This document shows positions 1 through 64,000 of a stretch of DNA of 64,000 nt, one piece after another; position 1 is the stretch's first letter, and every line of letters starts with the position of its first letter. A model generated the notes under the pieces. The model did not search any database. It worked only from the letters and a program-made list of their open reading frames with translations, and was not told the DNA's origin. Both the position numbers and the translations under genes were made by a program. Source of the stretch: Terebella lapidaria (lineage: Eukaryota > Annelida > Polychaeta > Terebellida > Terebellidae); the NCBI GenBank assembly GCA_949152475.1, contig OX424563.1:41478526-41542525 (forward strand). Direction: 5' to 3'.

Positions 1-1273
1 GATGGACATGCGAGGCTCCACCGTAAGATGGACATGTGACGCTCCACCGTACGATGGACATGCGATGCTCCATCGTACGATGGACATGGGATGCTCCACC
101 GTATGATGGACATGTGACGCTCCACCGTATGATGGACATGCGATGCTCAATCGTACGATGGACATGCGATGCTCAATCGTACGATGGACATGGGATGCTC
201 CACCGTATGATTGACATGCAAGGCTACACCGTAAAATGGACATGTGATGCTCCACCATACGATGGACATGCGACGCTCCATCGTACGATGGACATGGGAT
301 GCTCTACCGTACGATGGACATCTGATGCTCCACCATACGATGGACATGTGACACTCCGCTGTACGATGGACATGTGACGCTCCACCATATGATGGACATG
401 TGACACTCCGCTGTACGATGGACATGTGACGCTCCACCATATGATGGACATGCGATGCTCCACCGTACAATGGACATGCGACGCTCAAATGTACGATGGA
501 CATATGACGCTCCACCGTACGATGGACATGAGACGCTCCATCGGATGATGGCCTAGTGACGCTCCATCATAAGATGGACATGCGACGCTCCATCGTACGA
601 TGGACATGTGACGCTCCACCGTACGATGGACATGCGACGCTCCACTGTAGGATGGACATGCGATGCTTTACTGTACAATGGACACGTTACGCTCAACCAT
701 AAGATGGACATGCGATGCTCCACAGTACGATGGACATGGGACGCTCCATCATACGATGGACATGTGACGCTCCACCGTACGATGGACATGCGACGCTCCA
801 CTGTATGATGGACATGCGATGCTTTACTGTACAATGGACACGTTACGCTCAACCGTAAGATGGACATGCGATGCTCCACAGTACGATGGACATGGGACGC
901 TCCATCATACGATGGACATGTGACGCTCCACCGTACGATGGACATGGGATGCTCCACCGTATGATTGACATGCAAGGCTACACCGTAAAATGGACATGTG
1001 ATGCTCCACCATACGATGGACATGCGACGCTCCATCGTACGATGGACATGGGATGCTCTACCGTACGATGGACATCTGATGCTCCACCATACGATGGACA
1101 TGTGACACTCCGCTGTACGATGGACATGTGACGCTCCACCATATGATGGACATGTGACACTCCGCTGTACGATGGACATGTGACGCTCCACCATATGATG
1201 GACATGCGATGCTCCACCGTACAATGGACATGCGACGCTCAAATGTACGATGGACATATGATGCTCCACCGTA
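1..1273. repeat. 26-bp satellite array, left segment
   Basis: Tandem 26-bp monomers run from the first base of the window, so the array continues beyond the left edge. The unit begins GATGGACATG and ends CTCCACCGTAC, with variable bases between and within. About 49 units are present. The segment contains an internal duplication: the distinctive variant around 208-236 (ATTGACATGCAAGGC) recurs around 963-991. The array stops inside a unit at CCACCGTA, where the LINE begins, and resumes at 8338 in the same orientation, so both sides belong to one original array. Confidence 0.98.
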
Positions 1274-1299
1274 GTAGTAGTAGTAGTAGTAGTAGTAGT
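1271..1299 (-). repeat. (CTA)n tail at the LINE 3' end
   Basis: Nearly ten copies of GTA on the plus strand, CTA on the LINE strand, join the element to the satellite. Simple-repeat 3' tails instead of poly(A) are known for several LINE clades and reflect the reverse transcriptase start site. The first GTA is also the last GTA of the interrupted satellite unit (CCACCGTA), so the junction shows 3-bp microhomology with the target. Confidence 0.85.
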
Positions 1300-1304
1300 T
1301 TATT
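1299..1304 (-). promoter_or_regulatory. AATAAA polyadenylation-type signal of the LINE
   Basis: The plus strand reads TTTATT, so the LINE strand reads AATAAA, directly abutting the (CTA)n tail. Its place at the very end of the element fits a 3'-processing signal, though the absence of spacing to the tail is unusual. Its use cannot be shown from sequence. Confidence 0.5.
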
Positions 1305-2226
1305 CGTGCTCTCATAGGAAATATAACAAAATGACATAATATTGAACAGCATATTTTGAGGCACAAGTTGTGACGTGTGAGTCCGAAGACTGTAGACCTA
1401 AATTCAGTGCAATGACAAAAACATTATTATAATAGTAGTTCAACATACAGAAATTAGGCACATCTCAACTTTACTTTTAAAACCAGTGAGGGAATAATAG
1501 AACGAGAAAAAAAAAAACATAAATGCGATGAATGGATGACGATGGTGAGGGGTTAATGGGGAGATGATGATGGACATGAAGTGAAAAAAGGGACGCAGTA
1601 AGGAAGAAAACGTAATTAAGTTTGATGCTTAAGAACGTTATCATAGCCGAAGCTAAAGAATGAGATGATACCCATAGCTAAAGAATGAGATGATACCCGA
1701 AACTAAAGAATGAGATGATGCCCGCTGCTAAAGAATGAGATGATACCCAAAGCTAAAGAATGAGATGATACCCGAAACTAAAGAATGAGATGATACCCAA
1801 AGCTAAAGAATGAGATGATACCCGAAACTAAAGAATGAGATGATACCCAAAGCTAAAGAATGAGATGATACCCAAAAGCTAAAGAATGAGATGATACCCG
1901 AAACTGAAGAATGAGATGATGCCCGCTGCTAAAGAATGAGATAACGACGCAAAAGAAAATGATGATACCCGATGCTAAAGAATTAGATGATACCCGCTGC
2001 TAAAGAGATTGTTGATACCCGATGCTAAAGAAATTAGATGATACCCGATGCATAAGAAATTGATGATACCCGAAGCTAAAGATTGATGGTACACGATGCT
2101 AAGAATGTGATGTAATACCCAATGATGAGGATATTGCCGACGAGGAAGGTGTAGATGTTTGGAGATGACCAGTGTTCCCGATGCAAAGCCCCCCAACGAC
2201 AGCCCATTGGACCAAGCCACTCCGAA
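1305..2226 (-). other. LINE 3' untranslated region
   Basis: This is noncoding sequence between the ORF2 stop and the tail. About half is the 25-bp minisatellite described separately. The flanking parts (1305-1640 and 2121-2226) are A-rich on the plus strand and include an A run near 1507-1516. I recognise no gene, tRNA-like promoter or other known element there. In this family the 3' region is expected to hold the RNA structure recognised by the element's own reverse transcriptase. Confidence 0.7.
1640..2120. repeat. 25-bp minisatellite inside the LINE 3' region
   Basis: Units of 25 bp with the core AAAGAATGAGATGATACCC repeat regularly from about 1651 to 1950 (about 12 copies) and then degenerate, with altered spacing, to about 2120. 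Successive TGATACCC cores at 1741, 1766 and 1791 show the period. Units alternate between AAAGCT and GAAACT linkers, suggesting some growth as 50-bp pairs. This repeat is unrelated to the 26-bp satellite outside the element. Confidence 0.93.
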
Positions 2227-5200
2227 TCAGAGATCGCTATACCCCTGCAAGACACGACGCCCGACGCGCGAAGAGAAACTGTTTTTGCTACGCAATGTCT
2301 GGTCAGAGTTCAAGTATAATTCACTCGAAAGATTATTCCATATTTCAGGGCCTTGTCTCAAAAGACTCTGTCCCGTTACAACATTTTTATACTTATAATG
2401 AAGTAATTTCATTTTCATACTGTGTCGAGTTCCATGCTGATGAATTTCATTGGAAACAACAAATATACCATTCAATGCGGGAGGTAATTTCCCCAAGAGA
2501 AACGCATGCACGTATTTAGATACTTGTATGTTGTAAATATCCATCAACTTGAACAGCTTCAAGTTTTTGAACAACGGCTCAGTATGAGCATTAAAAGGGA
2601 CTCCCGATATTGATCGAATTATTTTCTTTTGTTGGACTATAAGTTTATTAGTATAGATACTGTGTGCTGCCCCCCACATCGTTATGCCATAGGAGAGATG
2701 TGGATATATTAAGGTGTAGTAAATGGTGACTAAGCTCTGTTTGGGTAAGAACTGTTTAGCTTTGTTAATGGCGAATAGGCCGTTCGATACTTTTTTTGAA
2801 ACATATTGAATATGTGAGTCCCACTTCAATTTATTATCGATAAATATTCCGAGAAATTTCATGCATTGACATGACTGAATAATAACACCGGATAAGCGGA
2901 GTGTAGTGGGTTCCTTCTGGTGCGAAATATTCGTAAATAGCATATATTTTGTTTTTGAAATATTCAGTGACAGTTTGTTTGCCTTGAACCAATCAGTTAA
3001 GACATGGAGTTCCTTATTCATTTCCGTATAAAGTCGATCCAAGTTGTTACCTGAGGTATATAGTGTCGTATCATCAGCGAATAATATGGATTTTGCGTGA
3101 GTTAGGGTGTCTGGTAAATCATTCGTATATATTATGAATAACAGCGGCCCAAGGACTGATCCTTGCGGGACTCCGCACGTGATGTTTTGAGTCGTTGATC
3201 GTGCCCCCCTATATTCCACATATTGGCGTCGGTTGGTAAAATAATCTCTGAACCAGTCATAGGCTATGCCTCTTATCCCATAAAAATTGAGTTTATAGAG
3301 TAGTATGTTATGATCGATTGTGTCAAAGGCTTTTGACAAGTCGAGAAATACTGATAATGACATATTGTTACTATTCGAAGAAGAGTTGATATCGGTTACA
3401 AATTTGGTAACGGCATCAACGGTGCTTCTATTTGGACGGAACCCATATTGATTATCGTACAAAAGGCCATAACTTTCAAAGAAAAACATGAGTCGTTTGT
3501 GAACAATCTTTTCGAGCAACTTAGATACTGATGGTAACAGAGATATCGGTCTGTAATTAGTAAACTCGTCCTTGGCTTTAGATTTGTGGATGGCTACTAC
3601 TTTTGCAAGTTTCAGAGAGTCTGGTACTTTACCACTAGCGAGAGATTTGTTTATTATAATACTAAGGGGTAAACATACAGAATTTCCTAAACATTTTAGT
3701 AGTTTTGTTGATATATTATCATGACCTTTACTACATTTGGGCTTACATTTGTTCAGGATGAGAAGTATTTCATTTGGGTCAGTGGGCGAAAGAAAGAGAG
3801 AATCTTTGTTACGTTGTTTATCCTTATGGAGGTAATGTGCAGCATCAAATGTCGCGGTATCTATAGCGCTTGCAAACTTGGGTCCAATTTCTGTGAAGTA
3901 TTTACAAAATTCCTCTGCTATAATATTATCATCAGAAATTTCAATACCTTTATTCGTGAATACCTGAGCTGCCGAATTTTTGTTATTATTCCTACCAAGT
4001 GCGCTGTTTATGACCCCCCATGTTTTTTTCATATCCCCTTTATAATCGTTCATTAGTTCAGCATAATATTGTTTACGCGTTTCTGATTTAAGTCTATTGT
4101 AAGCGTTCCTGTATAAAATGTATTCTTTATAGACAGGGTCTGTTCTAGATTTACCAATGCACTGTTTGTACAGAGTTAAACACTTATTAGATGATTTAGT
4201 TAAGGCGGGAGTCATCCATGGCTCTCGTATAATCTTACGTTTAGGAATATTAATCGTTTTGAGTGGAGCATGAGTGTTAATTATTGTGTTGAGAGAATTT
4301 ATAAAGTAGTCACAAGCTTCGTCAGTTGATTTATCATCCAATTCCTCGTTCCAATTGATAGTATCAAGAGACCGTTTAATGTTTACAATTTGAGCATTAT
4401 TCAATTTCCGACACTGGAACTGTATGGTCGACTTGGGCAGTTGTTTTTGGGCTGTAGAATTAATAAAACAAAATACAGGCAAATGGTCTGACATATCACT
4501 GACTAAAATTGCGGAGTTGACTTTGCACTGTTTGTTATGTTTAACATAAATATTGTCAATAAGAGTGGCGGAGGTATGAGTAATACGGGTAGGTTTACTT
4601 ATGGTTGGGATTAGTCCATTAGCAAAAGCGGAGTCAAGTAGGTCTGAAGTCTGTTTATGGGTATTTACCTTTAGTAGATCAAAGTTTTGATCCGTTCCAA
4701 TAACTACATTTTTGAAGTTATGCAATTTCGAAAATATATCGTCATAACGTTGAAGTGATAAATTTGAATCGCTATTGGGAATGCGATATATTTCCCCAAC
4801 AATTGTTTTAGAGTTTCCGGAATCAATTTCTATGAAGATAGATTCGAATTCTCCTTCAATGAAGGAGCTAACATTTTCTTTCACTTTATATGAAAGTTCA
4901 TTTCGTACATATATGGCAACACCACCACGTTTCATAATCGTCCTATGTTTCGATATTAGATTATATCCCGGAATTTCAGCCAGCTGCACGTTGTTTTCAT
5001 GCAGGAAAGTTTCACAAAGTAGAACACAGTCAAGAATGATATCACGGTCCTCTAGTTTAGTGAGGACATTTTGCAAAGATATCAATTTGGAGGACAAAGA
5101 TTGTATGTTAAAATGCATCACTTTCAAATGGCTGGCAAAGATATCGTCATTTTCACAAATATGAGAAATTAACCCATCTATATCATGGTAGTTGCTGTCT

Positions 5201-5310
5201 CGTATGGCAGACGACAGTGATATTTCTTCATCGGTTTCTCTTGACTCGACCAGACATGACGTAAGATCCGACATATTACTAAGATTAGTAGTACAATCAC
5301 CCGCCATCAT
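2227..5310 (-). CDS. LINE ORF2 polyprotein: AP-like endonuclease and reverse transcriptase
   Basis: A 1,027-residue protein that nicks target DNA and copies the element RNA by target-primed reverse transcription. Residues about 60-280 are an exonuclease/endonuclease/phosphatase domain: HFNIQS (66-71), CETFL with E100, GTDQNFDLL (205-213) and the terminal SDH (274-276). Residues about 560-830 are the reverse transcriptase: NYRPISLL (585-592), GFRPNRST (623-630), LDLSKAFDTIDH (656-667, catalytic D657), GVPQGSVLGPLLF (713-725) and FADD (744-747). The C-terminal 200 residues match the thumb and tail usual for this group (RHS at 962-964, GPEIWNNL at 987-994). There is no RNase H domain and no zinc knuckle. 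The frame is uninterrupted and all catalytic motifs are present. The start ATGATGG overlaps the stop of an open frame upstream. Superfamily is certain; the exact clade is not. Confidence 0.96.
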   Translation of the reverse strand: MMAGDCTTNLSNMSDLTSCLVESRETDEEISLSSAIRDSNYHDIDGLISHICENDDIFASHLKVMHFNIQSLSSKLISLQNVLTKLEDRDIILDCVLLCETFLHENNVQLAEIPGYNLISKHRTIMKRGGVAIYVRNELSYKVKENVSSFIEGEFESIFIEIDSGNSKTIVGEIYRIPNSDSNLSLQRYDDIFSKLHNFKNVVIGTDQNFDLLKVNTHKQTSDLLDSAFANGLIPTISKPTRITHTSATLIDNIYVKHNKQCKVNSAILVSDMSDHLPVFCFINSTAQKQLPKSTIQFQCRKLNNAQIVNIKRSLDTINWNEELDDKSTDEACDYFINSLNTIINTHAPLKTINIPKRKIIREPWMTPALTKSSNKCLTLYKQCIGKSRTDPVYKEYILYRNAYNRLKSETRKQYYAELMNDYKGDMKKTWGVINSALGRNNNKNSAAQVFTNKGIEISDDNIIAEEFCKYFTEIGPKFASAIDTATFDAAHYLHKDKQRNKDSLFLSPTDPNEILLILNKCKPKCSKGHDNISTKLLKCLGNSVCLPLSIIINKSLASGKVPDSLKLAKVVAIHKSKAKDEFTNYRPISLLPSVSKLLEKIVHKRLMFFFESYGLLYDNQYGFRPNRSTVDAVTKFVTDINSSSNSNNMSLSVFLDLSKAFDTIDHNILLYKLNFYGIRGIAYDWFRDYFTNRRQYVEYRGARSTTQNITCGVPQGSVLGPLLFIIYTNDLPDTLTHAKSILFADDTTLYTSGNNLDRLYTEMNKELHVLTDWFKANKLSLNISKTKYMLFTNISHQKEPTTLRLSGVIIQSCQCMKFLGIFIDNKLKWDSHIQYVSKKVSNGLFAINKAKQFLPKQSLVTIYYTLIYPHLSYGITMWGAAHSIYTNKLIVQQKKIIRSISGVPFNAHTEPLFKNLKLFKLMDIYNIQVSKYVHAFLLGKLPPALNGIFVVSNEIHQHGTRHSMKMKLLHYKYKNVVTGQSLLRQGPEIWNNLSSELYLNSDQTLRSKNSFSSRVGRRVLQGYSDL

Positions 5311-6176
5311 GCTATGAAGGGATGATCGTACTCAGTCTCTTCCCACGCGCGAGACGTCCGGTCGGGCAGAAGGACATCGACCGCCAACACAGGAGCAGAG
5401 ATCCCAGGACAGCAGATGGACAGCAAAACATGGGGAACACTAGACAACACACCTGTGGATGACATGAGAAAGAAGTGACTAACATGATAGCAGAAAAATG
5501 GCAAGATATGAAAAAAGTATGATTTAGATGACATGATAATAAATAAAAACATCAGTACTATTCGAACAATGAACAAATCGTTATGCAAGATACATGTATG
5601 CTGTTGAATGATCATGGGATGTACATGTATGGGTATCATGTGGTGAATGAGAATGAAAGAATATCTCCCAATTTCATACCCTGGCATTGTGTTATTTATA
5701 TATGATCTAGATTTCAGTGAACAAAACAAAACAAGGAAGCGCAACTGAAATTCAGTGTAGATGTAAGGAAGACAGATAAATCCTGACTTGGGAACGCTAG
5801 CAACAATTACAAGTATCAGTCAGGGTGATTATTCCAAACGTTCATGTGCCTCAATACATAGAAAGGAAGCAGTTATGTAAATTACGTGGCAACATTTGAG
5901 AAAAGAAAGAAAAAAAACCCAATAATTATTCATAGATATATAGCCACATTTACTGATCATATTTTCTCCATAGTAAAAAAAAAATAAAATAAAAATAAAG
6001 TATGCACATGTACTGGTATGCTCCTGTGCTAGCGAGAACATTTGTTAGGACAACACTGTACAGATAGACATATAGAGAATACAAGCTTGCATACACATAC
6101 CCACGGATAGGCTTACATGTAACAATAGTGATCAGTTTGTTGTTGTTTTGGTGCACTTTGACATGGATTAGTGCAG

Positions 6177-6270
6177 CAGTCTAGACGCGAGCTGTACTAG
6201 TTGGTGCAGATCATTTAATGCTCGACTGAGCTCTGTGAAATAAGAGCTATTACTCAGGGCGTCTAGACTG
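6177..6270. repeat. 12-bp inverted repeats 70 bp apart in the LINE spacer
   Basis: CAGTCTAGACGC at 6177-6188 is matched by its exact reverse complement at 6259-6270, with 70 bp between. The arms could form a long stem-loop in RNA or be terminal inverted repeats of a very small nonautonomous element. I do not see convincing direct repeats flanking the arms. Confidence 0.75.
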
Positions 6271-6284
6271 ACCGCACGGTCAGT
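6267..6284. repeat. 8-bp stem hairpin overlapping the inverted repeat
   Basis: ACTGACCG and CGGTCAGT flank a 2-base CA centre, giving a compact perfect hairpin that overlaps the right arm of the 6177-6270 inverted repeat by four bases. The two structures are mutually exclusive in part, so this could be a conformational switch, but that is inference. Confidence 0.7.
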
Positions 6285-6886
6285 GGGTCAATCACATGTA
6301 AATATAAACAAGGCACCAAAACAAAAACAAACAAAAAACAAGACTGGGATATATGTCAATTGTTTTAAATCTACATGCAGATGTCTTTGGATATAAAATC
6401 GTTAGGAATCACAACTGCGCTGTTCCATTTTTACTATTATCTGCACATTGAGGAAAGTCAAAAATATTTCCAGTCAATGTTATACCATACATTATGTGAG
6501 GAGTTTACATTAAGTAACTGGAGAGTATTGTGTTACCAGAATCAATAATACATGCGTACTTGGTTTTACAACTACCACAACGATATTTTAAAACATAAAA
6601 TACTATTTAGGATACATGAAGAATAACAACATGGGCTAATTATTGATGAGAATATTTAGCAATGCAATGATGCCTATTTTGATGTTGAATCTCATGTAGC
6701 TTGTGTTGTTGATGACATATTATAGAACAATTTGCTTGTATCAAAGCGAAATGCTGACTAAGACCTAGAAGTATAAGCTGATAACAATTCAAAAGTACAG
6801 CGATTGGCGACTGGTATCAATAGTACTGAGAACTGAGAACATGCAGTAGGCATAGCAAAAAATGGAGGGAGGGATTGTCACTCACT

Positions 6887-8056
6887 TCACTTCAGCGAAT
6901 GTCTACACTCTCCAAGGATTTCACCCATCACATTCTTGCCAGTCCGAGGGGTCTGTGGGTCTTTTTTCATCTGGCTGTAGCTAACGCCGGCTCCCCAAAA
7001 CTTGTCCCTGCTACACTCCACGAGCGATCGTTGACCAGTTGTAAGCAGAGCGGCTTTTAGGTTGTCGTTCTGAGAGAACTTCCTATACACGCAGTCGGCG
7101 AGAGTTTTACGCGCGATGCTTGTCCAGGACTCCGGATGTGGGATGGCGTCGCCGATCTGTTTGATCATCAACGGATCACTTAGTGACATGATGTCGGCTG
7201 CTGCTCCATGTTGTCCAGCCAGGGTCGCTTTCCGGTACTGGAAGCACTGTTCGGCACTGTTGAAGGTCGTCCCGTCCATACTAAAGAGACCCTCTTGAGT
7301 GTAGAAGTTGCTGAACATAGACAGCTGACCACTGAACAGGACGTCGGAGGAGGTTGTTATGGTGCCGAGGTCGGTCGTATCAAAGGGGACATCTTGGAGC
7401 GTTTCGATCGTGAACCATTTGCCATCCACCAGCAGCTTGTCTTGTATGATCGTGGCCTTGTGTTTGAGGTCCTTGGCTTTCTTCATGACCGGTCGAAGAA
7501 CATTCCTGCGCTGTGAAATTTCTTTGGGGAATTGTTCATTGATGAACACTGGTTCGGACAAAGAGGAGAGATTTCTCGCACTAGCTAGTACCTTCTTCTT
7601 GCTACTGTGTCGTGAGAAGCGTGCTATAATGTCTCTAGTTTTACCTTGTGTGTACTTGTTACCGTTAAGCCGATGACAGCTGACGATATCTATTCCGGCT
7701 GTATCCATGCCCATGTCCCTTTCGAAGAGCTGCATGAGGGTGCTCCTGATGTCGTCCTCGGACTCATCGGTGGGCTCCTCGACACCACTGAAGATCAGGT
7801 TCTCCCGCATCGTGTAAGACTCCATCTTTATCAATCTCTCTCGATTTTCAGCACACTTTGCCTGGATGTGTCCGATGTGTGACTTGAGTTGCACAACTTC
7901 AGTTTTGAGAGCTGTATTTTCCGTGGCTATTTTCTGTAAGGCTTCTCTCATATCCTTTATGTCATCTTGCACACTCGATACTGCTTTTTCTATTACCTTG
8001 GATAGTTGTGCTATTATTTCCTCACGAAAAGCGTCGGTCCAGTTTGGTCGTGGCAT
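6887..8056 (-). CDS. LINE ORF1 protein: coiled coil, RRM-type RNA-binding region and C-terminal NADAR domain
   Basis: A 389-residue protein. The first ATG after the upstream in-frame stop is at 8056 (protein starts MPRPNW); a GTG five codons earlier is not needed. Residues about 15-80 are a charged heptad-like coiled coil. About 84-215 resemble the RRM plus C-terminal region of L1-type ORF1p (RENLIFSGV 84-92, RDIIARF 141-147, EQFPKEISQRR 174-184, LLVDGKWF 208-215), expected to bind element RNA as a trimeric chaperone. Residues about 238-389 match the NADAR/YbiA/DUF1768 fold: FSNF (248-251), SAEQCFQYRKA (267-277), W311, KFSQN (326-330), LLTTG (337-341), VE (346-347), FWGAG (353-357), TGKNVMGEIL (372-381). 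NADAR enzymes are N-glycosidases; described activities include cleaving riboflavin intermediates and removing ADP-ribose from guanine. No frame change separates the two halves. The fusion is seen directly; its function in the element is inferred. Confidence 0.88.
   Translation of the reverse strand: MPRPNWTDAFREEIIAQLSKVIEKAVSSVQDDIKDMREALQKIATENTALKTEVVQLKSHIGHIQAKCAENRERLIKMESYTMRENLIFSGVEEPTDESEDDIRSTLMQLFERDMGMDTAGIDIVSCHRLNGNKYTQGKTRDIIARFSRHSSKKKVLASARNLSSLSEPVFINEQFPKEISQRRNVLRPVMKKAKDLKHKATIIQDKLLVDGKWFTIETLQDVPFDTTDLGTITTSSDVLFSGQLSMFSNFYTQEGLFSMDGTTFNSAEQCFQYRKATLAGQHGAAADIMSLSDPLMIKQIGDAIPHPESWTSIARKTLADCVYRKFSQNDNLKAALLTTGQRSLVECSRDKFWGAGVSYSQMKKDPQTPRTGKNVMGEILGECRHSLK
6890..7345 (-). 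other. NADAR (YbiA-like N-glycosidase) domain within LINE ORF1
   Basis: Domain annotation for ORF1 residues about 238-389. The conserved elements occur in family order: SNF near the start, the S-A-E-x-x-F/Y helix with a following K, a mid-domain W and KF pair, the LLxTG-x(5)-E segment, WGxG, and a closing GKN-x-x-G-x-x-L segment ending in a basic residue. About 150 residues is the usual full length, so the domain is not truncated. Residues linking it to the RRM part (about 216-237) are T/D-rich and look like a flexible linker. Confidence 0.85.
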
Positions 8057-8337
8057 GTTAATGGCTTTCACACCTCACAGCAGGTATTGATCGTTTGACC
8101 AGGTATGGGGCCAAATATGGCTGCTACTACAGATTTTAATATCCAAACTTCAAAACTTGTTTTCCGGCTATCTGTGATTTTTTTTATCCCATATGTGTGC
8201 TATATCCAGTCTATAGTAGTTTATATTCCTTTTTATCCAGTTTTGTAATGTCTCATCAAATTATAACGATGCCAGGGAGGAAATTTTAGGAGACTTTTCA
8301 AACTCTGTTACCACATTTTTCAATCACCGACTACCTA
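8057..8337 (-). promoter_or_regulatory. LINE 5' region, likely holding the internal promoter
   Basis: About 280 bp lies between the satellite junction and the ORF1 start. It is AT-rich and has no open frame of note. LINEs of this type carry an internal RNA polymerase II promoter here. A perfect CArG-type motif (CCAAATATGG, 8111-8120) lies about 55 bp upstream of the ORF1 ATG; it matches the CC(A/T)6GG consensus bound by SRF/MADS factors, but a chance match is possible. No TATA box is evident at the outer end. Confidence 0.45.
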
Positions 8338-11300
8338 GATGGACATGAGACGCTCCATCGGATGATGGCCTAGTGACGCTCCATCATAAGATGGACATGC
8401 GACGCTCCATCGTACGATGGACATGTGACGCTCCACCGTACGATGGACATGCGACGCTCCACTGTAGGATGGACATGCGATGCTTTACTGTACAATGGAC
8501 ACGTTACGCTCAACCGTAAGATGGACATGCGATGCTCCACAGTACGATGGACATGGGACGCTCCATCATACGATGGACATGTGACGCTCCACCGTACGAT
8601 GGACATGCGACGCTCCACTGTATGATGGACATGCGATGCTTTACTGTACAATGGACACGTTACGCTCAACCGTAAGATGGACATGCGATGCTCCACAGTA
8701 CGATGGACATGGGACGCTCCATCATACGATGGACATGTGACGCTCCACCGTACGATGGACATGCGACGCTCCACTGTATGATGGACATGCGATGCTTTAC
8801 TGTACAATGGACACGTGATGCTCCACCGTACGATGGACATGTGATGCTCCATCGTACGATGGACTAGGGAAGCTCCACCGTAAGATATGTGACGCTTCAC
8901 AGTACGAAGGACATGGGACGCTCCATCATACGATGGACATTTGATGCTCCACTGTACGATGGACATGTGACGCTCCACCGTACGATGGACATGTGACGCT
9001 CCAATGTACGATGGACATGCGACGCTCCATCGTATGATGGACATGTGATGCTCCACCGTACGATGGACTAGCGATGCTCCACCATAAGATGGACATGTGA
9101 CGCTCCACAGTACGATGGACATGGGACGCTCCATCATACGAAGGACATGTGATGCTCCACCGTACGATCGACATGTGATGCTCCACCGTACGATCGACAT
9201 GTGATGCTCCACGGTACGATGGACATGTGACGCTCCACCGTACGATGGACATGGGATGCTCCAATGTATGATGGACATGCAACGCTCCACTGTATGATGG
9301 ACATGCGATGCTCCACTGTACGATGGACATCTGACGCTCCACCATACGATGGACATGCGATGATCCACTGTACGAAGGACATGTGACGCTCCACCGTACG
9401 ATGGACATGTGACACTCCATCGTACGATGGACTAGCGATGCTCCATCGTAAGATGGACATGCGACGCTCCACGTACATGTGATGCTCCACCGTACGATGG
9501 ACATCCGACGCTCCACTGTATGATGGACATGCAATGCACCACCGCATGATGGACATGCGAGACTCCACCGTACGATGGACATGTGACAATCCACCGTACG
9601 ATGGACATCTGACGCTCCTCCGTACGATGGACAAGCGACGCTCCACTGTACGATGGACATGTGACGCTCCACCGTACGATGGACATGCGACGCTCCATCG
9701 TACGATGGACTAGCGACACTCCACCGTAAGATGGACATGCGACGCTCCACCGTACGATGGACATCTGACGCTCCTCCGTACGATGGACAAGCGACGCTCC
9801 ACTGTACGATGGACATGTGACGCTCCACCGTTAGATGGACATGCGACGCTCCATCGTACGATGGACATGCGACGCTCCACCGTACAATGGACATGCGACG
9901 CTCCATCGCAGGATGGACATGCGACGCTCCACCGTACGAAGGACATGCGATGCTCCACCGTACGATGGACATGCGACGCTCCATCGTACGATGGACATGT
10001 GACGCTCCACCGTACGATGGACATGCGACGCTCCACTGTATGATGGACATGCGATGCTTTACTGTACAATGGACACGTTACGCTCAACCGTAAGATGGAC
10101 ATGCGATGCTCCACAGTACGATGGACATGGGACGCTCCATCATACGATGGACATGTGACGCTCCACCGTACGATGGACATGGGATGCTCCACCGTATGAT
10201 TGACATGCAAGGCTACACCGTAAAATGGACATGTGATGCTCCACCATACGATGGACATGCGACGCTCCATCGTACGATGGACATGGGATGCTCTACCGTA
10301 CGATGGACATCTGATGCTCCACCATACGATGGACATGTGACACTCCGCTGTACGATGGACATGTGACGCTCCACCATATGATGGACATGTGACACTCCGC
10401 TGTACGATGGACATGTGACGCTCCACCATATGATGGACATGCGATGCTCCACCGTACAATGGACATGCGACGCTCAAATGTACGATGGACATATGATGCT
10501 CCACCGTACGATGGACATGAGACGCTCCATCGGATGATGGCCTAGTGACGCTCCATCATAAGATGGACATGCGACGCTCCATCGTACGATGGACATGTGA
10601 CGCTCCACCGTACGATGGACATGCGACGCTCCACTGTAGGATGGACATGCGATGCTTTACTGTACAATGGACACGTTACGCTCAACCGTAAGATGGACAT
10701 GCGATGCTCCACAGTACGATGGACATGGGACGCTCCATCATACGATGGACATGTGACGCTCCACCGTACGATGGACATGCGACGCTCCACTGTATGATGG
10801 ACATGCGATGCTTTACTGTACAATGGACACGTTACGCTCAACCGTAAGATGGACATGCGATGCTCCACAGTACGATGGACATGGGACGCTCCATCATACG
10901 ATGGACATGTGACGCTCCACCGTACGATGGACATGCGACGTTCCTTCGTACGATGGACATGGGACGCTCCACCGTACGATCGACATGCGACGCTCCTTCG
11001 TACGATGGACATGGGACGCTCCACCGTACGATGGACATCTGACGCTCCACCGTACGATGGACATCTGACGCTCCACCGTACGATGGACATGCTATGCTCC
11101 ACCGTACGATCGACATGCGATGCTCCACCGTACGATGGACACGTGATGCTCCACCGTACGATGGACATCTGACGCTCCACCGTGCGATGGACATGCTATG
11201 CTCCACCGCACGATGGACATGTGATGCTCCACCGTTCGATGGACATGGGACGCTCCACCGAATGATGGACATGCGAGGCTCCACCATAAGATGGACATGT

Positions 11301-13099
11301 TACGCTCCACCGTACGATGGATATGCGACGCTCCACCGTACGATGGACATGTGACGATCCACCGAAGGATGGACATGCGAGGCTCCACTGTAAGATGGAC
11401 ATGTTACGCTCCACCGTACGATGGACATGGGATGCTCCACCGTATGATGGACATGTGACACTCCACTGTACGATGGATATGCGATGCACCACCGTACGAT
11501 GGACATGTGATGTTCCACCGTACGATGGACATCTGACGCTCCACCGTAGGATGTACATGTGACGCTCCACCGTACGATGGACATGTGACGCTCCACCGTA
11601 CGATGGACATGGGATGCTCCATCGTACGATGGACATGTGACGCTCCACCGTACGATGGACATGGGACGCTCCACCGTACGATGGACATGTGACGCTCCAC
11701 CGTACGATCGACATGCGACGCTCCACCGTAAGATGGACATGTGACGCTCCACCGTACGATGGACATGCGACGCTCCTTCGTACGATGGACATGCGATGCT
11801 CCACCGTACGATGGACATGTGATGCTCCACCATACGATGGACATGGGACGCTCCAATGTACGATGGACATGTGACGCTCCACTGTACGATGGACATGCGA
11901 CGCTCCACTGTACGATGAACATGTGACGCTCCACCGTATGATGAACATGTGACGCTCCACCGTATGATGGACATGCGAGGCTCCACCGTACGATGAACAT
12001 GGGTGCTCCATCGTACGATGGACATGCGACGCTCCACCGTACGATGGACTAGCGAAGCTCCACCGTAAGATGGACATGCGACGCTCCATCGTACGATGGA
12101 CACGTGACGCTCCACCGTACGATGGACATGCGACGCTCCATCGTACGATGGACTAGCGAAGCTCCACCGTAAGATGGACATGTGACGCTCCACAATACGA
12201 TGGACATGCGACGCTCCACCGTACGATGGACATGCGATGCTCCACCGTACGATGGACATGCGACGCTCCACCATACGATGGACATGTGACGCTCCACCCT
12301 ACGATGGACATCTGACGCTCTACCGTACGATGGACATGCTATGCTCCACCGTATGATGGACATGTGACGCTCCACCGTACGATGGACATGGGATGCTCCA
12401 TCGAACGATGGACATGTGACGCTCCACCCATCGATGGACATGCTATTCTCCACCGTACGATGGACATGTGACGCTCCACCGTACGATGGACATGGGACGC
12501 TCCACCGTAGGATGGACATGTGACGCTCCACCGTACGATGGACATGTGACGCTCCACCGTAAGATGGACATGAGACGCTCCACTGTACGATGGACATGTG
12601 ACGCTCCACCGTTCGATTGACATGCGACGCTCCACCGTACGATGGACATGCGACGATCCTCCGTACGATGGACATGCGACGCTCCACAGTACGATGGACA
12701 TGTGACGCTCCACCGTACGATGGACATGCTAGGCTCCACTGTAAGATGGACATGTGACGCTCCACCGTACGATGGACATGCGATGCTCCATCGTACGATG
12801 GACATGGGATGCTCCACCGTATGATGGACATGTGACGCTCCACCGTATGATGGACATGCGATGCTCAATCGTACGATGGACATGGGATGCTCCACCGTAT
12901 GATGGACATGTGACGCTCCACCGTACGATGGACATGTGACGCTCCACTGTACGATGGACATGCGACGCTCCACCGTACGATGGACATGCGACGCTCCACC
13001 GTACGATGGACATGCGACGCTCCACCGTACGATGGACATGTGACGCTCCACCGTACGATGGACATCTGACGCTCTACCGTACGATGGACATGCTATGCT

Positions 13100-16000
13100 C
13101 CACCGTATGATGGACATGTGACACTCCACCGTACGATGGACATGGGATGCTCCATCGAACGATGGACATGTGACGCTCCACCCATCGATGGACATGCTAT
13201 TCTCCACCGTACGATGGACATGTGACGCTCCACCGTACGATGGACATGGGACGCTCCACCGTAGGATGGACATGTGACGCTCCACCGTACGATGGACATG
13301 TGACGCTCCACCGTAAGATGGACATGAGACGCTCCACTGTACGATGGACATGCGACGCTCCATCGTACAATGGACTAGCGATGCTCCACCGTAAGATGGA
13401 CATGTGACGCTCCACCGTACGATGGACATGCGACGCTCCTTCGTACGATGGACATGGGACGCTCCACCGTACGATCGACATGCGATGCTCCACCGTACGA
13501 TGGACATGTGATGCTCCACCGTACGATCGACATGCGATGCTCCACCGTACGATGGACATGTGATGCTCCACCGTACGATGGACATGGGACGCTCCAATGT
13601 ACGATGGACATGTGACGCTCCACTGTACGATGGACATGCGATGCTCCACTGTACGATGAACATGTGACGCTCCACCGTATGATGAACATGTGACGCTCCA
13701 CCGTACGATGGACATGCGAGGCTCCACCGTACGATGAACATGGGTGCTCCATCGTACGATGGACATGCGACGCTCCACCGTACGATGGACTAGCGAAGCT
13801 CCACCGTAAGATGGACATGCGACGCTCCAACATATGATGGACACGGGACGCTCCACCGTATGATGGACCTCTGACGCCCACCGTACGATGGACATGCTAT
13901 GCTCCACCGTACGATGGACATGTGACGCTCCACCGTACGATGGACATGGGACGCTTCAATGTACGATTTACATGCGACGCTCCACTGTACGATGGACATG
14001 CGATGCTCCACTGTACGATGGACATGGGATGCTCCACCGTATATCGGACATGTGATGCTCCACCGTACGATGGACATGGGACGCTCCATGGTACGATGGA
14101 CATGTGACGTTCCACCCATCGATGGACATGCTATGCTCCACCGTACGATGGACATGTGACGCTCCAACGTACGATGGACATGGGACGCTCCACCGTAGGA
14201 TGGACATGTGACGCTCCACCGTACGATGGACATGTGACGCTCCACCGTAAGATGGACATGAGACGCTCCACTGTACGATGGACATGCGACGCTCCATCGT
14301 ACAATGTACTAGCGATGCTCCACCGTAAGATGGACATGTGACGCTCCACCGTACGATGGACATGCGACGCTCCACTGTATGATGGACATGCGATGCTTTA
14401 CTGTACAATGGACACGTTACGCTTAACCGTAAGATGGACATGTGACGCTCCACCGTACGATGGACATGCGACGCTTCTTCGTACGATGGACATGGGACGC
14501 TCCACCGTACGATCGACATGCGATGCTCCACCGTACGATGGACATGTGACGCTCCACTGTACGATGGACATGGGATGCTCCACGGTACGATGAACATGTG
14601 ATTCTCAACCGTATGATGAACATGTGACGCTCCACCGTATGATGGACATGCGAGGCTCCACCGTACGATGAACATGGGTGCTCCATCGTACGATGGACAT
14701 GCGACGCTCCACCGTAGGATGGACATGTGACGCTCCACCGTACGATGGACATGTGACGCTCCACCGTAAGATGGACATGAGACGCTCCACTGTACGATGG
14801 ACATGCGACGCTCCATCGTACAATGTACTAGCGATGCTCCACCGTAAGATGGACATGTGACGCTCCACCGTACGATGGACATGCGACGCTCCACTGTATG
14901 ATGGACATGCGATGCTTTACTGTACAATGGACACGTTACGCTTAACCGTAAGATGGACATGTGACGCTCCACCGTACGATGGACATGCGACGCTTCTTCG
15001 TACGATGGACATGGGACGCTCCACCGTACGATCGACATGCGATGCTCCACCGTACGATGGACATGTGACGCTCCACTGTACGATGGACATGGGATGCTCC
15101 ACGGTACGATGAACATGTGATTCTCAACCGTATGATGAACATGTGACGCTCCACCGTATGATGGACATGCGAGGCTCCACCGTACGATGAACATGGGTGC
15201 TCCATCGTACGATGGACATGCGACGCTCCACCGTACGATGGACTAGCGAAGCTCCACCGTAAGATGGACATGGGACGCTCCATCGTACGATGGACACGAG
15301 ACGCTCCACCGTACGATGGACATGCGACGCTCCATCGTACGATGGACTAGCGAAGCTCCACCGTAAGATGGACATGTGACGCTCCACAATACGATGGACA
15401 TGGGACGCTCCATCATACGATGGACATGTGATGCTCCACCATACGATCAACATGCGATGCTCCACCGTACGATCGACATGTGATGCTCCACTGTACGATG
15501 GACAGGTGACGCTCCACCGTTCGATGGACATGGGATGCTCCACCGTACCATGGACATGCGATGCTCCACATACGATGGACATGTGACGCCCCATCGTACG
15601 ATGGACATGTGACGCTCCACCGTACGATGGACATGCGACGCTCCACCGTACGATGGACATGCGACGCTCCACCGTACGATGGACATGTGACGCTCCACCG
15701 TACGATGGACATCTGACGCTCTACCGTACGATGGACATGGGATGCTCCATCGAACGATGGACATGTGACGCTCCACCCATCGATGGACATGCTATTCTCC
15801 ACCGTACGATGGACATGTGACGCTCCACCGTACGATGGACATGGGACGCTCCACCGTAGGATGGACATGTGACGCTCCACCGTACGATGGACATGTGACG
15901 CTCCACAGTAAGATGGACATGAGACGCTCCACTGTACGATGGACATGCGACGCTCCATCGTACAATGGACTAGCGATGCTCCACCGTAAGATGGACATGT

Positions 16001-17770
16001 GACGCTCCACCGTACGATGGACATGCGACGCTCCTTCGTACGATGGACATGGGACGCTCCACCGTACGATCGACATGCGATGCTCCACCGTACGATGGAC
16101 ATGTGATGCTCCACCGTACGATCGACATGCGATGCTCCACCGTACGATGGACATGTGATGCTCCACCGTACGATGGACATGGGACGCTCCAATGTACGAT
16201 GGACATGTGACGCTCCACTGTACGATGGACATGCGATGCTCCACTGTACGATGAACATGTGACGCTCCACCGTATGATGAACATGTGACGCTTCACCGTA
16301 CGATGGACATGCGAGGCTCCACCGTACGATGAACATGGGTGCTCCATCGTACGATGGACATGCGACGCTCCACCGTACGATGGACTAGCGAAGCTCCACC
16401 GTAAGATGGACATGCGACGCTCCAACATATGATGGACACGGGACGCTCCACCGTATGATGGACCTCTGACGCCCACCGTACGATGGACATGCTATGCTCC
16501 ACCGTACGATGGACATGTGACGCTCCACCGTACGATGGACATGGGACGCTCCAATGTACGATTTACATGCGACGCTCCACTGTACGATGGACATGCGATG
16601 CTCCACTGTACGATGGACATGGGATGCTCCACCGTATATCGGACATGTGATGCTCCACCGTACGATGGACATGGGACGCTCCATGGTACGATGGACATGT
16701 GACGCTCCACCCATCGATGGACATGCTATGCTCCACCGTACGATGGACATGTGACGCTCCAACGTACGATGGACATGGGACGCTCCACCGTAGGATGGAC
16801 ATGTGACGCTCCACCGTACGATGGACATGTGACGTTCCACCGTAAGATGGACATGAGACGCTCCACTGTACGATGGACATGCGACGCTCCATCGTACAAT
16901 GTACTAGCGATGCTCCACCGTAAGATGGACATGTGACGCTCCACCGTACGATGGACATGCGACGCTCCACTGTATGATGGACATGCGATGCTTTACTGTA
17001 CAATGGACAAGTTACGCTTAACCGTAAGATGGACATGTGACGCTCCACCGTACGATGGACATGCGATGCTTCTTCGTACGATGGACATGGGACGCTCCAC
17101 CGTACGATCGACATGCGATGCTCCACCGTACGATGGACATGTGACGCTCCACTGTACGATGGACATGGGATGCTCCACGGTACGATGAACATGTGATGCT
17201 CAACCGTATGATGAACATGTGACGCTCCACCGTATGATGGACATGCGAGGCTCCACCGTACGATGAACATGGGTGCTCCATCGTACGATGGACATGCGAC
17301 GCTCCACCGTACGATGGACTAGCGAAGCTCCACCGTAAGATGGACATGGGATGCTCCATCGTACGATGGACACGAGACGCTCCACCGTACGATGGACATG
17401 CGACGCTCCATCGTACGATGGACTAGCGAAGCTCCACCGTAAGATGGACATGTGACGCTCCACAATACGATGGACATGGGACGCTCCATCATACGATGGA
17501 CATGTGATGCTCCACCATACGATCAACATGCGATGCTCCACCGTACGATCGACATGTGATGCTCCACTGTACGATGGACAGGTGACGCTCCACCGTTCGA
17601 TGGACATGGGATGCTCCACCGTACCATGGACATGCGATGCTCCACATACGATGGACATGTGACGCCCCACCGTACGATGGACATGCGACGCTCCACCGTA
17701 CGATGGACATGCGACGCTCCACCGTATGATTGACATGCAAGGCTACACCGTAAAATGGACATGTGACGCT
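13100..17770. repeat. Higher-order repeat pair, offset 2595 then 2076 bp
   Basis: Variant patterns at 13.1-14.7 kb recur at 15.7-17.3 kb with an offset of 2595 bp (for example the CGGACATGTG variant following GTATAT at about 14041 and 16636). Beyond the internal 519-bp duplication, matching resumes at an offset of 2076 bp (15124 pairs with 17200). The difference equals 519, so the first copy gained the small duplication after the block had been copied, or the second lost it. A further copy occupies about 23.5-25.9 kb, at offsets of 8151-8177 bp from the second. Confidence 0.8.
14186..15223. repeat. 519-bp tandem duplication within the 26-bp array
   Basis: Two adjacent copies, about 14186-14704 and 14705-15223, share the same order of variant units, including CGTACAATGTACTAGCG and the ACGCTTAACCG variant. 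519 is one base less than 20 monomers. The copies are almost identical by eye, indicating a young event. Confidence 0.85.
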
Positions 17771-20700
17771 CCACCATACGATGGACATGCGATGCTCCAT
17801 CGTACGATGGACATGTGACGCTCCACCGTACGATGGACATGCGACGCTCCATCGTACGATGGACTAGCGACACTCCACCGTAAGATGGACATGCGACGCT
17901 CCACTGTACGATGGACATCTGACGCTCCTCCGTACGATGGACAAGCGACGCTCCACTGTACGATGGACTTGTGACGCTCCACCGTTAGATGGACATGCGA
18001 CGCTCCATCGTACGATGGACATGCGACGCTCCACCGTACAATGGACATGAGACGCTCCATCGCAGGATGGACATGCGACGCTCCACCGTACGAAGGACAT
18101 GCGATGCTCCACCGTACGATGGACATGCGACGCTCCATCGTACGATGGACATGTGACGCTCCACCGTACGATGGACATGCGACGCTCCACTGTATGATGG
18201 ACATGCGATGCTTTACTGTACAATGGACACGTTACGCTCAACCGTAAGATGGACATGCGATGCTCCACAGTACGATGGACATGGGACGCTCCATCATACG
18301 ATGGACATGTGACGCTCCACCGTACGATGGACATGCGACGCTCCACTGTATGATGGACATGCGATGCTTTACTGTACAATGGACACGTTACGCTCAACCG
18401 TAAGATGGACATGCGATGCTCCACAGTACGATGGACATGGGACGCTCCATCATACGATGGACATGTGACGCTCCACCGTACGATGGACATGCGACGCTCC
18501 ACCGTACGATGGACATGCGACGTTCCTTCGTACGATGGACATGGGACGCTCCACCGTATGATCGACATGCGACGCTCCTTCGTACGATGGACATGGGACG
18601 CTCCACCGTACGATGGACATCTGACGCTCCACCGTACGATGGACATCTGACGCTCCACCGTACGATGGACATGCTATGCTCCACCGTACGATCGACATGC
18701 GATGCTCCACCGTACGATGGATAGGTGATGCTCCACCGTACGATGGACATCTGACGCTCCACCGTGCGATGGACATGCTATGCTCCACCGCACGATGGAC
18801 ATGTGATGCTCCACCGTTCGATGGACATGGGACGCTCCACCGAATGATGGACATGCGAGGCTCCACCATAAGATGGACATGTGACGCTCCACCGTACGAT
18901 GGATATGCGACGCTCCACCGTACGATGGACATGTGACGATCCACCGAAGGATAGACATGCGAGGCTCCACTGTAAGATGGACATGTTACGCTCCACCGTA
19001 CGATGGACATGGGATGCTCCACCGTATGATGGACATGTGACACTCCACTGTACGATGGATATGCGATGCACCACCGTACGATGGACATGTGATGTTCCAC
19101 CGTACGATGGACATCTGACGCTCCACCGTAGGATGTACATGTGACGCTCCACCGTACGATGGACATGTGACGCTCCACCGTACGATGGACATGGGATGCT
19201 CCATCGTACGATGGACATGTGACGCTCCACCGTACGATGGACATGGGACGCTCCACCGTACGATGGACATGTGACGCTCCACCGTACGATGGACATGTGA
19301 CGCTCCACCGTAAGGTGGACATGAGACGCTCCACTGTACGATGGACATGCGACGCTCCACTGTATGATGGACATGCGATGCTTTACTGTACAATGGACAC
19401 GTTACGCTCAACCGTAAGATGGACATGCGATGCTCCACAGTACGATGGACATGCGACGCTCCACTGTATGATGGACATGCGATGCTTTACTGTACAATGG
19501 ACACGTTACGCTTAACCGTAAGATGGACATGTGACGCTCCACCGTACGATGGACATGCGATGCTTCTTCGTACGATGGACATGGGACGCTCCACCGTACG
19601 ATCGACATGCGATGCTCCACCGTACGATGGACATGTGACGCTCCACTGTACGATGGACATGGGATGCTCCACGGTACGATGAACATGTGATGCTCAACCG
19701 TATGATGAACATGTGACGCTCCACCGTATGATGGACATGCGAGGCTCCACCGTACGATGAACATGGGTGCTCCATCGTACGATGGACATGCGATGCTCCA
19801 CCGTACGATGGACTAGCGAAGCTCCACCGTAAGATGGACATGGGACGCTCCATCGTACGATGGACACGAGACGCTCCACCGTACGATGGACATGCGACGC
19901 TCCATCGTACGATGGACTAGCGAAGCTCCACCGTAAGATGGACATGTGACGCTCCACAATACGATGGACATGGGACGCTCCATCATACGATGGACATGTG
20001 ATGCTCCACCATACGATCAACATGCGATGCTCCACCGTACGATCGACATGTGATGCTCCACTGTACGATGGACAGGTGACGCTCCACCGTTCGATGGACA
20101 TGGGATGCTCCACCGTACCATGGACATGCGATGCTCCACATACGATGGACATGTGACGCCCCACCGTACGATGGACATGCGACGCTCCACCGTACGATGG
20201 ACATGCGACGCTCCACCGTATGATTGACATGCAAGGCTACACCGTAAAATGGACATGTGACGCTCCACCATACGATGGACATGCGATGCTCCATCGTACG
20301 ATGGACATGTGACGCTCCACCGTACGATGGACATGCGACGCTCCATCGTACGATGGACTAGCGACACTCCACCGTAAGATGGACATGCGACGCTCCACCG
20401 TACGATGGACATCTGACGCTCCTCCGTACGATGGACAAGCGACGCTCCACTGTACGATGGACATGTGACGCTCCACCGTTAGATGGACATGCGACGCTCC
20501 ATCGTACGATGGACATGCGACGCTCCACCGTACAATGGACATGAGACGCTCCATCGCAGGATGGACATGCGACGCTCCACCGTACGAAGGACATGCGATG
20601 CTCCACCGTACGATGGACATGCGACGCTCCATCGTACGATGGACATGTGACGCTCCACCGTACGATGGACATGCGACGCTCCACTGTATGATGGACATGC

Positions 20701-21932
20701 GATGCTTTACTGTACAATGGACACGTTACGCTCAACCGTAAGATGGACATGCGATGCTCCACAGTACGATGGACATGGGACGCTCCATGATACGATGGAC
20801 ATGTGACGCTCCACCGTACGATGGACATGCGACGCTCCACTGTATGATGGACATGCGATGCTTTACTGTACAATGGACACGTTACGCTCAACCGTAAGAT
20901 GGACATGCGATGCTCCACAGTACGATGGACATGGGACGCTCCATCATACGATGGACATGTGACGCTCCACCGTACGATGGACATGCGACGCTCCACCGTA
21001 CGATGGACATGCGACGTTCCTTCGTACGATGGACATGGGACGCTCCACCGTACGATCGACATGCGACGCTCCTTCGTACGATGGACATGGGACGCTCCAC
21101 CGTACGATGGACATCTGACGCTCCACCGTACGATGGACATCTGACGCTCCACCGTACGATGGACATGCTATGCTCCACCGTACGATCGACATGCGATGCT
21201 CCACCGTACGATGGATAGGTGATGCTCCACCGTACGATGGACATCTGACGCTCCACCGTGCGATGGACATGCTATGCTCCACCGCACGATGGACATGTGA
21301 TGCTCCACCGTTCGATGGACATGGGACGCTCCACCGAATGATGGACATGCGAGGCTCCACCATAAGATGGACATGTGACGCTCCACCGTACGATGGATAT
21401 GCGACGCTCCACCGTACGATGGACATGTGACGATCCACCGAAGGATGGACATGCGAGGCTCCACTGTAAGATGGACATGTTACGCTCCACCGTACGATGG
21501 ACATGGGATGCTCCACCGTATGATGGACATGTGACACTCCACTGTACGATGGATATGCGATGCACCACCGTACGATGGACATGTGATGTTCCACCGTACG
21601 ATGGACATCTGACGCTCCACCGTAGGATGTACATGTGACGCTCCACCGTACGATGGACATGTGACGCTCCACCGTACGATGGACATGGGATGCTCCATCG
21701 TACGATGGACATGTGACGCTCCACCGTACGATGGACATGGGACGCTCCACCGTACGATGGACATGTGACGCTCCACCGTACGATGGACATGTGACGCTCC
21801 ACCGTAAGGTGGACATGAGACGCTCCACTGTACGATGGACATGCGACGCTCCACTGTATGATGGACATGCAATGCTTTACTGTACAATGTACACGTTACA
21901 CTCAACTGTAAGATGGACATGCGATGCTCCAC
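16945..21932. repeat. 2494-bp tandem higher-order repeat, two copies
   Basis: Copy 1 (about 16945-19438) and copy 2 (about 19439-21932) match at a constant offset of 2494 bp along their whole length, with only scattered substitutions (for example GGACTTGTG at about 17966 against GGACATGTG at about 20460). 2494 is two bases short of 96 monomers. A partial further copy (about 22111-22530, offset 697 from the end of copy 2) follows after the inverted segment. Confidence 0.88.
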
Positions 21933-21968
21933 AGTACGATGGACATGGGACGCTCCATCATACGATGG

Positions 21969-22093
21969 TCCATCGATGGGTGGAGCGTCACATGTCCATC
22001 GTACCATGGAGCGTCCCATGTCCATCGTACGGTGGAGCATCACATGTCCGATATACGGTGGAGCATCCCATGTCCATCGTACAGTGGAGCATC
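21969..22093 (-). repeat. Inverted 125-bp satellite segment
   Basis: Here the monomer runs in reverse: the plus strand reads GGTGGAGCGTCACATGTCC and similar. Its reverse complement matches the forward satellite at about 16600-16720 and 24780-24900, including the rare CCGTATATCGGACATG and CCACCCATCGATGG variants. The version at about 14.0-14.1 kb differs by one base (GACGTTCC), so one of the other two is the better source. A scrambled joint (about 22094-22111) returns to forward orientation. It is the only inversion I found in the array. Confidence 0.92.
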
Positions 22094-25000
22094 GGACATG
22101 CGACTGTGGAGTACGATGGACATGTGACGATCCACCGAAGGATGGACATGCGAGGCTCCACTGTAAGATGGACATGTTACGCTCCACCGTACGATGGACA
22201 TGGGATGCTCCACCGTATGATGGACATGTGACACTCCACTGTACGATGGATATGCGATGCACCACCGTACGATGGACATGTGATGTTCCACCGTACGATG
22301 GACATCTGACGCTCCACCGTAGGATGTACATGTGATGCTCCACCGTACGATGGACATGTGACGCTCCACCGTACGATGGACATGGGATGCTCCATCGTAC
22401 GATGGACATGTGACGCTCCACCGTACGATGGACATGGGACGCTCCACCGTACGATGGACATGTGACGCTCCACCGTACGATGGACATGTGACGTTCCACC
22501 GTAAGGTGGACATGAGACGCTCCACTGTACGATGGACATGCGACGCTCCTTCGTACGATGGACATGGGATGCTCCACCGTACGATCGACATGCGATGCTC
22601 CACCGTACGATGGACATGTGATGCTCCACCGTACGATGGACATGGGACGCTCCACCGTACGATCGACATGTAATGTTCCACTGTACGATGGACATGTGAC
22701 GCTCCACCGTTCGATGGACATGGGATGCTCCACCGTACCATGGACATGCGATGCTCCACATACGATGGACATGTGACGCCCCACCGTACGATCGACATGC
22801 GATGCTCCACCATACTATGGACATGTGATGCTCCACCGTACGATGGACATGGGATGCTCCATCGTACGATGGACATGTGATGCTCCACCGTACGATGGAC
22901 ATGCGACGCTCCTTCGTACGATGGACATGGGACGCTCCACCGTACGATCGACATGCGATGCTCCACCGTAAGATGGACATGTGACGCTCCACCGTACGAT
23001 GGACATGTGACGCTCCTTCGTACGATGGACATGGGACGCTCCACCGTACGATCGACATGCGACGCTCCTTCATACGATGGACATGGGACGCTCCACCGTA
23101 CGATCGACATGCGATGCTCCACCGTACGATGGACATGTGATGCTCCACCGTACGATGGACATGGGACGCTCCACCGTACGATCGACATGCGATGCTCCAC
23201 CGTAAGATGGACATGTGACGCTCCACCGTACGATGGACATGCGACGCTCCTTCGTACGATGGACATGGGACGCTCCACCGTACGATCGACATGCGATGCT
23301 CCACGGTACGATGGACATGTGATGCTCCACCGTACGATGGACATGGGACGCTCCAATGTACGATGGACATGTGACGCTCCACTGTACGATGGACATGCGA
23401 TGCTCCACTGTACGATGAACATGTGACGCTCCACCGTATGATGAACATGTGACGCTCCACCGTATGATGGACATGCGAGGCTCCACCGTACGATGAACAT
23501 GGGTGCTCCATCGTACGATGGCCATGCGACGCTCCACCGTACGATGGACTAGCGAAGCTCCACCGTAAGATGGACATGCGACGCTCCATCGTACGATGGA
23601 CACGTGACGCTCCACCGTACGATGGACATGCGACGCTCCATCGTACGATGGACTAGCGAAGCTCCACCGTAAGATGGACATGTGACGCTCCACAATACGA
23701 TGGACATGCGACGCTCCACCGTACGATGGACATGCGATGCTCCACCGTACGATGGACATGCGACGCTCCACCATACGATGGACATGTGACGCTCCACCGT
23801 ACGATGGACATCTGACGCTCTACCGTACGATGGACATGCTATGCTCCACCGTATGATGGACATGTGACGCTCCACCGTACGATGGACATGGGATGCTCCA
23901 TCGAACGATGGACATGTGACGCTCCACCCATCGATGGACATGCTATTCTCCACCGTACGATGGACATGTGACGCTCCACCGTACGATGGACATGGGACGC
24001 TCCACCGTAGGATGGACATGTGACGCTCCACCGTACGATGGACATGTGACGCTCCACCGTAAGATGGACATGAGACGCTCCACTGTACGATGGACATGCG
24101 ACGCTCCATCGTACAATGGACTAGCGATGCTCCACCGTAAGATGGACATGTGACGCTCCACCGTACGATGGACATGCGACGCTCCTTCGTACGATGGACA
24201 TGGGACGCTCCACCGTACGATCGACATGCGATGCTCCACCGTACGATGGACATGTGATGCTCCACCGTACGATCGACATGCGATGCTCCACCGTACGATG
24301 GACATGTGATGCTCCACCGTACGATGGACATGGGACGCTCCAATGTACGATGGACATGTGACGCTCCACTGTACGATGGACATGCGATGCTCCACTGTAC
24401 GATGAACATGTGACGCTCCACCGTATGATGAACATGTGACGCTCCACCGTACGATGGACATGCGAGGCTCCACCGTACGATGGACATGCGAGGCTCCACC
24501 GTACGATGAACATGGGTGCTCCATCGTACGATGGACATGCGACGCTCCACCGTACGATGGACTAGCGAAGCTCCACCGTAAGATGGACATGCGACGCTCC
24601 AACATATGATGGACACGGGACGCTCCACCGTATGATGGACCTCTGACGCCCACCGTACGATGGACATGCTATGCTCCACCGTACGATGGACATGTGACGC
24701 TCCACCGTACGATGGACATGGGACGCTCCAATGTACGATTTACATGCGACGCTCCACTGTACGATGGACATGCGATGCTCCACTGTACGATGGACATGGG
24801 ATGCTCCACCGTATATCGGACATGTGATGCTCCACCGTACGATGGACATGGGACGCTCCATGGTACGATGGACATGTGACGCTCCACCCATCGATGGACA
24901 TGCTATGCTCCACCGTACGATGGACATGTGACGCTCCAACGTACGATGGACATGGGACGCTCCACCGTAGGATGGACATGTGACGCTCCACCGTACGATG

Positions 25001-28000
25001 GACATGTGACGCTCCACCGTAAGATGGACATGAGACGCTCCACTGTACGATGGACATGCGACGCTCCATCGTACAATGTACTAGCGATGCTCCACCGTAA
25101 GATGGACATGTGACGCTCCACCGTACGATGGACATGCGACGCTCCACTGTATGATGGACATGCGATGCTTTACTGTACAATGGACACGTTACGCTTAACC
25201 GTAAGATGGACATGTGACGCTCCACCGTACGATGGACATGCGACGCTTCTTCGTACGATGGACATGGGACGCTCCACCGTACGATCGACATGCGATGCTC
25301 CACCGTACGATGGACATGTGACGCTCCACTGTACGATGGACATGGGATGCTCCACGGTACGATGAACATGTGACGCTCAACCGTATGATGAACATGTGAC
25401 GCTCCACCGTATGATGGACATGCGAGGCTCCACCGTACGATGAACATGGGTGCTCCATCGTACGATGGACATGCGACGCTCCACCGTACGATGGAATAGC
25501 GAAGCTCCACCGTAAGATGGACATGGGACGCTCCATCGTACGATGGACACGAGACGCTCCACCGTACGATGGACATGCGACGCTCCATCGTACGATGGAC
25601 TAGCGAAGCTCCACCGTAAGATGGACATGTGACGCTCCACAATACGATGGACATGGGACGCTCCATCATACGATGGACATGTGATGCTCCACCATACGAT
25701 CAACATGCGATGCTCCACCGTACGATCGACATGTGATGCTCCACTGTACGATGGACAGGTGACGCTCCACCGTTCGATGGACATGGGATGCTCCACCGTA
25801 CCATGGACATGCGATGCTCCACATACGATGGACATGTGACGCCCCACCGTACGATGGACATGCGACGCTCCACCGTACGATGGACATGCGACGCTCCACC
25901 GTATGATTGACATGCAAGGCTACACCGTAAAATGAACATGTGACGCTCCACCATACGATGGACATGCGATGCTCCATCGTACGATGGACATGGGATGCTC
26001 TACCGTACGATGGACATCTGATGCTCCACCATACGATGGACATGTGACACTCCGCTGTACGATGGACATGTGACGCTCCACCATATGATGGACATGTGAC
26101 ACTCCGCTGTACGATGGACATGTGACGCTCCACCATATGATGGACATGCGATGCTCCACCGTACAATGGACATGCGACGCTCAAATGTACGATGGACATA
26201 TGACGCTCCACCGTACGATGGACATGAGACGCTCCATCGGATGATGGCCTAGTGACGCTCCATCATAAGATGGACATGCGACGCTCCACCGTACGATGGA
26301 CATGCGATGCTCCACGTAAGATGGACATGTGACGCCCCATCGTACGAAGGACATGCGACGCTCAACTGTATGATGGACATGCGATGCTTTACTGTACAAT
26401 GGACACGTGATGCTCCACCGTACGATGGACATGTGATGCTCCATCGTACGATGGACTAGGGAAGCTCCACCGTAAGATATGTGACGCTTCACAGTACGAT
26501 GGACATGGGACGCTCCATCATACGATGGACATGTGATGCTCCACTGTACGATGGACATGTGACGCTCCACCGTACGATGGACATGTGACGCTCCAATGTA
26601 CGATGGACATGCGACGCTCCATCGTATGATGGACATGTGATTCTCCACCGTACAATGGACTAGCGTTGCTCCACCATAAGATGGACATGTGACGCTCCAC
26701 AGTACGATGGACATGGGACGCTCCATCATACGAAGGACATGTGATGCTCCACCGTACGATCGACGTGTGATGCTCCACCGTACGATCGACATGTGATGCT
26801 CCACGGTACGATGGACATGTGACGCTCCACCGTACGATGGACATGTGACGCTCCACCGTACGATGGACATGCGAGGCTCCACCGTAAGATGGACATGTGA
26901 CGCTCCACCGTACGATGGACATGCGATGCTCCATCGTACGATGGACATGGGATGTTCCACCGTATGATGGACATGTGACGCTCCACCGTATGATGGACAT
27001 GCGATGCTCAATCGTACGATGGACATGCGATGCTCAATCGTACGATGGACATGGGATGCTCCACCGTATGATTGACATGCAAGGCTACACCGTAAAATGG
27101 ACATGTGACGCTCCACCATACGATGGACATGCGACGCTCCATCGTACGATGGACATGGGATGCTCTACCGTACGATGGACATCTGATGCTCCACCATACG
27201 ATGGACATGTGACACTCCGCTGTACGATGGACATGTGACGCTCCACCATATGATGGACATGTGACACTCCACTGTACGATGGACATGTGACGCTCCACCA
27301 TATGATGGACATGCGATGCTCCACCGTACAATGGACATGCGACGCTCAAATGTACGATGGACATATGACGCTCCACCGTACGATGGACATGAGACGCTCC
27401 ATCGGATGATGGCCTAGTGACGCTCCATCATAAGATGGACATGCGACGCTCCATCGTATGATGGACATGTGACGCTCCACCGTACGATGGACATGCGACG
27501 CTCCACTGTAGGATGGACATGCGATGCTTTACTGTACAATGGACACGTTACGCTCAACCGTAAGATGGACATGCGATGCTCCACAGTACGATGGACATGG
27601 GACGCTCCATCATACGATGGACAGGTGACGCTCCACCGTACGATGGACATGCGACGCTCCACTGTATGATGGACATGCGATGCTTTACTGTACAATGGAC
27701 ACGTTACGCTCAACCGTAAGATGGACATGTGATGCTCCACAGTACGATGGACATGGGACGCTCCATCATACGATGGACATGTGACGCTCCACCGTACGAT
27801 GGACATGCGACGCTCCACTGTATGATGGACATGCGATGCTTTACTGTACAATGGACACGTGATGCTCCACCGTACGATGGACATGTGATGCTCCATCGTA
27901 CGATGGACTAGGGAAGCTCCACCGTAAGATATGTGACGCTTCACAGTACGAAGGACATGGGACGCTCCATCATACGATGGACATGTGATGCTCCACTGTA

Positions 28001-31000
28001 CGATGGACATGTGACGCTCCACCGTACGATGGACATGTGACGCTCCAATGTACGATGAACATGGGACGCTCCATCATACGAAGGACATGTGATGCTCCAC
28101 CGTACGATCGACATGTGATGCTCCACCGTACGATCGACATGTGATGCTCCACGGTATGATGGACATGTGACGCTCCACCGTACGATGGACATGGGACGCT
28201 CCAATGTACGATGGACATGCAACGCTCCACTGTATGATGGACATGCGATGCTCCACTGTACGATGGACATCTGACTCTCCACCATACGATGGACATGCGA
28301 TGATCCACTGTACGAAGGACATGTGACGCTCCACCGTACGATGGACATGTGACACTCCATCGTACGATGGACTAGCGATGCTCCATCGTAAGATGGACAT
28401 GCGACGCTCCACGTACATGTGATGCTCCACCGTACGATGGACATCCGACGCTCCACTGTATGATGGACATGCAATGCACCACCGCATGATGGACATGCGA
28501 GACTCCACCGTACGATGGACATGTGACAATCCACCATGCGACGCTCCACTGTATGATGGACATGCGATGCTTTACTGTACAATGGACACTTGATGCTCCA
28601 CCGTACGATGGACATGTGATGCTCCATCGTACGATGGACTAGGGAAGCTCCACCGTAAGATATGTGACGCTTCACAGTACGAAGGACATGGGATGCTCCA
28701 TCATACGATGGACATGTGATGCTCCACTGTACGATGGACATGTGACGCTCCACCGTACGATGGACATGTGACGCTCCAATGTACGATGGACATGCGATGC
28801 TCCATCGTATGATGGACATGTGATGCTCCACCGTACGATGGACTAGCGATGCTCCACCATAAGATGGACATGTGACGCTCCACAGTACGATGAACATGGG
28901 ACGCTCCATCATACGAAGGACATGTGATGCTCCACCGTACGATCGACATGTGATGCTCCACCGTACGATCGACATGTGATGCTCCACGGTACGATGGACA
29001 TGTGACGCTCCACCGTACGATGGACATGGGACGCTCCAATGTACGATGGACATGCAACGCTCCACAGTATGATGGACATGCGATGCTCCACTGTACGATG
29101 GACATCTGACTCTCCACCATACGATGGACATGCGATGATCCACTGTACGAAGGACATGTGACGCTCCACCGTACGATGGACATGTGACACTCCATCGTAC
29201 GATGGACTAGCGATGCTCCATCGTAAGATGGACATGCGACGCTCCACGTACATGTGATGCTCCACCGTACGATGGACATCCGACGCTCCACTGTATGATG
29301 GACATGCAATGCACCACCGCATGATGGACATGCGAGACTCCACCGTACGATGGACATGTGACAATCCACCGTACGATGGACATCTGACGCTCCTCCGTAC
29401 GATGGACAAGCGACGCTCCACTGTACGATGGACATGTGACGCTCCACCGTACGATGGACATGCGACGCTCCATCGTACGATGGACTAGCGACACTCCACC
29501 GTAAGATGGACATGCGACGCTCCACCGTACGATGGACATCTGACGCTCCTCCGTACGATGGACAAGCGACGCTCCACTGTACGATGGACATGTGACGCTC
29601 CACCGTTAGATGGACATGCGACGCTCCATCGTACGATGGACATGCGACGCTCCACCGTACAATGGACATGCGACGCTCCATCGCAGGATGGACATGCGAC
29701 GCTCCACCGTACGAAGGACATGCGATGCTCCACCGTACGATGGACATGCGACGCTCCATCGTACGATGGACATGTGACGCTCCACCGTACGATGGACATG
29801 CTATGCTCCACCGTACGATCGACATGCGATGCTCCACCGTACGATGGACACGTGATGCTCCACCGTACGATGGACATCTGACGCTCCACCGTGCGATGGA
29901 CATGCTATGCTCCACCGCACGATGGACATGTGATGCTCCACCGTTCGATGGACATGGGACGCTCCACCGAATGATAGACATGCGAGGCTCCACCATAAGA
30001 TGGACATGTGACGCTCCACCGTACGATGGATATGCGACGCTCCACCGTACGATGGACATGTGACGATCCACCGAAGGATGGACATGCGAGGCTCCACTGT
30101 AAGATGGACATGTTACGCTCCACCGTACGATGGACATGGGATGCTCCACCATATGATGGACATGTGACACTCCACTGTACGATGGATATGCGATGCACCA
30201 CCGTACGATGGACATGTGATGTTCCACCGTACGATGGACATCTGACGCTCCACCGTAGGATGGACATGTGACGCTCCACCGTACGATGGACATGTGACGC
30301 TCCACCGTACGATGGACATGGGATGCTCCACCGTACGATCGACATGCGATGCTCCACCATACGATGGACATGTGATGCTCCACCGTACGATGGACATGGG
30401 ACGCTCCACCGTACGATCGACATGCGATGCTCCACCGTAAGATGGACATGTGACGCTCCACCATACGATGGACATGCGACGCTCCTTCGTACGATGGACA
30501 TGGGACTCTCCACCGTACGATTGATATGCGATGTTCCACCGTACGATGGACATGTGATGCTCCACCGTACGATGGACATGGGACGCTCCAATGTACGATG
30601 GACATGTGACGCTCCACTGTACGATGGACATGCGATGCTCCACTGTACGATGAACATGTGACGCTCCACCGTATGATGAACATGTGACGCTCCACCGTAT
30701 GATGGACATGCGAGGCTCCACCGTACGATGAACATGGGTGCTCCATCGTACGATGGACATGCGACGCTCCACCGTACGATGGACTAGCGAAGCTCCACCG
30801 TAAGATGGACAGGCGACGCTCCATCGTACGATGGACACGTGACGCTCCACCGTACGATGGACAGGCGACGCTCCATCGTACGATGGACTAGCGAAGCTCC
30901 ACCGTAAGATGGACATGTGACGCTCCACAATACGATGGACATGGGACGCTCCATCATACGATGGACATGTGATGCTCCACCATACGATCGACATGCGATG

Positions 31001-31642
31001 CTCCACCGTACGATCGACATGTAATGTTCCACTGTACGATGGACATGTGACGCTCCACCGTTCGATGGACATGGGATGCTCCACCGTACCATGGACATGC
31101 GATGCTCCACATACGATGGACATGTGACGCCCCACCGTACGATGGACATGCGACGCTCCACCGTACGATGGACATGCGACGCTCCTTCGTACGATGGACA
31201 TGTGACGCTCCACCGTACGATGGACATGCGACGCTCCTTCGTACGATGGACATGGGACGCTCCACCGTACGATCGACATGCGATGCTCCACCGTAAGATG
31301 GACATGTGAAGCTCCACCGTACGATGGACATGCGACGCTCCACAGTACGATGGACATGTGACGCTCCACCGTACGATGGACATGCGAGGCTCCACCGTAA
31401 GATGGACATGTGACGCTCCACTGTACGATGGACATGCGATGCTCCACTGTACGATGAACATGTGACGCTCCACCATACGATGGACTAGCGATGCTCCATC
31501 GGATGATGGCCTAGTGACGCTCCATCATAAGATGGACATGCGACGCTCCACCGTACGATGGACATGCGATGCTCCACGTACGATGGACATGCGACGCCCC
31601 ATCGTACGAAGGACATGCGACGCTCAACTGTATGATGGACAT

Positions 31643-34600
31643 GCGATGCTTTACTGTACAATGGACACGTGATGCTCCACCGTACGATGGACATGTGATG
31701 CTCCATCGTACGATGGACTAGGGAAGCTCCACCGTAAGATATGTGACGCTTCACAGTACGATGGACATGGGACGCTCCATCATACGATGGACATGTGATG
31801 CTCCACTGTACGATGGACATGTGACGCTCCACCGTACGATGGACATGTGACGCTCCAATGTACGATGGACATGCGACGCTCCATCGTATGATGGACATGT
31901 GATGCTCCACCATACGATGGACTAGCGATGCTCCACCGTAAGATGGACATGTGACGCTCCACAGTACGATGGACATGGGACGCTCCATCATACGAAGGAC
32001 ATGTGATGCTCCACTGTACGATCGACATGTGATGCTCCACCGTACGATCGACATGTGATGCTCCACGGTACGATGGACATGTGACGCTCCACCGTACGAT
32101 GGACATGGGACGCTCCAATTTACGATGGACATGCAACGCTCCACTGTATGATGGACATGCGATGCTCCACTGTACGATGGACATCTGAAGCTCCACCATA
32201 CGATGGACTCCATCGTACGATGGACTAGCGACGCTCCATCGTAAGATGGACATGCGACGCTCCACGTACATGTGATGCTCCACCGTACGATGGACATCCG
32301 ACGCTCCACTGTATGATGGACATGCAATGCACCACCGTATGATTGACATGCGAGACTCCACCGTACGATGGACATGTGACAATCCACCGTACGATGGACA
32401 TCTGACGCTCCTCCGTACGATGGACAAGCGACGCTCCACTGTACGATGGACATGTGACGCTCCACCGTACGATGGACATGCGACGCTCCATCGTACGATG
32501 GACTAGCGACACTCCACCGTAAGATGGACATGCGACGCTCCACCGTACGATGGACATCTGACGCTCCTCCGTACGATGGACAAGCGACGCTCCACTGTAC
32601 GATGGACATGTGACGCTTCACCGTTAGATGGACATGCGACGCTCCATCGTACGATGGACATGCGACGCTCCACCGTACCATGGACATGAGACGCTCCATC
32701 GCAGGATGGACATGCGACGCTCCACCGTACGAAGGACATGCGATGCTCCACCGTACGATGGACATGCGACGCTCCATCGTACGATGGACATGTGACGCTC
32801 CACCGTACGATGGACATGCGACGCTCCACTGTATGATGGACATGCGATGCTTTACTGTACAATGGACACGTTACGCTCAACCGTAAGATGGACATGCGAT
32901 GCTCCACAGTACGATGGACATGGGACGCTCCATCATACGATGGACATGTGACGCTCCACCGTACGATGGACATGCGACGCTCCACTGTATGATGGACATG
33001 CGATGCTTTACTGTACAATGGACACGTTACGCTCAACCGTAAGATGGACATGCGATGCTCCACAGTACGATGGACATGGGACGCTCCATCATACGATGGA
33101 CATGTGACGCTCCACCGTACGATGGACATGCGACGCTCCACCGTACGATGGACATGCGACGTTCCTTCGTACGATGGACATGGGACGCTCCACCGTACGA
33201 TCGACATGCGACGCTCCTTCGTACGATGGACATGGGACGCTCCACCGTACGATGGACATCTGACGCTCCACCGTACGATGGACATCTGACGCTCCACCGT
33301 ACGATGGACATGCTATGCTCCACCGTACGATCGACATGCGATGCTCCACCGTACGATGGACACGTGATGCTCCACCGTACGATGGAAATCTGACGCTCCA
33401 CCGTGCGATGGACATGCTATGCTCCACCGCACGATGGACATGTGATGCTCCACCGTTCGATGGACATGGGACGCTCCACCGAATGATGGACATGCGAGGC
33501 TCCACCATAAGATGGACATGTGACGCTCCACCGTACGATGGATATGCGACGCTCCACCGTACGATGGACATGTGACGATCCACCGAAGGATGGACATGCG
33601 AGGCTCCATCGTACAATGGACTAGCGATGCTCCACCGTAAGATGGACATGTGACGCTCCACCGTACGATGGACATGAGACGCTCCATCGGATGATGGCCT
33701 AGTGATGCTCCATCATAAGATGGACATGCGACGCTCCACCGTACGATGGACATGCGATGCTCCACGTACGATGGACATGTGACGCTCCATCGTACGAAGG
33801 ACATGCGACGCTCAACTGTATGATGGACATGCGATGCTTTACTGTACAATGGACACGTGATGCTCCACCGTACGATGGACATGTGATGCTCCATCGTACG
33901 ATGGACTAGGGAAGCTCCACCGTAAGATATGTGACGCTTCACAGTACGATGGACATGGGATGCTCCATCATACGATGGACATGTGATGCTCCACTGTACG
34001 ATGGACATGTGACGCTCCACCGTACGATGGACATGTGACGCTCCAATGTACGATGGACATGCGACGCTCCATCGTATGATGGACATGTGATGCTCCACCA
34101 TACGATGGACTAGCAATGCTCCACCGTAAGATGGACATGTGACGCTCCACAGTACGATGGACATGCGATGCTTTACTGTACAATGGACACGTGATGCTCC
34201 ACCGTACGATGGACATGTGATGCTCCATCGTACGATGGACTAGGGAAGCTCCACCGTAAGATATGTGACGCTTCACAGTACGATGGACATGGGATGCTCC
34301 ATCATACGATGGACATGTGATGCTCCACTGTACGATGGACATGTGACGCTCCACCGTACGATGGACATGTGACGCTCCAATGTACGATGGACATGCGACG
34401 CTCCATCGTATGATGGACATGTGATGCTCCACCATACGATGGACTAGCAATGCTCCACCGTAAGATGGACATGTGACGCTCCACAGTACGATGGACGTGG
34501 GACGCTCCATCATACGAAGGACATGTGATGCTCCACCGTACGATCGACATGTGATGCTCCACCGTACGATCGACATGTGATGCTCCACGGTACGATGGAC

Positions 34601-35642
34601 ATGTGACGCTCCACCGTACGATGGACATGGGACGCTCCAATTTACGATGGACATGCAACGCTCCACTGTATGATGGACATGCGATGCTCCACTGTACGAT
34701 GGACATCTGTCGCTCCACCATACGATGGACTCCATCGTACGATGGACTAGCGACGCTCCATCGTAAGATGGACATGCGACGCTCCACGTACATGTGATGC
34801 TCCACCGTACGATGGACATCCGACGCTCCACTGTATGATGGACATGCAATGCACCACCGTATGATGGACATGCGAGACTCCACCGTACGATGGACATGTG
34901 ACAATCCACCGTACGATGGACATCTGACGCTCCTCCGTACGATGGACAAGCGACGCTCCACTTTACGATGGACATGTGACGCTCCACCGTACGATGGACA
35001 TGCGACGCTCCATCGTACGATGGACTAGCGACACTCCACCGTAAGATGGACATGCGATGCTCCACCGTACGATGGACATCTGACGCTCCTCCGTACGATG
35101 GACAAGCGACGCTCCACGGTACGATGGACATGTGACGCTCCACCGTACGATGGACATGCGACGCTCCATCGTACGATGGACATGCGACGCTCCACCGTAC
35201 AATGGACATGCGACGCTCCATCGCAGGATGGACATGTGACGCTCCACCGTAAGAAGGACATGCGATGCTCCACCGTACGATGGACATGCGACGCTCCATC
35301 GTACGATGGACATGTGACGCTCCACCGTACGATGGACATGCGACGCTCCACTGTATGATGGACATGCGATGCTTTACTGTACAATGGACACGTTACGCTC
35401 AACCGTAAGATGGACATGCGATGCTCCACAGTACGATGGACATGGGACGCTCCATCATACGATGGACATGTGACGCTCCACCGTACGATGGACATGCGAC
35501 GCTCCACTGTATGATGGACATGCGATGCTTTACTGTACAATGGACACGTTACGCTCAACCGTAAGATGGACATGCGATGCTCCACAGTACGATGGACATG
35601 GGACGCTCCATCATACGATGGACATGTGACGCTCCACCGTAC
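31643..35642. repeat. Higher-order repeat pair, offset 2522 bp (97 monomers)
   Basis: Sequence at about 31643-33120 recurs at about 34165-35642 with a constant offset of 2522 bp, exactly 97 units of 26 bp. The shared pattern includes the shortened unit GTAAGATATGTGACGC and the TCCACGTACATGTG joint. Between the copies lies other satellite, including the 334-bp duplication. Confidence 0.8.
33826..34493. repeat. 334-bp tandem duplication within the 26-bp array
   Basis: Two adjacent copies of 334 bp (about 33826-34159 and 34160-34493) repeat the same variant string, from the GCGATGCTTTACTG unit through the GGACTAGCAATGCTCC unit. 334 is not a multiple of 26, so the breakpoints lie at different phases of the monomer. 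Confidence 0.8.
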
Positions 35643-38600
35643 GATGGACATCTGACGCTCCACCGTCCGATGGACATGCTATGCTCCACCGCACGATGGA
35701 CATGTGATGCTCCACCGTACGATGGACATGGGACGCTCCACCATATAATGGACATGTGACGCTCCACCGAATGATGGACATGCGAGGCTCCACCATAAGA
35801 TGGACATGTGACGCTCCACCATAAGATGGACATGTGACGCTCCACCGTACGATGGACATGGGACGCTCCACCGAATGATGGACATGCGAGGCTCCACCGT
35901 AAGATGGACATGTGACGCTCCACCGTACGATGGACATGCGACGCTCCACCGTACGATGGACATGTGACGCTCCACCGTACGATGGACATGCGACGCTCCA
36001 CCGTACGATGGACATGTGACGCTCCACCATACGATGGACATCTGACGCTCCACCGTACGATGGACATGCTATGCTCCACCGTACGATGGACATGTGACGC
36101 TCCACCGTACGATGGACATGGGACGCTGCACCGTACGATGGACATGCGACGCTCCATCGTACGATGGACATGGGATGCTCCACCGTACGATGGACATGCG
36201 ACGCTCCACTGTACACTGGACATGTGACGCTCGACCGTATGATGGACATGCAAGGCTCCACTGTACAATGGACATGTGACGCTCCACTGTACGATGGACA
36301 TGGGATGCTCCACCGAATGATGGACATGCGAGGCTCCACCATAAGATGGACATGTGACGCTCCACCGTACGATGGATATGCGACGCTCCACCGTACGATG
36401 GACATGTGACGATCCACCGAAGGATGGACATGCGAGGCTCCACTGTAAGATGGACATGTTACGCTCCACCGTACGATGGACATGGGATGCTCCACCGTAC
36501 GATGGACATGTGACACTCCACTGTACGATGGATATGCGATGCACCACCGTACGATGGACATGTGATGTTCCACCGTACGATGGACATCTGACGCTCCACC
36601 GTAGGATGGACATGTGACGCTCCACCGTACGATGGACATGTGACGCTCCACCGTACGATGGACATGGGATGCTCCATCGTACGATGGACATGTGACGCTC
36701 CACCGTACGATGGACATGGGATGCTCCACCGTACGATGGACATGTGACGCTCCACCGTACGATGGACATGTGACGCTCCACCGTAAGATGGACATGAGAC
36801 GCTCCACTGTACGATGGACATGCGACGCTCCATCGTACAATGGACTAGCGATGCTCCACCGTAAGATGGACATGCGACGCTCCATCGTACAATGGACTAG
36901 CGATGCTCCACCGTAAGATGGACATGTCACGCTCCACCGTACGATGGACATGCGACGCTCCTTCGTACGATGGACATGGGACGCTCCACCGTACGATGGA
37001 CATGCGATGCTCCACCGTACGATGGACATGTGATGCTCCACCGTACGATGGACATGGGACGCTCCAATGTACGATGGACATGTGACGCTTCACTGTACGA
37101 TGGACATGCGATGCTCCACTGTACGATGAACATGTGACGCTCCACCGTATGATGAACATGTGACGCTCCACCGTACGATGGACATGGGACGCTCCAATGT
37201 ACGATGGACATGCGACGCTCCACTGTACGATGGACATGCGATGCTCCACTGTACGATGAACATGGGATGCTCCACCGTATAATGGACATGTGACGCTCCA
37301 CCGTACGATGGACATGGGATGCTCCATCGTACGATGGACATGTGACGCTCCACCCATCGATGGACATGCTATGCTCCACTGTACGATGGACATGTGACGC
37401 TCCACCGTACGATGGACATGGGACGCTGCACCGTACGATGGACATGCGACGCTCCATCGTACGATGGACATGGGATGCTCCACCGTACGATGGACATGCG
37501 ACGCTCCACTGTACAATGGACATGTGACGCTCGACCGTATGATGGACATGCAAGGCTCCACTGTACAATGGACATGTGACGCTCCACTGTACGATGGACA
37601 TGGGACGCTCCATCGAATGATGGACATGCGAGGCTCCACCAAAAGATGGACATGTGACGCTCCACCGTACGATGGATATGCGACGCTCCACCGTACGATG
37701 GACATGTGACGATCCACCGAAGGATGGACATGCGAGGCTCCACTGTAAGATGGACATGTTACGCTCCACCGTACGATGGACATGGGATGCTCCACCGTAT
37801 GATGGACATGTGATGTTCCACCGTACGATGGACATCTGACGCTCCACCGTAGGATGGACATGTGACGCTCCACCGTACGATGGACATGTGACGCTCCACC
37901 ATACGATGGACATGGGATGCTCCATCGTACGATGGACATGTGACGCTCCACCGTACGATGGACATGGGATGCTCCACCGTACGATGGACATGTGACGCTC
38001 CACCGTACGATGGACATGTGACGCTCCACCGTAAGACGGACATGAGACGCTCCACTGTACGATGGACATGCGACGCTCCATCGTACGATGGACATGCGAT
38101 GCTCCATCGTACAATGGACTAGCGATGCTCCACCGTAAGATGGACATGCGACGCTCCATCGTACAATGGACTAGCGATGCTCCACCGTAAGATGGACATG
38201 TGACGCTCCACCGTACGATGGACATGCGACGCTCCTTCGTACGATGGACATGGGACGCTCCACCGTACGATGGACATGCGATGCTCCACTGTATGATGGA
38301 CATGCGATGCTTTACTGTACAATGGACACGTTACGCTCAACCGTAAGATGGACATGCGATGCTCCACAGTACGATGGACATGGGACGCTCCATCATACGA
38401 TCGACATGTGACGCTCCACCGTACGATGGACATCTGACGCTCCACCGTGCGATGGACATGCTATGCTCCACCGCACGATGGACATGTGATGCTCCACCGT
38501 ACGATGGACATGGGACGCTCCACCATATAATGGACATGTGACGCTCCACCGTACGATGGACATGTGACGCTCCACCGAATGATGGACATGCGAGGCTCCA

Positions 38601-41600
38601 CCATAAGATGGACATGTGACGCTCCACCGTACGATGGACATGGGACGCTCCACCGAATGATGGACATGCGAGGCTCCACCGTAAGATGGACATGTGACGC
38701 TCCACCGTACGATGGACATGCGACGCTCCACCGTACGATGGACATGTGACGCTCCACCGTACGATAGACATGCAACGCTCCACCGTACGATGGACATGTG
38801 ACGCTCCACCATACGATGGACATCTGACGCTCCACCGTACGATGGACATGCTATGCTCCACCGTATGATGGACATGTGACGCTCCACCGTACGATGGACA
38901 TGGGACGCTGCACCGTACGATGGACATGCGACGCTCCATCGTACGATGGACATGGGATGCTCCACCGTACGATGGACATGCGACGCTCCACTGTACAATG
39001 GACATGTGACGCTCGACCGTATGATGGACATGCAAGGCTCCACTGTACAATGGACATGTGACGCTCCACTGTACAATGGACATGGGACGCTCCACCGAAT
39101 GATGGACATGCGAGGCTCCACCATAAGATGGACATGTGACGCTCCACCGTACGATGGATATGCGACGCTCCACCGTACGATGGACATGTGACGATCCACC
39201 GAAGGATGGACATGCGAGGCTCCACTGTAAGATGGACATGTTACGCTCCACCGTACGATGGACATGGGATGCTCCACCGTACGATGGACATGTGACACTC
39301 CACTGTACGATGGATATGCGATGCACCACCGTACGATGGACATGTGATGTTCCACCGTACGATGGACATCTGACGCTCCACCGTAGGATGGACATGTGAC
39401 GCTCCACCGTACGATGGACATGTGACGCTCCACCGTACGATGGACATGGGATGCTCCATCGTACGATGGACATGTGACGCTCCACCGTACGATGGACATG
39501 GGATGCTCCACCGTACGATGGACATGTGACGCTCCACCGTACGATGGACATGTGACGCTCCACCGTAAGATGGACATGAGACGCTCCACTGTACGATGGA
39601 CATGCGACGCTCCATCGTACAATGGACTAGCGATGCTCCACCGTAAGATGGACATGCGACGCTCCATCGTACAATGGACTAGCGATGCTCCACCGTAAGA
39701 TGGACATGTCACGCTCCACCGTACGATGGACATGCGACGCTCCTTCGTACGATGGACATGGGACGCTCCACCGTACGATGGACATGCGATGCTCCACCGT
39801 ACGATGGACATGTGATGCTCCACCGTACGATGGACATGGGACGCTCCAATGTACGATGGACATGTGACGCTTCACTGTACGATGGACATGCGATGCTCCA
39901 CTGTACGATGAACATGTGACGCTCCACCGTATGATGAACATGTGACGTTCCACCGTACGATGGACATGCGAGGCTCCACCGTACGATGAACATGGGTGCT
40001 CCATCATACGATGGACATGCGACGCTCCACCGTACGATGGATTAGCGAAGCTCCACCGTAAGATGGACATGCGACGCTCCATTGTACGATGGACACGGGA
40101 CGCTCCACCGTACGATGGACATCTGACGCTCCACCATACGATGGACTCCATCGTACGATGGACTAGCGACGCTCCATCGTAAGATGGACATGCGACGCTC
40201 CACGTACATGTGATGCTCCACCGTATGATGGACATCCGACGCTCCACTGTATGATGGACATGCAATGCACCACCGTATGATGGACATGCGAGACTCCACC
40301 GTACGATGGACATGTGACAATCCACCGTACGATGGACATCTGACGCTCCTCCGTACGATGGACAAGCGACGCTCCACTGTACGATGGACATGTGACGCTC
40401 CACCATGCGATGGACATGCGACGCTCCTTCGTACGATGGACTAGCGACACTCCACCGTAAGATGGACATGCGATGCTCCACCGTACGATGGACATCTGAC
40501 GCTCCTCCGTACGATGGACAAGCGACGCTCCACTGTACGATGGACATGTGACGCTCCACCGTACGATGGACATGCGACGCTCCATCGTACGATGGACATG
40601 GGACGCTCTACCGTACGATGGACATGCGATGCTCCACCGTACGATGGATATGTGATGCTCCACCGTACGATGGACATGGGACGCTCCAATGTATGATGGA
40701 CATGTGACGCTTCACTTCGATGGACATGCGATGCTCCACTGTACGATGAACATGTGACGCTCCACCGTATGATGAACATGTGACGCTCCACCGTACGATG
40801 GACATGCGAGGCTCCACCGTACGATGAACATGGGTGCTCCATCGTACGATGGACATGCGACGCTCCACCGTACGATGGACTAGCGAAGCTCCACTGTAAG
40901 ATGGACACGCGACGCTCCATCGTACGATGGACACGGGACGCTCCACCGTACGATGGACCTCTGACGCCCACCGTACGATAGACATGCTATGCTCCACCGT
41001 ACGATGGACATGTGACGCTCCACCGTACGATGGACATGGGACGCTCCAATGTACGATGGACATGCGACGCTCCACTGTACGATGGACATGCGATGCTCCA
41101 CTGTACGATGAACATGGGATGCTCCACCGTATAATGGACATGTGACGCTCCACCGTACGATGGACATGGGATGCTCCATCGTACGATGGACATGTGACGC
41201 TCCACCCATCGATGGACATGCTATGCTCCACTGTACGATGGACATGTGACGCTCCACCGTACGATGGACATGGGACGCTGCACCGTACGATGGACATGCG
41301 ACGCTCCATCGTACGATGGACATGGGATGCTCCACCGTACGATGGACATGCGACGCTCCACTGTACAATGGACATGTGACGCTCGACCGTATGATGGACA
41401 TGCAAGGCTCCACTGTACAATGGACATGTGACGCTCCACTGTACGATGGACATGGGAAGCTCCATCGAATGATGGACATGCGAGGCTCCACCAAAAGATG
41501 GACATGTGACGCTCCACCGTACGATGGATATGCGACGCTCCACCGTACGATGGACATGTGACGATCCACCGAAGGATGGACATGCGAGGCTCCACTGTAA

Positions 41601-44600
41601 GATGGACATGTTACGCTCCACCGTACGATGGACATGGGATGCTCCACCGTATGATGGACATGTGATGTTCCACCGTACGATGGACATCTGACGCTCCACC
41701 GTAGGATGGACATGTGACGCTCCACCGTACGATGGACATGTGACGCTCCACCGTACGATGGACATGGGATGCTCCATCGTACGATGGACATGTGACGCTC
41801 CACCGTACGATGGACATGGGATGCTCCACCGTACGATGGACATGTGACGCTCCACCGTACGATGGACATGTGACGCTCCACCGTAAGACGGACATGAGAC
41901 GCTCCACTGTACGATGGACATGCGACGCTCCATCGTACCATGGACTAGCGATGCTCCACCGTAAGATGGACATGCGACGCTCCATCGTACAATGGACTAG
42001 CGATGCTCCACCGTAAGATGGACATGTGACGCTCCACCGTACGATGGACATGCGACGCTCCTTCGTACGATGGACATGGGACGCTCCACCGTACGATGGA
42101 CATGCGATGCTCCACCGTACGATGGACATGTGATGCTCCACCGTACGATGGACATCTGACGCTCCACCATACGATGGACTCCATCGTACGATGGACTAGC
42201 GACGCTCCATCGTAAGATGGACATGCGACGCTCCACGTACATGTGATGCTCCACCGTATGATGGACATCCGACGCTCCACTGTATGATGGACATGCAATG
42301 CACCACCGTATGATGGACATGCGAGACTCCACCGTACGATGGACATGTGACAATCCACCGTACGATGGACATCTGACGCTCCTCCGTACGATGGACAAGC
42401 GACGCTCCACTGTACGATGGACATGTGACGCTCCACCATACGATGGACATGCGACGCTCCTTCGTACGATGGACTAGCGACACTCCACCGTAAGATGGAC
42501 ATGCGATGCTCCACCGTACGATGGACATCTGACGCTCCTCCGTACGATGGACAAGCGACGCTCCACTGTACGATGGACATGTGACGCTCCACCGTACGAT
42601 GGACATGCGACGCTCCATCGTACGATGGACATGCGACGCTCCACCGTACAATGGACATGCGACGCTCCATCGCAGGATGGACATGCGACGCTCCACCGTA
42701 AGAAGGACATGCGATGCTCCACCGTACGATGGACATGCGACGCTCCATCGTACGATGGACATGTGACGCTCCACCGTACGATGGACATGCGACGCTCCAC
42801 TGTATGATGGACATGCGATGCTTTACTGTACAATGGACACGTTACGCTCAACCGTAAGATGGACATGCGATGCTCCACAGTACGATGGACATGGGACGCT
42901 CCATCATACGATGGACATGTGACGCTCCACTGTATGATGGACATGCGATGCTTTACTGTACAATGGACACGTTACGCTCAACCGTAAGATGGACATGCGA
43001 TGCTCCACAGTACGATGGACATGGGATGCTCCATCATACGATGGACATGTGACGCTCCACCGTACGATGGACATGCGACGCTCCACTGTATGATGGACAT
43101 GCGATGCTTTACTGTACAATGGACACGTTACGCTCAACCGTAAGATGGACATGCGATGCTCCACAGTACGATGGACATGGGACGCTCCATCATACGATCG
43201 ACATGTGACGCTCCACCGTACGATGGACATCTGACGCTCCACCGTGCGATGGACATGCTATGCTCCACCGCACGATGGACATGTGATGCTCCACCGTACG
43301 ATGGACATGGGACGCTCCACCATATAATGGACATGTGACGCTCCACCGTACGATGGACATGTGACGCTCCACCGAATGATGGACATGCGAGGCTCCACCA
43401 TAAGATGGACATGTGACGCTCCACCGTACGATGGACATGGGACGCTCCACCGAATGATGGACATGCGAGGCTCCACCGTAAGATGGACATGTGACGCTCT
43501 ACCGTACGATGGACATGCGACGCTCCACCGTACGATGGACATGTGACGCTCCACCGTACGATAGACATGCAACGCTCCACCGTACGATGGACATGTGACG
43601 CTCCACCATACGATGGACATCTGACGCTCCACCGTACGATGGACATGCTATGCTCCACCGTATGATGGACATGTGACGCTCCACCGTACGATGGACATGG
43701 GACGCTGCACCGTACGATGGACATGCGACGCTCCATCGTACGATGGACATGGGATGCTCCACCGTACGATGGACATGCGACGCTCCACTGTACAATGGAC
43801 ATGTGACGCTCGACCGTATGATGGACATGCAAGGCTCCACTGTACAATGGACATGTGACGCTCCACTGTACAATGGACATGGGACGCTCCACCGAATGAT
43901 GGACATGCGAGGCTCCACCATAAGATGGACATGTGACGCTCCACCGTACGATGGATATGCGACGCTCCACCGTACGATGGACATGTGACGATCCACCGAA
44001 GGATGGACATGCGAGGCTCCACTGTAAGATGGACATGTTACGCTCCACCGTACGATGGACATGGGATGCTCCACCGTACGATGGACATGTGACACTCCAC
44101 TGTACGATGGATATGCGATGCACCACCGTACGATGGACATGTGATGTTCCACCGTACGATGGACATCTGACGCTCCACCGTAGGATGGACATGTGACGCT
44201 CCACCGTACGATGGACATGTGACGCTCCACCGTACGATGGACATGGGATGCTCCATCGTACGATGGACATGTGACGCTCCACCGTACGATGGACATGGGA
44301 TGCTCCACCGTACGATGGACATGTGACGCTCCACCGTACGATGGACATGTGACGCTCCACCGTAAGATGGACATGAGACGCTCCACTGTACGATGGACAT
44401 GCGACGCTCCATCGTACAATGGACTAGCGATGCTCCACCGTAAGATGGACATGCGACGCTCCATCGTACAATGGACTAGCGATGCTCCACCGTAAGATGG
44501 ACATGTCACGCTCCACCGTACGATGGACATGCGACGCTCCTTCGTACGATGGACATGGGACGCTCCACCGTACGATGGACATGCGATGCTCCACCGTACG

Positions 44601-46050
44601 ATGGACATGTGATGCTCCACCGTACGATGGACATGGGACGCTCCAATGTACGATGGACATGTGACGCTTCACTGTACGATGGACATGCGATGCTCCACTG
44701 TACGATGAACATGTGACGCTCCACCGTATGATGAACATGTGACGCTCCACCGTACGATGGACATGCGAGGCTCCACCGTACGATGAACATGGGTGCTCCA
44801 TCATACGATGGACATGCGACGCTCCACCGTACGATGGATTAGCGAAGCTCCACCGTAAGATGGACATGCGACGCTCCATTGTACGATGGACACGGGACGC
44901 TCCACCGTACGATGGACCTCTGACGCCCACCGTACGATGGACATGCTATGCTCCACCGTACGATGGACATGTGACGCTCCACCGTACGATGGACATGGGA
45001 CGCTCCAATGTACGATGGACATGCGACGCTCCACTGTACGATGGACATGCGATGCTCCACTGTACGATGAACATGGGATGCTCCACCGTATAATGGACAT
45101 GTGACGCTCCACCGTACGATGGACATGGGATGCTCCATCGTACGATGGACATGTGACGCTCCACCCATCGATGGACATGCTATGCTCCACTGTACGATGG
45201 ACATGTGACGCTCCACCGTACGATGGACATGGGACGCTGCACCGTACGATGGACATGCGACGCCCCATCGTACGATGGACATGGGATGCTCCACCGTACG
45301 ATGGACATGCGACGCTCCACTGTACAATGGACATGTGACGCTCGACCGTATGATGGACATGCAAGGCTCCACTGTACAATGGACATGTGACGCTCCACTG
45401 TACGATGGACATGGGACGCTCCACCGAATGATGGACATGCGAGGCTCCACCAAAAGATGGACATGTGACGCTCCACCGTACGATGGATATGCGACGCTCC
45501 ACCGTACGATGGACATGTGACGATCCACCGAAGGATGGACATGCGAGGCTCCACTGTAAGATGGACATGTTACGCTCCACCGTACGATGGACATGGGATG
45601 CTCCACCGTATGATGGACATGTGACACTCCACTGTACGATGGATATGCGATGCACCACCGTACGATGGACATGTGATGTTCCACCGTACGATGGACATCT
45701 GACGCTCCACCGTAGGATGGACATGTGACGCTCCACCGTACGATGGACATGTGACGCTCCACCCTACGATGGACATGGGATGCTCCATCGTACGATGGAC
45801 ATGTGACGCTCCACCGTACGATGGACATGGGATGCTCCACCGTACGATGGACATGTGACGCTCCACCGTACGATGGACATGTGACGCTCCACCGTAAGAT
45901 GGACATGAGACGCTCCACTGTACGATGGACATGCGACGCTCCATCGTACAATGGACTAGCGATGCTCCACCGTAAGATGGACATGCGACGCTCCATCGTA
46001 CAATGGACTAGCGATGCTCCACCGTAAGATGGACATGTGACGCTCCACCG
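35501..46050. repeat. Composite higher-order region of alternating blocks, offsets 2782, 4797, 3852 and 3959 bp
   Basis: A block of about 1.7 kb begins at 35501, 38283 and 43080 (offsets 2782 and 4797). A second block of about 1.1 kb, including the unusual ACGCTGCACCG and CTCGACCGTATG variants, follows at about 37.2, 40.9 and 44.9 kb (offsets 3852 and 3959). Different filler sequence lies between them (about 40.0-40.9 and 42.1-43.08 kb). The pattern is a two-block composite unit amplified three times with insertions. 2782 equals 107 monomers exactly. Confidence 0.75.
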
Positions 46051-48319
46051 TACGATGGACATGCGACGCTCCTTCGTACGATGGACATGGGACGCTCCAC
46101 CGTACGATGGACATGCGATGCTCCACCGTACGATGGACATGTGATGCTCCACCGTACGATGGACATGGGACGCTCCAATGTACGATGGACATGTGACGCT
46201 TCACTGTACGATGGACATGCGATGCTCCACTGTACGATGAACATGTGACGCTCCACCGTATGATGAACATGTGACGCTCCACCGTACGATGGACATGCGA
46301 GGCTCCACCGTACGATGAACATGGGTGCTCCATCGTACGATGGACATGCGACGCTCCACCGTACGATGGACTAGCGAAGCTCCGCCGTAAGATGGACATG
46401 CGACGCTCCATCGTACAATGGACACGGGACGCTCCACCGTACGATGGACCTCTGACGCCCACCGTACGATGGACATGCTATGCTCCACCGTACGATGGAC
46501 ATGTGACGCTCCACCGTACGATGGACATGGGACGCTCCAATGTACGATGGACATGCGACGCTCCACTGTACGATGGACATGCGATGCTCCACTGTACGAT
46601 GAACATGGGATGCCCCACCGTATAATGGACATGTGACGCTCCACCGTACGATGGACATGGGATGCTCCATCGTACGATGGACATGTGATGCTCCACCCAT
46701 CGATGGACATGCTATGCTCCACTGTACGATGGACATGTGACGCTCCACCGTACGATGGACATGGGACGCTCCACCGTAGGATGGACATGTGACGCTCCAC
46801 CGTACGATGGACATGTGACGCTCCACCGTAAGATGGACATGAGACGCTCCACTGTACGATGGACATGCGACGCTCCATCGTACAATAGACTAGCGATGCT
46901 CCACCGTAAGATGGACATGTGACGCTCCACCGTACGATGGACATGCGACGCTCCTTCGTACGATGGACATGGGACGCTCCACCGTACGATCGACATGCGA
47001 TGCTCCACCGTAAGATGGACATGTGACGCTCCACCGTACGATGGACATGCGACGCTCCTTCGTACGATGGACATGGGACGCTCCACCGTACGATCGACAT
47101 GCGACGCTCCTTCATACGATGGACATGGGACGCTACACCGTACGATCGACATGCGATGCTCCACCGTACGATGGACATGTGAAGCTCCACCGTACGATGG
47201 ACATGGGACGCTCCACCGTACGATCGACATGCGATGCTCCACCGTAAGATGGACATGTGACGCTCCACCGTACGATGGACATGCGACGCTCCTTCGTACG
47301 ATGGACATGGGACGCTCCACCGTACGATCGACATGCGATGCTCCACCGTACGATGGACATGTGATGCTCCACCGTACGATGGACATGGGACGCTTCACCG
47401 TACGATGGACTAGCGAAGCTCCACCGTAAGATGGACATGCGACGCTCCATCGTACGATGGACACGTGACGCTCCACCGTACGATGGACATGCGACGCTCC
47501 ATCGTACGATGGACTAGCGAAGCTCCACCGTAAGATGGACATGTGACGCTCCACAATACGATGGACATGCGACGCTCCACCGTACGATGGACATGCGACG
47601 CTCCACCATACGATGGACATGTGACGCTCCACCGTACGATGGACATCTGACACTCTACCGTACGATGGACATGCTATGCTCCACCGTATGATGGACATGT
47701 GACGCTCCACCGTACGATGGACATGGGATGCTCCATCGAACGATGGACATGTGACGCTCCACCCATCGATGGACATGCTATTCTCCACCGTACGATGGAC
47801 ATGTGACGCTCCACCGTACGATGGACATGGGACGCTCCACCGTAGGATGGACATGTGACGCTCCACCGTACGATGGACATGTGACGCTCCACCGCAAGAT
47901 GGACATGAGACGCTCCACTGTACGATGGACATGTGACGCTCCACCGTTCGATTGACATGCGACGCTCCACCGTTCGATTGACATGCGACGCTCCACCGTA
48001 CGATGGACATGCGACGCTCCACAGTACGATGGACATGTGACGCTCCACCGTACGATGGACATGCGAGTCTCCACCGTAAGATGGACATGTGACGCTCCAC
48101 CGTACGATGGACATGCGATGCTCCACCGTACGATGGACATGTGACGCTCCACCGTATGATGGACATGCGATGCTCAATCGTACGATGGACATGGGATGCT
48201 CCACCGTAGGATGGACATGTGACGCTCCACCGTACGATGGACATGTGACGCTCCATTGTACGATGGACATGCGACGCTCCATCGTATGATGGACATGTGA
48301 TGCTCCACCGTACGATGGA

Positions 48320-51180
48320 CATGCGACGCTTTATCGTACAATTAACATGTGACGCGCCACCGTACGATCGACATGCGATGCTTCACAGTATGATGGACAT
48401 GTGATGCTCCACCGTACGATGGACATCTCATGCTCCATCATACGATGGACATGCGATGCTCCACCGTACGATAGACATGTGATGCTCCATTGTACGATGG
48501 ACATCTGGCGCTCCACCGTACTATGGATATGCGAGGCTCCACCGTACAATGGACATGTGACGCTCCACCGTATGATGGACATCTGACGCTCCACCGTACG
48601 ATGGACATGCTATGCTCCACCGTACGATGGACATGTGACGCTCCACCATACGATGGACATGCTATGCTCCACCGTACGATGGACATGTGACGCTCCACCG
48701 TACGATGGACATGGGATGCTCAATCGTACGATGGACATGGGATGCTCCACCGTACGATGGACATGTGACGCTCCACCGTACGATGGACATGTGACGCTCC
48801 ATTGTACGATGGACATGCGACGCTCCATCGTATGATGGACATGTGATGCTCCACCGTACGATGGACATGCGACGCTTTATCGTACAATGGACATGTGACG
48901 CGCCACCGTACGATCGACATGCGATGCTTCACAGTATGATGGACATGTGATGCTCCACCGTACGATGGACATCTCATGCTCCATCATACGATGGACATGC
49001 GATGCTCCACCGTACGATAGACATGTGATGCTCCATTGTACGATGGACATCTGGCGCTCCACCGTACAATGGATATGCGAGGCTCCACCGTACGATGGAC
49101 ATGGGACGCTCCACCGTACGATGGACATGTGACGCTCGACCGTATGATGGACATGCGAGGCTCCAGTGTACGATGGACATGCGATGCTCCACCGTACGAT
49201 CGACATGTGATGCTCCACTGTACGATGGACATGTGACGCTCCACCGTACGATGCACATGAGACGCTCCAATGTACGATGGACATGGGATGCTCCACTGTA
49301 CGATGGACATGTGATGCTCCACCGTATGATGGACATGTGAGGCTCCACTGTACGATGGACATGTGACGCTCCACCGTACGATGGACATGGGATGCTCCAT
49401 CGTACGATGGACATGTGACGCTCCACCGTACGATCGACATGCGAGGCTCCACCGTATGATGGACATGTGATGCTCCACCGTACGATCGACATCTGACGCT
49501 CCACCGTACGATGGACATGCTATGCTCCACCGTACGATGGACATGTGACGCTCCACCGTACGATGGACATGCTATGCTCCACCGTACGATGGACATGTGA
49601 CGCTCCACCGTACGATGGACATGGGATGCTCCACCGTACGATGGACATGTGACGCTCCACCGTACGATGGACATGGGATGCTCCACCGTACGATGGACAT
49701 GTGACAATCCACCGTACGATGGACATCTGACACTCCTCCGTACGATGGACATGGGATGCTCCACCGTACGATGGACATGTGACGCTCCACCGTACGATGG
49801 ACATGCGACGCTCAATCGTACGATGGACTAGCGACACTCCACCGTAAGATGGACATGCGACGCTCCACCGTACGATGGACATGCGACGCTCCATCGCAGG
49901 ATGGACATGCGACGCTCCACCGTACGAAGGACATGCGATGCTCCACCGTACTATGGACATGCGACGCTCCATCGTACGATGGACATGTGACGCTCCAAAG
50001 TACGATGGACATCTGACGCTCCACCGTACGATGGCCTAGTGACGCTCCAGCGTAAGATGGACATGTGACGCTCCACTGTACGATGGACATGTGATGCTCA
50101 GCTGTATGATGGACATGCGACGCTCCACCGTACGAAGGACATGCGATGCTCCACCGTACTATGGACATGCGACGCTCCATCGTACGATGGACATGTGACG
50201 CTCCAAAGTACGATGGACATCTGACGCTCCTCCGTACGATGGACATGCGACGCTCAAATGTACGATGGACATAAGACGCTCAAATGTACGATGGACATAA
50301 GACGCTCCACCGTACGATGGCCTAGTGACGCTCCAGCGTAAGATGGACATGTGACGCTCCACTGTACGATGGACATGTGATGCTCAGCTGTATGATGGAC
50401 ATGCGACGCTCCATCGTACGATGGACTAGCGATGCTCCAACGTAAGATGGACATGTGATGCTCCACCGTACGATGGACATGCGACGCTCCATCGCAGGAT
50501 GGACATGCAACGCTCCACCGTACGAAGGACATGCGATGCTCCACCGTACTATGGACATGCGACGCTCCATCATACGATAGACATGTGACACTCCACTGTA
50601 AGATGGACATGCGAGGCTCCACCGTACAATGGACATGTGACGCTCCACCGTATGATGGACATCTGACGCTCCACCGTACGATGGACATGCTATGCTCCAC
50701 CGTACGATGGACATGTGACGCTCCACCATACGATGGACATGCTATGCTCCACCGTACGATGGACATGTGACGCTCCACCGTACGATGGACATGGGATGCT
50801 CAATCGTACGATGGACATGGGATGCTCCACCGTACGATGGACATGTGACGCTCTACCGTACGATGGACATGTGACGCTCCATTGTACGATGGACATGCGA
50901 CGCTCCATCGTATGATGGACATGTGATGCTCCACCGTACGATGGACATGCGACGCTTTATCGTACAATGGACATGTGACGCGCCACCGTACGATCGACAT
51001 GCGATGCTTCACAGTATGATGGACATGTGATGCTCCACCGTACGATGGACATCTCATGCTCCATCATACGATGGACATGCGATGCTCCACCGTACGATAG
51101 ACATGTGATGCTCCATTGTACGATGGACATCTGGCGCTCCACCGTACTATGGATATGCGAGGCTCCACCGTACGATGGAC
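48320..51180. repeat. Higher-order repeats with offsets 546 and 2080 bp
   Basis: The segment at about 48320-48540, with the GACGCGCCACCG and CATCTCATGCTCC variants, recurs at about 48866-49086 (offset 546, 21 monomers). The segment at about 48540-49100 recurs at about 50620-51180 (offset 2080, 80 monomers). Constant offsets that are whole monomer multiples suggest in-register unequal exchange. Confidence 0.75.
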
Positions 51181-54100
51181 ATGGGACGCTCCACCGTACG
51201 ATGGACATGGGATGCTCCATCGTACGATGGACATGTGACGCTCCACCGTACGATGGACATGTGACGCTCCACCGTAAGATGGACATGAGACGCTCCACTG
51301 TACGATGGACATGCGACGCTCCATCGTACAATGGACTAGCGATGCTCCACCGTAAGATGGACATGCGACGCTCCATCGTACAATGGACTAGCGATGCTCC
51401 ACCGTAAGATGGACATGTGACGCTCCACCGTACGATGGACATGCGACGCTCCTTCGTACGATGGACATGGGACGCTCCACCGTACGATGGACATGCGATG
51501 CTCCACCGTACGATGGACATGTGATGCTCCATGGTACGATGGACATGGGACGCTCCAATGTACGATGGACATGTGACGCATCACTGTACGATGGACATGC
51601 GATGCTCCACTGTACGATGGACATGCGAGGCTCCACCGTACGATGAACATGGGTGCTCCATCGTACGATGGACATGCGACGCTCCACCGTACGATGGACT
51701 AGCGAAGCTCCACCGTAAGATGGACATGCGACGCTCCATCGTACGATGGACATGGGACGCTCCACCGTACGATGGACCTCTGACGCCCACCGTACGATGG
51801 ACATGCTATGCTCCACCGTACGATGGACATGTGACGCTCCACCGTACGATGGACATGGGACGCTCCAATGTACGATGGACATGCGACGCTCCACTGTACG
51901 ATGGACATGCGATGCTCCACTGTACGATGAACATGGGATGCTCCACCGTATAATGGACATGTGACGCTCCACCGTACGATGGACATGGGATGCTCCATCG
52001 TACGATGGACATGTGACGCTCCACCCATCGATGGACATGCTATGCTCCACTGTACGATGGACATGTGACGCTCCACCGTACGATGGACATGGGACGCTCC
52101 ACCGTAGGATGGACATGTGACGCTCCACCGTACGATGGACATGTGACGCTCCACCGTAAGATGGACATGAGACGCTCCACTGTACGATGGACATGCGACG
52201 CTCCATCGTACAATGGACTAGCGATGCTCCGCCGTAAGATGGACATGTGATGCTCCACCGTACGATGGACATGCGACGCTCCTTCGTACGATGGACATGG
52301 GACGATCCACCGTACGATCGACATGTGATGCTCCACCGTAAGATGGACATGTGACGCTCCACCGTACGATGGACATGCGACGCTCCTTCGTACGATGGAC
52401 ATGGGACGCTCCACCGTACGATCGACATGCGACGCTCCTTCGTACGATGGACATGGGACGCTCCACCGTACGATCGACATGCGATGCTCCACCGTACGAT
52501 GGACATGTGATGCTCCACTGTACGATGGACATGGGACGCTCCACCGTACGATCGACATGCGATGCTCCACCGTAAGATGGACATGTGACGCTCCACCGTA
52601 CGATGGACATGCGACGCTCCTTCGTACGATGGACATGGGACGCTCCACCGTACGATCGACATGCGATGCTCCACCGTACGATGGACATGTGATGCTCCAC
52701 CGTACGATGGACATGGGACGCTCCAATGTACGATGGACATGTGACGCTCCACTGTACGATGGACATGCGATGCTCCACTGTACGATGAACATGTGACGCT
52801 CCACCGTATGATGAACATGTGACGCTCCACCGTATGATGGACATGCGAGGCTCCACCGTACGATGAACATGGGTGCTCCATCGTACGATGGACATGCGAC
52901 GCTCCACCGTACGATGGACTAGCGAAGCTCCACCGTAAGATGGACATGCGACGCTCCATCGTACGATGGACACGTGACGCTCCACCGTACGATGGACATG
53001 CGACGCTCCATCGTACGATGGACTAGCGAAGCTCCACCGTAAGATGGACATGTGACGCTCCACAATACGATGGACATGCGACGCTCCACCGTACGATGGA
53101 CATGCGATGCTCCACCGTACGATGGACATGCGACGCTCCACCGTACGATGGACATGTGACGCTCCACCGTACGATGGACATCTGACGCTCTACCGTACGA
53201 TGGACATGCTATGCTCCACCGTATGATGGACATGTGACGCTCCACCATACGATGGACATGGGATGCTCCATCGAACGATGGACATGTGACGCTCCACCCA
53301 TCGATGGACATGCTATTCTCCACCGTACGATGGACATGTGACGCTCCACCGTACGATGGACATGGGACGCTCCACCGTAGGATGGACATGTGACGCTCCA
53401 CCGTACGATGGACATGTGACGCTCCACCGTAAGATGGACATGAGACGCTCCACTGTACGATGGACATGTGACGCTCCACCTTTCGATTGACATGCGACGC
53501 TCCACCGTACGATGGACATGCGACGATCCTCCGTACGATGGACATGCGACGCTCCACAGTACGATGGACATGTGACGCTCCACCGTACGATGGACATGCG
53601 AGGCTCCACCGTAAGATGGACATGTGACGCTCCACCGTACGATGGACATGCGATGCTCCATCGTACGATGGACATGGGATGCTCCACCGTATGATGGACA
53701 TGTGACGCTCCACCGTATGATGGACATGCGATGCTCAATCGTACGATGGACATGGGATGCTCCACCGTACGATGGACATGGGATGCTCCACTGTACGATG
53801 GACATGCGACGCTCCACCGTACAATGGACATTTGACGCTCCAATGTACGATGGACATGCGACGCTCCATCGTATGATGGACATGTGATGCTCCACCGTAC
53901 GATGGACTAGCGATGCTCCACCGTAAGATGGACATGTGACGCTCCACAGTACGATGGACATGGGACGCTCCATCATACGAAGGACATGTGATGCTCCACC
54001 GTACGATCGACATGTGATGCTCCACCGTACGATCGACATGTGAGGCTCCACGGTACGATGGACATGTGACACTCCATCGTACGATGGACTAGCGATGCTC

Positions 54101-54660
54101 CATCGTAAGATGGACATGCGACGCTCCACGTACATGTGATGCTCCACCGTACGATGGACATCCGACGCTCCACTGTATGATGGACATGCAATGCACCACC
54201 GTAGGATGGACATGCAAGACTCCACCGTACGATGGACATGTGACAATCCACCGTACGATGGACATCTGACGCTCCTCCGTACGATGGACAAGCGACGCTC
54301 CACTGTACGATGGACATGTGACGCTCCACCGTACGATGGACATGCGACGCTCCATCGTACGATGGACTAGCGACACTCCACCGTAAGATGGACATGCGAC
54401 GCTCCACCGTACGATGGACATCTGACGCTCCACCGTACGATGGACATGCGACGCTCCACCGTACGATGGACATGCGACGCTCCACTGTAGGATGGACATG
54501 CGATGCTTTACTGTACAATGGACACGTTACGCTCAACCGTAAGATGGACATGCGATGCTCCACAGTACGATGGACATGGGACGCTCCATCATACGATGGA
54601 CATGTGACGCTCCACCGTACGATGGACATGCGACGCTCCACTGTATGATGGACATGCGAT

Positions 54661-57600
54661 GCTTTACTGTACAATGGACACGTTACGCTCAACCGTAAGA
54701 TGGACATGCGATGCTCCACAGTACGATGGACATGGGACGCTCCATCATACGATGGACATGTGACGCTCCACCGTACGATGGACATGCGACGCTCCACTGT
54801 ATGATGGACATGCGATGCTTTACTGTACAATGGACACGTGATGCTCCACCGTACGATGGACATGTGATGCTCAATCGTACGATGGACTAGGGAAGCTCCA
54901 CCGTAAGATATGTGACGCTTCACAGTACGAAGGACATGGGACGCTCCATCATACGATGGACATGTGATGCTCCACTGTACGATGGACATGTGACGCTCCA
55001 CCGTACGATGGACATGTGACGCTCCAATGTACGATGGACATGCGACGCTCCATCGTATGATGGACATGTGATGCTCCACCGTACGATGGACTAGCGATGC
55101 TCCACAATAAGATGGACATGTGACGCTCCACAGTACGATGGACATGGGACGCTCCATCATACGAAGGACATGTGATGCTCCACCGTACGATCGACATGTG
55201 ATGCTCCACCGTACGATCGACATGTGATGCTCCACGGTACGATGGACATGTGACGCTCCACCGTACGATGGACATGGGACGCTCCAATGTACGATGGACA
55301 TGCAATGCTCCACTGTAGGATGGACATGCGATGCTCCACTGTACGATGGACATCGGACGCTCCACCATACGATGGACATGCGATGATCCACTGTACGAAG
55401 GACATGTGACGCTCCACCGTACGATGGACATGTGACACTCCATCGTACGATGGACTAGCGATGCTCCATCGTAAGATGGACATGCGACGCTCCACGTACA
55501 TGTGATGCTCCACCGTACGATGGACATCCGACGCTCCACTGTATGATGGACATGCAATGCACCACCGTATGATGGACATGCGAGACTCCACCGTACGATG
55601 GACATGTGACAATCCACCGTACGATGGACATCTGACGCTCCTCCGTACGATGGACAAGCGACGCTCCACTGTACGATGGACATGTGACGCTCCACCGTAC
55701 GATGGACATGCGACGCTCCATCGTACGATGGACTAGCGACACTCCACCGTAAGATGGACATGCGACGCTCCACCGTACGATGGACATCTGACGCTCCTCC
55801 GTACGATGGACAAGCGACGCTCCACTGTACGATGGACATGTGATGCTCCACCGTTAGATGGACATGCGATGCTCCATCGTACGACGGACATGCGACTCTC
55901 CACCGTACAATGGACATGCGACGCTCCATCGCAGGATGGACATGCGACGCTCCACCGTACGATGGACATGCGACGCTCCATCGTACGATGGACATGTGAC
56001 GCTCCACCGTACGATGGACATGCGACGCTCCACTGTATGATGGACATGCGATGCTTTACTGTACAATGGACACGTTACGCTCAACCGTAAGATGGACATG
56101 CGATGCTCCACAGTACGATGGACATGGGACGCTCCATCATACGATGGACATGTGACGCTCCACCGTACGATGGACATGCGACGCTCCACTGTATGATGGA
56201 CATGCGATGCTTTACTGTACAATGGACACGTTACGCTCAACCGTAAGATGGACATCCGATGCTCCACAGTACGATGGACATGGGATGCTCCATCATACGA
56301 TGGACATGTGACGCTCCACCGTACGATGGACATGCGACGCTCCACCGTACGATGGACATGCGACGTTCCTTCGTACGATGGACATGGGACGCTCCACCGT
56401 ACGATCGACATGCGACGCTCCTTCGTACGATGGACATGGGACGCTCCACCGTACGATGGACATCTGACGCTCCACCGTACGATGGACATCTGACGCTCCA
56501 CCGTACGATGGACATGCTATGCTCCACCGTACGATCGACATGCGATGCTCCACCGTACGATGGACACGTGATGCTCCACCGTACGATGGACATCTGACGC
56601 TCCACCGTGCGATGGACATGCTATGCTCCACCGCACGATGGACATGTGATGCTCCACCGTTCGATGGACATGGGACGCTCCACCGAATGATGGACATGCG
56701 AGGCTCCACCATAAGATGGACATGTGACGCTCCACCGTACGATGGATATGCGACGCTACACCGTACGATGGACATGTGATGCTTTACTGTACAATGGACA
56801 CGTTACGCTCAACCGTAAGATGGACATGCGATGCTCCACAGTACGATGGACATGGGACGCTCCATCATACGATGGACATGTGACGCTCCACCGTACGATG
56901 GACATGCGACGCTCCACTGTATGATGGACATGCGATGCTTTACTGTACAATGGACACGTGATGCTCCACCGTACGATGGACATGTGATGCTCAATCGTAC
57001 GATGGACTAGGGAAGCTCCACCGTAAGATATGTGACGCTTCACAGTACGAAGGACATGGGACGCTCCATCATACGATGGACATGTGATGCTCCACTGTAC
57101 GATGGACATGTGACGCTCCACCGTACGATGGACATGTGACGCTCCAATGTACGATGGACATGCGACGCTCCATCGTATGATGGACATGTGATGCTCCACC
57201 GTACGATGGACTAGCGATGCTCCACAATAAGATGGACATGTGACGCTCCACAGTACGATGGACATGGGACGCTCCATCATACGAAGGACATGTGATGCTC
57301 CACCGTACGATCGACATGTGATGCTCCACCGTACGATCGACATGTGATGCTCCACGGTACGATGGACATGTGACGCTCCACCGTACGATGGACATGGGAC
57401 GCTCCAATGTACGATGGACATGCAACGCTCCACTGTAGGATGGACATGCGATGCTCCACTGTACGATGGACATCGGACGCTCCACCATACGATGGACATG
57501 CGATGATCCACTGTACGAAGGACATGTGACGCTCCACCGTACGATGGACATGTGACACTCCATCGTACGATGGACTAGCGATGCTCCATCGTAAGATGGA

Positions 57601-58803
57601 CATGCGACGCTCCACGTACGATGGACATGTGACAATCCACCGTACGATGGACATCTGACGCTCCTCCGTACGATGGACAAGCGACGCTCCACTGTACGAT
57701 GGACATGTGACGCTCCACCGTACGATGGACATGCGACGCTCCATCGTACGATGGACTAGCGACACTCCACCGTAAGATGGACATGCGACGCTCCACCGTA
57801 CGATGGACATCTGACGCTCCTCCGTACGATGGACAAGCGACGCTCCACTGTACGATGGACATGTGATGCTCCACCGTTAGATGGACATGCGATGCTCCAT
57901 CGTACGACGGACATGCGACTCTCCACCGTACAATGGACATGCGACGCTCCATCGCAGGATGGACATGCGACGCTCCACCGTACGATGGACATGCGACGCT
58001 CCATCGTACGATGGACATGTGACGCTCCACCGTACGATGGACATGCGACGCTCCACTGTATGATGGACATGCGATGCTTTACTGTACAATGGACACGTTA
58101 CGCTCAACCGTAAGATGGACATGCGATGCTCCACAGTACGATGGACATGGGACGCTCCATCATACGATGGACATGTGACGCTCCACCGTACGATGGACAT
58201 GCGACGCTCCACTGTATGATGGACATGCGATGCTTTACTGTACAATGGACACGTTACGCTCAACCGTAAGATGGACATGCGATGCTCCACAGTACGATGG
58301 ACATGGGACGCTCCATCATACGATGGACATGTGACGCTCCACCGTACGATGGACATGCGACGCTCCACCGTACGATGGACATGCGACGTTCCTTCGTACG
58401 ATGGACATGGGACGCTCCACCGTACGATCGACATGCGACGCTCCTTCGTACGATGGACATGGGACGCTCCACCGTACGATGGACATCTGACGCTCCACCG
58501 TACGATGGACATCTGACGCTCCACCGTACGATGGACATGCTATGCTCCACCGTACGATCGACATGCGATGCTCCACCGTACGATGGACACGTGATGCTCC
58601 ACCGTACGATGGACATCTGACGCTCCACCGTGCGATGGACATGCTATGCTCCACCGCACGATGGACATGTGATGCTCCACCGTTCGATGGACATGGGACG
58701 CTCCACCGAATGATGGACATGCGAGGCTCCACCATAAGATGGACATGTGACGCTCCACCGTACGATGGATATGCGACGCTCCAACGTACAATGGACATGT
58801 GAC
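54661..58803. repeat. Tandem higher-order repeat of 2120/2023 bp with a 97-bp deletion in copy 2
   Basis: Copy 1 (about 54661-56780) and copy 2 (about 56781-58803) align at offset 2120 on their left part and 2023 on their right part. The change occurs near 55500/57618, where copy 2 goes straight from TCCACGTAC to GATGGACATGTGACAATCC and lacks 97 bp of copy 1. The copies are otherwise nearly identical, including the rare CGTACGACGGACATG variant at about 55880 and 57900. Confidence 0.87.
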
Positions 58804-59647
58804 GATCCACCGAAGGATGGACATGCGAGGCTCCACTGTAAGATGGACATGTTACGCTCCACCGTACGATGGACATGGGATGCTCCACCGTATGATGGAC
58901 ATGTGACACTCCACTGTACGATGGATATGCGATGCACCACCGTACCATGGACATGTGATGTTCCACCGTACGATGGACATCTGACGCTCCACCGTAGGAT
59001 GGACATGTGACGCTCCACCGTACGATGGACATGTGACGCTCCACCGTACGATGGACATGGGACGCTCCACCGTACGATGGACATGTGACGCTCCACCGTA
59101 CGATGGACATGGGACGCTCCACCGTACGATGGACATGTGACGCTCCACCGTACGATGGACATGTGACGCTCCACCGTAAGATGGACATGAGACGCTCCAC
59201 TGTACGATAGACATGCGACGCTCCATCGTACGATGGACTAGCGATGCTCCACCGTAAGACGGACATGTGACGCTCCACCGTACGATGGACATGCGACACT
59301 CCTTCGTACGATGGACATGGGATGCTCCACCGTACGATCGACATGCGATGCTCCACCGTACGATGGACATGTGATGCTCCACCGTACGATGGACATGGGA
59401 CGCTCCACCGTACGATCGACATGTAATGTTCCACTGTACGATGGACATGTGACGCTCCACCGTTCGATGGACATGGGATGCTCCACTGTACCATGGACAT
59501 GCGATGCTCCACATACGATGGACATGTGACGCCCCACCGTACGATCGACATGCGATGCTCCACCATACGATGGACATGTGATGCTCCACCGTACGATGGA
59601 CATGGGACGCTCCACCGTACGATCGACATGCGAGGCTCCACCGTAAG

Positions 59648-61240
59648 ATGGACATGTGACGCTCCACCGTACGATGGACATGCGACGCTCCTTCGTACGA
59701 TGGACATGGGACGCTCCACCGTACGATCGACATGCGATGCTCCACCATACGATGGACATGTGATGCTCCACCGTACGATGGACATGGGACGCTCCAATGT
59801 ACGATGGACATGTGACGCTCCACTGTACGATGGACATGCGATGCTCCACTGTACGATGAACATGTGACGCTCCACCGTATGATGAACATGTGACGCTCCA
59901 CCGTATGATGGACATGCGAGGCTCCACCGTACGATGAACATGGGTGCTCCATCGTACGATGGACATGCGACGCTCCACCGTACGATGGACTAGCGAAGCT
60001 CCACCGTAAGATGGACATGCGACGCTCCATCGTACGATGGACACGTGACGCTCCACCGTACGATGGACAGGCGACGCTCCATCGTACGATGGACTAGCGA
60101 AGCTCCACCGTAAGATGGACATGTGACGCTCCACAATACGATGGACATGGGACGCTCCATCATACGATGGACATGTGATGCTCCACCATACGATCGACAT
60201 GCGATGCTCCACCGTACGATCGACATGTAATGTTCCACTGTACGATGGACATGTGACGCTCCACCGTTCGATGGACATGGGATGCTCCACCGTACCATGG
60301 ACATGCGATGCTCCACATACGATGGACATGTGACGCCCCACCGTACGATGGACATGCGACGCTCCACCGTACGATGGACATGCGACGCTCCTTCGTACGA
60401 TGGACATGTGACGCTCCACCGTACGATGGACATGCGACGCTCCTTCGTACGATGGACATGGGACGCTCCACCGTACGATCGACATGCGATGCTCCACCGT
60501 ACGATGGACATGTGATGCTCCACCGTACGATGGACATGGGACGCTCCAATGTACGATGGACATGTGACGCTCCACTGTACGATGGACATGCGATGCTCCA
60601 CTGTACGATGAACATGTGACGCTCCACCGTATGATGAACATGTGACGCTCCACCGTATGATGGACATGCGAGGCTCCACCATACGATGAACATGGGTGCT
60701 CCATCGTACGATGGACATGCGACGCTCCACCGTACGATGGACTAGCGAAGCTCCACCGTAAGATGGACATGCGACGCTCCATCGTACGATGGACACGTGA
60801 CGCTCCACCGTACGATGGACAGGCGACGCTCCATCGTACGATGGACTAGCGAAGCTCCACCGTAAGATGGACATGTGACGCTCCACAATACGATGGACAT
60901 GGGACGCTCCATCATACGATGGACATGTGATGCTCCACCATACGATCGACATGCGATGCTCCACCGTACGATCGACATGTAATGTTCCACTGTACGATGG
61001 ACATGTGACGCTCCACCGTTCGATGGACATGGGATGCTCCACCGTACCATGGACATGCGATGCTCCACATACGATGGACATGTGACGCCCCACCGTACGA
61101 TGGACATGCGACGCTCCACCGTACGATGGACATGCGACGCTCCTTCGTACGATGGACATGTGACGCTCCACCGTACGATGGACATGCGACGCTCCTTCGT
61201 ACGATGGACATGGGACGCTCCACCGTACGATCGACATGCG
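59648..61240. repeat. 752-bp tandem higher-order repeat, about two copies
   Basis: Variant strings at about 59648-60480 recur 752 bp further on. Landmarks such as GGACAGGCGACG (60065 and 60817) and the TCCACATACGATGG short unit pair up. The same block also appears at about 30.7-31.3 kb, an offset of 29958 bp from the second copy, so this block type has been moved over a long distance as well as duplicated locally. Confidence 0.82.
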
Positions 61241-61503
61241 ATGCTCCACCGTAAGATGGACATGTGAAGCTCCACCGTACGATGGACATGCGACGCTCCA
61301 CAGTACGATGGACATGTGACGCTCCACCGTACGATGGACATGCGAGGCTCCACCGTAAGATGGACATGTGACGCTCCACCGTACGATGGACATGCGATGC
61401 TCCATCGTACGATGGACATGGGATGCTCCACCGTATGATGGACATGTGACGCTCCACCGTATGATGGACATGCGATGCTCAATCGTACGATGGACATGCG
61501 ATG

Positions 61504-61529
61504 CTCAAGTTACTGTTTAGTAACTTGAG
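61504..61529. repeat. Perfect 10-bp fold-back at the boundary between the two satellites
   Basis: CTCAAGTTAC and GTAACTTGAG flank a 6-base centre, TGTTTA. The left arm begins in the last 26-bp unit (its GATGCTCAA variant) and the right arm runs into the first 75-bp unit (AACTTGAGATTTT), so the dyad sits exactly on the switch point. Confidence 0.9.
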
Positions 61530-64000
61530 ATTTTGAGAAGATTCTGTTGTTAGTAAGGTGGTTTTGAAGAATTGAAGAAGTACAACGCACTGAGGGAACT
61601 TGAGATTTTGAGAAGATTCTGTTGTTAGTAAGGTGGTTTTGAAGAATTGAACAAGTACAACGCACTGAGGGAACTTGAGATTTTGAGAAGATTCTGTTGT
61701 TAGTAAGGTGGTTTTGAAGAATTGAACAAGTACAACGCACTGAGGGAACTTGAGATTTTGAGAAGATTCTGTTGTTAGTAAGGTGGTTTTGAAGAATTGA
61801 ACAAGTACAACGCACTGAGGGAACTTGAGATTTTGAGAAGATTCTGTTGTTAGTAAGGTGGTTTTGAAGAATTGAACAAGTACAACGCACTGAGGGAACT
61901 TGAGATTTTGAGAAGATTCTGTTGTTAGTAAGGTGGTTTTGAAGAATTGAACAAGTACAACGCACTGAGGGAACTTGAGATTTTGAGAAGATTCTGTTGT
62001 TAGTAAGGTGGTTTTGAAGAATTGAACAAGTACAACGCACTGAGGGAACTTGAGATTTTGAGAAGATTCTGTTGTTAGTAAGGTGGTTTTGAAGAATTGA
62101 ACAAGTACAACGCACTGAGGGAACTTGAGATTTTGAGAAGATTCTGTTGTTAGTAAGGTGGTTTTGAAGAATTGAACAAGTACAACGCACTGAGGGAACT
62201 TGAGATTTTGAGAAGATTCTGTTGTTAGTAAGGTGGTTTTGAAGAATTGAACAAGTACAACGCACTGAGGGAACTTGAGATTTTGAGAAGATTCTGTTGT
62301 TAGTAAGGTGGTTTTGAAGAATTGAACAAGTACAACGCACTGAGGGAACTTGAGATTTTGAGAAGATTCTGTTGTTAGTAAGGTGGTTTTGAAGAATTGA
62401 ACAAGTACAACGCACTGAGGGAACTTGAGATTTTGAGAAGATTCTGTTGTTAGTAAGGTGGTTTTGAAGAATTGAACAAGTACAACGCACTGAGGGAACT
62501 TGAGATTTTGAGAAGATTCTGTTGTTAGTAAGGTGGTTTTGAAGAATTGAACAAGTACAACGCACTGAGGGAACTTGAGATTTTGAGAAGATTCTGTTGT
62601 TAGTAAGGTGGTTTTGAAGAATTGAACAAGTACAACGCACTGAGGGAACTTGAGATTTTGAGAAGATTCTGTTGTTAGTAAGGTGGTTTTGAAGAATTGA
62701 ACAAGTACAACGCACTGAGGGAACTTGAGATTTTGAGAAGATTCTGTTGTTAGTAAGGTGGTTTTGAAGAATTGAACAAGTACAACGCACTGAGGGAACT
62801 TGAGATTTTGAGAAGATTCTGTTGTTAGTAAGGTGGTTTTGAAGAATTGAACAAGTACAACGCACTGAGGGAACTTGAGATTTTGAGAAGATTCTGTTGT
62901 TAGTAAGGTGGTTTTGAAGAATTGAACAAGTACAACGCACTGAGGGAACTTGAGATTTTGAGAAGATTCTGTTGTTAGTAAGGTGGTTTTGAAGAATTGA
63001 ACAAGTACAACGCACTGAGGGAACTTGAGATTTTGAGAAGATTCTGTTGTTAGTAAGGTGGTTTTGAAGAATTGAACAAGTACAACGCACTGAGGGAACT
63101 TGAGATTTTGAGAAGATTCTGTTGTTAGTAAGGTGGTTTTGAAGAATTGAACAAGTACAACGCACTGAGGGAACTTGAGATTTTGAGAAGATTCTGTTGT
63201 TAGTAAGGTGGTTTTGAAGAATTGAACAAGTACAACGCACTGAGGGAACTTGAGATTTTGAGAAGATTCTGTTGTTAGTAAGGTGGTTTTGAAGAATTGA
63301 ACAAGTACAACGCACTGAGGGAACTTGAGATTTTGAGAAGATTCTGTTGTTAGTAAGGTGGTTTTGAAGAATTGAACAAGTACAACGCACTGAGGGAACT
63401 TGAGATTTTGAGAAGATTCTGTTGTTAGTAAGGTGGTTTTGAAGAATTGAACAAGTACAACGCACTGAGGGAACTTGAGATTTTGAGAAGATTCTGTTGT
63501 TAGTAAGGTGGTTTTGAAGAATTGAACAAGTACAACGCACTGAGGGAACTTGAGATTTTGAGAAGATTCTGTTGTTAGTAAGGTGGTTTTGAAGAATTGA
63601 ACAAGTACAACGCACTGAGGGAACTTGAGATTTTGAGAAGATTCTGTTGTTAGTAAGGTGGTTTTGAAGAATTGAACAAGTACAACGCACTGAGGGAACT
63701 TGAGATTTTGGGAAGATTCTGTTGTTAGTAAGGTGGTTTTGAAGAATTGAACAAGTACAACGCACTGAGGGAACTTGAGATTTTGGGAAGATTCTGTTGT
63801 TAGTAAGGTGGTTTTGAAGAATTGAACAAGTACAACGCACTGAGGGAACTTGAGATTTTGGGAAGATTCTGTTGTTAGTAAGGTGGTTTTGAAGAATTGA
63901 ACAAGTACAACGCACTGAGGGAACTTGAGATTTTGGAAGATTCTGTTGTTAGTAAGGTGGTTTTGAAGAATTGAACAAGTACAACGCACTGAGGGAACTT
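61520..64000. repeat. 75-bp satellite array, about 33 copies, open at the right edge
   Basis: Units of exactly 75 bp contain TTAGTAAGGTGG and GTACAACGCACTG; the GTTGTTAGTA landmark falls at 61621, 61696 and 61771. Almost every unit is identical. Variants appear only at the ends: a G for C in the first unit (near 61577), GGGAAG for GAGAAG in the units near 63711, 63786 and 63861, and a 2-bp loss near 63936. It shares no sequence with the 26-bp unit or the LINE. Because 75 is a multiple of three, long minus-strand frames (800 codons or more) run through it; they repeat a 25-residue unit and I do not call a gene. Confidence 0.97.

Follow-up and report, generated by a model that had tools for sequence, protein, structure and literature searches.

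An open reading frame in Terebella lapidaria contig OX424563.1 joins, in one uninterrupted frame, an RNA-binding protein of the type encoded by LINE retrotransposons and a domain resembling the NADAR (YbiA-like) N-glycosidases. This raises the question of whether a mobile element carries such an enzyme as part of its own ORF1 protein (ORF1p), whether the enzyme has been kept over evolutionary time and, if so, on what it would act. The window, that is, the whole stretch of 64,000 nucleotides that was analysed, was studied by repeat analysis, profile and sequence searches, structure prediction, residue mapping and phylogeny. The features delimited are detailed in Table 1.

Table 1. Features of the LINE insertion carrying the ORF1-NADAR frame (positions are those of the window).
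Feature	Positions	Strand	Basis and remarks
Whole LINE insertion	1271..8337	(-)	5′ end 8337, 3′ (CTA)n tail 1299-1271; 26-bp minisatellite stops at 1273 and restarts at 8338
3′ trinucleotide tail, (CTA)n	1271..1299	(-)	Repeat analysis
ORF2, APE-type endonuclease and reverse transcriptase, frame of 1034 aa plus stop	2227..5331	(-)	First in-frame ATG at codon 8
Inter-ORF spacer, 1555 nt, with hairpin of ~200 nt at 6135-6332	5332..6886	(-)	
ORF1, 389 aa (8056..6890) plus stop	6887..8056	(-)	ORF list, Pfam, model
Coiled coil as a single long helix, residues 5-82	7811..8044	(-)	AlphaFold2 model
RRM, ~residues 83-175	7532..7810	(-)	Match to L1 ORF1p central domain, AlphaFold2 model
L1-type C-terminal domain (CTD), ~residues 176-236	7349..7531	(-)	L1 ORF1p match ends at residue 231; model
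NADAR domain, ~residues 238-389	6890..7345	(-)	Pfam, structure comparison, residue mapping

The LINE insertion and its flanks

The frame lies in a LINE insertion of 7.07 kb, composed in order of a 5′ UTR of 281 nt, ORF1, the spacer, ORF2, a 3′ UTR and the (CTA)n tail. The features of a LINE are present: a downstream ORF2 with endonuclease and reverse transcriptase, a simple 3′ tail and defined ends. The insertion is flanked on both sides by the same 26-bp minisatellite, with unit GATGGACATGTGACGCTCCACCGTAC, which covers the window from position 1 up to the 3′ tail and restarts immediately beyond the 5′ end (repeat analysis of 1-10500; the register argument at the junctions is based on unit boundaries). 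The translation of the window shows this minisatellite extending to approximately 61 kb, where a second, very regular tandem array adjoins it (~61510-63998), with a period of 25 residues (~75 nt) in translation. The element was inserted at GTAC of the minisatellite unit and the (CTA)n tail runs on from that TAC; the site, seen in one copy, may reflect chance or a target preference. Target-site duplications are common in non-LTR retrotransposons but not required. At the two junctions no identical stretches of 4-15 nt were found with the boundaries shifted by several bases, the tandem-repeat flanks blurring this test, and the exact joined 20+20-nt flank expected of an empty target site was absent from the minisatellite array. 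ORF1 and ORF2 are co-oriented inside one insertion, and the NADAR frame is therefore the ORF1 of the LINE itself and not a neighbouring gene.

The non-coding parts of the element contain further repeats. The 3′ UTR includes a 25-bp tandem repeat in 19 copies (1643-2112), and the spacer a near-perfect inverted repeat of ~200 nt (6135-6332), with outer arms of 20 nt that are 95% complementary and a predicted RNA fold with a z score of -7.4 against 200 shuffles. No Rfam match was obtained up to E 1 in window positions 1000-8500. The hairpin may derive from a MITE-like insertion, or may be a structured RNA, perhaps one that serves the translation of ORF2. As for a third gene, the spacer frame of 170 aa (5819..5310) gave no Pfam match up to E 1.

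ORF2 and affiliation of the element

ORF2 matched the Pfam families Exo_endo_phos (3.7e-8) and RVT_1 (9.7e-38). At least 1997 relatives were found at E 1e-20 or better among 7999 candidates scored, the best of the matches listed being P0021, 87% identical over 1025 residues. In the Tx1 clade, within the L1 superfamily, the reverse transcriptase groups with L1/Tx1 and ORF2 bears a C-terminal zinc knuckle. The protein studied here, with 1034 aa, no CCHC motif detected by regular expression and low similarity to L1 (~66 bits to L1 ORF2p over the endonuclease-reverse transcriptase region; 47 bits to R2), does not look Tx1-like to us. From its motifs, we tentatively take its reverse transcriptase to be of the Jockey superfamily (CR1/L2-like). 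If ORF2 is indeed unlike that of Tx1, the NADAR-ORF1 module would sit in more than one LINE clade. This would be allowed by the shuffling of ORF1 described in the Jockey superfamily, in which type II ORF1s occur (PMC4120745).

The third-position GC was 0.55 in the N-terminal part of ORF1 and 0.63 in the NADAR part, against 0.36 in ORF2; overall GC of the UTRs and spacer was 0.36-0.39. This contrast between ORF1 and ORF2 possibly reflects different origins or different codon selection. Additionally, an ORF1-NADAR relative (P0007) and an ORF2 relative (P0140, 41% identical to ORF2 of the window) are both on 'ena' contigs of exactly 6489 nt, and perhaps belong to one element, the jitter null being ~9% for any such coincidence.

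Architecture of the ORF1 protein

The Pfam NADAR profile (PF08719) matched ORF1 with 106 bits (cut-off 35.1), over profile positions 11-163 of 163. The AlphaFold2 model, of high confidence and calculated for one chain only, presents in the N-terminal part a coiled coil, then one RRM and then a CTD of the L1 fold, adjoined by a complete NADAR domain with its alpha+beta fold. The whole domain agrees in structure with E. coli YbiA (2b3w) and with 8bau. On this model, ORF1 is an L1-type (type II) ORF1p with a C-terminal NADAR of the YbiA subfamily. The earlier note, made from the sequence alone, had claimed a LINE ORF1 with an in-frame and complete NADAR domain, and the intact frame within the insertion together with the full-length Pfam match bears this out. 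It had proposed to search the Pfam profile and to compare the predicted structure with YbiA, and had counted a loss of catalytic residues on alignment against its reading; the first gave a significant match, the second agreement over the whole fold, and the catalytic residues are kept, as given below.

Active-site residues

The residues reported to matter in the NADARs of P. nicotianae and E. coli C7 are, respectively, E43/E88, K50/K95 and E125/D171, E125 being a mark of the YbiA subfamily; in the E. coli C7 protein E88A had a minor effect in vitro, while E88Q was inactive (PMC11543638). By alignment, E43, K50 and E125 of P. nicotianae correspond to E269, K276 and E347 of ORF1 in the window. 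The numbering offset of 2 used in this mapping is upheld by all 13 published residues compared. The three catalytic residues are present in the window, and their equivalents are kept in 15/15, 14/15 and 14/15 ORF1-NADAR fusions. The lysine is lost in P0008, and the sole missing E125 cell is that of P0003, which also accounts for one missing D130 and one missing W133 cell. Other active-site positions (P. nicotianae numbering) are retained in 15 (W89), 14 (K75), 13 (W133) and 12 (D130) of the 15 fusions, and all seven residues in each of 34 sampled phage and bacterial NADARs. In the fusion alignment E269 is invariant (13/13), and few positions anywhere in the protein are conserved as strongly as its active-site residues.

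The contacts on the adenine side are altered. R79 is replaced by D303 in the window and kept in 4/15 fusions (28/34 of the other NADARs), and R93 is replaced by A315 and kept in 1/15 (5/34). The loop bearing Y84 is absent from the window, Tyr occurring in 2/15 fusions and Phe in two more, against Phe or Tyr in 34/34 of the other NADARs, with a gap placement that depends on the alignment. We read this pattern as a glycosidic chemistry that would be retained and a recognition of the remaining ligand (adenine and outer diphosphate contacts) that would be altered. Because the adenine-side contacts are changed, the substrate in the window may not be ADP-ribose proper. The NADAR enzyme of ORF1 is probably active. 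Conserved residues are not proof of a protective role, since E. coli YbiA and phage NADARs were active in vitro and did not rescue cells from DarT1 (PMC11125620).

The family of ORF1-NADAR fusions

A single-sequence search of 5.8 billion proteins, with 3381 candidates scored, gave 17 matches, 12 of them ORF1-NADAR fusions (P0001-P0008 and P0010-P0013). P0009, P0014 and P0015 matched in the ORF1 part only, and P0016 and P0017 in the NADAR only. A profile search added, among the 8000 candidates with most words in common, two further fusions (P0018 and P0019) and one stand-alone NADAR (P0020); as it did not recover P0012, P0016 and P0017, the count of at least 14 related fusions is a lower bound. 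By Pfam, NADAR was present in 15 of the 18 proteins of alignment A4. The set of 15 fusions leaves out P0009, P0014 and P0015, which are without NADAR, and retains partial rows (P0004, of 284 aa, which begins inside the RRM, and P0005, whose coil is short) and irregular ones (P0003, which towards its end diverges from NADAR, and P0002, which contains internal duplications). P0014 and P0015 are short ORF1-like proteins of 248-257 aa that match RRM-CTD, possibly a NADAR-less form of ORF1.

Sequence identity between the fusions and the protein of the window is 25-44%. The earlier note had considered that the fusion might exist in this single copy with neutral evolution of its C-terminal part; the 14 related fusions contradict the single occurrence, and on constraint the data are of protein-level identity and trees. 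Over all pairs of the 13 sequences in alignment A1, the median identity was 0.346 in the NADAR, 0.342 in the RRM, 0.397 in the CTD and 0.195 in the coil. NADAR and RRM are thus about equally conserved while the coil drifts, which suggests a constraint on the enzyme similar to that on the RNA-binding part. Separate trees of RRM-CTD and of NADAR recovered the group of the window with support of 99/97 and 99/99, respectively, and the group P0010/P0012/P0013 with 90/95 and 100/97. Agreement is claimed solely for these two groups: P0011 was placed with P0006/P0007/P0010/P0012/P0013 in the NADAR tree and elsewhere in the RRM-CTD tree, which beyond the group of the window was poorly resolved, with long branches of P0019, P0018, P0011 and P0008. 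Since the group of the window was recovered in both separately built trees, RRM-CTD and NADAR appear to have travelled together, and the protein-level identities and trees indicate long joint inheritance of the fusion under constraint.

In a tree with 34 bacterial and phage NADARs, the 15 LINE NADARs fell on one side of a branch with support of 79, inside which five further rows, left uncounted, may also fall (two NADARs from the PDB, three proteins from the database). The 34 sequences were a random draw from 83 kept at 70% identity thinning, out of 155 sequences from 156 loci (L049-L204); the panel leaves out L001-L048, which mostly match the DUF4326 part of P0016, and knowingly includes no cellular animal NADAR. 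A single origin of the LINE NADARs is not claimed from this tree. No related locus was confirmed by tblastn with A2 against prokaryote contigs, or with A1, A2 and A3 against viral contigs, in a scan that depends on short exact patterns. This would fit a eukaryotic element, although it says little given the collections and the scan.

Proposed role of the NADAR domain

The ORF1p of L1-type elements binds the RNA of its element, as established for L1. The coiled coil-RRM-CTD part of the protein would likewise coat the RNA of this element, and a competent NADAR on the same particle would strip ADP-ribose, or a related ribosyl group, from guanines of that RNA or of single-stranded cDNA, keeping reverse transcription unblocked. 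We favour this reading, its chance of being correct falling somewhat short of even. The fusion, with its predicted fold, its conserved sequence and its catalytic residues, is what the analysis shows, whereas enzymatic activity, substrate, a protective role, and the modifier and its host are inferences. NADARs, eukaryotic members included, remove ADP-ribose from guanine in DNA (PMC11543638); on guanosine in RNA they were the only tested hydrolase family active, and they were inactive on phosphate-end ADP-ribose (PMC11833690). As NADARs act on ADP-ribosylated guanine and ORF1p binds RNA, an eraser on an RNA-coating protein would be best explained as cleaning guanines of RNA or cDNA. The likely source of the marks would be a host guanine ADP-ribosyltransferase of the CARP-1 type. 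Guanine-N2 ADP-ribosylation of DNA was reported for six edible clams, one of them being the source from which CARP-1 was cloned (PMC11209040). By analogy with these clam enzymes, a host source of guanine marks exists in principle. RNA viruses, including those of bivalves, annelids and crustaceans, are also reported to carry NADARs, for which host macromolecular ADP-ribosylation is argued to be the target (PMC9503650).

PARP marks on nucleic acids are mostly at termini. A PARP-based defence would be a weaker version of the proposal, since these are positions at which the tested NADARs were inactive (PMC11833690). ZAP/PARP13 restricts human L1, an effect credited to lost integrity of the RNP and loss of L1 RNA and not to ADP-ribosylation (PMC4441479). 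The earlier note had suggested that the element removes ADP-ribose from its RNA, cDNA or target DNA, either to counter a PARP-like defence or to repair damaged ends. The removal fits the guanine chemistry described (PMC11543638, PMC11833690), whereas the two purposes fit poorly with inactivity on phosphate ends, and reversal of a mark on the guanine base appears likelier than either. A counter-modification role of NADAR is plausible but unproven.

The chemistry could instead be directed at small molecules, such as cyclic or free ADP-ribose alarm signals or reactive ribosylated metabolites, the fusion to ORF1p merely securing expression. Phage NADARs have been proposed to act mainly on small ADP-ribose signals (PMC9503650) and bacterial and plant NADARs on intermediates of the riboflavin pathway (PMC9503650, PMC11543638), and the altered adenine-side contacts would suit a smaller or different substrate. 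We consider this rather unlikely, because the fusion to an RNA-binding chaperone persists over deep divergence, which argues for action where RNA is, and the viral NADARs of eukaryotic hosts are argued to have macromolecular targets (PMC9503650).

It is less likely still that NADAR serves as a binding module and not as an enzyme, holding ADP-ribosylated nucleic acid or protein (e.g. at DNA nicks, a site of PARP action) and guiding the particle to integration sites. The NADAR active site does bind ADP-ribose, 8bau being a complex with it, and the catalytic lysine is lost in one of the 15 fusions; a pure binder, however, need not keep both the E125-equivalent glutamate and the lysine, each found in 14. 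ADP-ribose marks at DNA breaks are of the phosphate-end kind. On phosphate-end ADP-ribose the tested NADARs were inactive (PMC11833690). A structural role, in which the domain would stabilise the ORF1p particle, extend it or lend it additional affinity for RNA, its active site being a relic, is marginally less probable again: other LINE ORF1s bear varied domains (PHD, esterase, CCHC; PMC4120745), and little is said to be understood of what esterase-bearing ORF1ps do (PMC3905857), but such a role does not predict active-site residues among the most conserved of the protein, with E269 invariant. Finally, a host or viral NADAR gene might lie beside the LINE by chance, or have been captured by a single copy and now be drifting. 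The third-position GC of ORF1, far from that of ORF2, could mean that the pieces differ in origin; nevertheless, the two ORFs share one insertion with a 3′ tail and the same minisatellite on both sides, the frame is uninterrupted, the fusion recurs in 14 other proteins, and P0007 and P0140 are on contigs of equal length, although with the null rate given above, so that this explanation is very improbable.

If the NADAR acts on the element's own RNA or cDNA, as we favour, this would be a retrotransposon with a dedicated eraser of nucleic-acid ADP-ribosylation, and would point to an undescribed host defence. It would also provide a purpose that can be tested for the NADARs of animals, which are described as having an unclear role (PMC11125620). 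With a high-confidence model and an active site retained in 14-15 of 15 diverse fusions, enzyme assays and mutant tests are direct. More speculatively, and with a probability that we regard as low, invertebrate hosts may mark invading RNA or cDNA with guanine ADP-ribose through CARP-1-like enzymes, the LINE lineage for that reason carrying a guanine de-ADP-ribosylase. Guanine marking by the host would then be an unrecognised defence against transposons and viruses, which would also explain NADAR in RNA viruses of such hosts, and the lost adenine-side contacts would represent tuning to nucleic-acid-linked substrates.

Comparison with known systems

The existence of LINE ORF1-NADAR fusions was known in outline. 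The earlier note could not say whether such fusions had been reported; they had, in one sentence on Crassostrea gigas, in which several Tx1 LINEs appear to have a YbiA-family NADAR in their ORF1 proteins, of unclear role, with RNA processing suggested (PMC12477816). Among the papers listed from the open-licence PMC library, judged on title and on the opening of the abstract, no other reports a LINE-NADAR fusion. These searches likewise brought up no printed account of an L1-type architecture combined with a full enzyme, of how deep the family is, of its active-site record or of its altered adenine side. The oyster elements share with the window a LINE ORF1 protein with a YbiA-family NADAR and differ by description in their assignment to Tx1, ORF2 of the window apparently being set apart by its length, its lack of CCHC by regular expression and its low score against L1 ORF2p; what that report says on NADAR includes no analysis of active site, structure or selection for the LINE proteins (PMC12477816).

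No toxin partner was recognised in the element: ORF1 and ORF2 are its two long coding frames, and the spacer frame has no Pfam match up to E 1. In DarT1-NADAR toxin-antitoxin systems NADAR is likewise an eraser of guanine ADP-ribosylation (PMC11543638), but DarT1-linked NADARs have Asp at the E125 position, where the NADAR of the window has Glu. With the YbiA-subfamily NADARs of E. coli (2b3w) and P. nicotianae (8bau) the window shares the domain fold and, with the latter, the catalytic E/K/E; it differs in the fusion to an RNA-binding ORF1p and in the changed R79, Y84 and R93 contacts.

Human LINE-1 ORF1p, of type II, has the coiled coil, RRM and CTD found in ORF1 of the window. L1 ORF1p ends after the CTD, whereas in the window a NADAR of 150 residues follows. 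Captured NADARs are also present in brown-algal Gypsy elements (Ectocarpus paper), which in contrast are LTR retrotransposons that carry the domain in the N-terminal region of Pol and have no ORF1p (PMC12477816). The esterase-bearing ORF1 of CR1, RTEX and ZfL2-1-type LINEs is a further captured enzyme with a conserved active site, occurring across LINE clades; it is a lipid-binding SGNH esterase, and these proteins are said to lack structural RNA-binding domains (PMC3905857), whereas in the window it is an RNA-binding ORF1p that carries the enzyme, a predicted nucleobase/ADP-ribose glycohydrolase.
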